Source: Sphaerochaeta associata (lineage in GTDB: Bacteria; Spirochaetota; Spirochaetia; Sphaerochaetales; Sphaerochaetaceae). From it: DNA of 64,000 nt. Below the pieces are notes generated by a model. It saw only the letters and a program-made list of their open reading frames with translations, made no database searches and was not told the DNA's origin. The stretch spans positions 1,488,001-1,552,000 of the forward strand of contig NZ_CP094929.1 in NCBI RefSeq assembly GCF_022869165.1. Reading direction: 5' to 3'. Made by a program: the position numbers and the translations under genes. This document shows positions 1 to 64,000 of the stretch, piece after piece. Numbering within the stretch: position 1 is the first letter of the stretch; every line of letters begins with the position of its first letter.

Positions 1-1536
1 GGGTATGGAAAAACTGAAATTGCATTCCGCGCTGTTTTCAAAGCAGTGATGGGCGGCAAGCAGGTGGCCTTTCTTGCTCCCACCACCATTTTGGCGGAGC
101 AGCACTACCAGAACTTTCTCAAGCGATTGGGAACCTTTCCGGTACGCTGTGCGCAGTTATCGCGCATTGTAGCGAAGAAAGAGCAGAAGCAGACACTCCT
201 TGGTGTTGCAGAAGGCAAGGTCGATGTTTTGTTTGGAACCCATAGGATTTTACAGAAGGACATCATCTACCGTGACCTGGGCCTGTTGGTTGTGGATGAG
301 GAGCAGCGCTTCGGAGTCAAGGACAAGGAGCGGATCAAGACTCTGAGAGCCAGCATCGATTCGCTGTCGCTGAGCGCAACCCCGATTCCCCGAACCCTGT
401 ATATGTCGCTGCTCAAGATCCGTGATATGTCCCTGCTTGCCACTCCTCCCATCGCACGAAGGCCCATTCAGACGTATATCGGCGAGTATGACGAGCAGAC
501 CATTGTGCGGGCCATCCGTGACGAAGTCGAACGGGGTGGACAGGTTTTCTTCCTCCACAATCGCATCGAGAGTCAGGACGAGGTGGTTTTCCAACTGACC
601 AAATTATTGCCCGATGTCATTATCGAGAGCGCTCATGGGCAGATGGACAGCACCAAGCTCGAGGATACGATGCGCAGGTTCATCCATGAGGGAATCCAGG
701 TGCTTGTTTCCACTACCATCATTGAGAACGGCATCGACATTCCCAATGTCAACACCATCATCATCGATCGTGCCGACCGTTACGGACTGAGCCAGTTGTA
801 CCAGTTGCGCGGTAGAGTGGGGCGAAACGACAGCCAAGCGTATGCTTACCTCTTCTATCCTCAAGGCAGCGCTCTCAGTGAGATCGCTTTGAAACGGCTG
901 AAGATCATCAGCGAGCACACCGAGCTCGGCAGCGGGTTCAAGGTGGCTATGAAGGACATGGAGCTCAGGGGGACTGGAAACCTGCTCGGCCGTGAGCAGA
1001 GCGGGCACCTGGCTTCGGTCGGTCTTGACATGTATATCCGCATCCTCGATGAGGCGATCAGGGACCTGCAGGCAGAAGGCGTCAGGGAAGAGGACAAGGA
1101 AGTGTTTCTGGAGCTTGACTATACAGGCTTTATTCCCGATACCTACATCAAGGCTCCCTCGGTTAAGTTTGACATCTATCGCAAGATTTCCTCCATTGTC
1201 AACGATGAACAGCTGCAGGGCCTTGCGAGTGAACTGTCCGACCGCTTCGGACCTCCTCCGGTCGAGGTTGCAAACCTGCTCTATATAGCCGAGATAAAAA
1301 TCATCTGCCGCAAGCTCTCCATCATCCATCTTTCCGACCGCAAGGGTGTGGTTTCCGTAGAGTTCGGCAAGGTAGCGGATTTGAATGTGAACAAGGTCAT
1401 GAATCTCATCGCCCTGAGCAACAAGAGCGTATGGCTTGATATGAGGCGCATGAATGTCATGTATTTGAAAACCGATGCGGTTTCACTCAAGGACAAGGCG
1501 TTGTTCCTGATGGAGAAGCTGCAAAGGTTGCTATAG
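1..1536 (+). CDS. mfd: Transcription-repair coupling factor Mfd, C-terminal part (5' truncated by window)
   Basis: The reading frame is open from base 1, so the gene begins outside the window. Mfd removes RNA polymerase stalled at lesions and recruits UvrA using a RecG-like double-stranded DNA translocase. Visible here are the Walker A motif GYGKTE at the very start, DEEQRFG (motif II), SLSATPIPRTLYMS (motif III), and motif VI around QLRGRVGR, followed by the C-terminal TRCF domain. The amino-terminal UvrB-like and RNAP-interaction modules are not in view. The stop codon overlaps the ribosome-binding site of trmB, so the two genes are probably cotranscribed. Confidence 0.95.
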   Translation, partial: GYGKTEIAFRAVFKAVMGGKQVAFLAPTTILAEQHYQNFLKRLGTFPVRCAQLSRIVAKKEQKQTLLGVAEGKVDVLFGTHRILQKDIIYRDLGLLVVDEEQRFGVKDKERIKTLRASIDSLSLSATPIPRTLYMSLLKIRDMSLLATPPIARRPIQTYIGEYDEQTIVRAIRDEVERGGQVFFLHNRIESQDEVVFQLTKLLPDVIIESAHGQMDSTKLEDTMRRFIHEGIQVLVSTTIIENGIDIPNVNTIIIDRADRYGLSQLYQLRGRVGRNDSQAYAYLFYPQGSALSEIALKRLKIISEHTELGSGFKVAMKDMELRGTGNLLGREQSGHLASVGLDMYIRILDEAIRDLQAEGVREEDKEVFLELDYTGFIPDTYIKAPSVKFDIYRKISSIVNDEQLQGLASELSDRFGPPPVEVANLLYIAEIKIICRKLSIIHLSDRKGVVSVEFGKVADLNVNKVMNLIALSNKSVWLDMRRMNVMYLKTDAVSLKDKALFLMEKLQRLL

Positions 1537-1541
1537 GAGTA

Positions 1542-2282
1542 ATGATGCAGGAAAACCAAGGAACGATTTTCCATGATATCCCGGAGTTGGAGTGGGTGGA
1601 AACCAAGGAGGAAGGGAAGGCGAGACCCATCAAGAGCTATGTGCTCAGGGGGGCCTACCTTCGTACCTACCAGACGGAGGCCATCCGTCGCTACTATACC
1701 ACCTACGGCATCCCCTTCAAGCCGGGCCTGCTCGATTGGAAGCAGGTTTTCGGGAACGACAAACCCGTTGTAATCGAGATCGGCTTTGGGATGGGAACGG
1801 CGACCGCACGGATTGCGAAAGAGCGCAACCAGTACAACTATCTCGGCTTGGAGGTGTTTCTATCGGGGTTCGCCAAGCTGCTCCATGCCGTGGGAGAAGG
1901 AAAACTGGATAATGTAAGATTGATGCGTTTTGATGCCGTAGAGGTGCTGACCAACATGGTTGAAGACGCAAGTGTTGCAGGGTTTCATATATTCTTCCCA
2001 GATCCTTGGCCGAAGAAGCGCCAGCAAAAACGGCGCCTGATCCAAGCGCCATTTGCGCGACTGCTTGCTTCCAAGCTCAAGGCGGGAGGCTACATCTATT
2101 GCGTCACCGATTGGGAGGAGTATGCACAGCAGATGCTGGATGTTCTCTCCCATACCGAAGGACTGTCCAATCCCTACTCAGGGTTCTGCCCCCCCGTAGG
2201 TTGGAGGGATACCACCAAGTTTGAACAAAAGGGGCTCGCCAAACAGCATCCCATCAACGAGGTTTGGTTCGAGAAGCGGTAA
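1542..2282 (+). CDS. trmB: tRNA (guanine-N7)-methyltransferase TrmB
   Basis: Methylates N7 of G46 in the tRNA variable loop using S-adenosylmethionine. The Rossmann SAM-binding motif appears as EIGFGMGTAT and the family signature as FPDPWPKKRQQKRR, where the DPWPKKRH-type segment forms the tRNA/SAM site. The length of about 245 residues is normal; the first 50 residues are a variable extension. Two ATG codons are adjacent (1542 and 1545). AGGAG at 1535-1539 sits only 2 nt before the first but 5 nt before the second, so 1545 may be the real start. Confidence 0.92.
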   Translation: MMQENQGTIFHDIPELEWVETKEEGKARPIKSYVLRGAYLRTYQTEAIRRYYTTYGIPFKPGLLDWKQVFGNDKPVVIEIGFGMGTATARIAKERNQYNYLGLEVFLSGFAKLLHAVGEGKLDNVRLMRFDAVEVLTNMVEDASVAGFHIFFPDPWPKKRQQKRRLIQAPFARLLASKLKAGGYIYCVTDWEEYAQQMLDVLSHTEGLSNPYSGFCPPVGWRDTTKFEQKGLAKQHPINEVWFEKR

Positions 2283-2322
2283 AAAAAGAGGGAAGGGAGC
2301 TTGCCGCCGCACGCTCCCTTCC
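2281..2322 (-). terminator. Rho-independent terminator of the EF-G-like gene
   Basis: A perfect 10-bp stem (2291-2300 with 2313-2322) is followed on the minus strand by CTC and seven T residues (2281-2287 on plus are all A). It therefore ends minus-strand transcription coming from the EF-G-like gene. The T-run overlaps the trmB stop codon, so the two convergent genes share it; on the plus strand there is no T-run. Confidence 0.85.
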
Positions 2323-2378
2323 AAGGTTCACAAATTCACTCTCAAGCAATCAGAATCCTTCTGATTGTCCCACCTTGC

Positions 2379-4463
2379 CTACTCCTGTTCTTCCTTTACG
2401 GAGTCCTTGTAGGCCTTGATCACTTCGTCGGCCAATTTGCCGCTCAGTGGTTCATAATGGTCGAATTCCATTTCGAAACTTCCTGTTCCACTGGTCATCG
2501 ACTTTAGATCGATGGCATAGTTGAGCAGTTCGGACTGGGGTACCAATGCTTTGACCAACTGCAGATGCCCCATATCCTCTTGACCTAGCACTCTTCCTCG
2601 TTTGCCGCTGAGGTCGGAAAGGATGTCGCCCAGATAATCGTTCTCAATATATACACTAAGTTTCATAATAGGTTCAAGTAGTACAGCCCCGGCTTTCTCA
2701 AGTGCGGCCTTCATGGCTCCTTTTGCAGCGAGTTTGAAAGCCATTTCACTGGAATCGACGGGATGCTCCTTGCCATCGATGAGGGTGATTCCGATATCCA
2801 TCATCGGATAGCCGGCCAAGAAACCTTCCTCCATTTGCTCATGCAGTCCCTTTTCAATACCGGGAATATAGCCCTTGCTTACCGATCCGCCCTTGATGGC
2901 ATTGGTAAACGAGTAATAGGTTCCCCGTTCAAGCGGTTCAATTTCAATCAGTACACGAGCATATTGGCCATGCCCGCCGCTCTGCTTCTTGTGTGAATAC
3001 TCGGCAATCCCACTCTTACGGCTGATGGTTTCACGATAGGCAACCCTTGGAAGCTTGGTCTCGATGTTGATCTTCTGCTTCTCCCGCACCTTGTCGAGAA
3101 TCATATTCAAATGCAGCTCACCCATTCCGGCCACCACATTTTCCTTGGTCTCCTCATTGAACTTGATCCTGAAGGTAAGGTCCTCTTCGGTGACCTTGTG
3201 CAGGGATTCGTTCATCTTCACTTCACTCTTCTTGTCATCACTGCTGATGGCCAGGCTGTAAATGGGTTGGGGGAAGGCCAGAGGCTTGAACTTGAGTTTC
3301 TGATCGGTTCCCTCTACGAGCGTGGAGTTGGTGAAGGCGATGTTGCTCTTGGCGATCACACCGATGTCACCGGCAGGCAGACTATCGGTTTCGACTAACT
3401 TTTTGCCGACCATGCGGTATACCTTGTTGGGCCGTTCTTTCTTTCCAAGATCCGGATTATACAACTCTGTATCGCCCTTGACCGTGCCCCTGAGCACCTT
3501 GATGAAACTGAGCTTGCCGCTGAATTGATCGATGGTGGTCTTGAATACGACGACTGCAGCGCTTCCTTCGGTGGTAATTACAAAGTCTTTGCTCGAGCCG
3601 TCCTCTGCGATCGTCCAATCGATCTTTCCAAGAGGTCTGGGGAAGTTGTTCCGGATGAAGGTGAGGAGGCTGGTGATTCCGCTGCCGCCCTCTGCACAAC
3701 CGCAGAACGCAGGGACTACACGGTTGTCTTGCATACCTTCACGAAGACCCCGGCGAATCTCCTCGCTGTCCAGGGTGCCGGCATCGAAATACTTTTCGAT
3801 CAGGTCATCGGTGCCTTCGGCAGCATTCTCAATAAGGGCATTGCGGTACTCTTCTGCAAAATCAGCATATTCGGCAGGGATGTCCCCGATGGTTTCCTTG
3901 CCGCCTCTGTTTATGAAATAAGCTTTATTTTCAATCAGGTTGATGATTCCCTTGAAGTCCTTACCGCTTCCCATCGGGATGGTAACAGGAACAAAGGTTG
4001 TTTTGAACGTCTCTTTCAGGTTGTCCAATACATGCGTGTAGTCCGCACGTTCACGGTCCATCTTGTTGATGAACACAGCGCGCGGCTTGTTGCGCTCGTC
4101 AAGATAGCGCCAAAGCTTGATGGTCTCTATCTGTGCACCATCACGTCCGTCTACGACCATGAGGGCTGATTCGCAGGAGCGGAATCCGCAAATGGTCTCG
4201 CCGATGAAGCCGGCGGTTCCCGGAGTGTCAAGAATATTGAGGGTCCTGCCATCCCAGGTCAGGGAAGCAAGTGAAGCGTGAATGGAAATCTTGTGGTTGA
4301 TCTCCTCTTCCGTATAGTCACTGGTGGTCTTACCGCTTGCAACGGTTTCTGCCCGGGAAATCACATTGGCATAAAACAACATCTGTTCAACCAAGGTGGT
4401 TTTCCCGGTTTCATTGTGGCCGATGATGGCAACATTCCTTAAGTCAGTGCTGACAACGCTCAT
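2379..4463 (-). CDS. EF-G-like translation GTPase (FusA2/EF-G-like family)
   Basis: About 694 residues with EF-G architecture: G domain, domain II, domains III-V ending in DHYEPLSGK. The P-loop is GHNETGKTT and G4 is NKMDRERAD, typical of the EF-G-like subfamily that includes mycobacterial FusA2, rather than the translocase. The G3 motif reads DTPGTAGF: the catalytic histidine of canonical DTPGH is threonine, which predicts slow or differently activated GTP hydrolysis. The start at 4463 (MSVVSTDL) is chosen because AAGGAGG lies just upstream; a longer frame back to 4541 has no such site. The function of this subfamily is not settled. It follows fusA and a small XRE gene on the same strand. 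Confidence 0.85.
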   Translation of the reverse strand: MSVVSTDLRNVAIIGHNETGKTTLVEQMLFYANVISRAETVASGKTTSDYTEEEINHKISIHASLASLTWDGRTLNILDTPGTAGFIGETICGFRSCESALMVVDGRDGAQIETIKLWRYLDERNKPRAVFINKMDRERADYTHVLDNLKETFKTTFVPVTIPMGSGKDFKGIINLIENKAYFINRGGKETIGDIPAEYADFAEEYRNALIENAAEGTDDLIEKYFDAGTLDSEEIRRGLREGMQDNRVVPAFCGCAEGGSGITSLLTFIRNNFPRPLGKIDWTIAEDGSSKDFVITTEGSAAVVVFKTTIDQFSGKLSFIKVLRGTVKGDTELYNPDLGKKERPNKVYRMVGKKLVETDSLPAGDIGVIAKSNIAFTNSTLVEGTDQKLKFKPLAFPQPIYSLAISSDDKKSEVKMNESLHKVTEEDLTFRIKFNEETKENVVAGMGELHLNMILDKVREKQKINIETKLPRVAYRETISRKSGIAEYSHKKQSGGHGQYARVLIEIEPLERGTYYSFTNAIKGGSVSKGYIPGIEKGLHEQMEEGFLAGYPMMDIGITLIDGKEHPVDSSEMAFKLAAKGAMKAALEKAGAVLLEPIMKLSVYIENDYLGDILSDLSGKRGRVLGQEDMGHLQLVKALVPQSELLNYAIDLKSMTSGTGSFEMEFDHYEPLSGKLADEVIKAYKDSVKEEQE

Positions 4464-4564
4464 AATTCCTCCTTCGATCACCTCTGTGTCTTGTGTGGTG
4501 ATCCAGAACGCATGCATCAATGGTACGCCCCATAATCTCATATGTCAAAAGAATTCTTTGGACG

Positions 4565-4600
4565 AAAAAAAGGCAGACACCCAATAACGAGCATCTGCCT
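4565..4600 (-). terminator. Rho-independent terminator after the XRE gene
   Basis: Inverted repeat AGGCAGA (4571-4577) with TCTGCCT (4594-4600). Read on the minus strand the stem is followed by a run of T (plus 4565-4570 are A). It lies 35 bases past the XRE stop codon and upstream of the EF-G-like gene, so the latter must have its own promoter. Confidence 0.75.
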
Positions 4601-4634
4601 GGAAATGCAGGGAAAAGGAAATGAGAATGTATGG

Positions 4635-4958
4635 TCAGCGGGTCAAGCTTACATTCACATCGATGATGTGGCTGATATCCTGTTTCAGTTTGTAGGCAAA
4701 CTGATCCATCACCGTGACATCATTGGGAAGCTTGTCGCCATCCTCGCAAAAGAACGTCCAGCAAGGTACATCCAATGCAGCACTGATTTTCTCGATGGTG
4801 GCAAAGGAAGGAGCCTTTCTCGAAGTTTCGATTTCAGTAACGAAGGAAGTGGAAACCCCGATTTTCTCAGCAAGCTGAGCCTGGGTCAAGGAGAGCTTTC
4901 GTCTGCGCTCCTTGAGATTGCGCGCGAAAATGTCCTGCAAATTGTAAGTTCTAGCCAT
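4635..4958 (-). CDS. Small XRE-family (Cro/CI-type) transcriptional regulator
   Basis: A 107-residue protein. Residues about 12-70 form a helix-turn-helix of the XRE class: LKERRRKLSLTQAQLAEKIG, then VSTSFVTEIETSRKAPS as turn and recognition helix. The remaining 35 residues are short, perhaps for dimerisation, and show no metal or ligand site. The start at 4958 is supported by AGAGGAG upstream. It lies alone between two elongation-factor genes on the same strand and has its own terminator. Nothing in the sequence identifies its target; self-regulation is only a guess. Confidence 0.85.
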   Translation of the reverse strand: MARTYNLQDIFARNLKERRRKLSLTQAQLAEKIGVSTSFVTEIETSRKAPSFATIEKISAALDVPCWTFFCEDGDKLPNDVTVMDQFAYKLKQDISHIIDVNVSLTR

Positions 4959-5122
4959 GTTGTACTCCTCTTAAGTAATTGCAATACCAGAGATCTATGT
5001 TCAAAGGAGTATGTAAACATGCTCCTTCAGTCTAAAAATCTGAACAGTTTCAATACATTTTAGGCATGGAACGACTCTTTTCGCAAGGTTTCAACCCGAC
5101 ATTTTTCAAGTATTCCATACCC

Positions 5123-7153
5123 TTAGCGGGTTTTTTGTTCGTAATGGTCGAACTCCATGGAGAATGTACCTCTGCCTTGTGTGGCTGACCGCAGGGCTGT
5201 GGAATACCCGAAGAGCTGGGAAAGTGGTGCCTGTGCATGGATGTGCTCGCTTGCAGTCCTGCTCTCAATGCTGTGTACCAAGCCTCCACGGCTGGTAATG
5301 CTTGAAATGGCTTCACCGACATATTGGGAGGGAACCACGACGGTGACTTTCATCACCGGTTCCATCAACATCGGTCCTGCCGACTGGGCCACCTTGTCAA
5401 AGCACATGGCGGCACATGCCTCAAAAGCGAATTCGCTTGCCGTCAGCTCGTGATAGACAAGGTCTGTGACCTCCACTTCGAGATCGCACACTTCATAGCC
5501 GAACTGGATTCCGCCTCTGAACGCATTGGTGACACCCCGCTTGACCGCCTCGAGATAGATTTCATCGATGCCGCGTGTCTTGGCGCTCAGTCGATATTTC
5601 GTTCCACTTCCCGAAGGCAGCGGTTTGACCGTCATGCTGATTCCTGCAGCATGTTCCTTGCCCGCCAGCATCTTGGAAAAAGTGTCCGAGCCGCTGGCGG
5701 TCTTGCTTACTGATTCACGGTATGTCACCTGGGGCTTGCCGACCCTGGCCTGGATTTTCATCTCCTTGGTCAAGCGGGTGACCAACACATCAAGGTGCAG
5801 CTCTCCCATGCCGCTGATGACCAGCTGGCCGGTTTCCTCATCGTCGCGATAGGTGAAGGTGGGATCTTCCTGGGCGAGGGTGGAGAGTGCTGCACGCAGC
5901 TTGTCTCCGTCGCTGAGGGTGTTCGGTTCGATGGCGACTGAAATCACGGGGATTGGGAAATGCATCTCCTCAAGCAGAATCTGGGCTCCTTCGCTTCCGA
6001 TGGTATCGCCGGTCCTTCCTTCCTTGAAGCCGATGATCACCCCGATGTCGCCTGCTTCAAGCTCGCTGACTTCTTCCACCCGGTTCGCATGCATCCTGAG
6101 GATTCGATTGACCCGTTCACGCTTCTTCTTGGAGATGTTCATCAAGGCCGTGCCCTTGCGGATGACTCCGTTGTACACACGGACGAAGTCCATGGCACCG
6201 GCTTCACGATCGACCTGTATCTTGAAAATCAGGGCCAAAGGAGGTTTATCCTTGGCGTAGGGAACCTCGACCTGTTTCTCGGTCTTGAGGTGGATGCCCA
6301 TGATCGGCGGCACCTCCGAGGGCGAGGGAAGATAGTCGATGACCCCATCGAGCAAAGACTGAACTCCGATGTCCTTCAAGGAAGACCCCACAAAGACCGG
6401 CAACGCCTGGCGGGCGATCGTCGCCTTCTTCAAGGTTCTCTTGAGCAGATCGCTGCCGATCTCCTCTCCCTCGAAATACAGCTCGGTTATCTCGTCGCTG
6501 AAGGAGGAGACGCTGTCGATCAAGCGCTCATACCAAGCATCCACTTCGCTCTGCATCGAGGAGGGAATATCCTGCTCGGTGATTGTCTTTCCTTGGTCTT
6601 CATTGCTGAAAACCAGGTATTTTTTCTTGATCAGGTCGATGATGCCGCTGAAATTGCTCTCCGTGCCGACAGGAATGAACACTGGAATGGGATTGGCCCC
6701 CAGCTTGACCTTCAGTTCATTGACTGCTTCCTCGAAGTTCGCACCAAGGCGGTCCATCTTATTGATGAAAGCAATACGGGGAACCCGGTAGGTATCGGCC
6801 TGCCGGTAGACGGTCTCGGTCTGCGGTTCAACCCCGCCGACGGCGCATACCACCATGACGGCCCCATCCAACACCCTGAGCGAACGTTCGACTTCGGCGG
6901 TGAAGTCCACATGGCCCGGAGTATCGATGATGTTGATTTGGTGCTCCTTCCAATAACAGGTAGTGGCTGCGCTTGCAATGGTGATGCCGCGGTCCTGCTC
7001 CTGCTCAAGAAAGTCCATCGTTGCTTCGCCGTTGTCCACCTCCCCGATCCTATGATTCTCCCCTGTGTAAAAGAGAATCCTCTCGGTGGTGGTGGTTTTG
7101 CCTGCATCGATATGTGCCATAATGCCGATATTGCGTGTCATCTTCTCGTTCAT
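5123..7153 (-). CDS. fusA: Elongation factor G family protein (possibly the recycling-type spirochaetal paralogue)
   Basis: A 676-residue GTPase with full canonical motifs: P-loop [10 protein letters not shown]2 RGITI, G3 DTPGHVDF (catalytic His kept), G4 NKMD, and domain IV/V ending in [16 protein letters not shown] moves tRNA and mRNA after peptide bond formation and, with RRF, splits ribosomes. Spirochaetes are known to carry two specialised paralogues, a translocase (spdEFG1) and a recycling factor (spdEFG2). The [15 protein letters not shown]-loop resembles my recollection of the second type, but a tree would be needed to decide. AAGGA lies 9 nt before the ATG. Confidence 0.88.
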
Positions 7154-7206
7154 GCTATAAATCCTTCAAACAATCTGTGCAACAATACCATAGATGGATT
7201 CGATAA

Positions 7207-9312
7207 TCAACGTGAAGGACGGTAGAGGAGAATCCTCAAGGCATTGAGAATTGCGATGATCGTGACCCCCGTATCGGCAAGTACCGCTATCCACATGGAG
7301 GCATAACCCAATGCTCCAAGGCAGAGCGCCAAAACTTTCACCAGAAGGGCGAAGACAATGTTCTGCCTTACGATGGCTGCAGTCCTCCTGCTGATTTGCA
7401 AGAGATTGGCAACCTCGTGCAAATCGTCGGCAAGGATGACTACATCCGCGCTTTCCATGGCGGCGTCACTGGCTTTGCTGCCCATGGAGATACCCACTTT
7501 GCTTGCAGCAAGGACAGGTGCATCGTTCATCCCGTCTCCAACGAAGACTAGATTCTCCCGCTCTTTTGCAATCTCGAGCATACGTTCCTGCTTCTGGTGC
7601 GGCAGCAGGGCGGCGTGCACCTCATCCAAGCCAAGCTCTGCCGCCACACGCTCGGCATGCACCTGGCTGTCTCCGCTGATCATGGCCAGGTGCTTGACGC
7701 CCAAGGCCCGCAACTGCTTGATCAAGGGTCCTGCCTCAGATCGTATTGTATCCTGCAGGATGAAGGAGGCCTCATGGCGGCCGTCTACGGCCAGCAGGAC
7801 CGTTGCTTCGTCCTCTGATTGAGTCGACACCTCGATTCCAAGATCCTGAAAAAGTGCTCTATTGCCCGCTACGACGAACCTGCCGTCGACGTAGGCTGAC
7901 AGGCCTTTTCCCGCTACCTCCTGTACATCCATGGCGGCATAGGGAGCATCGAGGGAGAGGAAGGCTTTTGCCAGCGGGTGGGTGCTGTGCTTCTCCAAGG
8001 AGGCTGCAAGCTCCCGGATGTACGTTGCGTCAAGGCTCGCCGATGCAATCAAGCGGACGTCAATCAGGCTGAACATACCGCTGGTAAGCGTTCCTGTTTT
8101 ATCGAAGACAATGGTATCGGTCTTCGCAAGGGCTTCCAGATAGTTGCCTCCCTTGACCAGGATGCCCCTCTTTGCACTTCTTCCTATACCTGCAAAGTAG
8201 GAAAGCGGAACGCTGATGACCAGAGCACAGGGACAGCTTACCACCAGAAATACCAGGGCGCGGTAGATCCAGGTCTGCCAGGCTCCGGTTACCAGTGAAG
8301 GAATGACGGCGAGCGCCAATGCCAGGAACACGACGACAGGGGTGTAGTATCGGGCAAACGACGTGATGTACCGCTCGGTCTGTGCCTTTTTGCTTGCACT
8401 CTCCTCAACGAGGCGCAGGATTTTGGCTGCAGTGCTCTGGTCATACTCCTTGCTGACCTGGATATCAAGTGTTCCTCCGAGGTTGATGGAGCTGCCCAGC
8501 ACCTCCATGCCTGCTTTCACGGACCGGGGAATCGACTCGCCGGTCAAATGCTGCATATTCACACTTGAGCTGCCGCTGACAACGATGCCGTCCAGAGGGA
8601 TTTTCTCGCCTGAAAGTACTCTGACGAGAGCTCCTGGAACAACGTCCTCGACCCCGATCAAGGTGGTGTCCAGACCCTGTACCAGCCTTGCCTGCTGCAC
8701 CTTTAGGTCAAGGGCCCCAAGGATGGATCTTCTGCTCTGCATCACCGAACGGGCCTGGAAATACTCCCCGATCAAATAGAAGAGCATGACAGCTGCAGCT
8801 TCTCCTGTTTCTCCGATTGCCAGGGCTCCCAGTGTAGCGACGCTCATTAGAAAATTCTCGTCGAAGATTTTACCGTGCACTATGTTCCTGAGGGCCTTGA
8901 GCAGTACATCGTAACCACTGACAGCAAAGCTGAGGAAGTAGAGATGGGGAATATTAAAGAACATGGCTGCACCAAAACCGAGTATCGATACTACGATCCT
9001 GGTCAGTGTGAAGGATAGCGAGTCCTCCGGGTTCTTGTCCTGCTTTTGCAACGGTTTGACCCGCAGCGACGGCTCGACCCGCTTGGCTTCTTTTATGAGG
9101 TTGTTGTAAAAGGAATCCTGCTGCTTTTCCTCGGTGGTAATACGTATCTGTTTACGGGAAAAATCCACACACACCGAAGCAACCCCTCCGATTTTCTGGA
9201 TGCGGTCCTCAATCTTTGCAGCGCAGACAGGACAGTCAACACCCTCAAAGGTATATGCCTGTTTGCGGGTGCAGGCGGGACTCTGGGTGTCGTTTGCGTG
9301 TGGTATAGCCAT
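7207..9312 (-). CDS. zntA: P-type heavy-metal ATPase, Zn/Cd/Pb-exporting type
   Basis: A 701-residue P1B ATPase of the inner membrane that exports divalent soft metals using ATP. Order of parts: an HMA metal-binding domain with the CPVC pair (Cys27, Cys30), paired transmembrane helices, TGES (257-260), ion-binding CPC (360-362), phosphorylation motif DKTGT (Asp404), the HP motif (445-446), GDGMNDAP (592-598), and a last helix containing ADTGVT, whose Asp is characteristic of Zn/Cd/Pb pumps. AGGAG is 8 nt before the ATG. Its promoter is overlapped by a perfect ArsR/SmtB-type palindrome, implying metal-induced expression. cadA would be an equally valid name. Confidence 0.92.
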   Translation of the reverse strand: MAIPHANDTQSPACTRKQAYTFEGVDCPVCAAKIEDRIQKIGGVASVCVDFSRKQIRITTEEKQQDSFYNNLIKEAKRVEPSLRVKPLQKQDKNPEDSLSFTLTRIVVSILGFGAAMFFNIPHLYFLSFAVSGYDVLLKALRNIVHGKIFDENFLMSVATLGALAIGETGEAAAVMLFYLIGEYFQARSVMQSRRSILGALDLKVQQARLVQGLDTTLIGVEDVVPGALVRVLSGEKIPLDGIVVSGSSSVNMQHLTGESIPRSVKAGMEVLGSSINLGGTLDIQVSKEYDQSTAAKILRLVEESASKKAQTERYITSFARYYTPVVVFLALALAVIPSLVTGAWQTWIYRALVFLVVSCPCALVISVPLSYFAGIGRSAKRGILVKGGNYLEALAKTDTIVFDKTGTLTSGMFSLIDVRLIASASLDATYIRELAASLEKHSTHPLAKAFLSLDAPYAAMDVQEVAGKGLSAYVDGRFVVAGNRALFQDLGIEVSTQSEDEATVLLAVDGRHEASFILQDTIRSEAGPLIKQLRALGVKHLAMISGDSQVHAERVAAELGLDEVHAALLPHQKQERMLEIAKERENLVFVGDGMNDAPVLAASKVGISMGSKASDAAMESADVVILADDLHEVANLLQISRRTAAIVRQNIVFALLVKVLALCLGALGYASMWIAVLADTGVTIIAILNALRILLYRPSR

Positions 9313-9332
9313 GAGTGAACTCCTAATATATC

Positions 9333-9358
9333 AATATATGAATAGATATTCATATATT
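9333..9358. promoter_or_regulatory. Perfect 12-2-12 palindrome, probable ArsR/SmtB-family operator
   Basis: AATATATGAATA (9333-9344), spacer GA, TATTCATATATT (9347-9358). Arm length, the TGAA/TTCA core and AT-rich flanks match the operators of SmtB, CzrA, NmtR and related metal sensors. It covers the -10 element of the metal ATPase promoter, so a bound apo-repressor would block RNA polymerase. No ArsR-family gene is present in this window, so the repressor must act from elsewhere. Confidence 0.8.
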
Positions 9359-9382
9359 AGGCAGTATTGGTTTTCCTGTCAA
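9354..9382 (-). promoter_or_regulatory. Promoter of the metal ATPase gene
   Basis: On the minus strand TTGACA (9377-9382), 17-bp spacer, then TAATAT (9354-9359). The -35 is consensus and starts just outside the end of the upstream CLC gene. The operator overlaps the -10 element. Confidence 0.75.
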
Positions 9383-9391
9383 GCGGTTTAA

Positions 9392-10705
9392 TCAGACATC
9401 CCATGCAGGATCGATTACAACCGGAACAATCTGCCTTTCATAGATGGAGAGTCTTCCGCTGAAGAGGTAGGCGACGCTGCACACAAAGAAAAGCGATGTT
9501 GGATTGCCGAATCCATACAGCTCCAACCCCAACACGAAGCAGGCCAGAGGCAGCTTTGTACTACCGCTGAGCATTCCGATGGCTCCGAACATTGAAAGAG
9601 CGGAGACGGGGATGGGAAGAAATTGGCCGAAAATGGCTCCACTTGTGGCTCCAATGACAAGGATTGGTATGACTTCACCCCCGATAAACCCGCTCCCTAT
9701 GGTCAGCGCCGTCAGCAACAACTTAAAAAGCGGTGCAAAATTGCTGGTGGTGCCGTACTCAGCCTCGATGATTAGGTCGAGGGAGAGTCCGTTGTAGGCG
9801 AACGAGCCTGTCAATGCAAAGATGCCAAGGGATGCAAGCAGCAGCAACGTGCTGGCAAGCAAGGCTTTCTTGTACGGGTTTGCAGTAATGCGGGAGAAAA
9901 GGGTTTTTGTCAGATGGATCAGGTGGCAGAAAAGCCGGCTGGCCAAGCCCAGCAGGATTGATAGTGCCAACAAAATCAAGAGAGTAGGGAAATCGAGAGG
10001 AAAAGCCTCGGCGCGTACCGGAACCAAAGTGTGCGTATGCAGCGCCTGGCTTACCATGCAGGCTGTGAATGAGGCGGTCAGACAGGGAAGCAGGGCGTCG
10101 GTTCTGTTTACCCGGGGGTTGGAGAACTGCATCCCGAACAAAGTGCCTGCTATCGGGGCGTTGAACAGGGCTCCGAAGGCCGCCCCTGCTCCACTGATCA
10201 GCCAGATCCCCTTCTGCTGGATTGATTGCGGGCGATGCAGAAATCGGGTTTCCAGGCGTGAGCAGTAGCTGCCGATGGAAGCACCCACCTGTACGCCGAC
10301 CCCTTCCTTTCCCCCCGATGCCCCAACCAGATGGGTTATGAAGGTGTTGAGCAGCAACAACGGAGCCATTTTGGTGGAAATTTTTTGCTTATGGGCATCG
10401 CGGTCCTTCTCATATCCGATACTGGTAGGGTGGGCGATATCGAGAATTCCTTGATTGATCAAGTCGATCACCTGCGAACCTCCATCCTTCAGATAGGGAC
10501 CGAGTTTCTGATAGAGCAGCGCGGTAACAAGAGCCCCGAGGGGGATGAGCAGGAGGATCCACTGATGGTGGGTCCTGATCTCGCCTGCCATTGCCACGAG
10601 GAAGGTCAACAGGCTGATGACCGGTCCGATAAGGAGTCCGAGCAGAATGGCTCGGACCGTCCAAGCCAGGATGGGAATTGAGAAATGACGTCTTCTATGG
10701 TCCAT
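9392..10705 (-). CDS. CLC-family anion transporter, CLC-F (fluoride/proton antiporter)-like
   Basis: A 438-residue polytopic membrane protein. The second CLC signature reads GGKEGVGVQVGAS: the gating glutamate is kept, but the usual GREGP proline is replaced, as in CLC-F proteins (GREGT). Other CLC-F-like stretches are KMAPLLLLNTFITHL, GAAFGALFNAPIAG, GGEVIPILVIGA and YLFSGRLSIYERQ. CLC-F exchanges fluoride for protons. The start at 10705 (MDHRRRHF) has no ribosome-binding site; a -10 hexamer lies exactly 6 nt upstream, predicting a leaderless message. A longer in-frame extension overlaps araD antisense and is rejected. Chloride transport cannot be excluded. Confidence 0.82.
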   Translation of the reverse strand: MDHRRRHFSIPILAWTVRAILLGLLIGPVISLLTFLVAMAGEIRTHHQWILLLIPLGALVTALLYQKLGPYLKDGGSQVIDLINQGILDIAHPTSIGYEKDRDAHKQKISTKMAPLLLLNTFITHLVGASGGKEGVGVQVGASIGSYCSRLETRFLHRPQSIQQKGIWLISGAGAAFGALFNAPIAGTLFGMQFSNPRVNRTDALLPCLTASFTACMVSQALHTHTLVPVRAEAFPLDFPTLLILLALSILLGLASRLFCHLIHLTKTLFSRITANPYKKALLASTLLLLASLGIFALTGSFAYNGLSLDLIIEAEYGTTSNFAPLFKLLLTALTIGSGFIGGEVIPILVIGATSGAIFGQFLPIPVSALSMFGAIGMLSGSTKLPLACFVLGLELYGFGNPTSLFFVCSVAYLFSGRLSIYERQIVPVVIDPAWDV

Positions 10706-10711
10706 GTTGCC

Positions 10712-10740
10712 ATCATACGAGCTTTTCTCGATTCTTGGAA
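10712..10740 (-). promoter_or_regulatory. Promoter of the CLC gene, predicted leaderless
   Basis: Minus-strand TTCCAA (10735-10740), 17-bp spacer, TATGAT (10712-10717), then 6 nt before the ATG. Transcription would begin at the A of the start codon. No Shine-Dalgarno sequence is present. Confidence 0.5.
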
Positions 10741-10762
10741 CCTCAAGTGAGGCTACTTTGCC

Positions 10763-10791
10763 TTGACAACACACAAAGGTTGGCACACACT
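10763..10791 (+). promoter_or_regulatory. Possible promoter of the araD operon
   Basis: TTGACA at 10763-10768, 17-bp spacer, then CACACT at 10786-10791. The -35 is perfect but the -10 is poor (3 of 6), which would fit an activator-dependent sugar operon. A short imperfect palindrome (CCTCA-AG-TGAGG, 10741-10752) lies between this and the divergent CLC promoter. Confidence 0.3.
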
Positions 10792-10816
10792 TGCTTTTGG
10801 TACGCAAGGAGAATCT

Positions 10817-11518
10817 ATGCTGAAAGAGTTGAAAGAGAGAGTATGTGAAGCAAATCTGCTGTTGCAGAAACACAAGTTGATCACCTTTACCTGGGGCAAT
10901 GTCTCCGAAGTGGACGATAATCGCGAATTGATGGTAATCAAGCCGTCCGGTGTTGCATACGACGACCTTACTCCCTCTTCGATGGTGGTTGTGGAGTTGG
11001 CTACCGGCAAACGGGTTGAGGGTTCCTACAATCCTTCGAGCGACACCCCGACTCACCGGTATTTGTTCAATCACTTCGAAAAGGTCAATGCAGTTGTGCA
11101 CACCCATAGTAGATGGGCTACCATTTTTGCGCAGGCAGGACGAGGAATTCCCGCATTGGGAACAACCCATGCCGACTATTTCTATGGGGAGATTCCCTGT
11201 ACCAGGGCGATGACGCCTGCCGAAATACAGGGAGAGTACGAAATGGAGACGGGCAAGGTAATCGTCGAACGCTTTTTGGACATTGATCCCAAAAGCATCC
11301 CTGCCGTCCTGGTGAACAGTCATGGACCCTTCTGCTGGGCAGATGATGCAGTCAAGGCTGTTGAATATGCGGTGGTGCTCGAGGAGGTGGCGATGATGGC
11401 CTACCATTCGATGCTGCTCGGCGATGCAACGTACATGCCGATGGATGGTCATCTGCTTGATAAACATTATTTACGGAAACACGGCTCTCATGCCTATTAC
11501 GGTCAGATTGGTAAATAG
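10817..11518 (+). CDS. araD: L-ribulose-5-phosphate 4-epimerase (class II aldolase family)
   Basis: A 233-residue AraD-type protein that interconverts L-ribulose-5-phosphate and D-xylulose-5-phosphate. Class II aldolase zinc ligands are visible in VVHTHSRWA (HxH) and in the later [18 protein letters not shown] and [11 protein letters not shown] match phosphate-binding segments of the family. The start at 10817 is set by AAGGAG 6 nt upstream; an earlier ATG at 10763 lies in the promoter. A FucI/AraA-like isomerase follows 11 nt later, so the pair probably channels a pentose into the pentose phosphate pathway. No kinase is present here. Confidence 0.88.
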
Positions 11519-11529
11519 GGAGTAATGCT

Positions 11530-13002
11530 ATGAACAACATGGAAACGGTCAGATTGGGTATGGTTGCTGTCAGCAGAAGTTGCTTCCCCCGTACATTGTC
11601 CGAGAAACGGCGCAAGGCGGTGAAAGCCTCTTATAAGGATGAGCTCTATGAGTGTCCGGTCATTGTGGAGAATGAACGGGATATGCTCAACGCCCTCAAG
11701 GATGTACAGGACCACGGGGTGAATGCCTTGGTGGTGTTCCTGGGGAATTTCGGACCTGAGACACCCGAGACCCTGCTTGCAAAGCGTTTTCCAGGCCCGG
11801 TCATGTATGTCGCAGCTGCAGAGGGCGATGGGGACCTGCATGACGGCAGGGGAGATGCCTATTGCGGCATGCTCAACTGTTCCTACAACCTGAGTCTGCG
11901 TTCATTGCGCTCCTATATTCCCGAGTACCCGATAGGTAGTGACCGGGAGGTGGCGGATATGATTGAATCTTTCATCCCGATCGCCCGTACGGTACTCTCT
12001 CTGAAAAAGCTCAAGATCATCAGTTTCGGGCCGAGACCCCAGGATTTCCTGGCCTGCAACGCCCCAATACAGGGTCTCTTCGACTTGGGAGTGGAAATCG
12101 AGGAGAACAGCGAGCTCGATCTGCTGGTTGCCTACAACAAGCACGCCGATGATTCCAGGATACCCTCATTGGTAAAAGAGATGCAAAACCAAATCGGCTC
12201 AAGCCCTTACAGCGGCATCCTTGACCGGTTGGCCCAATATGAGTTGACCTTGCTTGACTGGGCTGAAGAGCACAAAGGAGAACGTTCCTACGTGGCCTTT
12301 GCAAACAAGTGCTGGCCCGCATTCCAGACCGAGTTCAAATTCGTCCCCTGCTATGTGAACAGCCGTTTGACCGAGCGGGGTATTCCCGTCAGCTGCGAAG
12401 TCGACATCTATGGCGCGCTCAGCGAGTACATCGGCCTGTGTGTCACCCAGCTGCCGGTGACGTTGCTGGATATCAACAACACCGTGCCCGCCCCGATGTA
12501 TGAGCAGCACATCAGGACCAAGCGACCCTACCGCAACGACGACTTGTTCATGGGCTTTCACTGTGGAAACACCGCCTGTTCGCTGCTGAAGAATCCCCAT
12601 ATGGGCTATCAGCTCATCATGAAGCGGGATTTGGAACCCGAATTGAAGCATCCGGATATTACCAGAGGAACGATGGAAGGCGATCTCATCAGCGGACCTG
12701 TGACCATCTATCGGTTGCAATCCAATGCCCGCGGACAGTTGAAAGCCTATATAGCCGAAGGTGAGGTCCTCGATGTTCCTACTTCCAGTTTCGGCAGCAT
12801 CGGGATCATCGGCATTGACGAGATGGCACGCTTCTATCGCTATGTGCTTCTAGCGAAAGCCTATCCTCATCACACTGCAGTTGCCTTCAGGCATGCCGGA
12901 AAAGCGTTGTTTGAGGTTTTTCGCTATCTGGGCATTGAGGATATTGCATTCAACCAGAAACCGGGTCATCTCTATGCAAATGAAAATCCCTTCAAGCACT
13001 GA
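11530..13002 (+). CDS. L-fucose/L-arabinose isomerase superfamily protein
   Basis: A 490-residue protein of the FucI/AraA fold (aldose-ketose isomerases using Mn2+). The C-terminal half has family segments such as EVDIYGALSEYIGL, LLDINNT and FMGFHCGNTACS, where Glu, Asp and His residues are expected to coordinate the metal. Sequence alone does not distinguish arabinose, fucose or another pentose; the AraD partner favours L-arabinose. AGGGAG at 11517-11522 precedes the ATG by 7 nt and overlaps the araD stop. A terminator hairpin contains the stop codon. Confidence 0.75.
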   Translation: MNNMETVRLGMVAVSRSCFPRTLSEKRRKAVKASYKDELYECPVIVENERDMLNALKDVQDHGVNALVVFLGNFGPETPETLLAKRFPGPVMYVAAAEGDGDLHDGRGDAYCGMLNCSYNLSLRSLRSYIPEYPIGSDREVADMIESFIPIARTVLSLKKLKIISFGPRPQDFLACNAPIQGLFDLGVEIEENSELDLLVAYNKHADDSRIPSLVKEMQNQIGSSPYSGILDRLAQYELTLLDWAEEHKGERSYVAFANKCWPAFQTEFKFVPCYVNSRLTERGIPVSCEVDIYGALSEYIGLCVTQLPVTLLDINNTVPAPMYEQHIRTKRPYRNDDLFMGFHCGNTACSLLKNPHMGYQLIMKRDLEPELKHPDITRGTMEGDLISGPVTIYRLQSNARGQLKAYIAEGEVLDVPTSSFGSIGIIGIDEMARFYRYVLLAKAYPHHTAVAFRHAGKALFEVFRYLGIEDIAFNQKPGHLYANENPFKH

Positions 13003-13014
13003 GCTTGAAGGGAT
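12986..13014. terminator. Bidirectional terminator hairpin
   Basis: A 12-bp perfect stem (12986-12997 with 13003-13014) with a 5-nt loop that contains the isomerase stop codon. On the minus strand it is followed by TTTCATTT, so it serves mainly the convergent exported-protein gene; the plus-strand tail is weaker. Confidence 0.65.
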
Positions 13015-13036
13015 GTTTGCCGTCACTTGATTTTCT

Positions 13037-13939
13037 TTAGATCCAGGAGTTTCTCAACGCCTCGATTTCCTGGAGCTCCTTGGTGTCGGTTGCCTTGATG
13101 GGTCTGAACACCTTGGCTTTCTCCAAGATATAGGAGAGCACCATCACCGCCTCTTGGCGGTCGCTCATTCTCGTCAGGTCGACGGATGAGTAGAAGGGCT
13201 TGGTCGCCCCGCCGTCCTTACCTTCATAGTAGCGGTATTTCTCCAGGTTGGTAGCAGCCTTCTGCCAATCCTTCTGTATTTTTGGCAACTCCTTGGAACG
13301 CTTGGAAGCACTCCAATTACGAGCATACAACTCTTCGGCCAGCTTCTTGTAGTGTCCGGGATACAACAGGTGCGAGGGGATGGTATCGAGGGCCATACGC
13401 ATGTAACTTACCGCCCAATCCTTGTTTCCAAAGGAAATTATTCCTCCGGGCAACTCGTCGTACAGGCTTGAGAGTACATACCATGTCTCGCTCGAGTCGA
13501 GAGTTTTAAAGTCATTGACGATGACTGTCAGGTCCTCGAGCATGCCCTTGGCTTTCCCGAGGGCGTTCAGCGGGCCCTTCGTCTGACCCCAACGACCGAT
13601 ATTGGATGATTTCCAAAGATATCCCAAAGAGGTGGGGTGCTTCTCGATGGATGAAAGGGCATATGTCTCACCTTTCTCATACAGAGCAAAGCGTCCAGTC
13701 TTGTCATTCTCATCCAGGTCGTCTCCGAGGGAGACCATCACTCTGGCGAGCCGCCATAAAACCTGAGCTTCCTCCTCGGCGTTCGAGGCTTTTCCGAGCT
13801 GGACGAGCAGTTCCTGCTCGGCTTCGCTGAAAGCATCCCGATCGTAGAGGGCATCGGCTTCAGTAACCGAAATTGCCGAAAAAATGAGACTGCAGACCAA
13901 TAAGATTGCAGTCAGCGCCACCAGACGTTTCACACGCAT
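13037..13939 (-). CDS. Exported all-helical (TPR-like) protein of unknown function
   Basis: A 300-residue protein with a clear signal peptide: MRVKRL, a hydrophobic core to about residue 22, and a probable cleavage site after ADA (near residue 30). There is no lipobox cysteine, so a soluble periplasmic location is likely. The mature part is rich in charged amphipathic helices with repeat-like spacing (FSEAEQELLVQLG, EEEAQVLWRLARV, WAVSYMRMALDTIP), which suggests TPR or similar repeats. I do not recognise the family. AAGGAGG precedes the ATG. It is the last gene of an apparent M42 peptidase-ALDH-exported protein operon. Confidence 0.7.
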   Translation of the reverse strand: MRVKRLVALTAILLVCSLIFSAISVTEADALYDRDAFSEAEQELLVQLGKASNAEEEAQVLWRLARVMVSLGDDLDENDKTGRFALYEKGETYALSSIEKHPTSLGYLWKSSNIGRWGQTKGPLNALGKAKGMLEDLTVIVNDFKTLDSSETWYVLSSLYDELPGGIISFGNKDWAVSYMRMALDTIPSHLLYPGHYKKLAEELYARNWSASKRSKELPKIQKDWQKAATNLEKYRYYEGKDGGATKPFYSSVDLTRMSDRQEAVMVLSYILEKAKVFRPIKATDTKELQEIEALRNSWI

Positions 13940-13957
13940 AGAACCTCCTTGTGTATG

Positions 13958-15328
13958 TCAGGAAAAGAGTCGCTTGATTAAGGCCAGTTTGCCCCGGTAG
14001 GGAGCGTACCGTAGCTTGATTTCGAGCCAGGTCTTGCTTTCAAGGATGCTTTTTGTATGGCTGAAGGTCTTGAACCCTTCTTTCCCATGATAGGCTCCCA
14101 TGCCGCTGTTTCCGACGCCTCCGAAGGGGAGGGCGGAATTGGAAAGATGCATGACCACATCATTGATGCATCCGCCGCCGAAACTGAGAGACCGAAGTAT
14201 TTGCTTTTGGTGCTCCTTGTTGTTTGTAAAGCAATATAATGCCAGCGGATGTTCGCGCTTTTGGACGAAAGCCAGCGCTTGTTCGAACGTATCGTAAGGG
14301 ACCAAGGGGAGGATGGGTCCGAATATCTCTTCCTGCATCAAGGCTGAATCAAGCTGGGGATCTGTAATGATGGTGGGGGCGATACGCCGCGTTTTTGGAT
14401 CTATCTGTCCGCCCCAGGCAAGAGTTCCGTATGCAAAGAGCTCGATGAGACGGGAAAAGTGCTTTTCGTTGATGATGTTGCCCAGGTCGCTGGAGTGCAG
14501 GGGGTCGGATCCGAACATCGAGGTAATTGCGCTTTTCATCTGTTCAAGCAAGGCATTGGCAACTTTCCGTTCGACCAGAACATAGTCGGGGGCTACACAT
14601 GTCTGTCCTGCATTCAGGCACTTGCCCCAGATGATCCTTCGTGCAGCCAAGCCGATGTCGGCATCGGCCTCGACGATGACCGGACTTTTGCCTCCAAGTT
14701 CCAAGGTGACCGGGGTGACATGCTTTGCAGCACTTTCCATCACCAATCTGCCCACTTGGGGACTGCCGGTGAAGAAAATGTGATCGTAGCGATGCTGCAA
14801 GAGTTCACGATTCATCTCCGCTCCCCCTTGGAAGGTGGCCACATGGTTGCTGTAAAAGAGCTTGGAGAGCAGTTCCTCGATCACCATGGCAGTGTGCCCG
14901 CTGTATCGGGAAGGCTTGAGAATGACACAGTTGCCTGCGGCGATTGCACTGATCAAAGGTGCGATGGTGAGTTGGAACGGGTAGTTCCAAGGGCTCATGA
15001 TCAGCACGATGCCCAGCGGCTGGGCGATGGTATAGGCTTTGGAGGGAAAGGAGAGGAGGCTGGATTTGACCCGATGTCTGCCGGCCCAGGCCTCCAGATG
15101 CTTCAGATGTTCGTCAATCTCCGCATAAACGATACCCAGCTCGGTGGCGAATCCTTCAAAGTCGGTTTTCCCCAGATCCTCATAGAGCGCATTGAGAATT
15201 TGCTTCTCATAGGAACGAATACCGTCTTTCAGACGCTTGAGCTGTTCTTTCCTCCATGAAATGCCAAGTGTGGTTCCACTTTGGAAAAACGCCTGCATCT
15301 CGCTCAGGCAAAGCTGGATTTCATTCAT
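13958..15328 (-). CDS. Aldehyde dehydrogenase (ALDH3-like)
   Basis: A 456-residue NAD(P)-dependent aldehyde dehydrogenase oxidising aldehydes to acids in the cytoplasm. Catalytic Cys244 is in GQTCVAPDY, the general base Glu210 in LELGGKSP, the cofactor site in FTGSPQVGR, and EEIFGPILP near the end. The short length and PWNYPFQL motif point to the class 3 branch, which usually handles medium-chain or aromatic aldehydes. The C terminus is hydrophobic-basic and may touch the membrane. A purine-rich AGGGGGG site precedes the ATG. The substrate is not deducible. Confidence 0.9.
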   Translation of the reverse strand: MNEIQLCLSEMQAFFQSGTTLGISWRKEQLKRLKDGIRSYEKQILNALYEDLGKTDFEGFATELGIVYAEIDEHLKHLEAWAGRHRVKSSLLSFPSKAYTIAQPLGIVLIMSPWNYPFQLTIAPLISAIAAGNCVILKPSRYSGHTAMVIEELLSKLFYSNHVATFQGGAEMNRELLQHRYDHIFFTGSPQVGRLVMESAAKHVTPVTLELGGKSPVIVEADADIGLAARRIIWGKCLNAGQTCVAPDYVLVERKVANALLEQMKSAITSMFGSDPLHSSDLGNIINEKHFSRLIELFAYGTLAWGGQIDPKTRRIAPTIITDPQLDSALMQEEIFGPILPLVPYDTFEQALAFVQKREHPLALYCFTNNKEHQKQILRSLSFGGGCINDVVMHLSNSALPFGGVGNSGMGAYHGKEGFKTFSHTKSILESKTWLEIKLRYAPYRGKLALIKRLFS

Positions 15329-15373
15329 GCTTCCCCCCCTTTCAGCCAGTATGACACCCTCTGGGTGGCTTTG

Positions 15374-16438
15374 TCAAAATGTTGCGATGGTTTGTGCGTT
15401 CAATTCAGTCAGCATCGCTGAGGCAAGCCTGATCGAGTTCTGTACATCATCGAGGCTGCTTACCCCCCAATGGGTGTGGGCGTAACGCACCGGGATGCCG
15501 ATGACGATGGTGGGCACTCCCTGTTCGGAAAGATGAAGAGCAGAGGCGTTGGTCGCCCCTCCGTTTCGCACTCCTTTCTGTACTGGGATGTCAAATCTTG
15601 CTGCGATGTCCAACGCAAACTTTTGGAAACGTGGGTTGGTGATCATCTTCGAATCGATGAATCTGAGCATAGGTCCTTTGCCTACGATTGTCTGCTGTTG
15701 GTAGGCGGGCAGGAAGGTATCGTCGGCGGGACTTCCCTCAAAGCAGATCGCCACATCAGGCTTTACTTTACGGGCTGTCAGCTGGGCGCCCCTGCAGCCG
15801 ACTTCTTCCTGACTTGCAAATCCTGCAACCAGGTTGACATCCAATTGCTTTCCTTTCAGTGCATCAAGCACATCGATGATGGTAGTGCAACCCAGACGGC
15901 AATCGAACGCTTTTCCGAACAGCAACCCGTTTTCTTCGTTGTAGATAACCTTGGCTTCGGGAATTATCGGGCTTGCAACATCGACGCCCATTTGCAGGAC
16001 TTGTTCAATGGTTGAGGCTCCGATGTCGATATACATGGAAGCGATATCGGGAGCACTTTTCCGCTCTGCTTCGCTTTGGTAGTGCGGGGGTTTTGATCCC
16101 ACGATGCCTGGTATGGTTTTTCCGTCAAAGGTCTGAACACGTACCAAATGGGCGGGAATGTTGGAGGAAACCCAGCCGCCGATGGGGATGAATTCAAGCA
16201 TTCCATCGGGCCGAATGCATTTGACCATGAAACCTACCTCGTCGGTGTGGGCATCAAGCAGGACTACAGGTTTATCGGATTGGTTCTCTGTTCTATAGAG
16301 GTAGAGGTTTCTCAGTGAATCCTCGGCGAATCGACCGAGTGTTCCTGCTTCGTCACGGATTGCCCGGACGATATCATCCTCAAAGCCGCTGATGCCGTTG
16401 GCATCACAAATTCTTTGTATTCTGGAAAGTTGACTCAT
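15374..16438 (-). CDS. M42-family metallo-aminopeptidase
   Basis: About 354 residues, the normal length for M42 (glutamyl aminopeptidase/FrvX/TET-like) enzymes, which form large cytosolic tetrahedral peptidases. Metal and catalytic residues are recognisable: LDAHTDEVGF, FDCRLGC, the catalytic EE in ASQEEVGCRGA, CFEGSP, and the last histidine in AHTHWGVSS. The start at 16438 (MSQLSR) is preferred since AGGAG lies 7 nt upstream; a frame beginning at 16462 would include that site in coding sequence. It is the first gene of an operon with ALDH and an exported protein, divergent from the riboswitch-controlled antiporter. Confidence 0.88.
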   Translation of the reverse strand: MSQLSRIQRICDANGISGFEDDIVRAIRDEAGTLGRFAEDSLRNLYLYRTENQSDKPVVLLDAHTDEVGFMVKCIRPDGMLEFIPIGGWVSSNIPAHLVRVQTFDGKTIPGIVGSKPPHYQSEAERKSAPDIASMYIDIGASTIEQVLQMGVDVASPIIPEAKVIYNEENGLLFGKAFDCRLGCTTIIDVLDALKGKQLDVNLVAGFASQEEVGCRGAQLTARKVKPDVAICFEGSPADDTFLPAYQQQTIVGKGPMLRFIDSKMITNPRFQKFALDIAARFDIPVQKGVRNGGATNASALHLSEQGVPTIVIGIPVRYAHTHWGVSSLDDVQNSIRLASAMLTELNAQTIATF

Positions 16439-16496
16439 ATGCATGCTCCTATAACAATGCATAATTATCCATAGATACTGGTTTTTGTATACCGAC

Positions 16497-16525
16497 TTGA
16501 CTGCAGCCGAACATATTTCTAGAAT
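16497..16525 (+). promoter_or_regulatory. Promoter of the fluoride riboswitch transcript
   Basis: TTGACT (16497-16502), 17-bp spacer, TAGAAT (16520-16525). The predicted start (about 16532) coincides with the first bases of the riboswitch aptamer, which is strong positional support for both elements. Confidence 0.75.
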
Positions 16526-16532
16526 CAGTGAC

Positions 16533-16595
16533 GGTGATGGGGTTCGCCTTCATAATGAAAACCGCAGAGCTTTGAAAGCTGCTGATGACTCCTGG
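16533..16595 (+). promoter_or_regulatory. Fluoride riboswitch (crcB motif)
   Basis: Consensus blocks of the fluoride aptamer appear in order: GGTGATGGGGTTCGCC (16533-16548), AACCGC (about 16560-16565) and GCTGATGACTCCT (16581-16593). These form the pseudoknotted pocket that binds fluoride with Mg2+. The 3' strand CTCCTGG can pair, with one bulged base, with CCGGAG of the downstream ribosome-binding site (GGAGG 16615-16619), so translational control is the likely mechanism: fluoride holds the strand in the aptamer and frees the site. There is no obvious intrinsic terminator before the ATG. Confidence 0.9.
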
Positions 16596-16624
16596 AATAG
16601 ATTACGTTCTTGCCGGAGGTTTGT

Positions 16625-17878
16625 ATGGCTTTCAGTCTTGCTGCCGTGGTTTTGCTGTGTCTGTTCTTGGATTGGCTCTTGTCCAAAGCGCGTATTCCTG
16701 CCCTCATCGGCATGCTTTTTGTGGGAGTTCTCTTTGGACCGGCGGTCCTGAACTTTTTGGATCCTTCCTTGCTTGCTGTGGGATCCGATCTGCGTATGAT
16801 TGCATTGATCGTCATCCTGCTTCGTTCAGGATTGGAGCTTTCGCGAGAAAGTCTGCATAAGGTCGGTTTTCATGCAATTCTTCTCTCCTTTCTTCCCGCC
16901 TTGTTTGAAGCATCGACCGTCATGCTCATCGGGCCTCCTTTGTTGGGCCTTTCGCTTCTTGAAAGTGCAATCCTTGGGTGTGTCTTGGGAGCTGTCTCCC
17001 CGGCTGTCGTGGTGCCGATGATGGTTTCCTGCATCCAGGAGAAACGTGGTACCGAGAAAGGCATCCCAACACTCGTGCTCGCCGGTGCCAGCATGGATGA
17101 TGTCACCGTCATTGTTGCATTCAGCATCGTTCTCGGCCTGTATGTCGGCGATACCATGAATCTGGCATGGACCCTGGCAGGCATACCTCTTTCCATAATC
17201 TTTGGGATTGCTGCAGGTTTGGCCATCGGGCTTGTCTTGATACGGATATTCGTGCGGTTCAATCCGCGGGCAACCAAACGGGTATTGTCCATGCTGATGA
17301 TTTGCATTCTTCTCGTAGAGCTGGGCGATGTCCTGGAATCGTTTCATATCCCCTTTGCAGCCTTGCTTGCGGTAATGTCCATCGGCTTCATAATTTTGGA
17401 GAAGCGAGAGCATATGGCTCATGAGCTTTCGGCGAAGCTAGGGAAAATTTGGGTTTTTGCCCAAATACTGCTCTTTACCATGGTTGGTTCGCAAGTTGAT
17501 CTTACTGCAGCATGGGAAGTGGGCCTGGATGCGATACTCTTGATTCTCATCGCGCTTATCGGACGGAGCATGGGAACGTATCTGTGCACTCTTGGAGGCG
17601 GCTTCACAGCAAAGGAGAAGGCTTTCATTGTAATTTACTATCTGCCGAAAGCTACAGTCCAGGCTGCCATCGGGGCCACACCGCTTGCGGTAATGGGCTT
17701 GCACGGCATGCCCGTCAGGGCGGGACAGGTGATTTTGGCTGTCGCAGTGATGAGCATCATCCTGACAGCCCCCTTGGGAGCAATCGCCCTTGATTGGGCG
17801 GCACATCATCTTCTGAGTGTTGATACAAGAGATACTTTCAGTAGTTCGGTGGCGGTGAACGAGGGAGCTGCAACCTAA
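16625..17878 (+). CDS. Cation:proton antiporter (CPA superfamily), fluoride-riboswitch controlled
   Basis: A 417-residue protein with about 12 hydrophobic segments and the Na+/H+ exchanger domain layout: IPALIGMLFVGVLFGP near the N terminus, the LLRSGLEL segment, GAVSPAVVVPMM, and GASMDDVTVIVAFS, whose acidic pair lies where CPA transporters bind cation. It has no C-terminal TrkA-type domain. The start at 16625 follows GGAGG by 5 nt; an in-frame ATG at 16610 precedes that site. The upstream fluoride riboswitch implies induction by fluoride, perhaps to restore pH after HF entry or supply the gradient for fluoride export. The substrate is inferred only from the family. Confidence 0.85.
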   Translation: MAFSLAAVVLLCLFLDWLLSKARIPALIGMLFVGVLFGPAVLNFLDPSLLAVGSDLRMIALIVILLRSGLELSRESLHKVGFHAILLSFLPALFEASTVMLIGPPLLGLSLLESAILGCVLGAVSPAVVVPMMVSCIQEKRGTEKGIPTLVLAGASMDDVTVIVAFSIVLGLYVGDTMNLAWTLAGIPLSIIFGIAAGLAIGLVLIRIFVRFNPRATKRVLSMLMICILLVELGDVLESFHIPFAALLAVMSIGFIILEKREHMAHELSAKLGKIWVFAQILLFTMVGSQVDLTAAWEVGLDAILLILIALIGRSMGTYLCTLGGGFTAKEKAFIVIYYLPKATVQAAIGATPLAVMGLHGMPVRAGQVILAVAVMSIILTAPLGAIALDWAAHHLLSVDTRDTFSSSVAVNEGAAT

Positions 17879-18093
17879 AGCGCTGCGGGTGTGGATACAA
17901 CAACCTTAGATTGCAGCCCGGAAGAAGGGTACATCACAAGGATGGCAGGTAGCTGATTGGGAGATATGATGCTATCGATTAGACCATCCTGTATCTTCTT
18001 TGTATACCGTGTTCTAGCAGAAGTCAAGGGGGCGGCTTTGCGCTCTGTTCGATAAGCTTCTCAGAGAGCAAACACCATGCCTTGGAGCAATAA

Positions 18094-18123
18094 GAAAGGG
18101 AACCTGTACGATGACAGGCTCCC
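18094..18123 (-). terminator. Terminator of the tRNA-Lys/tRNA-Glu transcript
   Basis: On the minus strand, 10-base arms (18114-18123 with 18098-18107) form a stem containing one G-T pair, followed by TTTCTT. It lies 8 nt past tRNA-Glu. The stretch 17879-18093 between the antiporter and this hairpin shows no gene or recognisable element. Confidence 0.75.
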
Positions 18124-18130
18124 GGTATAC

Positions 18131-18202
18131 CATCTCCTAGGGGAATTGAACCCCTGTTGACGGGATGAAAACCCGTTGTCCTAACCACTAGACGAAGGAG
18201 AC
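18131..18202 (-). tRNA. tRNA-Glu (UUC)
   Basis: A 72-nt cloverleaf on the minus strand: acceptor GTCTCCT pairing with AGGAGAT (one G-T pair) plus discriminator G; D-arm region CGTCTAGTGGTTAGGAC; anticodon stem ACGGG/CCCGT around loop TTTTCAT with anticodon TTC; T-arm AGGGGTTCAATTCCCCT. CCA is not encoded. Confidence 0.95.
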
Positions 18203-18234
18203 ATTACTGCGTGTTCCAAAAAACAGAGGCAAGA

Positions 18235-18307
18235 TGAGCCGCACAGGATTCGGACCTGTGACCCACGCCTTAAAAGGGCGTTGCTCTACCAACTGAGCTA
18301 GCGGCCC
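18235..18307 (-). tRNA. tRNA-Lys (UUU)
   Basis: A 73-nt cloverleaf on the minus strand: acceptor GGGCCGC pairing with GCGGCTC, discriminator A; anticodon stem ACGCC/GGCGT around CTTTTAA with anticodon TTT; T-arm CAGGTCCGAATCCTG. CCA is not encoded. It is upstream of tRNA-Glu in the same transcript. Confidence 0.95.
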
Positions 18308-18321
18308 CTGCAACGTAAAGG

Positions 18322-18351
18322 ACTATAGCAGAGAGCAAGAAAGGGTGTCAA
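18322..18351 (-). promoter_or_regulatory. Promoter of the tRNA-Lys/tRNA-Glu transcript
   Basis: Minus-strand TTGACA (18346-18351), 18-bp spacer, TATAGT (18322-18327) preceded by TGC, an extended -10. This is one of the strongest promoters in the window, as expected for stable RNA. Confidence 0.8.
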
Positions 18352-18386
18352 CTACCTTGAAGGAAAAAAGACGGATGAAGAGCTTT

Positions 18387-19751
18387 CTAGTGATAATGCC
18401 GGTCCTCTGGGAGGAGGTAGAGTTGCATGGCTTCTTCCATAATTGCTTGTGTCACCGACTCTTTTCCTTCAAAATCCGCTATGGTTCTCGCCACTTTACA
18501 ACACAGGTACGAGCGTCTGAAACTTTGTTGGGTCGAGCCTGCAACCTTGGTGTACAGCGGCAGCAGTCCCAGGATCTCCTGTTCGCTTCGATGCATATGG
18601 AGAGCCCGTACTGTTTCGATTCGTTCGTTGTCTATGGATGTCGTGGTGACTTCGCTGGTCAACAGATTTTCACTGGTCACGGCGATGGCTATGGCAAAAC
18701 GGTCGATGAGAGGGTGCCCGAGCTTCGCCCAGAATGCGTCGATTTGCAGTTCACTGCAACGGCATATCCTGTCCAAAGAACCAAGGTTTGCACAAGGACA
18801 TGCATTGGTGGCGCTGGCGACCAAGGTGCGCAGAGGATAGCCGCCGAAAGCTTGAACATCCATCACCGATGTGAGTGTAGTGCGGATATTGGGCTTTTGA
18901 TGGGATAATTCGTCTACGATGAGCACCCCCTCGTGTGCTTTGCAAAGCGAGGGAATGATGCCCCTGTACAAATCGGCTTGCCTCATCCCCACATCAATGG
19001 AAAAAGAAGGTCTTCTTTCTATGCGGTGACCATGCAGAGCCGATAGTTCCTGTTTGATTTCACTGCCGGGCGAAGGAAGCAGAGATGCGATACGGCTGAG
19101 TAGAAGGCTTTTACCCGCTCCAGGAGGACCGTAGAGGAGAATCGGCAGGTTGCCGGCGGCGGCATATATGAGGGCTTGTTTGGCTTGTTTCAGGCCGATG
19201 ATGTTTACGAAGGGGTCGTCACGAGTCTCTGTGGCATCATCGGTTTCACTGAAGTGCATCTGCTCTCCTTGATGCAGGACGCAGTATTTGCAAAGGTGGG
19301 AACCTGCTTCATCAAGCGTGTCGCACTCATGGAACTGTATGCCTTCGATTGCATCGGGCAGCTGTGTGCTGCGACCTATCAGTACCAAGCCGATACCCTG
19401 CCGCTTGCAAAGTGATGGAATGTCCCGTAGCGACGGCGTAGCCTTGAGTACGCCGCCCAGTCCCAATGGACCGAAACAAAGTACCGACGGTGCTTGCAGC
19501 TCAAGAATGTGTTTCTCATATGCGAGTAGAGCAAGGGCGAGCGGAGCAGCCATCTCTTCAATGGTGCTCAGATGCGGCAGCTGTACTGTTGCCTTGGGCA
19601 ACGAGGGGAGGAATGAGCGCAACAATACCTTAAGATCTCGCTGTTTTGCAGATGAGAGTCCCAGGATGGTCAGTTCATGATTGCTTTTGGCCAGTTCAAT
19701 GGGGACGAGTCCGCCTCGATAGCCGTTGCTTTGATATCCATAGATCAGCAT
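18387..19751 (-). CDS. YifB/ComM-like Mg-chelatase-family AAA ATPase
   Basis: A 454-residue protein. The N-terminal third corresponds to the ribosomal-S5-like domain of YifB/ComM but is diverged; the centre carries Walker A LYGPPGAGKS, an HRIERRPSFSIDV segment, Walker B VLIVDELSH, and an ATNACPCANLGS stretch with the clustered cysteines typical of the family; the C-terminal Mg-chelatase-like helices follow. ComM is a helicase promoting branch migration during natural transformation, which would pair with the dprA gene elsewhere in the window. No good ribosome-binding site precedes the ATG; it begins 24 nt after the MATE gene and is probably cotranscribed. Confidence 0.85.
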   Translation of the reverse strand: MLIYGYQSNGYRGGLVPIELAKSNHELTILGLSSAKQRDLKVLLRSFLPSLPKATVQLPHLSTIEEMAAPLALALLAYEKHILELQAPSVLCFGPLGLGGVLKATPSLRDIPSLCKRQGIGLVLIGRSTQLPDAIEGIQFHECDTLDEAGSHLCKYCVLHQGEQMHFSETDDATETRDDPFVNIIGLKQAKQALIYAAAGNLPILLYGPPGAGKSLLLSRIASLLPSPGSEIKQELSALHGHRIERRPSFSIDVGMRQADLYRGIIPSLCKAHEGVLIVDELSHQKPNIRTTLTSVMDVQAFGGYPLRTLVASATNACPCANLGSLDRICRCSELQIDAFWAKLGHPLIDRFAIAIAVTSENLLTSEVTTTSIDNERIETVRALHMHRSEQEILGLLPLYTKVAGSTQQSFRRSYLCCKVARTIADFEGKESVTQAIMEEAMQLYLLPEDRHYH

Positions 19752-19775
19752 GCCCTGTAAGGGATGGGGACTGCT

Positions 19776-21116
19776 CTATTGCTTCAAGAGACGGGAAATT
19801 CTTCTGTATTGGAGTTTATACGCCGCCAGCAAAAGCAGGGCGGCCGCCATCCATGCTATGGGGCTGGAGAGACAAATGCCGACATATCCAAGCACCGAGG
19901 GGAGTGTAAGGGCCACCAATGCACGGAAAATGAGTTCCTGAATGGAAGAGAGCATGGGTATGAGTCCGGATCCCAAGCCTTGGGATGTATTGCGAAAAAC
20001 GAAGATCAGCCCGAGAGGTATGAAGAAATAGGAGATGATATGCAGGTATTGGACTGTTTGCCCGATAACCTGCTGCTCTGACTGGTCAATGAAGAGGAGT
20101 GCGAGCTGCCTGCCAAAGAGGAATATCAACGCCAAGGCTATTGCACTGAAAAGAATACATAAGAGAACAGCACTACGCACCCCTTGTCGTACACGTTCAA
20201 GGTGACCCGAGCCAAGGTTCTGGGCGCTGAACGTTGCCATGGCAAGACCCAGGGTTACCAAAGGCTGGGTGACCAATTGCTCGATTCTCACACCCACCGA
20301 GTACGCTGCAACCGTGTTGCTTCCGCTCTGGTTGATTACCGATTGCACGATCATTACCCCGATGGCGCATACAGAGAACTGTAATGCACTGGGCAATCCT
20401 ATTCTCAGCAATCTGCTGATCATGGGCCATTCGATGTTCCAATCCTGCTTGGACAGATGCAGGCTCGGATACCGTTTATAGATATAGAGAAGACACAGCA
20501 ATGCTGAGATTGTCTGGCTGAGAACGGTGGCCAATGCAACGCCTTTCACTCCCATTCCCAAGTTGACGACGGCGATCAGGTCTCCTGCAATATTGAGCGC
20601 CGATGCTATCAAAAGGAAATATAAAGGAGAACGGCTGTCACCAAGCGCTCTGAGAATTGCAGCAAGCAGGTTGTAGTAGATGGTGGCTACGATGCCTGTA
20701 TAGATAATAAGCAGGTAGGAGAGCGAATCGTCGATGATGTTGTGCGGAGTCTTGAGCATAAGCAGAAGAGGCCTTGCCGTCAGTATGGCAATCGTAGAGA
20801 CGACGATGGAGAGAAAGCAGGCACTGAGTATGCTCATTGCGACGGCTTTGCGCATGCTTGAAGGGTCCTTTGCTCCAAACTTCTGGCTGATGATGACGGA
20901 GAATCCGGCGGTAAGACCGACGACGAAGCCCAGGATGAGAAAGGTCATGGAGCCTGTTGCGCCTACTGCCGCCAAGGCATCGACGCCGACATACCTCCCG
21001 ACTACGAAGGTGTCGACCATTGAGTAGAATTGTTGGAAAAGATTCCCCCCGAGAATGGGCAGCATAAAGAAGAATAACAAGCGAGCGGGTTTACCGCTGC
21101 TCATGTCGTGTTCCAT
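19776..21116 (-). CDS. MATE-family multidrug/toxin efflux transporter
   Basis: A 446-residue membrane protein with 12 hydrophobic segments in two similar halves. The first half begins PILGGNLFQQFYSMVDTFVVGRYVG, the standard MATE opening, and the second repeats the pattern (GLPSALQFSVCAIGVMIVQSVI). MATE transporters export organic cations with Na+ or H+. AGGAG lies 8 nt before the ATG. The substrate cannot be inferred. The gene is divergent from the rRNA operon and precedes the ComM-like ATPase gene. Confidence 0.92.
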   Translation of the reverse strand: MEHDMSSGKPARLLFFFMLPILGGNLFQQFYSMVDTFVVGRYVGVDALAAVGATGSMTFLILGFVVGLTAGFSVIISQKFGAKDPSSMRKAVAMSILSACFLSIVVSTIAILTARPLLLMLKTPHNIIDDSLSYLLIIYTGIVATIYYNLLAAILRALGDSRSPLYFLLIASALNIAGDLIAVVNLGMGVKGVALATVLSQTISALLCLLYIYKRYPSLHLSKQDWNIEWPMISRLLRIGLPSALQFSVCAIGVMIVQSVINQSGSNTVAAYSVGVRIEQLVTQPLVTLGLAMATFSAQNLGSGHLERVRQGVRSAVLLCILFSAIALALIFLFGRQLALLFIDQSEQQVIGQTVQYLHIISYFFIPLGLIFVFRNTSQGLGSGLIPMLSSIQELIFRALVALTLPSVLGYVGICLSSPIAWMAAALLLLAAYKLQYRRISRLLKQ

Positions 21117-21205
21117 GGATGGCTCTCCTGCGATGCATCGTATCGCTGATTCTTCCCTTGGGCAAGCAGAGAAACGTGACAGGAATTGCTCTTATGCGGC
21201 AGGTT

Positions 21206-21265
21206 TTGCGATTTAACACTTTTTTCCTATAAATACTGGACAGAAGGTCTGAAAGCCCGTATAGT
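21206..21265 (+). promoter_or_regulatory. Tandem promoters of the rRNA operon
   Basis: Upstream promoter: TTGCGA (21206-21211), 16-bp spacer, TATAAA (21228-21233). Downstream promoter: TGGACA (21237-21242), 17-bp spacer, TATAGT (21260-21265), start near 21272. The two lie about 32 bp apart. Confidence 0.65.
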
Positions 21266-21271
21266 GCCTTC

Positions 21272-21591
21272 TTGTCGGCCGGCGGCGCCGAGGAGGGAAA
21301 ATGAAGAAAAGGGCGGAAAGCCCTTGACTGAAGGGCCCCGAATCGGGTAAGTTGGTCGAGCGCCTCAGAGAGTGGGGTGCGGGAAGCAGGCTGGTGCCGG
21401 CTTACCCTGGATTTATGAAACAACGAGCGTTAGGGAAGGGAAAGAGAAAGAGAAGGAAGCAACCGCAAGGGGCTTCCCAGTCAATTACCTAAGAAATGAT
21501 GAACAGTAGTGAAAAGCTACGTTCGTTTGCGAGGAATGACAGGGCGAACTATTGAAGTATAGCAGCCCGCACCTTCGGGTGCGGGATTCCT
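21272..21591 (+). ncRNA. Long structured leader of the rRNA precursor
   Basis: About 320 nt lie between the predicted start of transcription and 16S. Clear hairpins: GGGC-GGAAA-GCCC (21311-21323), CCCG-AAT-CGGG (21338-21348), AAGCAGGC-TGGT-GCCGGCTT (21384-21403), and CCCGCACC-TTCG-GGTGCGGG (21566-21585) immediately before 16S. AGAGAAAGAGAAG (21443-21455) can pair, with one bulge, with CTTCTCTTCTCT (23238-23249) downstream of 16S, a candidate 16S processing stalk. No credible coding frame is seen. Confidence 0.55.
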
Positions 21592-23134
<1,543 letters not shown>

Positions 23135-23265
23135 GAGAAGAAAGGCTGGATGCGGCCCTCACAGCCGCGTCCGTCAACGGTCGTCGACCAGCAGGTGCAA
23201 GTCCTGCAACAAATCGCCCTTCAGCTTCCAATCAACTCTTCTCTTCTCTGATATTTCTGTTAACC

Positions 23266-23339
23266 GGGACTGTAGCTCAGGTGGTTAGAGCGCGTGCCTG
23301 ATAAGCACGAGGTCATAAGTTCAAGTCTTATCAGTCCCA
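23266..23339 (+). tRNA. tRNA-Ile (GAU) in the 16S-23S spacer
   Basis: A 74-nt cloverleaf: acceptor GGGACTG with CAGTCCC and discriminator A; anticodon stem CGTGC/GCACG around CTGATAA with anticodon GAT; T-arm TAAGTTCAAGTCTTA. CCA is not encoded. No tRNA-Ala is in the spacer. Confidence 0.95.
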
Positions 23340-23407
23340 TTTTCAGTTGCGTTGGCAACTTGTTTTTTTACAGAGCATTTGCGAATAGAGCAAGTCAACA
23401 TAGCGCA

Positions 23408-23426
23408 GGGATTGGAAGAATGATAT

Positions 23427-23433
<7 letters not shown>
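23408..23433 (+). other. Left arm of the 23S rRNA processing stalk
   Basis: Bases 23408-23433 pair with 26353-26378 over 26 positions with a single mismatch and one G-T pair, bringing together the two ends of 23S. Such stalks are the usual RNase III cleavage site that frees pre-23S. Confidence 0.75.
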
Positions 23434-26361
<2,928 letters not shown>

Positions 26362-26430
26362 ATCATCCTTCCAGTCCCAGGGCTGCCAAGGCCGGTCGTA
26401 CGGATCCATCCGTGCTCCCAGGCGTTGGCC

Positions 26431-26546
<116 letters not shown>

Positions 26547-26567
26547 TTCTTTTTTTCTCCTCTGCAA

Positions 26568-26594
26568 CCCTCCCTTTGTGGAGGGCCTTTTTTT
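26568..26594 (+). terminator. Terminator of the rRNA operon
   Basis: Stem CCCTCC (26568-26573) with GGAGGG (26580-26585), then CC and a run of seven or more T. A second T-run immediately after 5S (26547-26557) may already act with the 5S terminal helix. Confidence 0.85.
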
Positions 26595-26644
26595 GGCCTT
26601 CCTATTGCAGTCAAATACGGATATACTTGCCCGAGGAGGCAATT

Positions 26645-27676
26645 GTGGCACTGATTCCTTTCAATAAACCTACGCTGCGACGAAAAGACATGGATGCTGT
26701 TTTACAGACCATGGTTGATGAACGCATAGGTCCTGGTGAACGAAAGAATGCATTTCTCAAGCAATTTTGTGAGATGACCGGTGCCAAAGGCGGTATAGCC
26801 CTCCGTTCCTATGTCGATGGACTTAGATGTGCCTTGCAGGCTTGCAAGCTTGAGCTGAACGCAAAGATAGGGGTAAGCATACTCTCTCCATCCTGGTATC
26901 GATATGTAGTGGAATCTTTGGGCTATGAGCTTGTATGTGGAGACATCGATGCCGAGCATGGCTGTCTTTCCCAAAACGAGGCCGAGAGGCTCGTTGGGTT
27001 GGGTTGCAGTGTCTTGCTGGTACACCTTCCCATGTGTCAAATTCCTGTTTCTTGTGACTATAGGCAGCTGGGAGTGCCCGTCATCGAGGATATCACACAA
27101 AGTCTGGCTAGTGAGTATGAAGAACAAAAAGCAGGTACGTACGGTGACTTGATTCTCTGTGCCTTTGAAGAGGATTGCATCGTCAGCACCGCAGGCGGTG
27201 CCGTTCTCGCGTATACCAAGGAACCGTATCAGGCAGCAGTGAAAGCATTTGAATCAGAGTTGCGTCCGTATATCGAACTGCCTGACATGAATGCAGCGCT
27301 GGGTATGATTCAGCTTGCCACATTGCCCGAGCAATTGGTCAAACGTCGTGAACTCTATACACTTTTTGCAAAATCGCTGCTGAAGACATCACATCGGGTT
27401 TTCGGTATCGGAAACATTGATTTCCAACCCAACGGGTACGGTTTTTGCGTAGCATTGGACAGTCGGCCCGAGGATGCCGTAAAATTTGCCAACAAGTATC
27501 AGGTATCGGCTAAGAAAACCTTCACCGATACGCTTGCCGCACAGGCTGACGATCGCTTCGACCTCTATCCAAAAGCCATACCGCTCTATCTGAGAGCCAT
27601 TACCCTGCCCCTGTATCCGTTTCTCAAACAGTCCGAAGTTGAACTGTTGATGAAAGTCATTTCTCACTTGAGCTAA
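26645..27676 (+). CDS. DegT/DnrJ/EryC1-fold protein lacking the PLP lysine
   Basis: A 343-residue protein with the fold-type I sugar aminotransferase layout: PFNKPTLRRKD at the N terminus, VHLPMCQIPVS and VIEDITQSLAS (Asp for the pyridine nitrogen kept), then GDLILCAFEEDCIVSTAGGA. In the family this last segment is GD-x4-SF-x3-K; here the lysine that binds pyridoxal phosphate is Cys178. An ordinary aminotransferase reaction is therefore unlikely; it may be a binding or regulatory protein, or use another chemistry. The GTG start at 26645 follows GAGGAGG. It heads an operon with nadK, recN and a small acetyltransferase. Confidence 0.8.
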   Translation: MALIPFNKPTLRRKDMDAVLQTMVDERIGPGERKNAFLKQFCEMTGAKGGIALRSYVDGLRCALQACKLELNAKIGVSILSPSWYRYVVESLGYELVCGDIDAEHGCLSQNEAERLVGLGCSVLLVHLPMCQIPVSCDYRQLGVPVIEDITQSLASEYEEQKAGTYGDLILCAFEEDCIVSTAGGAVLAYTKEPYQAAVKAFESELRPYIELPDMNAALGMIQLATLPEQLVKRRELYTLFAKSLLKTSHRVFGIGNIDFQPNGYGFCVALDSRPEDAVKFANKYQVSAKKTFTDTLAAQADDRFDLYPKAIPLYLRAITLPLYPFLKQSEVELLMKVISHLS

Positions 27677-27686
27677 GGAGTCAACC

Positions 27687-28550
27687 ATGGAAGAGAGGCC
27701 TGTACGGCATGTACTGATCATAGCGAATTGGGGGAAAACAGCTTCCCATTCACTTTCGCAAACCATCGCCGAATACCTTGCCCGCAAGGGTATTACGAGC
27801 AAGGTGTTCCGTACCAACGCTGAAAATGAACCGCTTGAAGTGCAGGATGGAACCGATTTGGTCATCTGCCTCGGCGGTGATGGAACAGTCCTCTATTGTG
27901 CCCGTTATCTCCAGGACCTCGGTATTCCCATTCTTGCCATCAATCTGGGAACGTTCGGATTCATCACCGAGATATCGGTTGATGAGTGGCAGGAGGCAAT
28001 CGAGTTCTATCTGTCGGGGAAGAATTGCATCAGCAGGCGTTTGATGATTCGTACTGCAGTCCTTCGAGACGGTGTCAAAGTCTTTACAGGCCATGGGCTG
28101 AACGAGATGGTGGTATCCTCCAGCGGCATCAGCAAGGTCATAAGCATGGCGCTTCGCATCGGCGACACCGATGCAGGTTTCTTCCGCTCCGACGGCATGA
28201 TCATTGCGACACCCACAGGCTCGACCGGCTACAGCTTGGCGGCCGGGGGGCCGATCCTCGATGTCGACCTCTCATCGCTTATCATCACTCCCATCTGTCC
28301 CTTTACCCTTTCCAATCGTCCGTTGGTTGTCAGCGGAGAATCAAGGATAACCCTGACTATTCCCAAGGGGCAGCGAACTGGCCTTGTCCTTTCGCTGGAC
28401 GGTCAGCAAACCTTTCCATTGATGGAAGATGACGTGATAGTAGTGGAGAAGTCACGCAGTAAGGCGCTCTTGGTCACAAGCGAAAGGCGTAATTTCATAG
28501 AAGTACTCCGTGATAAACTGAATTGGTCAGGAGGAGGCCTCCATGCTTGA
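27687..28550 (+). CDS. nadK: NAD kinase
   Basis: A 287-residue ATP-NAD kinase making NADP+ in the cytosol. The diagnostic GGDGT is in VICLGGDGTVLY, followed by INLGTFGFITE and the second signature ATPTGSTGYSLAAGGPI. AAGGAG precedes the ATG. The end overlaps the recN start by 8 nt, which indicates translational coupling. Confidence 0.95.
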   Translation: MEERPVRHVLIIANWGKTASHSLSQTIAEYLARKGITSKVFRTNAENEPLEVQDGTDLVICLGGDGTVLYCARYLQDLGIPILAINLGTFGFITEISVDEWQEAIEFYLSGKNCISRRLMIRTAVLRDGVKVFTGHGLNEMVVSSSGISKVISMALRIGDTDAGFFRSDGMIIATPTGSTGYSLAAGGPILDVDLSSLIITPICPFTLSNRPLVVSGESRITLTIPKGQRTGLVLSLDGQQTFPLMEDDVIVVEKSRSKALLVTSERRNFIEVLRDKLNWSGGGLHA

Positions 28551-30216
28551 ACGGCTAGAGATTCATCACTACGCACTCATTGAAGACAGTGCCATCGAAT
28601 TCCCCGAGGGATTCAGCGTCATTACCGGTGAAACCGGAGCCGGTAAATCCATAATATTAGGAGCTTTGTCGTTGATGCTCGGAGAAAAAACCGAGGTGCA
28701 GTCAATCAGAAGCGGTTGCGATTCGGCCACCGTCAGTGCCTCGTTCCATATTGCAAAGCAGATGGGAGCCCATCTGGCGGCCTACCTTGCAAAAGAGGAG
28801 CTGGAGCTGGAAGACGACACCCTGGTGGTAAGCAGGACCATCAAAAGCAACGGCCGCTCCTCCATCTCAATCCAAGGAAGGCTTGCCACCCGGTCCGAGC
28901 TTTCCCTCATCACCAGCGAGTTGCTCGACATCAGTGCACAAAGAGATCATCAAAGTCTCTTATCCACCTCACATCAGCTTTCCGTTCTGGATGCCTTCGG
29001 CTCTTGTGAGGCTGAAAAGGCGGCCTACAAACGCGCGTATGAACAGTACCAGAACCTGAAATCCGAACTTGAGAGCACGAAAGCTCAGGTGGAGGCTGCA
29101 AAACGTGAATTGGACTACCTCGGTTATGCCGTCGATGAGATAGAGAAAATCAACCCAAAGCCTGCAGAGGATGAGGAAATCGCCAGCCAAGTGCAGCTCA
29201 TCGCCTCATTCGAGCACATCCATGAGGTCCTGAGCCAGGCCGTCTCGCTGTTGCACGGAAATGAACAAGGGCTGAGCACGATCGCGTCCCTGTATCAAGT
29301 GAAAACCCAGCTCGCACTTGCAAGCAAGGCCGATTCCTCGTTGCAAGTCCTTGGGGAACGACTGGAGAGTGCATCCATAGAAATCGAGGACATCTATGAA
29401 AGTGTTCGCGACTACCTTAACGGTATGACCTACAGCGAGGCCGAGCTGGACCGCCTGCAGAGCCGCCTCGCCCAACTGCAACGGTTGAAAAAGAAATACG
29501 GTCCGAATCTGGAAGCTGTACACTCCTTCCTTAAGCAGAGCAAGGAGAAACTCTCCTTGTCAGAACAAGGGGAAATTGTGTTGAGCAAGTTGGAGAAGCA
29601 GATAAAACTTGCCTATGAGAAACTTATGCAAGAAGCCCTTCTTCTTCAGGACAAGCGCAAAAAAACTGCATTGCTGCTTTCCCGTGAAGTGGAAACCAAG
29701 CTACGAACCTTGGGAATGAAGGAAGCCGTATTTGCTATTGCCTTCAGCCAAACAAGCCCGACTTCAAACGGAATCGATGAGGTCAGTTTTCAGATTTGTG
29801 CAAACCCCGGTCTTGAGATGCGTTCGATCAAGGATGTTGCAAGCGGAGGGGAACTGAGCCGTATCATGCTCGCGGTCAAGACATCCCTTGCCCAAAGTGA
29901 TGCCGTACCCACCTTGATTTTTGACGAGGTGGATGCCGGAATCGGGGGTAGTGTGGCACTGTCGGTGGCTGAGCAGCTAAAGAAGCTGGCATCGACGCAC
30001 CAAGTCATTGTCATCACCCACCTCGCTTCCATTGCAAGCAAGGCCGATCACCATCTGGTGGTGAGCAAGGACATCCGCAACGGGATGAGTTACTCAACCA
30101 TCACAGCGGTCGCCGACGGCGAGCGGCAAAAGGAAATTGCCCGCATGCTCAGTGGTGATGATACCAGTCAGGAGAGCCTGGGGCATGCACGAAAACTTTT
30201 GGAGAAAGGAAACTGA
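28543..30216 (+). CDS. recN: DNA repair protein RecN
   Basis: A 557-residue SMC-like ATPase for double-strand break repair. Walker A ITGETGAGKSIILGALSLMLG lies near residue 30; a long central coiled coil (about 150-350) follows; then the ABC signature around ASGGELSRIMLAVK and Walker B TLIFDEVDAGIGG, with an H-loop ITHLASIA. Length matches the family. It overlaps nadK at the 5' side; the acetyltransferase starts 2 nt after. Confidence 0.96.
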   Translation: MLERLEIHHYALIEDSAIEFPEGFSVITGETGAGKSIILGALSLMLGEKTEVQSIRSGCDSATVSASFHIAKQMGAHLAAYLAKEELELEDDTLVVSRTIKSNGRSSISIQGRLATRSELSLITSELLDISAQRDHQSLLSTSHQLSVLDAFGSCEAEKAAYKRAYEQYQNLKSELESTKAQVEAAKRELDYLGYAVDEIEKINPKPAEDEEIASQVQLIASFEHIHEVLSQAVSLLHGNEQGLSTIASLYQVKTQLALASKADSSLQVLGERLESASIEIEDIYESVRDYLNGMTYSEAELDRLQSRLAQLQRLKKKYGPNLEAVHSFLKQSKEKLSLSEQGEIVLSKLEKQIKLAYEKLMQEALLLQDKRKKTALLLSREVETKLRTLGMKEAVFAIAFSQTSPTSNGIDEVSFQICANPGLEMRSIKDVASGGELSRIMLAVKTSLAQSDAVPTLIFDEVDAGIGGSVALSVAEQLKKLASTHQVIVITHLASIASKADHHLVVSKDIRNGMSYSTITAVADGERQKEIARMLSGDDTSQESLGHARKLLEKGN

Positions 30217-30218
30217 GT

Positions 30219-30488
30219 ATGGAGTATTACCAAACCGAGAATGGGTTTGCCTATGGAAAGCCTCCGGTGGCACGCGTGGTGGCCCGGAGATCGGGCAGTG
30301 ATAAGATCATAATCGATCACACCTACGTTTCGACTGAGCTCAGAGGGCAGGGTATAGCACGCATCCTGGTGATGCTTGTAGTCGAGCAGGCGCAGAAAGA
30401 GGGACGATCCATCGTCCCCCTGTGTTCCTATGCAGCGAGGGTGCTCAATGAAAAGCCCGAGCTATCGGCTTTGATTACATCCCTGTAA
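30219..30488 (+). CDS. Small GNAT-type N-acetyltransferase (YjdJ/COG2388-like)
   Basis: An 89-residue single-domain GNAT protein. DHTYVSTELRGQGIARILV includes the acetyl-CoA pyrophosphate loop (RGQGIA), and IVPLCSYAARVL matches the conserved end of this short family. The acyl acceptor is unknown. It is the last gene of the DegT-nadK-recN operon, and its 3' end overlaps the convergent GH57 gene by 14 nt. Confidence 0.82.
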   Translation: MEYYQTENGFAYGKPPVARVVARRSGSDKIIIDHTYVSTELRGQGIARILVMLVVEQAQKEGRSIVPLCSYAARVLNEKPELSALITSL

Positions 30489-32814
30489 TCGTGATATCGA
30501 AGTTCAATACGTTACCCAACGCATTGATCAAATCGACATCGGTTGACTCCGGCAGCGGCTTGAGCATGCTTACATACGGATATACTGCATCCTGGATGGC
30601 CGTCAGATCGGGTTGGAATCCACGCTCGCGGATGATGCCAAGAAATTCCAGGACGAACCGACTGTTTTGATCGTACAAGCCGTAGCTCTGGATTTTCTCC
30701 GCCATCGAACCCATCTCATTGTCGAAAATGCTCTTGATCAATTCGAGATCGGGTTGTTTCCCATACTTCACAAAGAAATCGAGCATCAGGATGAAATCCT
30801 TCTTGAATTCATCCCACATTGCCAGCGTTCCGAACATGAAGAGATTTTTAATCGCCTGCAAGGACGAGCCGATCAGCTCCTGATACAGGGAACCCATCGG
30901 CAGATAGGGAATGTTTGTGGCCAGGCTTGCATAGTGGTACAGATTCTTGGAAAGTTGTTTGATCTGGCTTTGGTCGATCGTGCAGACGGTTCGGTCGATT
31001 TGGTCGAACAACTCATCGCGCATTCTCAAATCGATGTCCTCATGATCCAGATAGTAGGTTTGGACTTCGGTAACGCTCGAACCTTGGATTGTAATCGAGT
31101 ACTCCAGTTGCATGGTGTCAGGATGCAGATCGACGGCTGCACACTCATAGCGTACCAGTGATTGCTTGTTAAGCAAAACCAGGCTGACACTGTTGTCGCT
31201 GTTCAGGGTATAGGACTCAAGTTGGAAGTAGCCATAGGTTGTCTTGTGGTCGATGGTGTTGGCGATTCGGCGATTCAAGGTAAAGTACAGGGCGGCCTCG
31301 ACTTCACCTCTGAGCAGTTGCAGGCTCTCCATTGCGATGGTTTGGCCGTTGCCGTCCTGCTTCCGGTTTGCCTTTGCCTTGCCCAGATCGTCCAGCAGGT
31401 TGAGCATCAGCTCATCACCGGAGAATCGCTGACAGAGCTGGACCGCCATCAGGGCGTAGGTGATGTTCTGCCTGGGCTCAAGACCGGCAAGATCGTTGAA
31501 GAACCATCCGCAGCTTGTGTAGGCAAAGTGTTTGTACTTCTGTGCCAGCAACAACTGCGCCAATTGCTCCATTACCTGATGATCGTCGGTGTATTGTGTC
31601 AGGAAGGAATCCATGTCCATTTGTTCGGAAGCGACCGGGGCAAATGCATGCAAAAGCGAAAGAGGCTCGGATTTGGGGCCTAGCAGGCGCTTGACTTCAG
31701 CATTGAAAATGACGTCTATATTGCGGCTGAGGTTGTCAAACGCCTTGCGCAGCGGAGTTCTCCACTTTTGGTTCCAACTCTCGTCGCCACCGGTGTGGCA
31801 TCCACAGTCACGGTACCAGCGGCTGACTCCGTGCGAGCAGGACCAACTGGTTCCCTTCTCCTCTTCTCCTTCGTGCAGATGGGCCCATTCGGTTGCCGGA
31901 TGGGTTGCCAGATGGGCTGCATAGTTGGTGAACGTGAAATCATCACGGTCCTCTACTTTCTTGATGAGGGCTGCCAGAGCCATGTCACCATACGGCTCGT
32001 GATGGCCGTAAATCTCACCGTCGGTGGCCGTGTGGATGAGCTGTGCCTTATCTGCATTCTTGATGGCAAGCAGCCGATCATACAACTGGTCTGCATCCCG
32101 GAGGAAGTGACCGAAACTGATTCCTTCAGCCATCCGGTGGTTGTAAAAGAAAGCATTGATGGACTTTCCGGTTTTTCCCTGCAACAGGAAGGGCCTGTCA
32201 TACGGGGCGGGGTTTCCGTTCAATTCCTGGATGCTGGATTCATCCTTGGAAATGGCACGGCACTGCCAGGGAGAGAGGATGACAAAGCTGACTCCGCTCT
32301 CTGCAAGCAGATCTACGACCATGGGATTGATGGCTGTTTCAGACAGCCAGAGTCCCTTGGCATCCCTTCCGAATCGTCGGCTGAAATCATCCAACCCCCA
32401 TAGGATTTGTGTTCTTGCATCCTCTTTGGTGCAGAGAGGAAGGATGGAGTGGTTGAAAGCCTGGGCGATGGCATTGCCGTAACCAAGCCTTTCTACACTG
32501 TGGCGGTCGGCCTCAAGAATCAGGTTGTATGTCTCAGGATGTTCTTTTTGCATCCATGAGAGCAGGGTGGGGCCGAAGTTGAAGCTCAGGTACTCATAGT
32601 TATTGGTCATGCTCAATATTCTGCGGAATGCCGAAAGATAACGGGAGTGGCTGTTTGCGCTGTAGCAATCAGCATGAATCCGTTCATTCCAATCAGGATA
32701 CGGGCCGGCAGAGAGCTGCTTTCCAATAATTCCAGTCTGGGGATTCTCTCTCGGGGGCTGATAAAAGTGCCCATGCAGAATAAGTGAGGTCTTCTCTTGT
32801 TGCATTGTTTTCAT
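30475..32814 (-). CDS. Glycoside hydrolase family 57 protein with DUF3536
   Basis: A 779-residue protein. The N-terminal half is a GH57 (beta/alpha)7 barrel: LHGHFYQPPRENP at the start, WLSETAINPM with the candidate nucleophile Glu, and TATDGEIYGHHEPYGDMAL with the candidate acid Asp. The C-terminal half matches the DUF3536 type of extension. Known GH57 members act on alpha-glucans (amylases, 4-alpha-glucanotransferases, branching enzymes); the precise activity of this subtype is not established. No signal peptide, so cytoplasmic. No ribosome-binding site precedes either ATG (32814 or 32805); an extended -10 lies 12 nt upstream of the first. Confidence 0.85.
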   Translation of the reverse strand: MKTMQQEKTSLILHGHFYQPPRENPQTGIIGKQLSAGPYPDWNERIHADCYSANSHSRYLSAFRRILSMTNNYEYLSFNFGPTLLSWMQKEHPETYNLILEADRHSVERLGYGNAIAQAFNHSILPLCTKEDARTQILWGLDDFSRRFGRDAKGLWLSETAINPMVVDLLAESGVSFVILSPWQCRAISKDESSIQELNGNPAPYDRPFLLQGKTGKSINAFFYNHRMAEGISFGHFLRDADQLYDRLLAIKNADKAQLIHTATDGEIYGHHEPYGDMALAALIKKVEDRDDFTFTNYAAHLATHPATEWAHLHEGEEEKGTSWSCSHGVSRWYRDCGCHTGGDESWNQKWRTPLRKAFDNLSRNIDVIFNAEVKRLLGPKSEPLSLLHAFAPVASEQMDMDSFLTQYTDDHQVMEQLAQLLLAQKYKHFAYTSCGWFFNDLAGLEPRQNITYALMAVQLCQRFSGDELMLNLLDDLGKAKANRKQDGNGQTIAMESLQLLRGEVEAALYFTLNRRIANTIDHKTTYGYFQLESYTLNSDNSVSLVLLNKQSLVRYECAAVDLHPDTMQLEYSITIQGSSVTEVQTYYLDHEDIDLRMRDELFDQIDRTVCTIDQSQIKQLSKNLYHYASLATNIPYLPMGSLYQELIGSSLQAIKNLFMFGTLAMWDEFKKDFILMLDFFVKYGKQPDLELIKSIFDNEMGSMAEKIQSYGLYDQNSRFVLEFLGIIRERGFQPDLTAIQDAVYPYVSMLKPLPESTDVDLINALGNVLNFDITITGM

Positions 32815-32826
32815 ATCGCAGGGTGA

Positions 32827-32835
32827 AGTATATCA
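32827..32835 (-). promoter_or_regulatory. Extended -10 promoter of the GH57/DUF3536 gene
   Basis: Minus-strand TGATATACT (TATACT at 32827-32832 with TGn at 32833-32835). The predicted start leaves a 5-6 nt leader before the ATG, too short for a Shine-Dalgarno interaction. No good -35 is visible, as is usual for extended -10 promoters. Confidence 0.5.
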
Positions 32836-32908
32836 TAGCGAACAAATCGATAATAGATGCATCTTGCACTTTACTCCTTTCTGGTCGAGAATATGGTAGG
32901 AGGAGCTT

Positions 32909-33616
32909 ATGAGCATTCATATTGTTGCAGATACAAAAAGCATCGCCCCTACCGTGCTGCTGCCCGGCGATCCGCTGCGGGCACGACATATTGCACAAAC
33001 CTATTTGACCGATGTCACCCAATACAATGAAATTCGAGGAATGTTCGGATATACCGGCTATTGGCAGGGCCACCGGGTTTCTGTGCAAGGAACCGGGATG
33101 GGGATGCCGTCTTTCTCCATCTACGCCAATGAACTGATCGACTCGTATGGGGCCAAACGCCTTGTTCGTGTGGGAACCTGCGGGACCATGAGCGAAAAGC
33201 TTAAGCTCAAGGATATCCTGATCGCCCAGGCGGCTGATTGCGACAGCGCCATGAATACCAGTCGTTTCGGTTCCTATCAGTATGCTCCAACGGCTTCCTT
33301 TGAACTATTGCACAGGGCCTACGAACATGCAAAGGCCGCCGGTATCGGTTTTGCGGTAGGGAATGTGTTCACCAGCGACCAGTTTTACGACATGCACGGC
33401 GATCAAAAGAAACAGATTGCGCAATCGGTGGGGACGATGGCCATCGATATGGAGACGTGCGAGCTCTACACGCTGGCCCATCTCAAAGGCGTCGAGGCTT
33501 TGACGCTGCTGACTGTCAGCGACTCCCTGCTTACCGGCGAACAGGTAAATCCAAAGGAGCGCCAGAGTACATTCAATGCCATGGTGGACATAGCCTTGCT
33601 CACGCTCTTCAGCTAA
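32909..33616 (+). CDS. deoD: Purine nucleoside phosphorylase, DeoD type
   Basis: A 235-residue hexameric phosphorylase releasing purine bases from (deoxy)nucleosides in salvage. Family motifs: LPGDPLRARHIAQTYL (phosphate site), GMFGYTGYWQG, GTGMGMPSFSIYANEL, VGTCGTM, and AIDMETCELYTLA with the ribose-binding Glu, then SDSLLTGE with the catalytic Asp. AGGAGGAG precedes the ATG. It stands between divergent GH57/DUF3536 and the DUF4912 operon. Confidence 0.95.
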   Translation: MSIHIVADTKSIAPTVLLPGDPLRARHIAQTYLTDVTQYNEIRGMFGYTGYWQGHRVSVQGTGMGMPSFSIYANELIDSYGAKRLVRVGTCGTMSEKLKLKDILIAQAADCDSAMNTSRFGSYQYAPTASFELLHRAYEHAKAAGIGFAVGNVFTSDQFYDMHGDQKKQIAQSVGTMAIDMETCELYTLAHLKGVEALTLLTVSDSLLTGEQVNPKERQSTFNAMVDIALLTLFS

Positions 33617-33635
33617 GGCCTTGTACTGCACGCTG

Positions 33636-33664
33636 TTGACTAAGACGATTGATTCTTTTACGAT
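33636..33664 (+). promoter_or_regulatory. Promoter of the DUF4912-GH57 operon
   Basis: TTGACT (33636-33641), 17-bp spacer, TACGAT (33659-33664). The predicted leader of about 36 nt ends in GGGAG before the ATG at 33707. Confidence 0.6.
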
Positions 33665-33706
33665 TGAGAGAAAGAACATCCGTCTGGATGCGTTGCGGGA
33701 GTAAGC

Positions 33707-34438
33707 ATGATTCTCATCAATATTGATTCCTTGTCTACTACCGAGCTGCAGTACATCGCCCAACAAGAGGGCCTTGCTACCTGGCAGTCACTTGATCGTG
33801 AAGAGCTCATCGATGCCCTTGAGGAGGCTTTCGAAGATCAGGATGATGAAATACCTGCAGTCTTGAAGGGTAAGATCAACCGAAACCGATATTGCAACTC
33901 CCTTACCGATTACCGGGGTACCTTGCAGCACATCAATGGGCTGCCCGGGGTTGAGGAGCTTCCGGAGAGTTATTTCGATACATCAATCCATCTGTTGTTG
34001 CGCGACCCCCAATGGGCGTACGCCTACTGGTCGCTCTCCCCGTCGGCCCTGCACACGGTGTTCGGTGAGGAAGGGGAGCTGAATGGATCGCTGTTCCTAC
34101 GGGTGCAGGAAACACAGCTGGACACCAAAGAGATCAAGACCTTTGACATCAGCATCAAAGGCGAGGATTCCCAGTGGAATATCAATCTGCCGAACATGGG
34201 ATCATCCTATCTGGTGGACTTGTGTTACCGAGACCAAAAAGGCAACGAGATGTCCCTGGCTCAGAGCAAAAGCGTTGAGACATATCCTTCCTACTGGCAG
34301 AACAATGTAGAACAACTTGCTCTGGACGAAGACCTGTTTACCATTCACTTCTCGTCGCTGGTGACCAAGGAAGGGGAGATTGTAGACAATGCAGTGCTTC
34401 GTGATATCGCTCAAGTCTTGAGCAAGGGGGTGCTGTAA
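33707..34438 (+). CDS. DUF4912 protein with N-terminal Rho-N-like domain
   Basis: A 243-residue protein. Residues about 8-40 (LSTTELQYIAQQEGL, then LDREELIDALEEAF) look like the small helical Rho-N/SAP-type module. The middle contains LLLRDPQWAYAYWSLSP, the aromatic-rich core of DUF4912, and a beta-rich segment follows. DUF4912 genes commonly lie next to GH57 branching enzymes, as here: the end overlaps the next start by one base (TAATG). A carbohydrate-binding or regulatory role in glucan metabolism is an inference from that context only. Confidence 0.82.
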   Translation: MILINIDSLSTTELQYIAQQEGLATWQSLDREELIDALEEAFEDQDDEIPAVLKGKINRNRYCNSLTDYRGTLQHINGLPGVEELPESYFDTSIHLLLRDPQWAYAYWSLSPSALHTVFGEEGELNGSLFLRVQETQLDTKEIKTFDISIKGEDSQWNINLPNMGSSYLVDLCYRDQKGNEMSLAQSKSVETYPSYWQNNVEQLALDEDLFTIHFSSLVTKEGEIVDNAVLRDIAQVLSKGVL

Positions 34439-36033
34439 TGCCCGTTAATTCCGTAGCATTCATCCTGAATGCCCACCTTCCGTTCGTACGTCATCCTGAA
34501 TACCCCCGCTTCCTTGAGGAAGACTGGTTGTTCGAGTCCATCAGCGAGAGTTACCTCCCCCTGCTGAGAATGTTCAACAAGCTCAAGGCGGAGAAGATTC
34601 CCTTCAAGTTTACCATCAGTCTTTCCCCGACGCTTTGCTGCATGCTTGTCGACCCTGTTCTGCAGGAACGGTTCGTGCAGTATCTGGAACGGCTCATCGA
34701 GCTTGGAGAGAAGGAAGTCGAGCGTTGCGGCAAGGAACAACCGGAATTCCTGGAAATGGCCCGGTTCTACCTCGACCAGGCCAAGCGCAACCTCTCCGAT
34801 TATCAGGACATCTACCGCACCAACATCCTCGATGGCTTCAAGGCATTGGAGAGCAGCGGGCATCTGGAATTGATCACCACCGCTGCAACCCATGCATACC
34901 TGCCGCTCTACAAGGAGTATCCGACGGCCATCAATGCTCAGATCGAGCTGGGAGTCCAGTCGTTCCTCACCACCTTCGGACACCTTCCCAAGGGATTCTG
35001 GCTGCCCGAGTGCGGCTATTATCCGGGCCTTGAGGAGAACCTAAAGTACCATGGCATCTCCTGGTTCCAGACAGCGAGTCAGAGCATGTTGCTCTCCCCG
35101 GACAAGGTTCAGTACGGTGATTACCGTCCGGTACGCTGTCCCAACGGTGTGGCGGCCTTCCCCAGGGATTTCCAAGGAACCAGCTTGGTCTGGTCGAACA
35201 CCAGCGGGTATCCGGCTGATAAAACCTACCGTGAGTTCTATCGCGACATCGGCTACGATTTGCCGATGGAGTATATCAAGCCGTATATTCATGAGCCGGC
35301 GGTACGTGTATTCACCGGCTACAAGTACTGGGCCATCACAGGTCATACCGACCAGAAGGTGCCCTATCAGCGCTCTGAAGCACAGAAGAAAGTAGTCGAG
35401 CATGCACGCAATTTCATCTACAATCTGAAAAAGAAAGGTCGGCAGCTCTCTGCTGCCATGGATGCAGAGCCGCTTTACACCCTTGCCTACGATGCCGAAC
35501 TGTTCGGGCACTGGTGGTTCGAAGGAATCGACTGGCTTGAACAGGTCATCCGTCTTGCAGCCGTCCAGGGTGAAGAGATTTCCTTGGTCACTCCATCGCT
35601 TTTCCTATCCAGGGAAGGGGCCGATCTCCAGACGGTCCGGCCGGCTTTCTCTTCCTGGGGTCAGGGAGGATACAGCGCAGTGTGGCTTGACGGATCAAAT
35701 GCCTGGACCTATAGGCACATTCACAAGGCAATCGAGCGGATGGAGGAGCTGGCGGTCAGGTTCAACGATCAGATCAGCCTCAAGCAGCGGTTCCTCAATC
35801 AGGCTGCAAGGGAGGTCCTGCTTGCCATGGCAAGCGACTGGCCGTTCATCCTGTTCAACAAGAGCAGCACCGAGTATGCTCAGAAACGGGTACGTGATCA
35901 CCTGAGGAATTTCAATGTCGTCTATGGAAATATGTGCAAGAACGCCGTCAACACCGAATGGTTGGTGAAGGCTGAGAAGCGCGACATTATATTCAGCGAC
36001 ATGGATTACAATATTTTCAATCCCGACAGATAA
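34438..36033 (+). CDS. GH57 1,4-alpha-glucan branching enzyme-like protein
   Basis: A 531-residue cytoplasmic GH57 enzyme. Signature segments: ILNAHLPFVRHPEYP at the N terminus (HxPF), GFWLPECGYYPGLE with the catalytic nucleophile Glu, and YDAELFGHWWFEG with the catalytic Asp; a C-terminal helical region (DUF1957-like) follows. These agree with characterised archaeal and Thermus GH57 branching enzymes, which create alpha-1,6 branches in glycogen. The start codon overlaps the DUF4912 stop. A strong terminator follows. Confidence 0.88.
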   Translation: MPVNSVAFILNAHLPFVRHPEYPRFLEEDWLFESISESYLPLLRMFNKLKAEKIPFKFTISLSPTLCCMLVDPVLQERFVQYLERLIELGEKEVERCGKEQPEFLEMARFYLDQAKRNLSDYQDIYRTNILDGFKALESSGHLELITTAATHAYLPLYKEYPTAINAQIELGVQSFLTTFGHLPKGFWLPECGYYPGLEENLKYHGISWFQTASQSMLLSPDKVQYGDYRPVRCPNGVAAFPRDFQGTSLVWSNTSGYPADKTYREFYRDIGYDLPMEYIKPYIHEPAVRVFTGYKYWAITGHTDQKVPYQRSEAQKKVVEHARNFIYNLKKKGRQLSAAMDAEPLYTLAYDAELFGHWWFEGIDWLEQVIRLAAVQGEEISLVTPSLFLSREGADLQTVRPAFSSWGQGGYSAVWLDGSNAWTYRHIHKAIERMEELAVRFNDQISLKQRFLNQAAREVLLAMASDWPFILFNKSSTEYAQKRVRDHLRNFNVVYGNMCKNAVNTEWLVKAEKRDIIFSDMDYNIFNPDR

Positions 36034-36056
36034 GTACCTTGTGCCTTTCCATTCAG

Positions 36057-36084
36057 CCCTTCCCGCACCGGGAAGGGTTCTTTT
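36057..36084 (+). terminator. Rho-independent terminator after the GH57 branching enzyme
   Basis: Stem CCCTTCCCG (36057-36065) with CGGGAAGGG (36069-36077), then TTCTTTT. It insulates the glucan operon from the division cluster. Confidence 0.85.
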
Positions 36085-36186
36085 ATGCGCTGTTTTCCCT
36101 GTGTTCTTGTAGGATAAGGCTTACACCTGTTAAGCAATGCAGGTTGATATTGTTGTGTTTGGAAGGTGAAACATGGAATTGGTTGG

Positions 36187-36232
36187 TTGTACTCTGGTGG
36201 TAAGGAGTGTACATTATTGGGTACAAGTGGGA
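36187..36232 (+). promoter_or_regulatory. Promoter and MraZ-box-like repeats of the division cluster
   Basis: A candidate promoter TTGTAC (36187-36192), 17-bp spacer, TACATT (36210-36215) is followed by TGGGT (36218-36222) and TGGGA (36228-36232). These direct repeats with a 5-nt spacer match the known MraZ-binding unit (TGGGN repeated every 10 bp). An imperfect TGGTA 20 bp upstream keeps the register, but the intervening copy is missing. Autorepression by MraZ is the likely meaning. Confidence 0.55.
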
Positions 36233-36272
36233 AAAAATCCCAATATTGAGGGAATTAAGCAGGAGTAATGTC

Positions 36273-36728
36273 ATGTTGACTGGTGAATTTTACAACACCA
36301 TTGACGACAAGGGTCGCATTCTCATCCCCTCTCGGCTGCGTACAGCACTCGAGGGAGATGCCTTGTATGTGACCCGGGGCTTGGAAAATTGCCTGTGGCT
36401 GATGCTCCCCTCCGACTTTGAGAAACTGAAGAATACGATCATGAATGGGCCCGGTTCGATGTTCGATCGCAAGCTGCGAATTCTGCAGCGTGGAATGATA
36501 GCACCGGCGCAACTGTGTGAGTTCGACAAGGTGGGAAGAATCAACATCCCATCCAGCCTCAGGGAGAGCGTCGGGCTCGGCCTGAAAGAGGAGTCGGTAT
36601 TGCTGGGAACCGGCAACTATCTGGAACTTTGGAACAAGAGCGAGTATGAGCGGTACCTGGCCTCGAGCATGTCCGAGTTCCTCGATGCCGCACAATCACT
36701 GAGTGAGATGATCAGGGAGGACCTGTAA
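36273..36728 (+). CDS. mraZ: Transcriptional regulator MraZ
   Basis: A 151-residue protein with two SpoVT/AbrB-like halves, each with the DxxGR signature: NTIDDKGRILIPSRLR and CEFDKVGRINIPSSLR. MraZ forms ring-shaped oligomers and represses the division and wall cluster. The start at 36273 follows AGGAG (36261-36265) by 7 nt; an upstream in-frame extension to 36207 would swallow the operator and is rejected. First gene of a run reaching to 51182. Confidence 0.95.
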   Translation: MLTGEFYNTIDDKGRILIPSRLRTALEGDALYVTRGLENCLWLMLPSDFEKLKNTIMNGPGSMFDRKLRILQRGMIAPAQLCEFDKVGRINIPSSLRESVGLGLKEESVLLGTGNYLELWNKSEYERYLASSMSEFLDAAQSLSEMIREDL

Positions 36729-37618
36729 TGGAATACGTACACTATTCGGTCATGGCACAGGAAATCCTTCAGTATTTGGTCCCTCCCGCCGACAGCGAAG
36801 CAACCATGGTCGATTGCACCTGCGGTGAGGGCGGGCACACACACCTCTTCCTTTCGACCTATCCCATGCTGAAGGTCATCGGCCTCGATCGTGATGCAAC
36901 CATACAGCAGAAGGCCATAGAACGGATGAAGGAATTCTCAGACCGTTTCATTCCAAGGAATATATGGTTCAACGACTTTTTCGACCAAGGCGAGGATCAG
37001 GTGTATGACTTGATTCTCTTCGACCTGGGTATTTCCAGCTTCCATTATGAAGAGTCGCAACGAGGGTTTTCGTTCCGCAAGGACGAGGCGCTCGATATGC
37101 GCCTTGATGAGAGTGCTTCCATCAGCGCCTTTGACGTGGTCAACGGATATCAGGAAGAACGGCTTGCCGATGTCATTTACAACTTCGGGGAGGAACGGTA
37201 TTCGAGACGCATCGCCCGAGCCATTGTGGAACGACGCAAACTTACGAAGATCGCGACCAGCGAAGAGCTTGCCTCAATCATCTACAAGGCGGTCCCCGCC
37301 AACTATCGATACGGCCATATCCATCCGGCGACCCGGTCCTTCCAGGCCATCCGGATTGAAGTCAACCGGGAGCTCGACCGAATCGAGCCGGCATTGCGTG
37401 GTGCAATAAAGGCACTGAAGAGCAAAGGTCGTCTTGCTGTCATCAGTTTTCACTCCCTGGAGGACAGGCAGGTCAAATGGCTGTTCAAGGGGATGGCGGA
37501 AGGAGATGATCCTGCAATACGGATTTTAACCAAGAAACCCCTGGTCCCCACGGATCAGGAACGAGAGGAGAATGCGGCAAGCCGGAGTGCCAAGCTGCGC
37601 ATCATAGAAAAGCGCTAA
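36728..37618 (+). CDS. rsmH: 16S rRNA m4C1402 methyltransferase RsmH
   Basis: A 296-residue SAM-dependent methyltransferase (MraW). HYSVMAQEILQYL at the start, SAM motif DCTCGEGGHTHLFL, LFDLGISSFHYEESQRGFSF and the C-terminal SFHSLEDRQVKWLFK are family hallmarks. It methylates N4 of C1402 in the ribosomal decoding centre. The ATG overlaps the mraZ stop by one base (TAATG). Confidence 0.96.
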   Translation: MEYVHYSVMAQEILQYLVPPADSEATMVDCTCGEGGHTHLFLSTYPMLKVIGLDRDATIQQKAIERMKEFSDRFIPRNIWFNDFFDQGEDQVYDLILFDLGISSFHYEESQRGFSFRKDEALDMRLDESASISAFDVVNGYQEERLADVIYNFGEERYSRRIARAIVERRKLTKIATSEELASIIYKAVPANYRYGHIHPATRSFQAIRIEVNRELDRIEPALRGAIKALKSKGRLAVISFHSLEDRQVKWLFKGMAEGDDPAIRILTKKPLVPTDQEREENAASRSAKLRIIEKR

Positions 37619-37631
37619 AGGGGAGTGGGGT

Positions 37632-37976
37632 ATGAGTAATGACTGGTATACTACTGATCTGAAGCAACGGCCGGTGCAAAAGCTGGGTCGGGCCCGATAT
37701 GTGCAGCAGCTGGTCATAGTACTGATGCTGCTCTGTGTAATGGGTGCCATCTTCGTGCCCCTCTGGCAGCGGGGAGTAAACCGCTCTCTTGAAGTTGAAT
37801 ACCAGACGTTGCTTGAGAACCGCCAATCATTGGAAGAGCAACAGCAGGTACTGAAAGCCAGCATTTCAAGTCTTAGTATGCCCGAAGCTCTTATTCACGG
37901 TGCCTGGAGGGAAGACATCGCTTTCCAGCCGATCAAGGCTCAGGCCGTGGTACTGGTGGCAAGGAGCAATCCATGA
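37632..37976 (+). CDS. ftsL: FtsL-like small bitopic division protein
   Basis: A 114-residue protein: a short basic N-terminal tail, one transmembrane helix at about residues 25-45 (LVIVLMLLCVMGAIFVPLW), then a heptad-rich coiled coil (about 52-80). Size, topology and position between rsmH and murF agree with FtsL, which bridges FtsQ and the septal FtsW-transpeptidase pair. Sequence identity within this family is very low, so the call relies on topology and context. The usual neighbour ftsI is missing. GGGGAG precedes the ATG, and the end overlaps murF by 4 nt. Confidence 0.7.
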   Translation: MSNDWYTTDLKQRPVQKLGRARYVQQLVIVLMLLCVMGAIFVPLWQRGVNRSLEVEYQTLLENRQSLEEQQQVLKASISSLSMPEALIHGAWREDIAFQPIKAQAVVLVARSNP

Positions 37977-39361
37977 GTGACTACCAGCATATCGATACCT
38001 GCCGTTTCACAGCCTCCTCCATCGCCCCCCTTATGAAGGCCGATTGCCTGAAGTCAGGGGGAACTAGTATTGCGAATGTACAGATCGATAGTCGCCAGTG
38101 TACCGAAGGTTCCCTCTTTTTTGCCTTGAAAGGCGAGAAAAACGATGGGTTTGCCTACCTTTCGGATGTTGCCAAGGCCGGGGCCGCTGCAGTCGTGGTT
38201 CCCAAAAGCCGGGCTCAAGAGGCCTCCAAACTTGTCAGCTGTCCAGTTCTTGCGGTGGATGACGTGCTTACCGCCTTGCATGACCTGGCCCGCAGGTACA
38301 TGCAGCGTTTTCCCTCGATCAAAACAATCGGCATCACCGGCAGCTGCGGAAAAAGCACGACCAAGGAAGCGCTTTCGCGTATTACTGCCGTTTTGGGCTC
38401 GACTGCAAAGACTCCCGGAAACCTCAATAGTGAATACGGCCTGCCATTGAGCATGTTCGGTCTGCACGCCGGTACTCGCTACGGTGTATTCGAGATGGGT
38501 ATCGATCATGTGGGTGAGATGGACAGGATGGTCGGCATTCTCAAACCCTCGATAGCCCTGCTTACCAATGTCGGTATCTCCCATCTGGAGAAAATGGGAA
38601 GCCAGAAAATAATCGCCGAACAGAAAGCCCGCATCTTCCACACCGGTATTGAAACCGGGTTTGTCAGCAGCAGCTGCAAGCATATCGATGTGATCGAGCG
38701 CGTTGCAGGTCGCCACTTGGTCCGTTACGATTCCAAGGATATTTCAGCCATCGATCTCGGCCTTGACGGCTGGATGATCACCTATGAGGGACATAGCTTT
38801 CACGTGAAGTCGGTGGGTCGTCACCTGCTTGAGGACGTGGTGGGAGCAATCAGTGTAGGGCGTTACCTGGGAGCAAAGGCAGGTGACATCGCCGAGGCTT
38901 TGGAAGGATTCGAACCGATGCACGGCCGCTCGTTCGTCCATCGAAGTGATGTAACCATCATCGACGACAGCTATAACGCCAGCCTCGATTCGACCAACAG
39001 CATTCTCACCTACCTGTCGGGTCTCAGCTGGAAAGGTGCCAAGAAAGTGGTGCTCGGACCGATGAAGGAGCTGGGAGCGCTTTCGAATCATGCCCATCGC
39101 ATGGTGGCAAGAACTGTCGCCTCCTCGACATTCAATCAAACCTACCTCTATGGTGCTGAAATGGAAGAAGCCTCCCTGGAGTTGAAAAAACTGGGCTACC
39201 GCGGTTTAGTGAGCTACACCCGGGATTTCGAGGAACTCGAAGGCATGGTGCACAAGCACATGCAGGGCGGAGACCTGTTCTTGCTCAAGGCATCGCGGTC
39301 GGTTGCCATGGAGCGCCTGATTCCTTCACTGCAAAGGAGGTCGCCCGGATATGCAAGCTAG
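37973..39361 (+). CDS. murF: UDP-MurNAc-tripeptide:D-Ala-D-Ala ligase MurF
   Basis: A 462-residue Mur ligase adding D-Ala-D-Ala to the precursor peptide in the cytoplasm. The ATP loop is GITGSCGKSTTKE, then GNLNSEYGLPLS, EMGIDHVGEMD and the C-terminal domain with DDSYNASLDS and GPMKELG. The ATG overlaps the ftsL-like stop (ATGA). The third nucleotide-loop glycine of the usual TGSxGKT is present as TGSCGKS. Length is normal. Confidence 0.95.
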   Translation: MSDYQHIDTCRFTASSIAPLMKADCLKSGGTSIANVQIDSRQCTEGSLFFALKGEKNDGFAYLSDVAKAGAAAVVVPKSRAQEASKLVSCPVLAVDDVLTALHDLARRYMQRFPSIKTIGITGSCGKSTTKEALSRITAVLGSTAKTPGNLNSEYGLPLSMFGLHAGTRYGVFEMGIDHVGEMDRMVGILKPSIALLTNVGISHLEKMGSQKIIAEQKARIFHTGIETGFVSSSCKHIDVIERVAGRHLVRYDSKDISAIDLGLDGWMITYEGHSFHVKSVGRHLLEDVVGAISVGRYLGAKAGDIAEALEGFEPMHGRSFVHRSDVTIIDDSYNASLDSTNSILTYLSGLSWKGAKKVVLGPMKELGALSNHAHRMVARTVASSTFNQTYLYGAEMEEASLELKKLGYRGLVSYTRDFEELEGMVHKHMQGGDLFLLKASRSVAMERLIPSLQRRSPGYAS

Positions 39362-40286
39362 ATATCCCATCCTCCTGGTTTCGGCTTTTGTTGCGACCTT
39401 CGTCCTATCGAAGGTCCTGTTGTCTGTTGCCGGGCGCAGTAATGTAGCGATCAAGCCGGAGCTTTTGGGGACGCAGGCCAAGAAACAAGGCACTCCGGTA
39501 ATCGGGGGAATTGCCTTCTGTCTGGGGACTTTGCTTGTCACGCTTCTCGACCCGGCCCTCATGCAGGAAGGGGTGGTGTTTCCTTTGCTCGGCCTTTTGC
39601 TCTTTGCCCTCATCGGGCTTCTGGACGACAGAATGAAAATTCGCTCCAACAACGGAGACGGCCTCTCCAGCCTGCTCAAGCTGGCCCTGCAAATCAGCGG
39701 ATCGCTTGTGTTGCTGATGCTGCTCGACTCACAAGGATTGCTCGATACGCGTCTGGACATCGGCTCCTTCACTCTTGAGCTGGGAACCGCCTATTATGCC
39801 TTTGCCTGCATGTATGTGCTGTATTTCGTCAATGCGGTGAACATCACAGACGGGCTTGATGCGCTGGCGGCTGGATCGGCAATGCCTCTTCTTGTGCTCC
39901 TGCTTCTGCTTGCCCGTCGAAGCGGCATCATCGCTTCTCCGGCTCTTATCGGTTCGTTGCTTGCCTTTCTGGTTTTCAACAGAAAACCGGCCAAATATTT
40001 CATGGGTGATTGCGGCAGCCACGCCTTGGGTGCCTATATTGCAGTTTCAGCCTTGGTCATGGGCTGTGAGGCGGTATTATTTTTTGCCAGCGGGCTTTTC
40101 TTGGTTGAACTGGCTACCAGCCTGATTCAAATCATCTCCATCAGACGGTTTGGGCGCAAGGTGTTTACCATTGCCCCTTTGCACCATGCCTACGAGTTGA
40201 AGGGAGTCGCTGAAGGACGCATCGTCTCCTTCTTCACGCTGACCTCTTGGGCTTTTGCCCTGTGCTCGCTCTTGATAAGCAGGTGA
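39351..40286 (+). CDS. mraY: Phospho-MurNAc-pentapeptide transferase MraY
   Basis: A 311-residue polytopic enzyme making lipid I on the inner membrane. Motifs: KKQGTPVIGGI, the DDRMK aspartates, VNAVNITDGLDALA (nucleophile/Mg region), FMGDCGSHALGA, and APLHHAYELKG near the end. The last departs from the usual HHHFE: the third His is Ala. The protein is somewhat shorter than the 320-360 residues usual for the family. It overlaps the murF end by 11 nt. Confidence 0.94.
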   Translation: MQARYPILLVSAFVATFVLSKVLLSVAGRSNVAIKPELLGTQAKKQGTPVIGGIAFCLGTLLVTLLDPALMQEGVVFPLLGLLLFALIGLLDDRMKIRSNNGDGLSSLLKLALQISGSLVLLMLLDSQGLLDTRLDIGSFTLELGTAYYAFACMYVLYFVNAVNITDGLDALAAGSAMPLLVLLLLLARRSGIIASPALIGSLLAFLVFNRKPAKYFMGDCGSHALGAYIAVSALVMGCEAVLFFASGLFLVELATSLIQIISIRRFGRKVFTIAPLHHAYELKGVAEGRIVSFFTLTSWAFALCSLLISR

Positions 40287-40290
40287 TGCG

Positions 40291-41526
40291 ATGGATGTAC
40301 GACGGGATTTTGATGATTGGCAGCAGAGTGAGGAGTCGTCGGATGTGATGGGCGGCAGCCTGAGTGCATTCACCTTTCTATGCATCATTCTACTGATCAC
40401 AACCTTGGGCTTGATCATGCTCTACAGCGCCTCGTACAACGAAGCCCTGATTCACAACCTTCCTCATTACTACTTCTTCTCCCGCCAGCTGATGTTCGTC
40501 GGTCTCGCACTTGCAGTCTCACTTATCATACGGTACATTCCCATCTCTTTCATCAAGGCGTTGTGTTATCCGATCCTTGCTGTTTCCGTGCTGCTGTTGT
40601 TGATGACCCTTTTCACCCCCTTCGGCCAGCAGCGGTTGGGTTCGCGGAGGTGGCTGCAGATCGGCTCGCTGCCTTCCTTGCAACCTTCGGAGTTCGCAAA
40701 AATCGCCATTATCCTTTTTTATGCGGTCTACCACCAAAAAGACCGCAGTTCAGAGTCCGTTGTGCGTCGGTTCGGCATGCCGATCGTTGTAAGTCTGGTC
40801 ATCACCGCATTGATTTTCGCCCAGCGCGACTACTCTTCGGCCTTGCTCTTTCTTGGCCTCAGTTTTGCCCTGTTGCTTGCCAGTGGTTTCAAGCTTTCCC
40901 ATCTGCTTGTTCTGCTTGCCTTCCTCGCAGCCCCCGCCTTGGTCGCCATGTTCAGTCAGAGCTATCGGGTGAAACGGGTTTTCTCCTTCCTGTTCCCATC
41001 CCTTGACCCGGTGGGCATGAATTACCAGGTATCGAATAGTCTGAAAGCGATCAAGGCAGGGGGACTGTTCGGTGTTGGATTGGGAAACGGACAATACAAA
41101 CTCGGCTTACTCCCCGAAGTGCAGAGCGACTTCATCTTCGCTTCGATCTGTGAGGAGATCGGCTTTGTCGGAAGTGCTTTCATCCTCATCCTTTTTGCCA
41201 TGATCGCCATCCTCGGATACAACGCTGCAAGCCGGATGCAGAGCCGCGACCGCTTTCTCAGCATCAGTGCTTTCGGACTTACCAGCATGATACTCTTCCA
41301 AGCCATTCTTAATTTGGCGGTTGTTACGGCTTTGCTGCCCCCAACCGGTATTCCCCTGCCGTTCTTCAGCCAGGGCGGTACCAATCTTTTCGTAGTTCTG
41401 TGCAGCAGCGCCTTGCTGTATCGGATATTGTTGATCAGCAGCGGGAAAATCCCGCTGGTCAAAAGTTCGCTGAAACCGGAAGAACGCAAAGCAATCCTCT
41501 TTCCCGAGGAGGGGAGCCTTTCATGA
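40291..41526 (+). CDS. ftsW: Division SEDS glycosyltransferase FtsW
   Basis: A 411-residue SEDS protein that polymerises lipid II at the septum. About 10 membrane segments; LMLYSASYNEA near the start, QRDYSSALLF, LFGVGLGNGQYKLG, and PPTGIPLPFFSQGGTNL, the SEDS signature. It needs a partner class B transpeptidase; none is in the cluster, but one lies at 51179-52846. Placement between mraY and ftsQ supports FtsW rather than RodA. Confidence 0.95.
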   Translation: MDVRRDFDDWQQSEESSDVMGGSLSAFTFLCIILLITTLGLIMLYSASYNEALIHNLPHYYFFSRQLMFVGLALAVSLIIRYIPISFIKALCYPILAVSVLLLLMTLFTPFGQQRLGSRRWLQIGSLPSLQPSEFAKIAIILFYAVYHQKDRSSESVVRRFGMPIVVSLVITALIFAQRDYSSALLFLGLSFALLLASGFKLSHLLVLLAFLAAPALVAMFSQSYRVKRVFSFLFPSLDPVGMNYQVSNSLKAIKAGGLFGVGLGNGQYKLGLLPEVQSDFIFASICEEIGFVGSAFILILFAMIAILGYNAASRMQSRDRFLSISAFGLTSMILFQAILNLAVVTALLPPTGIPLPFFSQGGTNLFVVLCSSALLYRILLISSGKIPLVKSSLKPEERKAILFPEEGSLS

Positions 41527-42278
41527 GCAGAATGGGGGTCAAGGTGAAACTGGCCTTGCTCATCCTTCCTTTTGCCCTGTTTCTAGGCCTGCTGCTCTTG
41601 CGCTCGATTCCCGCATTCAATCTTCAGACAGTACAGATTACGGTGGAGGGAGGTACTGAGGAAGTCCCATACGAAGCGAAGCAATACTTCGCCTCGTTGG
41701 CGGGTACCTCGTTGTTTTCCATCAATCTGGCCGCCCGGATTCAGGAACTTGAAACAATTACCGGTATACAACAGGTGAAGCTTGTGCGAAAGTTGCCCTC
41801 CTCGTTGTTGGTGACGCTCCGCCTCTCGGATGCTCCTGCCGTAATCGTGGAGGAAGGGGGGAGCCAGGTGTATTTGGTCGAAGACCTGCATCTGAAAGCC
41901 CTGCATTCCGATGATGTGGCTGCTTGGCAACGAGTCTTGGTCACCATCGAGGTGCCGCCCTCCTATGCCCGGATGATGGTTCGCTATGGTGTTGACGACT
42001 CGTTTCTACAAGTCATGGAGTTGGCAAAGTCGCTGGAGGGAAAAACCACCTTGATAACTACGATAAAATACGATAATAATAGTAGTAACAGCTTTGGAAA
42101 GATGGTTCTGGAACTCTCGTCCCTGAATGCCCAAATTTGGGTGAGGGAGCCTGTGGGTGCGGCGCAAGTGAGTGCAGCCGTCTTGCTGGTCCAAGAGGAC
42201 CAAAAGGATGCGCTTTCTTTCCTCAGCTCGCAAGCCAGGCGTTACGACCTCTATCGTGAGGGTTTGGTACGCAGGTGA
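41523..42278 (+). CDS. ftsQ: Cell division protein FtsQ/DivIB
   Basis: A 251-residue bitopic protein: cytoplasmic tail of about 8 residues, one transmembrane helix (about 9-27), then a POTRA domain beginning FNLQTVQITVEGG and a beta domain. The start at 41523 overlaps the ftsW stop (ATGA) and follows GAGGAGGGG; longer in-frame extensions lie inside ftsW. FtsQ links early and late divisome proteins through FtsL. Confidence 0.85.
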   Translation: MSRMGVKVKLALLILPFALFLGLLLLRSIPAFNLQTVQITVEGGTEEVPYEAKQYFASLAGTSLFSINLAARIQELETITGIQQVKLVRKLPSSLLVTLRLSDAPAVIVEEGGSQVYLVEDLHLKALHSDDVAAWQRVLVTIEVPPSYARMMVRYGVDDSFLQVMELAKSLEGKTTLITTIKYDNNSSNSFGKMVLELSSLNAQIWVREPVGAAQVSAAVLLVQEDQKDALSFLSSQARRYDLYREGLVRR

Positions 42279-42306
42279 TGAGACCGACCAGAAGGGGGTT
42301 GCTGTA

Positions 42307-43554
42307 ATGGCTGGTGAAAAGATGTTGATGGGATTGGATATCGGCTCGAGCCGGACCAGATGTGTAATCGGCTCGGTGAGCCGGGACGGCCAGCTTATGG
42401 TCGACAGCATCTGTGAACATCCGAGCGAAGGGGTGCGTGCCGGTTCCATCGTCAATATTGAACAGACTTTGAAGACCATCCAGACGGTGATCAACGAGGC
42501 GGAGCTCCAAGCAGGAGCTGAGATGAACGAAGTGATCATCGGAATCGGTGGAGAAAATATCGTTGGAATCGCCAGTACCGGTGTGGTCGGCATCAACAGC
42601 AAGGATCAGGAGATCAAGCGTGAGGACATTTTCAGGAGTCTTGAGGTGGCGAGGGCATTCGAGCTTCCCCAGGATCGCGAGATTCTTCATACCTTGGTCC
42701 AGGACTTCCAAATCGACGGGCAGATGGGCATCAAGGACCCGATAGATATGCTTGGTCACCGGCTTGAGAGCCGAGTTCTCATTGTTACCGCTGCCTCGTC
42801 GATGTGTCAGAATGAACGAAAGTGCATCCAGCGTTCGGGCTTGACCGTACAACGTTTGGTGCTCCAGAGCCTTGCCGACTCCGAGGTTGTGCTCAGCAGC
42901 GAGGAGAAGGAGATGGGGACGATCCTCATCAATATCGGAAGCGGTATCACCAATATGATCGCCTACTCGAACGGGGCTCCCGTGTATACCGGGGGTGTCA
43001 ATCTCGGCGGGGAAGCGGTAACAAACGACATTGCCTATATTCTGAATAAAACCCGTGCCGCAGCCGAGCAGATTAAATGCGAAAGCGGGCACAGTTATGT
43101 CCCCTCGGTCTCCAGCGACGATATGATTCTCATTCCGCAGGTCGGGGGACTTCCCTCCATCAAGATGCCGAAGAAAGAGCTGAGCAAGGTCATCGAACCT
43201 CGCATGGCGGAGATTTTCTCCCGTTTGCAAAGCGATTTGGAGAAAGCCCAGATCCAGGGATCGTTTGGTGGAGGTGTGGTATTGGTTGGTGGGGGAGCCC
43301 TGCTCAGCGGGGTGACCGAACTTGCCAGTGAGATTTTCCGGCTTCCCGCCCGCCTTGGGTTCCCCGAGGCGATCGGAGGCTTGGATCGAAGCTATATCAG
43401 TCCCCAGTACACAACGGTTTTGGGGTTGCTCAAGAGCGAAGCACGCAAGGTTCGTGAGACGGGGACATCATCCAAGTCGCGCAAGGAGCGGGTGCATCGC
43501 AAAGAGGGTGGGGCCGCCTCCAAGCTCCGTGGATTCTTCAGGACCTTGTTTTAA
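42307..43554 (+). CDS. ftsA: Cell division protein FtsA
   Basis: A 415-residue actin-like ATPase. GLDIGSSRTRCVIG is the phosphate-1 loop, INIGSGITNMIAY phosphate-2, and GGVVLVGGGALLSGV the adenosine motif; the SHS2/1C domain lies between them. The C-terminal LRGFFRTLF is the amphipathic membrane anchor that tethers FtsZ. The start at 42307 follows GAAGGGGG. Confidence 0.95.
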   Translation: MAGEKMLMGLDIGSSRTRCVIGSVSRDGQLMVDSICEHPSEGVRAGSIVNIEQTLKTIQTVINEAELQAGAEMNEVIIGIGGENIVGIASTGVVGINSKDQEIKREDIFRSLEVARAFELPQDREILHTLVQDFQIDGQMGIKDPIDMLGHRLESRVLIVTAASSMCQNERKCIQRSGLTVQRLVLQSLADSEVVLSSEEKEMGTILINIGSGITNMIAYSNGAPVYTGGVNLGGEAVTNDIAYILNKTRAAAEQIKCESGHSYVPSVSSDDMILIPQVGGLPSIKMPKKELSKVIEPRMAEIFSRLQSDLEKAQIQGSFGGGVVLVGGGALLSGVTELASEIFRLPARLGFPEAIGGLDRSYISPQYTTVLGLLKSEARKVRETGTSSKSRKERVHRKEGGAASKLRGFFRTLF

Positions 43555-43582
43555 GTAAAGCCGAAGGGCAAAGGAATATGCT

Positions 43583-44827
43583 ATGGATTTTGGAATGTTT
43601 GAAGTAGAGGATATGGTCCAGGACGAACAGGCCACCTCTACAATCATCAAAGTAGTCGGGGTGGGTGGAGCCGGTGGAAATGCGGTGAACCGTATGATTG
43701 CCAGCGGCTTGAAGAAGGTACACTTTGTTACCATGAATACCGATATGCAGGCTCTTCAGCGTTCCAACGCCCAAATCCGGATTCCAATCGGCAAGGAGTT
43801 GACCGGAGGCCTGGGTGCGGGCGGTATACCTGAAGTCGGAGAAAAAGCCGCCCAGGAGAGCAAAGAGGACATTCGGCGTGAAATTGAGAATGCCGACATG
43901 GTGTTCATCACTGCCGGCATGGGAGGCGGAACCGGTACCGGTGCCGCTCCCGTTGTAGCTGAAATTGCCAAGAGCTGCAATGCCTTGACTGTGGCGGTCG
44001 TTACCACCCCGTTTGCATTTGAAGGAAAGAAGAAACTGATGCTTGCACAGGCTGGCATTGAAAAGCTGCGCAAGCAGGTGGATACACTGATCATTATCCC
44101 CAACCAGTACTTGTTGAAGGTGGTAGAGAACAATACCCCGATCAAACAGGCCTTCCTGATGGCAGATGAAGTGCTGTACATGGGTGTTCAGGGTATCAGT
44201 GAATTGATCACCGAACCTGGGGAAATCAACATAGACTTTGCCGACGTCCGCACAGTTATGAAGGGCAAGGGTGATGCCTTGATGGGCATCGGTTTCGGAG
44301 AGGGAGCCAACCGTGCAGTCGATGCCGCCAGGCAGGCCATCAGCAACCCGCTTTTGGAGAATGCCAGCATCGAGGGAGCCAAGAGTGTATTGGTCAACCT
44401 TGCTGGCAGTGACACCCTTACCTTGCAGGAGTACCAGGATGTAGTGGAATTGGTCACCGAACGCTGTGCCGATGATGCATTGGTTATCGCTGGACAGGCC
44501 TTTAACCCGGAACTGGGTGACCGTATCAAGGTTACTGTGGTTGCTACGGGTTTCGAGCGCAAGGAGGATGTCGTAGGAGCCGAACTTGCAGATATGGATA
44601 TGGTAAAGCGACGGTATGCCGCCTCGGCAAAGCGGGATGACGGCAAGAATGAGGAAGCTCTGCAACCTGCAAGGAAGAACGAGGAGCAGCCCGATATCGC
44701 CTCGATTCAAGTGAACCGATGGCAGGATTTGCAGAAACAGCTCGGCAAAGGACCGGCTACCAATGCGAATGATTACAACATACCCGCCGTTCTGAGGTAC
44801 TCCCGCAATAAAGCGGATGACAACTGA
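43583..44827 (+). CDS. ftsZ: Cell division protein FtsZ
   Basis: A 414-residue tubulin-like GTPase forming the Z-ring. [13 protein letters not shown] begins the nucleotide fold; the tubulin signature is [12 protein letters not shown]; the T7 synergy loop follows in the middle ([12 protein letters not shown]). After a charged linker the C-terminal peptide [11 protein letters not shown] is the FtsA-binding tail. The length of the linker is ordinary. Confidence 0.97.
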
Positions 44828-44829
44828 GC

Positions 44830-45729
44830 ATGGGCAACTCCTCCAATGTCCTCCTGATTGAAGATTATACCGACTATCTAGGCATGCAGCGTCGCCTTTC
44901 GGAGGCGACGCAGTCTGTATACGCACATGAGGTCTCTCTTTTTTTGGCTACAAGCGTCGACTATGAGACGGTGAATGTAAGATGCATCGAGGCGTATCTT
45001 GTTGAGCAGGTACGGATTCGCCATTTGAGTGAACGCAGCGTTGCAAAGGTCGTCTCTGCGTTGCGGTCCTTTTTTTCGTTCCTGCAGTTGAGCAAGATCC
45101 GGGAGGACAACCCGGTTTTGCTTGTCCAGCGTGGCAGGCAACAGCAAACCCTTCCTCAGGTGGCGAGCATTGCACAAGTGGATGCACTGCTGGAGAGCAT
45201 CGACACCTCCGACTTATTGGGCTTTCGTGACCGAACGCTGTTTGAGCTCATCTATTCCTGCGGTTTGAGAATCAGCGAGGCCTGCGACCTTGAGGTTTCC
45301 GACTATCAAAAGACCAGTATCAGGGTTGTGGGAAAGCGTCATAAGATCCGTATCATTCCCGTCGGTGAGGTGGCGCGCAGCTGGATCGACGCCTATCTGA
45401 CGCAAGTACGTCAGGAACTTGTCGGCATGCGTGGTTCGACCAAGGCCTTGTTCGTTGGAAGGAGAGGTCGTAAACTGACCCGGCAGGCTGTGTACAAGCG
45501 TTTCATCGCTTATTGTGATGCCGGTGGCTTGGATGCCAAGGTGCATACCTTGCGACACAGCTTTGCAACCCATCTTTTGGAAGGTGGAGCCGACCTCAGA
45601 AGCGTGCAGGAGCTTTTGGGCCACAGCGACATCAAGACCACGCAAATCTACACCCATGTGGACACCAGGGTGTTGCAGAAGGCATATGAACAATTCCACC
45701 CCGATACCGAGGATGGGCAGCAGTCATGA
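44830..45729 (+). CDS. xerD: Tyrosine recombinase XerD/XerC type (first copy)
   Basis: A 299-residue recombinase with a SAM-like N-terminal core-binding domain and a catalytic domain with Arg147 (CGLRISEA), Lys169, His239, Arg242 (HTLRHSFATH), His265 and Tyr274. Resolves chromosome dimers at dif. It starts 2 nt after ftsZ with no good ribosome-binding site, suggesting coupling. XerC and XerD cannot be told apart by motif alone; the label is provisional. Confidence 0.88.
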   Translation: MGNSSNVLLIEDYTDYLGMQRRLSEATQSVYAHEVSLFLATSVDYETVNVRCIEAYLVEQVRIRHLSERSVAKVVSALRSFFSFLQLSKIREDNPVLLVQRGRQQQTLPQVASIAQVDALLESIDTSDLLGFRDRTLFELIYSCGLRISEACDLEVSDYQKTSIRVVGKRHKIRIIPVGEVARSWIDAYLTQVRQELVGMRGSTKALFVGRRGRKLTRQAVYKRFIAYCDAGGLDAKVHTLRHSFATHLLEGGADLRSVQELLGHSDIKTTQIYTHVDTRVLQKAYEQFHPDTEDGQQS

Positions 45730-46469
45730 ACATCCTGATACTTTTGTGTCCCATCATTGCATTCGGCTCCTTCGTTGATGCCATAGCCGGTGGCGGCGGT
45801 TTAATCACCCTCACCGCGTATGTCGCGCTGGGGCTGCCGCCGCAGACGGCGCTGGGCAACAATAAGTTTGCCTCGGCCAGCGGGACCTTGGTTGCTTCCA
45901 TCCAGTACCTTCGCAAGTCCCAGGTTTCCCTTTCCATCGCATCGGTGGCAACGCTGTTCAGCTTCATCGGCTCTGTTGTCGGATCCTTTCTTGCAACCCG
46001 CTATGCCGATACCTATCTGAACTACCTGTTGGTCATTTTGGTTCCGGCAGTCGCCCTTTTCATGGTGTTTAAGCCCGATTTCGGTCAAGCCAAGGAGAAG
46101 AGCCGCTTGCTGCTCTTCTCCCTTGCGTCGATTACCGGCTTGGTGATCGGAGCCTATGACGGTTTCTTCGGTCCGGGTACCGGAATGTTCCTCACCCTGA
46201 TTTTCACCTCTGTATTGGGAATGGATCTGCTCAAGGCCTGCGGGACCGCCCGCATCGTCAATCTTGCCTCCAATGCAGCCGCTCTTGCCATGTTTCTCTC
46301 TCATGGAGTGATAGATTTCTCAATCGCCATCCCTTGTGCCGTCAGTGCCGTCATCGGGGGCTTTTTGGGAAGCCGGCTTGCTTTGAAAATCGGGGTGAAT
46401 GTGGTCAAGCCTGTGATGCTCTTCGTACTTTTCCTTCTTCTGGTGAAGGTTGCGGTCTCCCTGTTCTGA
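45726..46469 (+). CDS. TauE/SafE (TSUP) family membrane transporter
   Basis: A 247-residue membrane protein with about eight hydrophobic segments in two repeats. VDAIAGGGGLITLTAYVALGLPPQTALGNNK is the diagnostic N-terminal repeat and GAYDGFFGPGTGMFL the second. The family exports sulfur-containing or organic anions such as sulfite and sulfoacetate. It overlaps xerD by 4 nt (ATGA). Its presence in a recombination/division run has no obvious functional logic. Confidence 0.9.
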   Translation: MNILILLCPIIAFGSFVDAIAGGGGLITLTAYVALGLPPQTALGNNKFASASGTLVASIQYLRKSQVSLSIASVATLFSFIGSVVGSFLATRYADTYLNYLLVILVPAVALFMVFKPDFGQAKEKSRLLLFSLASITGLVIGAYDGFFGPGTGMFLTLIFTSVLGMDLLKACGTARIVNLASNAAALAMFLSHGVIDFSIAIPCAVSAVIGGFLGSRLALKIGVNVVKPVMLFVLFLLLVKVAVSLF

Positions 46470-46501
46470 AGCAAACCGCCGGCCTTCACCCCTTTGGAGG
46501 C

Positions 46502-47362
46502 ATGAAACTCTCAACACTTCTTTCAATCAGTCAGCTTTCGATCGGGGCCGAGGAGAAGCTCGGTCTTGCTTACAGCAATCCATCTGCAAATGAATTGATA
46601 TCACTCGGTGCGAATGCAAAAAGAACCGAGCGGATGCTCGCCTTCCTGGCCCATGGCGGCGCCCGTGTTGTCTTTTACGGGATGGCTTCCTACCCCGCAC
46701 CCTTGTATCAACTGGACAATCCTCCCTTCCGTCTCATGTACAAAGGAGACCTGCCGAAACAAACGGACCGGTTTCTGATGGTATGCGGCACCCGTTGTCC
46801 CGATGCACTTGCAAGCCGGAGTTCCTATGAGTTTGCACTTGAAGCGGGAGCGAACGGGGTGGTTGTGGTTACCAGCAACAGCCGGGGCATCGACCGCAAC
46901 TGCCTGTATGCCCTCAAGGACAGCAACAAGGCGGCACTTGTGGTTTGTGACTGCGGGCTGGCAGTCAAACGCATCACCTCCAACACCCTGCTTGCCGGTT
47001 TTTGCACGATTTCCGCTTTTGAGCCTGATGATCAGGCCCTTTCCTTCCGATGCCTCAGCCGCAATGTTCTCTCGACCGCCCTGGCCGAGGCGACGGTGGT
47101 GATGCAGGCACCGCTCAAATCGGGGGCGCTGCACTGTGCGACCTGTGCCCTCGACCTCGGCAGGGATGTCTATGTGCACAGCACGGGAACGCGAACAGGT
47201 GAAGTCAATACCGGTTCCCGCTCGCTTGCAGAAATGGGCGCTGAAGTGGTAACGGGATATCCGGATGTGGCTCTCAGGCACGATTGGCCGCAGGACAGGC
47301 GAATCCAAGCCGGCTCATTGTACCGTTTCGGGCCCTCATGCTATAGTCTAAGCCATGCATGA
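46502..47362 (+). CDS. dprA: DprA/Smf-like protein, diverged
   Basis: A 286-residue protein. YPAPLYQLDNPPFRLMYKGDLP matches the entry to the DprA Rossmann fold; SNSRGIDRNCLYALK corresponds to SGLARGID-x-AAH; SRNVLSTALAEATVVMQAPLKSGAL to the RNRxIAGLS...EA...SGSL segment; and LGRDVYVHSTGT to the GR-x-V-AVPG end. DprA loads RecA onto incoming single-stranded DNA. Key motifs are looser than usual, and the usual C-terminal winged helix is absent. GGAGG is only 1 nt before the ATG, and no other in-frame start fits. Confidence 0.75.
   Translation: MKLSTLLSISQLSIGAEEKLGLAYSNPSANELISLGANAKRTERMLAFLAHGGARVVFYGMASYPAPLYQLDNPPFRLMYKGDLPKQTDRFLMVCGTRCPDALASRSSYEFALEAGANGVVVVTSNSRGIDRNCLYALKDSNKAALVVCDCGLAVKRITSNTLLAGFCTISAFEPDDQALSFRCLSRNVLSTALAEATVVMQAPLKSGALHCATCALDLGRDVYVHSTGTRTGEVNTGSRSLAEMGAEVVTGYPDVALRHDWPQDRRIQAGSLYRFGPSCYSLSHA
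47318..47347 (+). promoter_or_regulatory. Internal promoter before xerC, predicted leaderless
   Basis: TTGTAC (47318-47323), 18-bp spacer, TATAGT (47342-47347) preceded by TGC (extended -10). The ATG follows after 7 nt and there is no Shine-Dalgarno sequence. It lies within the 3' end of dprA. Confidence 0.55.
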
Positions 47363-48251
47363 AGAGCCTTTGATTGCAACATTTCTGCAGACACAGAAGA
47401 GTTTGAGAAACCTCAGTGATCATACCCTGCTTGCCTATGAGCGGGACTTATTACAGCTGCAAGCCTATTTTGCGTCCTTGGGCGTCTCGCTCTTGCACAG
47501 CACCCGCGAGGATGCCCGTATGTTTGTGCGTCATTTGGTCAAGGACAAGCAGTATGCGCAGGCGAGCATCAACCGCAAGATCAGCTGCGCCCGGGTTTTC
47601 TACTCCTCGTTGCTCAAGAACGAGCTCATTGCCTCCAACCCTTTCTCCCTGATAGCGGTACACCGTCGTCAGGACAGGCTTCCTTCAGTCCTTACCGCTG
47701 CCGAGGTAGCTTCACTGCTCTCTCTGCCCTATGCTGATTTTCCCTCAACCCGCGATATGGTGGTGTTTACGCTGCTCTACGATACCGGTTGCCGCATCAG
47801 CGAACTGCTCTCGATCAAGGAGAAGGACATTGAGTGGGAAGAGCGGCGGATTCGTGTAGTAGGGAAAGGAAACAAAGAGCGATATGTCTTTTTCACCGAG
47901 CGTTGCAAGGTGTTGATGACATACTATCTGCAGTTGAAGCGGGAGCGTTTTTCCTGCCCTGAACTGCTCTGCTCGAACAAAGGAAAACAGTTGCCGATGA
48001 GCACCGTTGGTAGTATGTTTGCTGTGTATAGAAGAAGACTCGGGTGGCAGAAACCATTTACCCCTCATGTATTGAGGCACACCTATGCCACCCATCTTTT
48101 GGACAATGGGGCTGATATACGTTTGGTGCAGGAGCTGCTGGGTCATCAAAGCATCTCGACAACACAGATTTATACCCACGTATCACAAGAGAGGTTGGCC
48201 CGCGTCTATGCATGCAGCCACCCTCATGGAAGGAAACAGGATGAGCACTAG
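47355..48251 (+). CDS. xerC: Tyrosine recombinase XerC/XerD type (second copy)
   Basis: A 298-residue recombinase with Arg147 (GCRISEL), Lys171, His238, Arg241 ([11 protein letters not shown]), His264 and Tyr273. It resembles the other Xer protein of this run and would form the heterotetramer with it. It overlaps dprA by 8 nt and hslV by 11 nt. The dprA-xerC-hslV-hslU order recalls the codV-clp/hsl arrangement in other bacteria and spirochaetes. Confidence 0.88.
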
Positions 48252-48780
48252 TTTTAAAGGAACCACAATCGTAGCAGTCCGCAAGGACGGTCATGTAGCA
48301 ATAGCAGGCGATGGGCAGGTAACCGCCGGCGATACCATTCTCAAGTCGAATGCGCACAAGGTGCGCACCCTCTATGATGGCAAGGTAATCACCGGTTTCG
48401 CCGGCACCACAGCCGATGCCTTCACGCTCTTCGAGTTGTTTGAAGCGAAATTGAAACAGTTCAACGGCGACCTTACCCGGGCGGCGGTGGAACTGGCCAA
48501 ACAGTGGAGAGTCGACAAGCAGCTGCGCCAGCTCGAGGCCATGATGCTGGTCAGCGACGGCAAGCGAATTTTCTTGATCAACGGGGCGGGTGATGTAGTG
48601 GATCCCGAGCGTGATGCCATCGGTATCGGCAGCGGCGGGAACTATGCACTCAGTGCAGCTTTGGCCTATTTGGATGCAAGCCCGACGATGAGTGCTGAGC
48701 AGATAGCACGCAAGAGTGTGGAGATTGCAGCAAAGCTGTGCATCTACACCGATGATTCAATTCATGTAGAGGTATTATAA
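48241..48780 (+). CDS. hslV: ATP-dependent protease subunit HslV
   Basis: A 179-residue proteasome-like threonine peptidase. [21 protein letters not shown] is the start of the mature fold. The catalytic threonine is normally the first residue; here MSTSFKG precedes TTIV, so a short leader must be removed, as in several other bacterial HslV proteins. AAGGAAACAGG precedes the ATG, and translation overlaps the xerC end. HslU follows after 3 nt. Confidence 0.93.
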
Positions 48781-48783
48781 TTT

Positions 48784-50163
48784 ATGGTATATACAGCAAG
48801 CAGGAAGCTTGACGAACTCAAACCTTCCGAGATAGTAAAGGAACTGGATAAATATATAATCGGCCAGAAGCAGGCAAAACGGACCATTGCGGTTGCCATC
48901 CGCAACAGGACCCGCCGCAAACGGCTGCCACTGGAAATCCGTGATGAGGTTTCTCCGAAAAACATCATTATGATCGGTCCCACCGGTGTGGGTAAGACTG
49001 AAATAGCCCGCCGTATCGCAAAGCTTTCCAACGCCCCCTTCATAAAAGTGGAAGCAACCAAATACACCGAAGTCGGGTATGTCGGACGGGATGTGGAGTC
49101 GATCATCCGTGATTTGATGAGCATCGCCGTACAGCAGGTGAAAGCCGAGCTTGCCGAACGAGAGCAGGAAAAGGTTGTCACCAGGGTGGAGGATCGTTTG
49201 TTGGATATTCTTCTGCCGCAGGTTAAGGAAGATCATTCGGTGGACATAATTCCGGTGGGCAGCACGTACAGCGACAGCCAGAAGGCAACCCGTGAAAGAT
49301 TTCGGCAGATGCTGCGCGACGGCAAGTTCGACGAGCGTGAGGTAGAGATCAATGTCCAGAGCCGCAAGCGTGTCGGCATCGAAGTGCTTGGACAACCAAA
49401 CATGGAGGAGTTGCAGGAGGCGATGCAGAGCATCGGTTCCATTTTCGGCAACGGTAAAGGCCACAACCGCAAGCTGACGGTCAAACGCGCCCGCGAAATT
49501 TTCACCGAGGAAGAGACGGACAAGGCGGTTGACACCGACCGCGCCATCGATGAGGCGAAGGAACGGGTCGAGCAGATGGGTATCGTATTCATCGATGAAA
49601 TCGACAAGGTTGCCAAGGGCGGCGGCTCGGGCGGCGGCATCGATGTCTCCCGTGAAGGGGTGCAGCGTGACATTCTTCCCATCATTGAAGGAACCAGCGT
49701 ATCCACCAAGTGGGGCGTCATAGACACCACGCACATCCTGTTCATTGCCAGCGGAGCATTCCATGTCTCAAAACCCAGCGACCTGATACCCGAGCTGCAG
49801 GGACGTTTTCCGCTGCGCGTGGAGCTTGACGACCTGAAGGCCGAGGATTTCTACCGAATACTGACCGAACCGGCAAATGCCATTACGATGCAATATCGTG
49901 AACTGCTCAAGACCGAGGGTGTTCAGATCATCTTTGAGGATGATGCCATCAGAAGAATCAGTGAGATTGCCTATGAGGTGAACTCAAATCATGATAATAT
50001 TGGAGCCCGAAGACTGTTCACCATTATGGAAAAACTGCTTGAGGAGTTGAGCTTCAGCGCAGATGAACTCAGCGGTCAGACCATTCCCATCACCCAGGCA
50101 TATGTGGATGAACGCCTTGGTGATGTAATCCAGAATCAGGATCTCTCGAAGTTCATCCTGTAG
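48784..50163 (+). CDS. hslU: HslUV unfoldase HslU
   Basis: A 459-residue AAA+ ATPase that feeds substrates to HslV. Walker A is GPTGVGKTE, Walker B IVFIDEIDKVA, with the I-domain between them (about 105-240), a GYVGRD pore loop, and the C-terminal LSKFIL tail that docks in HslV. The stop codon overlaps the TAGGAG site of the flhF-like gene. Confidence 0.96.
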   Translation: MVYTASRKLDELKPSEIVKELDKYIIGQKQAKRTIAVAIRNRTRRKRLPLEIRDEVSPKNIIMIGPTGVGKTEIARRIAKLSNAPFIKVEATKYTEVGYVGRDVESIIRDLMSIAVQQVKAELAEREQEKVVTRVEDRLLDILLPQVKEDHSVDIIPVGSTYSDSQKATRERFRQMLRDGKFDEREVEINVQSRKRVGIEVLGQPNMEELQEAMQSIGSIFGNGKGHNRKLTVKRAREIFTEEETDKAVDTDRAIDEAKERVEQMGIVFIDEIDKVAKGGGSGGGIDVSREGVQRDILPIIEGTSVSTKWGVIDTTHILFIASGAFHVSKPSDLIPELQGRFPLRVELDDLKAEDFYRILTEPANAITMQYRELLKTEGVQIIFEDDAIRRISEIAYEVNSNHDNIGARRLFTIMEKLLEELSFSADELSGQTIPITQAYVDERLGDVIQNQDLSKFIL

Positions 50164-50171
50164 GAGCGCAT

Positions 50172-51182
50172 TTGGAATTTCTGAGTCTTGAAGCAAGTGA
50201 TTATGAAAGCGCACTCAGGCAGGCCCGTAGCGAATACGGGAATGCCGTGCGCATTCATACACGAAAGGATTTCACCAAGGCTTCGATGCTTTCTAAACAA
50301 AAACGCTGCAAGATCACCTTTTATCTGGTGGAATCGAAACCCCCGGTTTCGGTGGTTGAAGAAGACCCTGGGCGGATTGAAGTCTTCGATGCTGATGCCT
50401 ACATGCAGGAGCTGCTCGTTTCCAATGATGTACCTTCTTCACTACATGCAGAGGCCAAGCAATTATTGGTTGCCGACAAGGGTGAGCATTCCCGCGCGGA
50501 GGTTGAGATAGCCCTGCTGCAATACCTGTTCGACGGAGTGCAGTTCGAGGAGGAAATAAGCTCACGGTATGCTGTTTTCGTCGGAGCTGCAGGAGTGGGG
50601 AAAACCACCATATCGATCAAGACAGCCCTGCATCTGCGCTCTCAGAAGGCAAAAAAGGTTGCGTTGTTGAGTCTGGATACCAATCGCGTCGGCTCACTCG
50701 GTCACATCAGGCAGTTAAGCCGTGAGTTTGCGCTCCCCTTGTTTGAAGCCTCACATGAAAAAGCATTGTCTGAATTGCTGCCTTCGCTCGAATCGTTCGA
50801 CCATGTTCTGGTCGACACCTGCTCATTCAGTGCAAAGTATGAGGAAATGAAGCCCATCCAGGATGCGATGCTGGCACTGCTTGGTGAAAAGGAGTGCAGC
50901 ACCTATCTGGTATTGAGCGCTACGTTCAAGGAAAGCGATTTGGCGGCCCAGCTGCAGATCTTCTCCCCGTTGCACATCCGAGCCGGCATCTGTACAAAGC
51001 TTGATGAGACCAGAGGCATCGGCACCTTGTTGGGTTTTACGCGCAAATCGAATCTGCCGTTGCTCTTTCTCTCCGACGGACAAACCATTCCTGACGATTT
51101 GCACATTGCATCGGCTTCCCATCTGATGAAATGCCTGCAAGGCTTCAGCCTCGATGTAACCCAATTTTTTCCATCAGCCTAG
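50172..51182 (+). CDS. flhF: FlhF-like SRP-family GTPase, diverged
   Basis: A 336-residue protein with FlhF organisation: an N-terminal segment (ASDYESALRQARSEYGNAVRIHTRKDF), a helical N domain (about 80-125) and an SRP-type G domain with P-loop GAAGVGKT (138-145), DTNR (169-172) and TKLDET (275-280). G3 is DTCS (215-218) rather than DTAGR. FlhF normally places flagella at cell poles, yet no flagellar gene is present. The TTG start at 50172 follows TAGGAG by 6 nt, 8 nt after hslU. The end overlaps the convergent PBP gene by 4 nt. A simple SRP54/FtsY is excluded by length and N-terminal region. Confidence 0.8.
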   Translation: MEFLSLEASDYESALRQARSEYGNAVRIHTRKDFTKASMLSKQKRCKITFYLVESKPPVSVVEEDPGRIEVFDADAYMQELLVSNDVPSSLHAEAKQLLVADKGEHSRAEVEIALLQYLFDGVQFEEEISSRYAVFVGAAGVGKTTISIKTALHLRSQKAKKVALLSLDTNRVGSLGHIRQLSREFALPLFEASHEKALSELLPSLESFDHVLVDTCSFSAKYEEMKPIQDAMLALLGEKECSTYLVLSATFKESDLAAQLQIFSPLHIRAGICTKLDETRGIGTLLGFTRKSNLPLLFLSDGQTIPDDLHIASASHLMKCLQGFSLDVTQFFPSA

Positions 51183-52846
51183 CGAACTTCCGTATCCTTG
51201 GCTTTCAGCTTGCCCTGGCTTACCAGCGACTGCACCAGGTTTGCGACGGCAGGGGCGGCGATGTTCGAACCCCAGATGGTATCCCCCTTGGGATTACCCG
51301 CTCCGATATAGATGATGTACTTTGGATTGTCGATGGGCACCATTGCAAGGGTTGAAGCCAAAACTGTTCCATCCTCATAGCTGTTGGTAAGCGGATTAAG
51401 AATCTGGGCTGTTCCGGTCTTCACTCCCACATCGACGCCGGCGACTCGGGCACGTACCCCGGTACCGCCATCCTCGGTTGCCATAAGCATACCGCTTCGA
51501 ATGAGGCTTGTGGTTTCGCTGTCCAATACTGATTGAATCACCACCCGCTCGCGTTCATACAGAATGCTTCCGTCAACGGGGGAAGTACGTCTGAGAATGA
51601 GATTGGGTTGCAAGAGTTCTCCTGAAGGGCATAAGGCTGTGGCTGCGGTTGCAAGATGAAGGGCCGAAGTGAGGAGTTCCTGTCCAAAGGAAATGGTTGC
51701 CTGCGATCGGCCGGACCATGTGGAGGGTGGGGCGATCTGGGAGCGGGCTCGGGATGGAAGACCGATATCATAGGAGCTATTGAAGCCAAAACTTGTAAGT
51801 ATGTCATAAAAAGCCTTTGCATCCGTCTGAAGGGCCCAGTGAACGATCGCCCCGTTGCAGGATTTACTGATCATCGTCCGCTCATCCACCTCACCGTGGA
51901 CAGCAGTGCAATTGACGGTGATTCTGCTTGCTCCGGCTTGGAAGGTATAACTGCCGTCGCAATCGAATGTTTCAGAGGTCTGCGCCTGGCCGGCTTTGAG
52001 CACCGCCGCCAAGCTGAAGAGCTTGAAGACCGAGCCCGGCTCGTAGAGAAGATTTACCGCATTGTTTCTTCGTTGCTCCATCTTCGAAGCCGAAAGATTG
52101 TTGATGTCGTACCAGGGATAGCTTCCCATGCCCAGGATATCGGCGTTGACAGCATCGAGAACGATCGCCATCGCATAATCGGGGTTGTGTTGGTCGGCAA
52201 TCTGCTGCAATTGGACATCCAATGCATATTGGATGTCCAAATCGAGAGTGAGTGTGATGTCCTGCCCATAGGTCACGGGAGCAGTGCCGATTTCGGGGTA
52301 GGGATTCAGATGAGCCTCCTCACTGAGCTCGATTCCCTCGATGCCGTATCCCTCTGTATTGGTGAAACCGATGATCTGCGAAGCGTGGAATTGGGCGGGG
52401 TAGGTCCTTCCCATGCGTTTCTCGACATTCACCTGTCCTCTGAGGGAGTACTTTTGGATTGCATCCAGCAGCGGTTGGACCATCCGGTCATCGATGCGCT
52501 CCTTGATCTGGGCGTAGGTAGTGTACGACTGCGCCTTGTTTTGTATTTCCTGGGGGTTCATCTGCACGAAAGGGGCTATGACTTCACTTACAAGCTGCAT
52601 GTCCTTGATGGCATTGAGATGGAGATAGACTCCCCAGTAGGGTGTCTGGATGGCGAGGATTCTTTGGTTTCTGTCATAGATGGTGCCTCTGACGACCTGC
52701 GAAGCAACCTGAGGATTGTTGTAAGATTTGCTCGTGTTTTGATTAAAAAGCATCAAAAAGCCCAACCTGAGCAGAAAAATTCCTAAAAATATGATACATA
52801 GAAGGCACAAGAGCCTGATATAGGAATGTTTTGGACTGGTAGCCAT
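51179..52846 (-). CDS. Class B penicillin-binding protein (FtsI/PBP2-like transpeptidase)
   Basis: A 555-residue bitopic protein: short cytoplasmic tail, transmembrane helix at about 11-33, dimerisation domain opening VVRGTIYDRNQRILA, then the transpeptidase domain. All three catalytic motifs are intact: Ser272-x-x-Lys275 (PGSVFKLF), Ser329-Cys-Asn331, and Lys476-Thr-Gly478. It forms peptide cross-links and would pair with FtsW. There are no PASTA repeats. No ribosome-binding site precedes the ATG; a -10 hexamer lies 6 nt upstream (predicted leaderless). Whether it is divisional or elongation-specific is not clear from sequence; being the only one near the division cluster suggests FtsI. Confidence 0.9.
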   Translation of the reverse strand: MATSPKHSYIRLLCLLCIIFLGIFLLRLGFLMLFNQNTSKSYNNPQVASQVVRGTIYDRNQRILAIQTPYWGVYLHLNAIKDMQLVSEVIAPFVQMNPQEIQNKAQSYTTYAQIKERIDDRMVQPLLDAIQKYSLRGQVNVEKRMGRTYPAQFHASQIIGFTNTEGYGIEGIELSEEAHLNPYPEIGTAPVTYGQDITLTLDLDIQYALDVQLQQIADQHNPDYAMAIVLDAVNADILGMGSYPWYDINNLSASKMEQRRNNAVNLLYEPGSVFKLFSLAAVLKAGQAQTSETFDCDGSYTFQAGASRITVNCTAVHGEVDERTMISKSCNGAIVHWALQTDAKAFYDILTSFGFNSSYDIGLPSRARSQIAPPSTWSGRSQATISFGQELLTSALHLATAATALCPSGELLQPNLILRRTSPVDGSILYERERVVIQSVLDSETTSLIRSGMLMATEDGGTGVRARVAGVDVGVKTGTAQILNPLTNSYEDGTVLASTLAMVPIDNPKYIIYIGAGNPKGDTIWGSNIAAPAVANLVQSLVSQGKLKAKDTEVR

Positions 52847-52860
52847 GATTGTTTTATACT
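52831..52860. promoter_or_regulatory. Overlapping face-to-face promoters of the PBP and LysM genes
   Basis: Plus strand: TTGGAC (52831-52836), 18-bp spacer, TATACT (52855-52860) reading into the LysM gene. Minus strand: TATAAA (52853-52858) reading into the PBP gene, with ATG 6 nt beyond; its -35 is weak. The two -10 elements share the bases 52855-52858, so RNA polymerase cannot occupy both. Confidence 0.55.
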
Positions 52861-52887
52861 ACTATGTAGAAAAGGTAATGTCGAGCT

Positions 52888-54006
52888 ATGGCAAAAGACT
52901 ATTATGACGATATGCAGGAGCGGCCTTCCTGGCGGTCACGGACAGAGGGGCAGCGGACAAAACCCAGCCGTGGTCTGATCTGGACCATTGCACTGGGGAT
53001 AGCCATCTGTGTGGTGGTAATAGTCATTTGGTATCAGTTCTTCCCGGCTCAGGAGAGCAGGACTGGTGAGAGCCCCAAGACCGTAGTCGAAGTGCTTCCT
53101 CAGGTAGAGAAAATCATCGATGCACCCCAGGTATCCGCAGTAGTCGCTCCTTCCACCGATGCTGCAGTTCCTTCCGCAACCACTTCTGTGGCCGATGCAG
53201 TGGTTCTCGACACCCAGGCCCGTTCACTTTCCGACCGGCCCGTCGTGGGGGGGCCGTCCAGCTCGGTAACCGTCCAATATGCAGATCACTTGGTTGCTTC
53301 GGGAGAGGACCTTGCCTCCATCGCAGCCTTGTACAATCTGAAGACCCAAACATTGATCAGTGTCAACCAGATTCGTAACATCCAGGCGATACGGGAAGGC
53401 GTTACGCTGCGGATTCCCGACCGTGACGGACAGTTGTACACCGTTCGCGAGGGGGATATGCTCTCCACCATTGCACGCAAATACAGTCCATCCCTGGGAT
53501 GGAAGACCCTGCAGGAGATCAACGGTCTCAAGAGCGAGAACATCCTTGTCGGCCAACAGCTGTTCATCCCTGATACTTCTTCAACCTCCACGAAACAACT
53601 TGCCGATGTAGCTCCGATTCAATTTCAGAAACCTGCCTCGGGTACAATCACCACGCTTTTCGGGCAACCATACACAAATCCGGCTACCGGAACCAGTGAA
53701 AGCATCGGCGGCATCCTGATCGTCGGTAACTGGGGTTCGGCGGTTGTCGCTTCGGCCGGCGGCCAGGTGGTCGATGCCGGTTATGAGGTGAAAGGCAGGG
53801 GTCGGTTCGTGGTGCTCAGCCATGAAGGTGGATACCGCACCAGCTACCATCATCTGGAGAATGTTGAGGTACGCATCGGCATGACGCTCTCCAAGGGTGA
53901 GACGATAGGAAGCATCGGTACCAGCGGCACCACCTATGAGCGGCCGACGCTCTTCTTCAGCATTGAGCAGTCGGGTATCGCCCTCGATCCAACACAGTTC
54001 TTCTAG
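52888..54006 (+). CDS. Membrane-anchored LysM protein with degenerate LytM (M23) domain
   Basis: A 372-residue protein: basic cytoplasmic tail, transmembrane helix about 29-49, a low-complexity linker rich in Val/Ala/Ser, two LysM peptidoglycan-binding domains (about 133-177 and 184-229), and a LytM/M23 fold (about 243-360). The zinc ligands of active M23 enzymes are missing: the HxGID histidine and aspartate correspond to GGILI, and HLHFE is TLFFS. It is thus probably a non-catalytic regulator, like EnvC or NlpD, which activate amidases at the septum. The site AAAGG is 12 nt from the ATG, so translation may be modest. Confidence 0.85.
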   Translation: MAKDYYDDMQERPSWRSRTEGQRTKPSRGLIWTIALGIAICVVVIVIWYQFFPAQESRTGESPKTVVEVLPQVEKIIDAPQVSAVVAPSTDAAVPSATTSVADAVVLDTQARSLSDRPVVGGPSSSVTVQYADHLVASGEDLASIAALYNLKTQTLISVNQIRNIQAIREGVTLRIPDRDGQLYTVREGDMLSTIARKYSPSLGWKTLQEINGLKSENILVGQQLFIPDTSSTSTKQLADVAPIQFQKPASGTITTLFGQPYTNPATGTSESIGGILIVGNWGSAVVASAGGQVVDAGYEVKGRGRFVVLSHEGGYRTSYHHLENVEVRIGMTLSKGETIGSIGTSGTTYERPTLFFSIEQSGIALDPTQFF

Positions 54007-54015
54007 AGAAAACAA

Positions 54016-54036
54016 GGGACCGGAAATTCCGGTCCC
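54016..54036. terminator. Bidirectional terminator between the LysM gene and secA
   Basis: An 8-bp GC-rich stem (54016-54023 with 54029-54036) and a 5-nt loop; the tail is CATTTCTT on plus and TTGTTTTC on minus. It serves the two convergent genes. Confidence 0.7.
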
Positions 54037-54042
54037 CATTTC

Positions 54043-56808
54043 TTACACATTCTTTCCATGACAGTGTTTGTATTTCTTGCCGCTGCCACAGGGGCACGGA
54101 TCGTTGCGTCCGACCTTCGGTTGGTCGCGTCGGATGGTGACCGCTGCGACATCGCCTCCTCCCTGTACACGCCTGGCCGGTTGGGATTCTGAAGCGAATG
54201 CTCCCTTTGCAGTGTGTGACTCTACCATTCTTGCTTTGCTGCTCGGTCTCTGGTAGGACTGTTCGGGTCGGGTGATCTGCACACGTACCAATGTCTGGGC
54301 CATGAAATGCTTGATGCCTTCGAGCATCTCATTGAAGATTTCAAAGCCTTCAACCTTGTACTCCACCAAAGGATTCTTCTGTGCATAGGAGCGCAGTCCT
54401 ACTGCATCCCTAAGATCCTCAAGGGTAGTCAGGTGATCCTGCCAGCGAAGATCGACCTGCCTGAGGTAGTTGAAGCGGAGGAAGTCGTTGAACGGTTTTT
54501 CACCGGTCAGTGCAACCTTTGAGTCGATTTCGGCATTGATACACTGAACCAGATGCTGCTTGTACTGTTCGCTTGTGGCTTTTGCATCCAGGACAGGAAC
54601 GGTGAGTTGGAAAGTGGTCAGCATCTCAGAGAGGATTTTTGTTCCTTTCTGGTCGTCCTTGGCATCGGCGAATACGGTATCGACGATTCCCGAGCTGATT
54701 TCATGACAGATACTCCTCACACGCTCAATAAGATGCTCGTCAGCCAGGATTGCATCGCGCTCGCCATACATGAAATTGCGTTGTTCGTTCAGTACATCGT
54801 CATAGTCGAGCAAGTGTTTTCTGATTTCGAAGTTTCGGTCTTCAACCCGTTTCTGGGCTTTCTCGATGGCATTGGAGAGCATTCGATGCTCGATCGGCTC
54901 CCCGTCCTGCATTCCGATTTTTCCCAGGATGTTTTTCAGGTTCTCCGAAGCGAAGAGTCTCATCAGGGGGTCGTCAAGCGATACAAAGAAACGGCTGGCA
55001 CCGGGGTCCCCTTGTCGGCCGCTTCGTCCTCTGAGCTGGTTGTCGATACGTCGTGATTCATGCCGCTCCGTTCCCAGGATATAAAGGCCGCCTAGTGACT
55101 TTACTTCTTCATAGTCCTTTTTCCAAGCAGGGAAAACCTGCTTGAGGGCGTCGGCGAACTCTTCGGGGGAAGCTTCCGTGCCGCATACTCTGCGTGCTCT
55201 CGCCTCAATGCTGCCCCCAAGCTTGATATCCGTACCACGGCCTGCCATGTTGGTGGCGATGGTGACCGCCCCCTTGGCACCGGCTTCCTCGATGATCATG
55301 GCTTCACGGGCATGGTTCTTGGCATTGAGCACCTCGTGCTTGATGCCCATGCGCCTAAGCAAAACTGAGAGCAGCTCGCTCTTTTCAATGCTGATGGTAC
55401 CCACAAGAATTGGTTGGCCGGTCTTGTGGACCTTTTCGATCTCCTCACAGATGGCCTTGAACTTGAACTGCTCGTTGTAGTAGACAAGGTCGGGGAAGTC
55501 TTTGCGGACCACAGGCTTGTTCGTAGGGATGACCACCACATCAAGATTGTAGATTTTCAAGAATTCCGGTGCTTCGGTGTCGGCGGTGCCGGTCATGCCG
55601 CTGATCTTGTCATACATGCGGAAGAAGTTCTGGAAGGTAATAGTGGCCAACGTCTTGTTCTGTCCGAGGATCTTGATTTTCTCCTTGGCTTCTATAGCCT
55701 GGTGCAGCCCGTCGCTGTACCGTCTGCCATGGAGGATACGGCCGGTGAACTCGTCGACAATCTGGACCTGGCCGTCGACCACCACGTAATCGACGTCATT
55801 GCGATAGAGTCTGAGCGCCTTCACCGCCTGGGTGACATAGTGAACGTATTCAAAGTTCTCATCGGCATAAATCGAACCGTTTATGACATGGTGCTTGTTC
55901 AGCAACTCTTCCATGTGCAGCATCCCTTGGTTGGTGAAGGAGACTTTCTTCTGTTTTTCATCAAGTTTGTAGTCGCCGCGCTCCTCAAAGGGCTTGGCGT
56001 TGCGGTCGAAGCGGGCAAGGGGGTCCTGCTCGTAGTAGTCACCGGTCTCGGGATCCTTCTCACACTCGACCAAGGAGGATGCGATTTTCGCAGCACCCAG
56101 TACCTGGGCCGAGTCGTCCTCGCTTTGGCCGCTGATGATCAAGGGGGTTCTGGCTTCGTCGATGAGAATCGAGTCGATTTCGTCGATGATGCAATAGTGA
56201 TGCTTGGGCTGGATTTTCTCCTCGGCCGACCACTTCATGTTGTCCCTGAGGTAGTCGAAGCCGAATTCGTTGTTCGTACCATACGTTACATCCCTGCTGT
56301 ATGCTCTTCGCTTGGCCTCATTGTCCATATCCGAGAGGATGACTCCCACCGAAAGCCCCAAAAACTCGTATATGGGTCCCATCCATGAAGCATCACGGCC
56401 TGCAAGGTAGTCGTTGACAGTGACGATATGCACCCCTTTCCCTTCAAGGGCGTTCAGATATGCTGCCGGAACGCAGGTGAGGGTCTTGCCTTCACCGGTT
56501 TTCATCTCCAGGATTTTTCCCTGATGGAGTACGACTGCTCCCATAATCTGTACATCATAGTGCCGCTCACCCAGAACACGCTTGGAGGCTTCCCTGGCCA
56601 GGGCGAAAGCCTTGGGCAGCAAACTCTCCAAGGAGGCTCCTTCTTCCAGTTGCTTCCTGAACTGTGCAGTTTGAATAGGGAATTGGTCATCGGACAACGC
56701 TGAAGCCCAAGACTCTTCCTTGTTTACCTGCTCCACGAAGGGAAGGAGTGATCGCAGGTCCTTGTCTTGCTTGGTTCCGAACAATTTGGTGAAAAATGAG
56801 GTGCCCAT
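54043..56808 (-). CDS. secA: Protein translocase ATPase SecA
   Basis: A 921-residue motor that pushes preproteins through Sec[12 protein letters not shown] is the Walker A region, [20 protein letters not shown] the DEAD-type Walker [11 protein letters not shown] and [10 protein letters not shown] the second motor domain, and [14 protein letters not shown] the C-terminal zinc tail for SecB or ribosome. The start at 56808 ([11 protein letters not shown]) fits the family; the in-frame ATG at 56874 lies upstream of the promoter -10. The ribosome-binding site is weak (GCGAGA). Confidence 0.96.
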
Positions 56809-56857
56809 GGATATCTCGCTTGCCGATAAAGATTGAGGAGCTTGGCCCCTCCTTCCT

Positions 56858-56863
56858 AGTATA
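56858..56863 (-). promoter_or_regulatory. -10 element of the secA promoter
   Basis: Minus-strand TATACT. No convincing -35 lies 16-18 bp upstream. The predicted leader of about 45-50 nt contains a small GGAG/CTCC hairpin near its start. Confidence 0.4.
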
Positions 56864-56969
56864 CTCATTCTCATGAGGCAAGAAAAGTGAAACCATGAGA
56901 AAAAGGTGGGCCAAATCTACCCGCACTGTATCAAGATGATACAAGTGACTAGCCGTTTCAAAGCTGTCA

Positions 56970-56978
56970 TGGTATAGT
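56970..56978 (+). promoter_or_regulatory. Extended -10 promoter of murG, predicted leaderless
   Basis: TGGTATAGT (TGn at 56970-56972, TATAGT 56973-56978) followed by 6 nt and the ATG at 56985. The predicted +1 is the A of the start codon. No Shine-Dalgarno sequence exists. Confidence 0.6.
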
Positions 56979-56984
56979 CAACCT

Positions 56985-58055
56985 ATGATTGTCTGCTATA
57001 CAGGGGGTGGCACCCTCGGTCATATCTATCCCGCACTTGCCGTACACGAGGTTCTTGGAAAGCGGGCGGGGTATCAGGCTTTTTGGATCGGACGGGAAGA
57101 TCGATCAGAAAAAGAGGCCGTGGAACTAGCGGGCATTCCTTTTTTTGCCATCCGCAGCGGAAAACTGAGACGATATCGGTCGCTGAAAAACCTGCTTGAC
57201 ATCGGCAATGTGCTCGTAGGGTGTTTTCAAGCCTTCTGTATACTCAGACGCAACAGGCCGAACGTGCTCTTTTCCAAGGGAGGCTTTGTCTCCGTTCCTC
57301 CTGTGCTCGCGGCCTTTCTCCTCGGAATACCGGTAGTCAGCCATGAAAGCGATGCCAGTGCCGGCCTGGCCACCCGCATCAATGCCCGCTTCTCCCGCTT
57401 TGTCTGCGTTCCGTTTGCACAGGGATTCGAAACAATACAGAAGCACAAGCGTGTGGTTACCGGCAATCCCATCCGGCAGGCCTTGGTTGCCGAGGCCGAG
57501 CAGCCGTACAAAGAGGGTGAACTTGCGTTCATCGGTAAGGATGAGAAGCTCATCCTCGTTCTCGGAGGCAGCAGCGGGTCGCAGCAGATCAATGCCCTTA
57601 TTCGAAGCAATCTTGAAGCATTGACCCAATTGGCGTATGTTTATCACCAATGCGGGTCCAAGGATGTACAGAACCTGGTACACGAGCGATACACCGAAGT
57701 CGCTTTCATCACTGATTTGCTGCCATCCCTCTTGAAACGGGCGGATTTGGTGATCAGCCGCAGCGGGGCGAACACCATCGCAGAGCTTGCGCTCTTCGGA
57801 TGTCCGAGCCTGCTCATCCCCCTAAGCCGTCAATACAGCAGGGGAGACCAGATAGATAATGCGCTTCGTCTTGCCTCCCTCGGTGCTTCTCGCGTACTCT
57901 TGGATGAGAACGACCTCAATCGATTCTTCGTGGAAGTAAAAGACTTGCTGGACGATAGGCAAAAGCGCACAATGCTTTCTGGGAACATCAGGAAACTGGC
58001 ACAAAAAGAGTGTGCACATTCTATAGCTGAGCTGCTTGGCAGCGTGAAGGAGTAA
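56985..58055 (+). CDS. murG: Lipid II synthase MurG
   Basis: A 356-residue GT-B glycosyltransferase adding GlcNAc to lipid I on the cytoplasmic face of the membrane. The first glycine loop reads TGGGTLGHIYPALAV, with Leu where GGGTGGH is usual; the second loop LGGSSGSQQIN, and SRSGANTIAEL with the UDP-GlcNAc glutamate. The conserved loop begins at residue 6, so the start codon is certain even without a ribosome-binding site. It is separate from the main wall cluster, 14 kb away from mraY. Confidence 0.94.
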   Translation: MIVCYTGGGTLGHIYPALAVHEVLGKRAGYQAFWIGREDRSEKEAVELAGIPFFAIRSGKLRRYRSLKNLLDIGNVLVGCFQAFCILRRNRPNVLFSKGGFVSVPPVLAAFLLGIPVVSHESDASAGLATRINARFSRFVCVPFAQGFETIQKHKRVVTGNPIRQALVAEAEQPYKEGELAFIGKDEKLILVLGGSSGSQQINALIRSNLEALTQLAYVYHQCGSKDVQNLVHERYTEVAFITDLLPSLLKRADLVISRSGANTIAELALFGCPSLLIPLSRQYSRGDQIDNALRLASLGASRVLLDENDLNRFFVEVKDLLDDRQKRTMLSGNIRKLAQKECAHSIAELLGSVKE

Positions 58056-58058
58056 GGT

Positions 58059-58586
58059 ATGCAATGGGGACTGACCATCGGATCCGTGTATTTCAATTCG
58101 ATTGACATCATTGTCTTTGTCCTGGCGATCATTGGAGGCATTGCCGATACCCTTACAGGGTTTGCCGATGCATTCTCCCACCGAAGCGGGTATATCGTGG
58201 GATTCTTTTCCGGCCTCATGTTCACCCGTATCATCGCAGATGTATTAGGCACATCTTTTTCCCTGCCTCCGATTCTCTCCAGCCTGATCGCTTTTGTGCT
58301 CCTGTTCCTGATCGGGTATGGTTTGATGCGTATAGTCGGCAATCTCTTGGAAACTGCGCTCAATGCCACAGGGCTTCGTGCGGTGAACGGGCTTCTGGGA
58401 TTTCTTTGGGGCGTGATCGAGGTGGTCATAGCCGCCAGCGTCATCATCTACGTACTGGAACTGCAGAAAGCCTTCGACCTCTCCCCTATTTTCGATGCCA
58501 GTCAATTCGTCCTCAATATTGTCAGGCCCTTGGTTCCCGACACGGTCCACTGGTTCTCCTCCTCGATACAGGTAGCCCATGTTTGA
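58059..58586 (+). CDS. CvpA-family membrane protein
   Basis: A 175-residue protein with four transmembrane helices. NSIDIIVFVLAIIGGI and the following GFADAFSHRSGYIVGFFSGL resemble the CvpA/colicin V production domain, whose role is poorly defined (envelope integrity). It starts 3 nt after murG and overlaps the next gene by 8 nt, so all three appear to be cotranscribed. Confidence 0.8.
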   Translation: MQWGLTIGSVYFNSIDIIVFVLAIIGGIADTLTGFADAFSHRSGYIVGFFSGLMFTRIIADVLGTSFSLPPILSSLIAFVLLFLIGYGLMRIVGNLLETALNATGLRAVNGLLGFLWGVIEVVIAASVIIYVLELQKAFDLSPIFDASQFVLNIVRPLVPDTVHWFSSSIQVAHV

Positions 58587-59760
58587 ATTACTTGAGCCTT
58601 TCCAAAACTCCTTGGCCTCTCAAATGCGAAGCCAAATACAAAGCGGTACCTTCAGCCAGGTCAACCTGTTTGGAGGTCCCCGCTACAGTCTGAGAATGAG
58701 TTTCGCCTTGGAGGCGGCCCGCGTCCTCTCCTGCAGTGAGCAGGGCCGGGTTCACTGCAACTGTGAAAGCTGCCGTAAATTTACAACGCTTTCCGATCCC
58801 GGTGTGCTGATCGTCAGTCAACGCGACCATAAAAGCATGATCGAGACGCATCTTGCAGCCTTCAGTCGCTTGAACAATGATTTTTCCAGGAAGGCGCTTA
58901 TCCGCAGCATCCGGATCCTGCTTTTACAGTATCATCCATCCTTCAGCCCGGCTACACCGAGCCAGAACTCTTTGTACGATGCCGCTTCTGTTGTGAACGA
59001 ACTCTTGATTTCCCTCAGCCAGGAGGGGGAGTTAAGTCAAAAAGAGGCAAAGAAGTGGGCGGATGAGATTCGCTCCTCGCTGAAGAACCTCTATGCGGCA
59101 AACCGCAGGAATACTACAATCACCATCGGCCAGGTACGGGCGGTGGATGAGTGGGTGAACCGGACCAGTATGGGATCGCATAAGCGGTTCATCATTTTGG
59201 AGGCGATGGAACAGACCAATGTCTCGGCGCGCAACAGCCTGCTTAAGATGCTGGAAGAGCCGCCTGAGGATACCTACTTTTTTCTTATCAGCGAATTCCC
59301 CAACCGAATCATGAGCACCATTCTCTCCCGTGTCCGCAGGTATGTTTTTCCCCCTTTGGGAAAGGAAGCGGTATTGAAATATTTGGAGCCGTACTACCTG
59401 CATGAAAGGCAGTATGAGAGCCTTGAGCAGTTCTATCTGGAAGGCGGGGGCATGGACCTGCAGAAGAATCGCCAGATTGCAGGCATGCTCTACTCGTCGG
59501 TGCAGAGCCGGCGTTACCTCAGCCTCACCGATTTGCAGCAACTGCTGACCAATGTCGAAGAAATGGACAGCTATGAGTATGTGTTGCGCGCGTTCTTGGA
59601 TTTGCTCACCGTCGCTTTGGAGGAGAGAACCCTTTCGGCCGACCTGGCATACAGACTCTCGTCCTTGGTGAACAACAGCTTTTCCGAGAGCCAGTTGTTT
59701 AATCAGAATGGAAGATTGATGCTTGAGGCCCTGTACTATCGAATGATGGAGGAGCGATGA
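58579..59760 (+). CDS. holB: DNA polymerase III delta-prime-like clamp-loader subunit
   Basis: A 393-residue protein. FGGPRYSLRMSFALEAARVLSC corresponds to the P-loop but lacks the lysine-threonine, as in the non-ATPase delta-prime. A zinc-module-like cysteine group follows (CNCESCRKF), and NSLLKMLEEPPEDTYFFLISEFPNRIMSTILSR is the characteristic sensor and SRC-equivalent region. There is an unusual insertion between about residues 95 and 185. The end overlaps the histidine kinase start by 4 nt. Confidence 0.82.
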   Translation: MFELLEPFQNSLASQMRSQIQSGTFSQVNLFGGPRYSLRMSFALEAARVLSCSEQGRVHCNCESCRKFTTLSDPGVLIVSQRDHKSMIETHLAAFSRLNNDFSRKALIRSIRILLLQYHPSFSPATPSQNSLYDAASVVNELLISLSQEGELSQKEAKKWADEIRSSLKNLYAANRRNTTITIGQVRAVDEWVNRTSMGSHKRFIILEAMEQTNVSARNSLLKMLEEPPEDTYFFLISEFPNRIMSTILSRVRRYVFPPLGKEAVLKYLEPYYLHERQYESLEQFYLEGGGMDLQKNRQIAGMLYSSVQSRRYLSLTDLQQLLTNVEEMDSYEYVLRAFLDLLTVALEERTLSADLAYRLSSLVNNSFSESQLFNQNGRLMLEALYYRMMEER

Positions 59761-60950
59761 AGAACTTTGTCCAGCGGGCGATTCAGAAGATCGACCAGCT
59801 CGATACGAAGCAGATAGTCGACATCCTGCGTTCCCAGGCAAGTGATGTCGAGATGCTGGAGAATGTGCTGGAATCGATTCACGACGGAGTCATTCTCACC
59901 GACGAGAAGCTGACGGTCCTGTATGCCAACTCCAACTGCCGCAATCTTGTTCCGATGGCACGATTCCGTTCCTATGAGGGGATGGCCCTGTCGAAGGTCC
60001 TGGAGGACGAGCATGTACTGAAGTACATCAATCTGAGTGTGCAGCAGAAGAAAAGCGACGAGGACAATGAGTTCACCTTCCAAAAGGGTGACACTTTGCA
60101 GACCATCGCCGTAACCGTCTTCTCCTACAAAAGCAGCTCCGAGCGCAACCGCTCTTCCTATGTGGTAATGCTCAGCGATGTCACCGAGCATAACGCCAAC
60201 GAAGCCAGACTGCGCAGAAGCGAGAACCTGGCCTCCATGACCACCATGGCGGCCGGGGTGGCGCATGAGATCAAGAACCCATTGGCGGCCATGGCGATCC
60301 ATTTGCAGTTGCTTCGCAAAGCCTTCGGACGTAAGGAATCCCTTACCCTCGACGATGCGGCGCGGTACTTGGATGTACTCGATGAAGAAATCAGCCGGCT
60401 CAATTCGATCGTGGTCGACTTTCTTTTTGCCGTCAGGCCGATGGATACCCGGCTGCGTTTGGGACAGATCAAACGAACCCTTGAGGAGGTTGTCAAGTTT
60501 GTAATTCCCGAACTCAGCGAGCACCATGTCCATTTGAAGCTGGATCTTCCCACCTCACTGCCGAAGCTGGAGTTTGACGAGCATCTGATCAAGCAGGCTC
60601 TGCTCAACCTCATCAAGAATGCAATGAATGCCATGGAGAGCGGCGGGATGTTGATACTGCAGGCAAGGCATGACCAAAACCAAGTCTTGTTGAAGGTCAT
60701 CGATACCGGAATCGGGATGGATGAGCAGACCCAACTGAAAATATTCGAACCGTATTTTACCACCAAGGCGACAGGAACCGGCCTTGGGTTGACCGTAGTA
60801 TATAAGATCATGAAGGAACACAAAGGCGATATCACCGTCCAAAGCAAACTCGGCGAGGGTACGACGTTTACACTCTACTTCCCCGTACCCCGCAGTGAAC
60901 GACTTGCATTGGACAGTCAGGCCATGGCGGAGGCAGACTATGAAGCGTAG
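59757..60950 (+). CDS. PAS-domain sensor histidine kinase (AtoS/NtrB-like)
   Basis: A 397-residue soluble kinase with no transmembrane segment. A PAS domain covers about 35-145 (LESIHDGVILTDEKLTVLYAN); the H-box GVAHEIKNPLAAM places the phosphorylated histidine at His170; the ATPase domain has NLIKNAMNAM (N box), DTGIGM (G1), FEPYFTTKATGTGLGL (F and G2). It phosphorylates the next gene product, whose start it overlaps by 11 nt. The pair matches the AtoS/AtoC-like system known from Treponema. Its signal would be cytoplasmic and is unknown. Confidence 0.92.
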   Translation: MKNFVQRAIQKIDQLDTKQIVDILRSQASDVEMLENVLESIHDGVILTDEKLTVLYANSNCRNLVPMARFRSYEGMALSKVLEDEHVLKYINLSVQQKKSDEDNEFTFQKGDTLQTIAVTVFSYKSSSERNRSSYVVMLSDVTEHNANEARLRRSENLASMTTMAAGVAHEIKNPLAAMAIHLQLLRKAFGRKESLTLDDAARYLDVLDEEISRLNSIVVDFLFAVRPMDTRLRLGQIKRTLEEVVKFVIPELSEHHVHLKLDLPTSLPKLEFDEHLIKQALLNLIKNAMNAMESGGMLILQARHDQNQVLLKVIDTGIGMDEQTQLKIFEPYFTTKATGTGLGLTVVYKIMKEHKGDITVQSKLGEGTTFTLYFPVPRSERLALDSQAMAEADYEA

Positions 60951-62301
60951 CATCCTCATCTGTGATGATGAAAAGAATATCAGAAGCGGTTTGGCAATGG
61001 CGATGGAACTGGAAGGCTATGAGAGCATCGAGGCAACCGATGGTCAGGATGCATGGGACAAAATCAACAAGATGGGAGTCGACTTGGTCATAACCGACCT
61101 GAGAATGCCCAGAATGAGCGGAGAGGACCTGCTGCGAAAAATCATCGGGGCGTATCCGCGTATGCCGGTGATTATCCTCACCGGTCACGGAACCATAGAA
61201 ACAGCTGTCGAGGCGATGCGCGGCGGTGCTGTCGACTTCTTCACCAAGCCTGTGGATTTGGACCGTTTGTCGCTGGTCGTCAGGAAAGCTCTCTCCGATA
61301 CCGACCTCTATGCCGAGCATGAACGGTTGAAGGAAGAGGTCCAGCAACTGAAGGCGCGCAATCGCTACGACCGCATCATCGGCAAGAGCCAGAAAATGGT
61401 GGAGTTGATGGACACCGTCAGCCAGGTGGCCCCGACCAAGGCATCGGTGCTCATCACCGGTGAGAGCGGGGTGGGAAAAGAGCTGGTCGCCGATGCGATC
61501 CATGAGCTGAGCAACCGCAGCAAGGGCCCTTTCATCAAGGTGCATTGTGCAGCCCTTACGGCAAGCCTCTTGGAGAGCGAACTGTTCGGTCATGAGAAAG
61601 GCTCCTTCACCGGGGCGGTCAAGGAGAAGAAAGGGCGCTTTGAGCTTGCCGACGGGGGAACGATCTTTCTCGATGAAATCGGGGAAATCGACGCCCAGAC
61701 ACAGGTCAAGCTACTGAGGGTGCTGCAGGAGAGGCAGTTCGAGCGGGTGGGCGGAGAGAAATCAATCACCGTTGACGTACGCATAGTTTGTGCCACTAAC
61801 CGCGACCTGCCCAAGGAGATAGAAAAGGGGAACTTTCGCGAGGACCTCTACTATCGTTTGAATGTGGTGCATCTGGATGTTCCTCCCTTGCGCGAACGCA
61901 AGGATGACATTCCCCTGCTTATGACCAGTTTTCTGCAACAGTTCAACAGTGAGAACGGAAGGAGCATCGAGGCCTTTTCCAACCAGGCCAAGCGGGCCTT
62001 GTTGGGGTATGAGTGGCCGGGGAACATCCGTGAGCTTCGCAACTGTATCGAAAGTGCGGTAGTGCTTGCCAGAACCTCCATCATCGAGGTCGAGGATCTT
62101 CCGGTTCATATCGGCAAGGCACAAAACGCCAGCAGCGTATCACTTGAAGTTGGGATCACCCTCGCCGAAGCAGAAAAACAACTGATCATCTCCACCCTTG
62201 CCTCATGTGCAGGGAACAAGACGAAGGCGGCCGAAGTATTGGGTATCGGGCGCAAGACCTTGCACCGTAAGCTACAGGAATATCACATTGACGAAGCATG
62301 A
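60940..62301 (+). CDS. Sigma-54-dependent response regulator (AtoC/NtrC-like)
   Basis: A 453-residue regulator: receiver domain with phospho-acceptor Asp53 (VITDLRMPRMSG), AAA+ domain with Walker A GESGVGKE (174-181), sigma-54 contact loop GSFTGA (221-226; the usual GAFTGA with Ala to Ser), Walker B GGTIFLDEIGE, and a C-terminal Fis-type helix-turn-helix (NKTKAAEVLGIGRKTLHRKLQEY). It needs RpoN, not in the window. The start at 60940 follows GGAGG; a longer frame lies inside the kinase gene. Confidence 0.93.
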   Translation: MKRSILICDDEKNIRSGLAMAMELEGYESIEATDGQDAWDKINKMGVDLVITDLRMPRMSGEDLLRKIIGAYPRMPVIILTGHGTIETAVEAMRGGAVDFFTKPVDLDRLSLVVRKALSDTDLYAEHERLKEEVQQLKARNRYDRIIGKSQKMVELMDTVSQVAPTKASVLITGESGVGKELVADAIHELSNRSKGPFIKVHCAALTASLLESELFGHEKGSFTGAVKEKKGRFELADGGTIFLDEIGEIDAQTQVKLLRVLQERQFERVGGEKSITVDVRIVCATNRDLPKEIEKGNFREDLYYRLNVVHLDVPPLRERKDDIPLLMTSFLQQFNSENGRSIEAFSNQAKRALLGYEWPGNIRELRNCIESAVVLARTSIIEVEDLPVHIGKAQNASSVSLEVGITLAEAEKQLIISTLASCAGNKTKAAEVLGIGRKTLHRKLQEYHIDEA

Positions 62302-64000
62302 CATTTACGAGATCTTCGACAAGGGGGGTCTGCTTGAGAAACACTTTCCCGGGTATGAATACCGGGAAGGCCAACTCATGATGGCCGAGCTGGTCAGGGA
62401 AAGCTATGAGAGTGGTGCCCTCGCAGCCATCGAGGCCGGGACGGGTATCGGTAAATCCTTTGCCTATCTTGCGGTTGCCTTGTATCATGCAATGAGCAGT
62501 CCGGATGAGCGCACCGTCATCGCAACCAGCACGATCAACTTGCAGAAACAGCTCTATGAAAAGGACTTGCCGATGCTTTTCCGGTATCTCGGCGTTTCAT
62601 GTAAAACAGCTCTGGCCGTCGGCCGGGGCAACTATGTATGCATTCTCAGGTTTGTACAGACGAGAAGCGAATCCAGCCTGCTCAGCCAAGACCCGCAAAG
62701 CGAGCTTTATCAGATAGGGCAGTGGATGAAAAGCACTCAGACCGGTTTGTTTGCCGATTATCCCTCACGTTTGAGTTTCGAGCTGAGAGGAGAAATATGC
62801 TGTGATGGCGATTTGTGTCCTAATCACAGCTGTGAATACTTCAAGGAGTGCTTCTTCTTTAAGGCCAAGGCGAAGGCCAAGGAAGCGAAAGTCATTGTCA
62901 GCAACCACCATCTGCTCTTCACCGACGCCCAGAGCAGGCACATCAGTGATGTAGACTACAGCGAGGAGATGATTCTCCCCCCGTTCAATCGACTGATCAT
63001 CGACGAGGCCCACAATATTGAAGCGAATGCAACCGAATATTTCACCGATGAATACAGCTCCAAGGAGATGCTGCGTCAGATTCACCGCATCCAGCGTACC
63101 GGCAGGTACAACAACAAATCATTGCTCGAGCAACTGGGTGAGTACAGTACGGAAGTTGATATCATCGACCGTATCCAGGATGACATCCTTCTGCTCCTGC
63201 AGGAGGTCGGCACCTTGGACCAATACTTGCTGGCGGTTTTTCAGAAAAACGATTTCCAGCCTGTCCTGATCAAGGCCGAACAGCAGCATCGCCTGGCCGA
63301 TTTCGTAAAAGCAGCTGCTTCGGTGGCGGAAGCAAGCGGTCGGCTGGCCGCAAAAATCAATGTATTTCTTGAACACAACAAGGTTCCTGAAGAGTTGGAT
63401 GCAAAAATTACCGAGCTGAAGGTGCGCGGGAGTAGAATATCACTCATGAGCGAAGTGCTTACACGTTTCTGCAACTTTGAGCTGTGGCAGGATGAGGTGC
63501 ACTGGTTCAATGCAGAGGCGAACAACCGCGACCGCTCCGTCCAGGTTCGCATCACACCTCTGTCGATAGCTCCGTTGCTCGTCGATGCTCTCTTCACCAA
63601 GCTCGATACGGTGGTGTGCACTTCGGCCACCCTGGACTTGAGCGACCAATTTGCATTCTGGGGGAGCAGGGTGGGGCTTCCGTATGATGAAGGCCGTCCG
63701 TTTCTGAAAGGGATTTTCCTCTCTCCCTTCGACTATAAGAGCCGTTTGATGCTGCTCACCCCATCCGATGCCCCGCTTCCAGCGAAAGAGATGGAGGAGC
63801 CGTACATCAACTATCTGGCCCGAACCATCTGGGATGCGGTGAACAGTGCCGGGGGAGGCTCCTTGGTCCTCTTCACGTCCTATGTCATGCTCAAGAAGGT
63901 CAAGGGCATGTTGGAAGCACAGTTTGAACAAGCCGGCCTCACGTTGCTGGGCCAAGGCGAGCTTGACCGTTACACCCTGCTCAATCGGTTCATCGCCGAG
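62288..64000 (+). CDS. dinG: DinG/XPD-like ATP-dependent helicase (3' truncated by window)
   Basis: Runs to the window end with 571 codons visible. Walker A is AGTGIGKSFAYL, the Fe-S cluster region begins GRGNYVC and continues with cysteines in CDGDLC and YFKECFFFKAKA, VSNHHLL and IDEAHNIE are the Ia/II motifs, and CTSATLDLS motif III. This is the arrangement of DinG/YoaA helicases, which unwind 5'-3' and resolve R-loops. Start: TTG at 62288 with AGGA 8 nt upstream, overlapping the regulator's 3' end by 14 nt; no in-frame ATG occurs for about 30 codons. Confidence 0.9.
   Translation, partial: MTKHDIYEIFDKGGLLEKHFPGYEYREGQLMMAELVRESYESGALAAIEAGTGIGKSFAYLAVALYHAMSSPDERTVIATSTINLQKQLYEKDLPMLFRYLGVSCKTALAVGRGNYVCILRFVQTRSESSLLSQDPQSELYQIGQWMKSTQTGLFADYPSRLSFELRGEICCDGDLCPNHSCEYFKECFFFKAKAKAKEAKVIVSNHHLLFTDAQSRHISDVDYSEEMILPPFNRLIIDEAHNIEANATEYFTDEYSSKEMLRQIHRIQRTGRYNNKSLLEQLGEYSTEVDIIDRIQDDILLLLQEVGTLDQYLLAVFQKNDFQPVLIKAEQQHRLADFVKAAASVAEASGRLAAKINVFLEHNKVPEELDAKITELKVRGSRISLMSEVLTRFCNFELWQDEVHWFNAEANNRDRSVQVRITPLSIAPLLVDALFTKLDTVVCTSATLDLSDQFAFWGSRVGLPYDEGRPFLKGIFLSPFDYKSRLMLLTPSDAPLPAKEMEEPYINYLARTIWDAVNSAGGGSLVLFTSYVMLKKVKGMLEAQFEQAGLTLLGQGELDRYTLLNRFIAE

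Follow-up and report, generated by a model that had tools for sequence, protein, structure and literature searches.

A covariance search of the window, i.e., the whole 64,000-nucleotide stretch of the Sphaerochaeta associata genome analyzed here, confirmed, at the level of sequence, a genuine fluoride riboswitch ahead of a gene for an NHA2-like cation:proton antiporter (Table 1). We consider it probable that this leader is a fluoride-ON translational riboswitch on a single-gene transcript, and that the antiporter is the riboswitch-driven fluoride-defence transporter of its lineage, replacing CrcB. New here are the presence of the antiporter in 29 of the 32 riboswitch-bearing genomes of the order Sphaerochaetales, the occurrence of the same pairing in other phyla, and the near-exclusion of crcB.

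Table 1. Features of the riboswitch–antiporter locus and of the CLC-F-like gene (window coordinates).
Feature	Position	Strand	Details
CLC-F-like protein	9392..10588	-	GSQVI, GKEGV, GEVIP; C-terminal part of ORF 9392-11467
Promoter-like site TTGACT-N17-TAGAAT	16497..16525	+	TTGACT 16497-16502, TAGAAT 16520-16525, spacer 17 bases
Predicted fluoride riboswitch aptamer, RF01734	16524..16601	+	P1 16533-16548, P3 16564-16582
Pseudoknot loop strand GGGGU	16539..16543	+	Pairing picked by consensus fold of 25 aptamers
GAAAGC	16574..16579	+	Overlaps P3 on its 3' side; predicted to pair, when fluoride is absent, with GCUUUC, antiporter codons 2-3 (16628-16633)
Pseudoknot strand ACUCC	16588..16592	+	Also anti-Shine-Dalgarno strand (CUCC 16589-16592, GG 16594-16595)
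CC-GGAGG	16613..16619	+	Shine-Dalgarno GGAGG 16615-16619 plus its stem extension
CPA2 / NHA2-like cation:proton antiporter	16625..17878	+	417 aa; PF00999 and NHA2 similarity

The Rfam fluoride model (RF01734) matched the leader at 44.1 bits, above its gathering score of 34 (E 5.9e-9 in the whole-window search), all 64 of its 64 positions being aligned. The genome has no other fluoride riboswitch: a search of the single-contig 3.55 Mb assembly for a second one found none. The architecture of the family is present, with GGUG/CGCC, GCAG/CUGC and a GGGGU:ACUCC pseudoknot containing one G-U pair, and the element is a leader of a fluoride-related gene that is conserved in relatives, where the pseudoknot is replaced by GAGGU:ACUUC. 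Fluoride binding by the aptamer is what the known riboswitch class leads one to expect. The original prediction of a crcB-motif aptamer, made from the letters with a covariance search proposed as its check, is upheld by this above-threshold score and by the presence of P1, P3 and the pseudoknot; its description as near-perfect was somewhat too strong, since aptamers before the same antiporter gene in other phyla score up to 58 bits. The promoter-like site agrees with the consensus at 10 of 12 positions, ranked top of the five sites found (1.6 in shuffles), and its layout upstream of the aptamer is common to close relatives. From its end at 16525, the RNA start is predicted at about 16531-16533, coinciding with the first aptamer stem (16533), so that the aptamer does begin at the predicted transcription start, as had been proposed.

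The aptamer is separated from the antiporter ATG at 16625 by 23 bases. Folding revealed two mutually exclusive partners for the ACUCC strand: GGGGU in the pseudoknot, or the Shine-Dalgarno sequence through CUCC:GGAG and GG:CC. The predicted free fold leaves the Shine-Dalgarno sequence mostly paired; imposing the aptamer partly releases the first three Shine-Dalgarno bases, and the last two G remain paired with coding sequence. The free fold lies about 12 kcal/mol below the forced aptamer fold, with pseudoknot and ligand excluded from the count, so that switching, if it takes place, would need to be under kinetic control. A translational ON switch appears to be the best reading of this leader, the ON direction being taken from the known class. 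In the absence of fluoride, ACUCC would pair with GGAG of the Shine-Dalgarno sequence and bases further upstream with codons 2-3, which, we propose, would keep ribosomes off; with Mg-fluoride bound, ACUCC would be locked in the GGGGU:ACUCC pseudoknot of the aptamer, releasing the Shine-Dalgarno sequence and allowing the NHA2-like CPA2 antiporter to be produced from a presumed single-gene transcript under riboswitch control.

The linkers of relatives measure 16-65 bases, and most retain the option of pairing ACUCC with the Shine-Dalgarno sequence; for lineage representatives, a group picked after the folds had been seen, this retention, tested against shuffled linkers, had a combined p of about 8e-4. 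The proposed masking of the ribosome-binding site by the 3' strand of the aptamer draws support from folding and from relatives, short of proof; this leader alone pairs no better than shuffled linkers (p 0.2 to 0.4). Control by transcription termination rather than translation is very unlikely here. Many fluoride riboswitches do have overlapping terminators (PMC2864571), and in a distant subgroup of antiporter leaders (L006, L021, L028, L031) the GAUGACUUC strand forms part of a hairpin with a U-run after it, upstream of the antiporter, a terminator-like layout. In the leader studied here, however, no U-run occurs between aptamer and ATG, and neither the terminator scan nor folding detected a terminator between the aptamer and the gene; terminator control was rejected for it on these grounds. 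Within this one gene family, leaders apparently switched between terminator control and masking of the Shine-Dalgarno sequence, with the same aptamer strand reused.

The encoded protein has a single Pfam match, PF00999 (Na_H_Exchanger, 126 bits against a cut-off of 26.2), and its closest solved relatives are the mammalian NHA2/SLC9B2 structures (PDB 7p1i, 7b4l; E 5e-42), in agreement with the CPA-type antiporter originally proposed. The similarity to NHA2 settles the fold, and with the DD ion site and the CPA2 lysine the protein carries the domain, the resemblance to solved members and the residues of a CPA2 protein. Among 68 relatives, E95, R314 and K342 are invariant (R314 and K342 at 100% each) and D158-D159 is conserved in 96%. 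The DD, K, R and E positions are shared with NHA2/SLC9B2; the antiporter differs from it in being bacterial and, presumably, fluoride-controlled. Since the cation:proton signature is intact, cation:proton exchange is the default function by sequence. The sequence matches at E 0.01 were all NHA2 entries, with no solved fluoride-transporting CPA protein among them. Assignment to the CrcB or CLC family was rejected, PF00999 being the sole Pfam match. The nearest named relatives come from a Spirochaetales MAG (85% identity) and a Sphaerochaeta MAG (65%).

The antiporter was called at E below 1e-70 in the 139 genomes of Sphaerochaetales. The riboswitch was detected in 32 and the antiporter in 35 of them, with both in 29, the riboswitch only in 3 and the antiporter only in 6 (p 1e-20). 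All riboswitch loci read in the order lead directly into the antiporter except L013, L027 and L030; the riboswitch of L027 precedes crcB and that of L030 an ORF resembling a MutS-type protein by eye. The antiporter is the standard riboswitch target in the order. The aptamer does precede an antiporter rather than crcB, as the original prediction stated, and this is no oddity of the organism, being the rule in riboswitch-bearing genomes of the order. The aptamer of one Sphaerochaeta locus (L033) was missed by the Rfam cut-off and recovered with a model built in this analysis. At L013 (G091:C1:2695118-2695201), a second fluoride riboswitch is followed by a short frame that starts like the antiporter (MAFSLS...) and breaks off, probably a decayed antiporter duplicate; genome G091 additionally has an intact riboswitch–antiporter pair.

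Outside Spirochaetes, an Rfam aptamer was found before the antiporter gene in L034, L035, L036, L037, L043, L048, L051 and L054, and a second class yielded more such pairs. On a tree of 65 antiporter proteins, the riboswitch label was clustered and deep, requiring 9 changes against 18.6 when shuffled. The antiporter gene usually seems solitary, and no recurring operon partner was obvious from ORF positions and N-termini in 13 neighbourhoods from other phyla.

A search of the S. associata genome for crcB found none. Among the 240 genomes of the second class, 67 have the antiporter and 89 have crcB, with both in 3 against 25 expected (p 2e-12, kinship ignored); crcB is thus present in 3 of the 67 antiporter genomes versus 86 of the 173 others. 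It was absent from all 28 non-Sphaerochaetales genomes, from several phyla, that brought the antiporter, and from all 35 antiporter genomes of the order, where crcB genomes number four, too few to weigh alone. This near-exclusion, in counts that ignore kinship and include many incomplete genomes, is a strong hint that the antiporter substitutes for CrcB, either as a fluoride transporter or through control of pH; common descent of the genomes sampled may account for part of it. A phylogenetic artefact of the sampled clades seems to us a rather unlikely cause: the counts take no account of relatedness, and kinship within the second class is not given, yet the pattern recurs across several phyla (0 of 28 with crcB), and a tie to fluoride is seen where both genes co-occur, in two of the three such genomes of the second class. 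In G239, two separate riboswitches precede crcB and the antiporter, one each. In G351 (G351:C97:3040-5194, minus strand), riboswitch, crcB and antiporter are lined up consecutively, apparently as a fluoride operon that contains both genes.

The genome encodes one CLC protein, which is CLC-F-like, lacks a riboswitch of its own and lies about 6 kb from the antiporter on the opposite strand. Among solved proteins it matches CLC-F best (6d0j, E 1.2e-35, versus 1e-9 for Cl- CLCs), and its motifs are close to the CLC-F signatures (GNNLI/GMGLI, GREGT/V, GEVTP), none being exact. The minus-strand ORF 9392-11467 extends upstream across an oppositely oriented araD-like gene (10763-11518), and the true start of the CLC-F-like gene is probably near 10600. 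The distance from such a gene to the antiporter is about 8 kb or less in G091, G099, G100 and G101, and about 15 kb or less in G069 and G073. Given this protein, the antiporter need not be the only fluoride defence of the genome. Across the order, where the CLC type was assigned from scores in most genomes and from motifs at about 30 loci, CLC-F-like proteins occur in 13 of 35 antiporter genomes versus 69 of 104 others, a weaker exclusion than that of crcB in counts that ignore kinship; crcB and a CLC-F-like protein are both missing from 22 of the 35. In the 28 antiporter genomes outside Sphaerochaetales, the CLCs with readable signatures are of the chloride type (GREGP).

The textbook guess would link the riboswitch–antiporter pair to homeostasis of ions or pH. 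In its usual form, the antiporter would be an ordinary Na+/H+ (or K+/H+) exchanger that restores cytoplasmic pH and cation balance after entry of HF releases protons, with fluoride leaving through the CLC-F-like protein or as HF. We regard this role as quite possible, though short of probable: D158-D159, K342 and R314 align with NHA2, the CLC-F-like gene is a near neighbour, and the same role is given to riboswitch-linked Na+/H+ antiporters (PMC11139923); on the other side stand the antiporter genomes of the order that lack both crcB and a CLC-F-like protein, and an exclusion of crcB that is not expected of a pH helper. Alternatively, the antiporter could substitute for export indirectly, admitting protons against Na+ or K+ and so cutting the membrane pH difference and the trapping of fluoride, which would exit as HF. 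Such a mechanism would suit both the intact cation:proton site and the near-exclusion of crcB, and fluoride-adapted yeast are described, in PMC11139923, as tolerating lower internal pH; it requires a particular transport direction, and we judge it unlikely.

Returning to replacement of CrcB, we hypothesize, tentatively and as a possibility that we somewhat doubt, that bacteria have, in the NHA2-like CPA2 clade, another fluoride exporter family in addition to Fluc/CrcB and CLC-F, one that is proton-coupled and has the CPA fold. This would explain the riboswitch linkage in several phyla as well as the rare co-occurrence with crcB; the transported ion itself is one that we infer. A CPA-type fluoride exporter may have been proposed before, a possibility given no weight here, and a published one was not found in the open-licence literature searched.

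Recognised bacterial fluoride exporters are of two unrelated kinds only, according to a 2024 review (PMC11139923). These, Fluc and CLC-F, occur together in about 3% of strains, and their mutual exclusion resembles the near-exclusion of antiporter and crcB (PMC11139923). CLC-F (PDB 6d0j) and Fluc/CrcB are riboswitch-linked like the antiporter, but their folds are unrelated to that of the CPA2 clade, for which fluoride transport is hypothetical. Na+/H+ antiporter genes rank as the second commonest targets of fluoride riboswitches, next after fluoride exporters (PMC11139923), so the link between riboswitch and Na+/H+-type antiporter is not new. The riboswitch-linked Na+/H+ antiporters of Baker et al. 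2012, as described in PMC11139923, pair the same kind of gene with the same kind of switch; by comparison with that description, the antiporter here is the standard target in its order and almost without crcB. The leader shares P1, P3, the pseudoknot and the 5' leader position with RF01734 riboswitches; it differs in its target, which is a CPA2 antiporter gene and neither crcB nor eriC, and in being likely translational, whereas an overlapping terminator is often reported. This antiporter clade, its prevalence, the near-exclusion of crcB and the change of platform within the family were not found in the open-licence literature searched.

Should the clade replace CrcB, describing its members as pH helpers would be mistaken or incomplete, and genomes listed as exporter-less would in fact possess an exporter. 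The antiporter as a stand-in for CrcB is a testable suggestion. A different transporter-like gene (MENTWLTSALWIGLALVSSLISIRVAISVALIEI...), a Kef-type antiporter by eye, is preceded by riboswitches in the second class (L148, L154, L155, L157, L162).

What the first reader, a model, noticed from the sequence alone, without database searches (positions are those of the whole stretch)
48784..51182. Scar of a lost flagellar operon: flhF joined directly to hslU
In Borrelia burgdorferi hslV-hslU are followed by the roughly 25-gene flgB operon that ends with flhA, flhF and an flhG-like gene. Here hslV-hslU are followed after 8 bp by an flhF-like gene, with nothing of flgB to flhA between. The simplest reading is one deletion removing the flagellar structural genes while leaving flhF under the upstream promoter. 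It would mark the molecular junction of motility loss and show that flhF outlived the flagellum, so it may have another role, for instance polar or septal localisation.
Basis: partly seen in the sequence, partly recalled or inferred. Interest (0 to 1): 0.75.

Follow-up and report, generated by a model that had tools for sequence, protein, structure and literature searches.

The report
FlhF kept after flagellum loss
A group of non-swimming spirochaete relatives lost the flagellum genes that lay between hslU and flhF but kept the flagellum-placing protein FlhF under selection, and its small docking domain holds on even where its enzyme part decays, so it probably has a job unrelated to flagella.

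Summary
In the window hslV, hslU and an FlhF-type gene follow each other (8 bp gap). In flagellated relatives hslU and flhF flank the flagellar operon, 8.6-24 kb apart (median 21.1 kb) in 77 of 78 same-contig, same-strand pairs. In the window's order fliF and flhA are absent from 139 of 139 genomes, yet FlhF or its N-terminal domain follows hslU in 76 of 80 loci read (median gap 10 bp). Three more families without flhA share the junction; some of their loci still hold flhG. The FlhF tree, and an rpoB tree without its fastest taxa, favour one ancestral loss. FlhF is under purifying selection (dN/dS 0.05-0.2 in 21 of 26 measurable pairs). GTPase motifs erode in several genera, the window's included, while the N-terminal domain stays mostly as conserved as before; in genus g14 only it is left. 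That domain matches the solved FliG-interacting domain (FID) of FlhF and is related to Jag_N. FlhF outlived the flagellum; FID-based docking or placement of an unknown partner is the likeliest remaining role. FliG was not searched genome-wide.

The parts
47355..48251 (+). xerC-type tyrosine recombinase, first gene of the conserved xerC-hslV-hslU block
   Evidence: NCBIfam TIGR02224 XerC 279.6 bits (below its cut-off 335.15), NF040815 XerA-type 231.7 bits (above its cut-off 220); a recombinase C-terminus precedes hslV in the flagellated loci L205 and L212 by eye
48253..48780 (+). hslV
   Evidence: NF003964 HslV 259.5 bits, cut-off 137
48784..50163 (+). hslU; left edge of the junction
   Evidence: TIGR00390 616.6 bits, cut-off 362.45
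50164..50171 (+). 8-bp junction where flagellated relatives hold the flgB to flhA genes (hslU-flhF distance about 21 kb)
   Evidence: sequence; distances; gene order
50172..51182 (+). flhF, 336 aa, in a genome without fliF and flhA
   Evidence: dN/dS 0.188 and 0.115 against G101 and G091
50172..50336 (+). FlhF residues 1-55: FID / B domain (beta-alpha-beta-beta), the best-kept part in eroded relatives
   Evidence: AF2 mean pLDDT 86.1 for residues 1-62; best PDB match 9en1 FliG-interacting domain of FlhF; Jag_N relation by hhalign
50583..50609 (+). G1 / P-loop GAAGVGKTT, intact
   Evidence: alignment
50814..50831 (+). G3 motif DTCSFS in place of DTxG(K/R)S: glycine lost
   Evidence: relatives G101 DTCAFS, G091 DTSGRS
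50994..51005 (+). G4 motif TKLD, intact
51179..52846 (-). convergent transpeptidase (PBP2/FtsI type); right border of the junction
   Evidence: PF00905 159.9 bits, PF03717 35.5 bits; a similar convergent ORF by eye in the f3, f4, f17 loci
52888..54006 (+). LysM-M23 peptidase with a short N-terminal tail and a hydrophobic segment; conserved neighbour
   Evidence: PF01476, PF01551; similar ORF by eye in f3, f4, f17 loci
54043..56874 (-). secA, next conserved neighbour
   Evidence: named by eye from the translation (no family search run); similar ORF by eye in f3/f4/f17 loci

Best explanation
SHOWN: the locus is the old xerC-hslV-hslU-[flgB...flhA]-flhF-flhG line-up minus its flagellar core; the window's order lacks fliF and flhA, yet flhF stays behind hslU and is under purifying selection. 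SUPPORTED BY TREES: the core was lost once, before the split of four families, leaving flhF-flhG behind hslVU, and flhF was inherited vertically; flhG was lost later in several lines. SHOWN: within the family GTPase motifs erode in several genera (25 of 72 aligned proteins lack at least one of G1/G3/G4 by my rule, 3 of them only because the sequence is cut), whereas the first ~55 residues stay largely as conserved as in intact proteins, and in genus g14 nothing else is left. INFERRED: the selected function is a protein-docking one carried by the FID, the domain that binds FliG in flagellates (PMC11236974). With its flagellar client gone, the FID (a Jag_N relative) tethers or places another client, most likely at the cell pole or division site. 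The NG domain would be the landmark anchor, and its GTP cycle, no longer reset by FlhG, is dispensable. The partner is unknown; the PBP, LysM-M23 and HslUV neighbours are first candidates.
For: Flagellated gene order hslU-flgB-flgC-fliE-fliF-...-flhB-flhA-flhF-flhG in f22 and f5 (eight genes of f22 checked with NCBIfam); 77 of 78 flagellated pairs 8.6-24 kb apart. fliF 0/139, flhA 0/139, FlgEFG 0/139 above cut-off, controls ringing in 4 of 14 named genomes. FlhF or FID next to hslU in 76 of 80 order loci, median gap 10 bp, and in 9 of 9 loci of f3/f4/f17, families in which 10 of 10 sampled genomes lack flhA. FlhG-like gene with DQAESLR (L145, L146, L153) or DQADTLR (L149) after flhF in 4 of those 9 loci. 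FlhF tree: 74 of 74 flagellum-less sequences together, support 1.0, none of 41 flagellated sequences (40 genomes) inside. rpoB, 35 taxa: the four families against all flagellates, SH-aLRT 99.7. dN/dS 0.042-0.329 in 25 of 26 pairs with measurable dS; the 26th (G099/G100) 0.466 at dS 0.009. Conservation in intact versus eroded proteins: residues 1-12 0.65/0.64, 13-24 0.64/0.65, 37-48 0.58/0.57, 49-60 0.53/0.54, but G1 block 0.77/0.61 and G2 block 0.71/0.38. G-domain dN/dS 0.057 in an intact g1 set, 0.122 in the window's clade, 0.099 in the G098 set, 0.190 in g13, while the FID has 0.131, 0.146, 0.133, 0.067. FID-only ORF of 60 codons in G083 and G084. Fold: 9en1 FID rank 1.
Against: No experiment and no partner. 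FlhF evolves several times faster than HslU. Two of 80 loci (G004, G006) lost flhF cleanly, so it is dispensable in at least one lineage. In intact proteins the FID is not more constrained than the G domain (0.131 against 0.057 in g1), one FID block (residues 25-36) does fall in eroded proteins (0.67 to 0.57), and the low g13 FID value rests on dS 3.5. The third g14 genome, G082, has only a 52-codon ORF from a TTG that would lack the first strand, which looks like decay. With all 40 taxa the rpoB tree puts the window's family with long-branched f19 at 52%; the five taxa were removed after seeing that. fliF was not searched in f3, f4, f17. FliG was not searched anywhere, so the FID could still have its old partner. 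Motif counts depend on an automatic alignment.
Confidence: 0.6

Rival explanations
1. Slow decay: flhF is a passenger of an important operon, kept because it is translated behind hslU, and is on its way out; the residual constraint only avoids harmful misfolding.
For: GTPase motifs erode in many genera; two species have lost the gene and G082 keeps only a start-less remnant; rates several times those of HslU.
Against: The FlhF matches printed carry no internal stops; dN/dS is well below 1 even where G motifs are gone (0.084-0.111 in the three G098/G102/G104 pairs, 0.081, 0.185 and 0.256 in g13); four of five FID blocks keep their conservation; G083 and G084 keep the FID alone as an ATG-started ORF; the gene is behind hslU in 20 of 21 genera read and in three more families.
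Confidence: 0.22
2. Flagellar genes were lost two or more times, with the same hslU-flhF junction formed in parallel in the window's family and in f3/f4/f17.
For: The 40-taxon rpoB tree does not join the two groups (window's family with f19 at 52%); a secA-like ORF also lies downstream of flhF in a flagellated f9 locus by eye, so the shared right-hand neighbours may be ancestral.
Against: FlhF tree 74 of 74 together at 1.0; rpoB without five fast taxa 99.7; PMC12236494 (passages read) reports the five cultured non-spiral species as one clade.
Confidence: 0.15
3. FlhF in these cells acts as a third SRP-type GTPase in membrane protein insertion, helping FtsY/Ffh.
For: NG fold shared with Ffh and FtsY; G1, G3 and G4 intact in 47 of 72 family sequences and 9 of 9 in f3/f4/f17.
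Against: The motifs needed for a GTPase cycle are lost in several genera, the window's included; [quoted passage not shown]
Confidence: 0.1

Closest known systems
FlhF of flagellated bacteria (B. subtilis 2px0; S. putrefaciens 8r9r and 9en1)
   Same: FID-linker-NG architecture, G1 and G4 motifs, position behind the hslU...flhA line-up
   Different: no fliF or flhA in the genome, no FlhG-like gene, G3 glycine lost in the window; other genera have lost more GTPase motifs or the whole NG domain
hslVU-flgB operon of flagellated spirochaetes (read here in f22, f5; distances in 78 genomes); recalled: the codVWX-flgB fla/che region of B. subtilis
   Same: xerC-hslV-hslU upstream, flhF downstream
   Different: the two dozen or so genes flgB to flhA are missing
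Jag_N domain (PF14804) of Jag/KhpB and FapA-type proteins; structure 3gku
   Same: beta-alpha-beta-beta module; local profile similarity 94.5% probability against at most 5.2% in 100 column shuffles
   Different: global hhalign gave only 33.4%; single FID sequences do not match Pfam Jag_N; no KH or R3H domain attached (recalled for Jag)
Loss of motility in Sphaerochaeta and relatives as described in print
   Same: non-motile, non-spiral, almost no motility-category genes (PMC12236494, PMC11750108, passages read)
   Different: I found no mention of a retained FlhF in the searches listed; the 2012 Sphaerochaeta genome paper is not held and was not read

Membership tests
FlhF (SRP-type GTPase family) | NG GTPase domain of FlhF type | tested here: met
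   PF00448 87.3 bits; 2px0 best fold match; groups inside FlhF tree
FlhF (SRP-type GTPase family) | TIGR03499 equivalog score above 174.15 bits | tested here: not met
   92.4 bits; only 1 of 139 order genomes reaches the cut-off, so the whole sub-family is diverged
FlhF (SRP-type GTPase family) | N-terminal B domain with FID | tested here: met
   9en1 rank 1 by Foldseek (E 0.046; no match at E 0.001 or below) and by VIA (Z 6.7, 46 residues, 1.6 A)
FlhF (SRP-type GTPase family) | complete G1-G3-G4 motifs | tested here: not met
   window: G3 DTCSFS; 47 of 72 family members complete, 35 of 35 flagellated
FlhF (SRP-type GTPase family) | paired FlhG with DQAxxLR | tested here: not met
   135 of 139 order genomes give only weak matches to an f4 FlhG, best 49.1 bits; none beside flhF in the window; present in 4 of 9 f3/f4/f17 loci
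flagellar biosynthesis operon | fliF, flhA, FlgEFG genes | tested here: not met
   0 of 139 each above cut-off, own genome included
flagellar biosynthesis operon | fliG (FID partner) | not tested
Jag_N domain family | Pfam PF14804 match | tested here: not met
   no match for four FID sequences at E up to 10
Jag_N domain family | profile and fold similarity to Jag_N | tested here: met
   local hhalign 94.5%, score 37.2, against at most 15.7 in 100 shuffles and 16.8 reversed; global mode 33.4%; 3gku Z 6.0, tied with dodecins within 1 Z, so the fold match alone is weak

The most novel reading that the evidence does not exclude
FlhF's N-terminal FID is a Jag_N-type docking module with an ancient, flagellum-independent client in spirochaetes (for example a division or peptidoglycan protein, or HslUV itself). 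When the flagellum went, this older duty alone kept flhF; the GTPase became a pseudo-GTPase scaffold several times over and was finally discarded in one genus, leaving a 60-residue FID protein. Flagellar placement by FlhF would then be a recruitment of a general cell-placement system.
Probability: 0.28. Interest if true: 0.85.

Novelty: new variant of a known kind. Interest (0 to 1): 0.68.

Why it matters
How FlhF places flagella, and whether it does anything else, is open. Here a large natural set of genomes has removed the flagellum and kept FlhF, with a graded series from complete FlhF-FlhG pairs through orphan GTPases and pseudo-GTPases to a free-standing FID. It separates the part of FlhF that needs the GTP cycle from the part that does not, and makes a non-flagellar role directly testable in cultivable, harmless bacteria. 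It also fixes the gene junction left by flagellum loss in this branch of the spirochaetes.

Tried and rejected
Rejected: the ORF as a third copy of Ffh or FtsY (fold and tree). Rejected: junction peculiar to this genome. Rejected: flhF next to hslU as the normal flagellated arrangement. Not settled: single loss with all taxa. The tally '139 of 139' is not a count of FlhF, because other SRP-type GTPases also match that model.

Rows dropped or chosen: from the FlhF trees seven sequences (G094, G096, G017, G018 as too eroded; G111, G127, G088 as cut by contig ends), and those under 200 aa; from the second rpoB tree the taxa f19, f21, f7, f20, f24, chosen after the 40-taxon result. G156 is in the 41 flagellated FlhF twice (L043, L214). 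Of 130 order genomes with an hslU match I read 80 besides the window (10 of the 48 genomes of genus g11). The 20 'eroded' and 49 'intact' sequences were sorted by me, and the window and G101 stand in the intact set there. A1 (17 rows), A2 (48 of 73 usable rows plus the window) and A3 (36 of 73 plus the window) were chosen by hand. In one search only rows printed were used: 126 genomes with both genes, 86 on one contig, 82 on the same strand, 4 of these flagellum-less. Of 33 pairs seven are saturated.

Papers: PMC12236494, PMC11750108, PMC3726837, PMC6282759, PMC12826062, PMC11236974: passages; PMC12713375: abstract and outline; all others: search listings. PMC3372971 is not held and was not read. 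That a retained FlhF is unreported rests only; that FID and Jag are not linked in print rests only (terms 'jag domain' and 'flhf').
Full report
WHAT IS THERE. The window holds a xerC-type gene (47355-48251), hslV (48253-48780), hslU (48784-50163) and, 8 bp on, an FlhF-type gene (50172-51182), all on the + strand. The window lies in a single 3.55-Mb contig. The protein scores 92.4 bits with the FlhF equivalog model, under its cut-off of 174.15, but its fold model (pLDDT 91.3) matches B. subtilis FlhF best (2px0) and it falls inside FlhF in a tree. Two other strong PF00448 genes, presumably Ffh and FtsY, lie elsewhere.

THE ANCESTRAL LOCUS. In two flagellated relatives (f22, L205/L206; f5, L211/L212) xerC-hslV-hslU is followed by flgB, flgC, fliE, fliF, fliG, fliH, fliI, fliJ and on to fliP, fliQ, fliR, flhB, flhA, then flhF, flhG and fliA (by eye; in f22 FlgB, FliF, FlgE, FliM, FlhA, FlhF and FliA/WhiG were confirmed by NCBIfam and flhG is a MinD-type ATPase below the cut-offs that starts with DQAEQLR). 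In the class sample 126 genomes had both hslU and FlhF among the printed rows, 86 on one contig; of 78 flagellated same-strand pairs 77 are 8.6-24 kb apart, median 21.1 kb. Exceptions: G181 (far apart) and four with opposite strands (G161, G199, G281, G306). FlhA is present in 165 of 198 genomes of that sample.

THE LOSS. In the window's order (one family, 22 genera) fliF and flhA are found in 0 of 139 genomes and FlgE/F/G proteins in 0 of 139 above cut-off (2 of 139 sub-threshold); the same searches ring in E. coli, B. subtilis, Caulobacter and Thermotoga among 14 controls. hslU is found in 130 of 139 at E 1e-80. I read 80 of these loci besides the window: in 76 an FlhF-related ORF follows hslU on the same strand, median gap 10 bp, in 20 of 21 genera read. 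A few of the 76 are cut by contig ends (G030, G088, G111, G127, G135). The other four: G004 and G006 have lost the gene, hslU facing the PBP gene directly; G026 has another neighbour and an FlhF-model match on another contig; G137 has a strongly diverged FlhF-like ORF (68 bits in my iterated search) about 500 bp on, without a Pfam match. Three more families (f3, f4, f17), in which 10 of 10 sampled genomes lack flhA, have the same junction in 9 of 9 loci read; fliF was not searched there. In f4 (L146, L149) and part of f3 (L145, L153) flhF is followed by an FlhG-type ATPase that begins with DQAESLR or DQADTLR; in the other two f3 loci and the three f17 loci it is gone. In the window's order 135 of 139 genomes give only weak matches to an f4 FlhG, at most 49.1 bits. 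The f3/f4/f17 loci that reach far enough show the window's right border: convergent PBP, LysM-M23-like ORF, SecA (by eye; window PBP and LysM-M23 by Pfam).

ONE EVENT OR SEVERAL. The FlhF tree puts 74 of 74 sequences from flagellum-less genomes in one clade with support 1.0 and none of 41 flagellated ones inside. An rpoB tree of 40 taxa gives f3+f4+f17 at 100 but places the window's family with f19, the longest branch, at 52. After I removed five fast taxa on seeing this (35 taxa, 877 columns), the four families separate from all flagellates at SH-aLRT 99.7. PMC12236494 (passages) reports that cultured non-spiral spirochaetes form one clade and have almost no motility-category genes. I take one loss on the stem of the four families as the best reading. 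Whether it was one deletion or a quick series cannot be told.

SELECTION. Of 33 pairs, 26 have measurable dS. Pairwise NG86 dN/dS of flhF is 0.042-0.329 in 25 of these, 0.05-0.2 in 21, and 0.466 in G099/G100 at dS 0.009. HslU in the same pairs has 0.01-0.22 where measurable. So flhF is constrained, less than HslU.

WHAT IS CONSTRAINED. All 35 flagellated and all 9 f3/f4/f17 FlhF examined keep the G1, G3 and G4 motifs; in the window's family 47 of 72 do, and three of the other 25 are merely cut by contig ends. The window has lost the G3 glycine (DTCSFS), as G101 has (DTCAFS), while G091 keeps DTSGRS. Members of g3, g4, g7, g10, g13, g15 and g18 and part of g1 have lost G1, G3 or G4 residues, in several patterns. 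In C. jejuni a single change in G3 (T368A) already impairs the GTPase (PMC6282759, passages), so the window protein is probably hydrolysis-poor; this is inference. Against intact members, eroded ones show about equal conservation in residues 1-24 and 37-60 (0.65/0.64, 0.64/0.65, 0.58/0.57, 0.53/0.54), a fall at 25-36 (0.67 to 0.57), and larger falls in the G1 (0.77 to 0.61), G2 (0.71 to 0.38) and G3 (0.62 to 0.44) blocks. Per domain, G-domain dN/dS is 0.057 in an intact g1 set, 0.122 in the window's clade (G000, G101, G091), 0.099 in the G098 set and 0.190 in g13; the FID has 0.131, 0.146, 0.133 and 0.067, the last on a near-saturated dS of 3.5. So where motifs are gone the G domain is under weaker constraint than before, and the FID is not; in intact proteins the FID is not the more constrained part. 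In genus g14, 3 of 3 genomes have after hslU only FlhF's N-terminal stretch, then a stop and the PBP gene. G083 and G084 have an ATG-started ORF of 60 codons (dN/dS 0.12 between them); G082 has 52 codons from a TTG that would miss the first strand, and may be decaying.

WHAT THE SURVIVING PART IS. Residues 1-62 fold as beta-alpha-beta-beta (pLDDT 86.1). The best match among 350,542 PDB chains is 9en1, the FliG-interacting domain of S. putrefaciens FlhF (Foldseek rank 1 but E only 0.046; VIA Z 6.7, 1.6 A over 46 residues), next 3gku, titled a probable RNA-binding protein and recalled as a Jag protein, at Z 6.0, tied with dodecins. Local profile comparison with Jag_N domains gives 94.5% probability and score 37.2, against at most 15.7 in 100 column shuffles and 16.8 reversed; the global mode gave only 33.4%. 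So FID and Jag_N look homologous, although single FID sequences do not match Pfam Jag_N. [quoted passage not shown]

MOST LIKELY MECHANISM. FlhF is a tether: NG to a landmark, FID to a client. In this clade the flagellar client was lost, and a FID contact with another protein is what selection sees. The GTPase cycle, proposed to release the flagellar client under FlhG control, is no longer needed where FlhG is gone, which fits the apparent order of losses: core genes, then FlhG, then GTP motifs, then NG. The distribution supports that order (the FlhG-bearing and most FlhG-less proteins keep all motifs); client and landmark are inferred. The neighbours common to the loci are a PBP, a LysM-M23 protein with one hydrophobic segment and a short tail, and HslUV; HubP too is a LysM membrane protein (PMC11236974), which makes the LysM-M23 tail a candidate, no more. 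That protein stays in the two species that lost flhF, which is mild evidence against.

LIMITS. Many genomes are fragmented. Motif counts depend on a MAFFT alignment. dN/dS at dS above 1 is rough. No wet evidence exists. In the held library only one paper contains both Sphaerochaeta and FlhF, and there FlhF occurs only in the reference list.

VERDICT. The finding is stronger than claimed: a group-wide, selected retention of FlhF after flagellum loss, with the FID as the best-kept part.

Noticed in passing
window 52888-54006 and L068, L076, L089, L097, L103 and others: The LysM-M23 protein beside flhF starts with a short conserved motif around YDDM before a hydrophobic segment; a loose pattern found it in 30 of 89 loci, and many of the others may be too short to reach it. 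Function unknown; could be a docking peptide.
   Followed up: partly
L155, L156 (G146, G204), family f9: The hslU-flhF distance is only about 8.6 kb and the gene after hslU in L156 looks like fliF by eye: a compact flagellar operon, not examined further.
   Followed up: no
G161, G181, G281, G306 (family f24) and G199 (f26): hslU and flhF are on opposite strands or far apart, so the ancestral linkage is broken there although flhA is present.
   Followed up: no
class sample (60 genomes): 41 of 48 flagellated genomes have two Jag_N matches (in several the longer one lies just behind flhF, in a FapA/DUF342-type ORF), the 12 flagellum-less ones at most one, so the FapA-type gene appears to have gone with the flagellum.
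   Followed up: partly
G121 (genus g19 of the window's family): Neither hslU at E 1e-80 nor a clear FlhF match (best E 1.1e-4) in a 3.9-Mb genome at 86% completeness: possible loss of the whole block.
   Followed up: no
window 51179-52846: A PBP with transpeptidase and dimerisation domains, although Sphaerochaeta is remembered as lacking penicillin-binding proteins (recalled, paper not held).
   Followed up: no
window 44830-45729 and 47355-48251: Two XerC/XerD-type recombinases within 3 kb, near ftsZ and a dprA-type gene.
   Followed up: no
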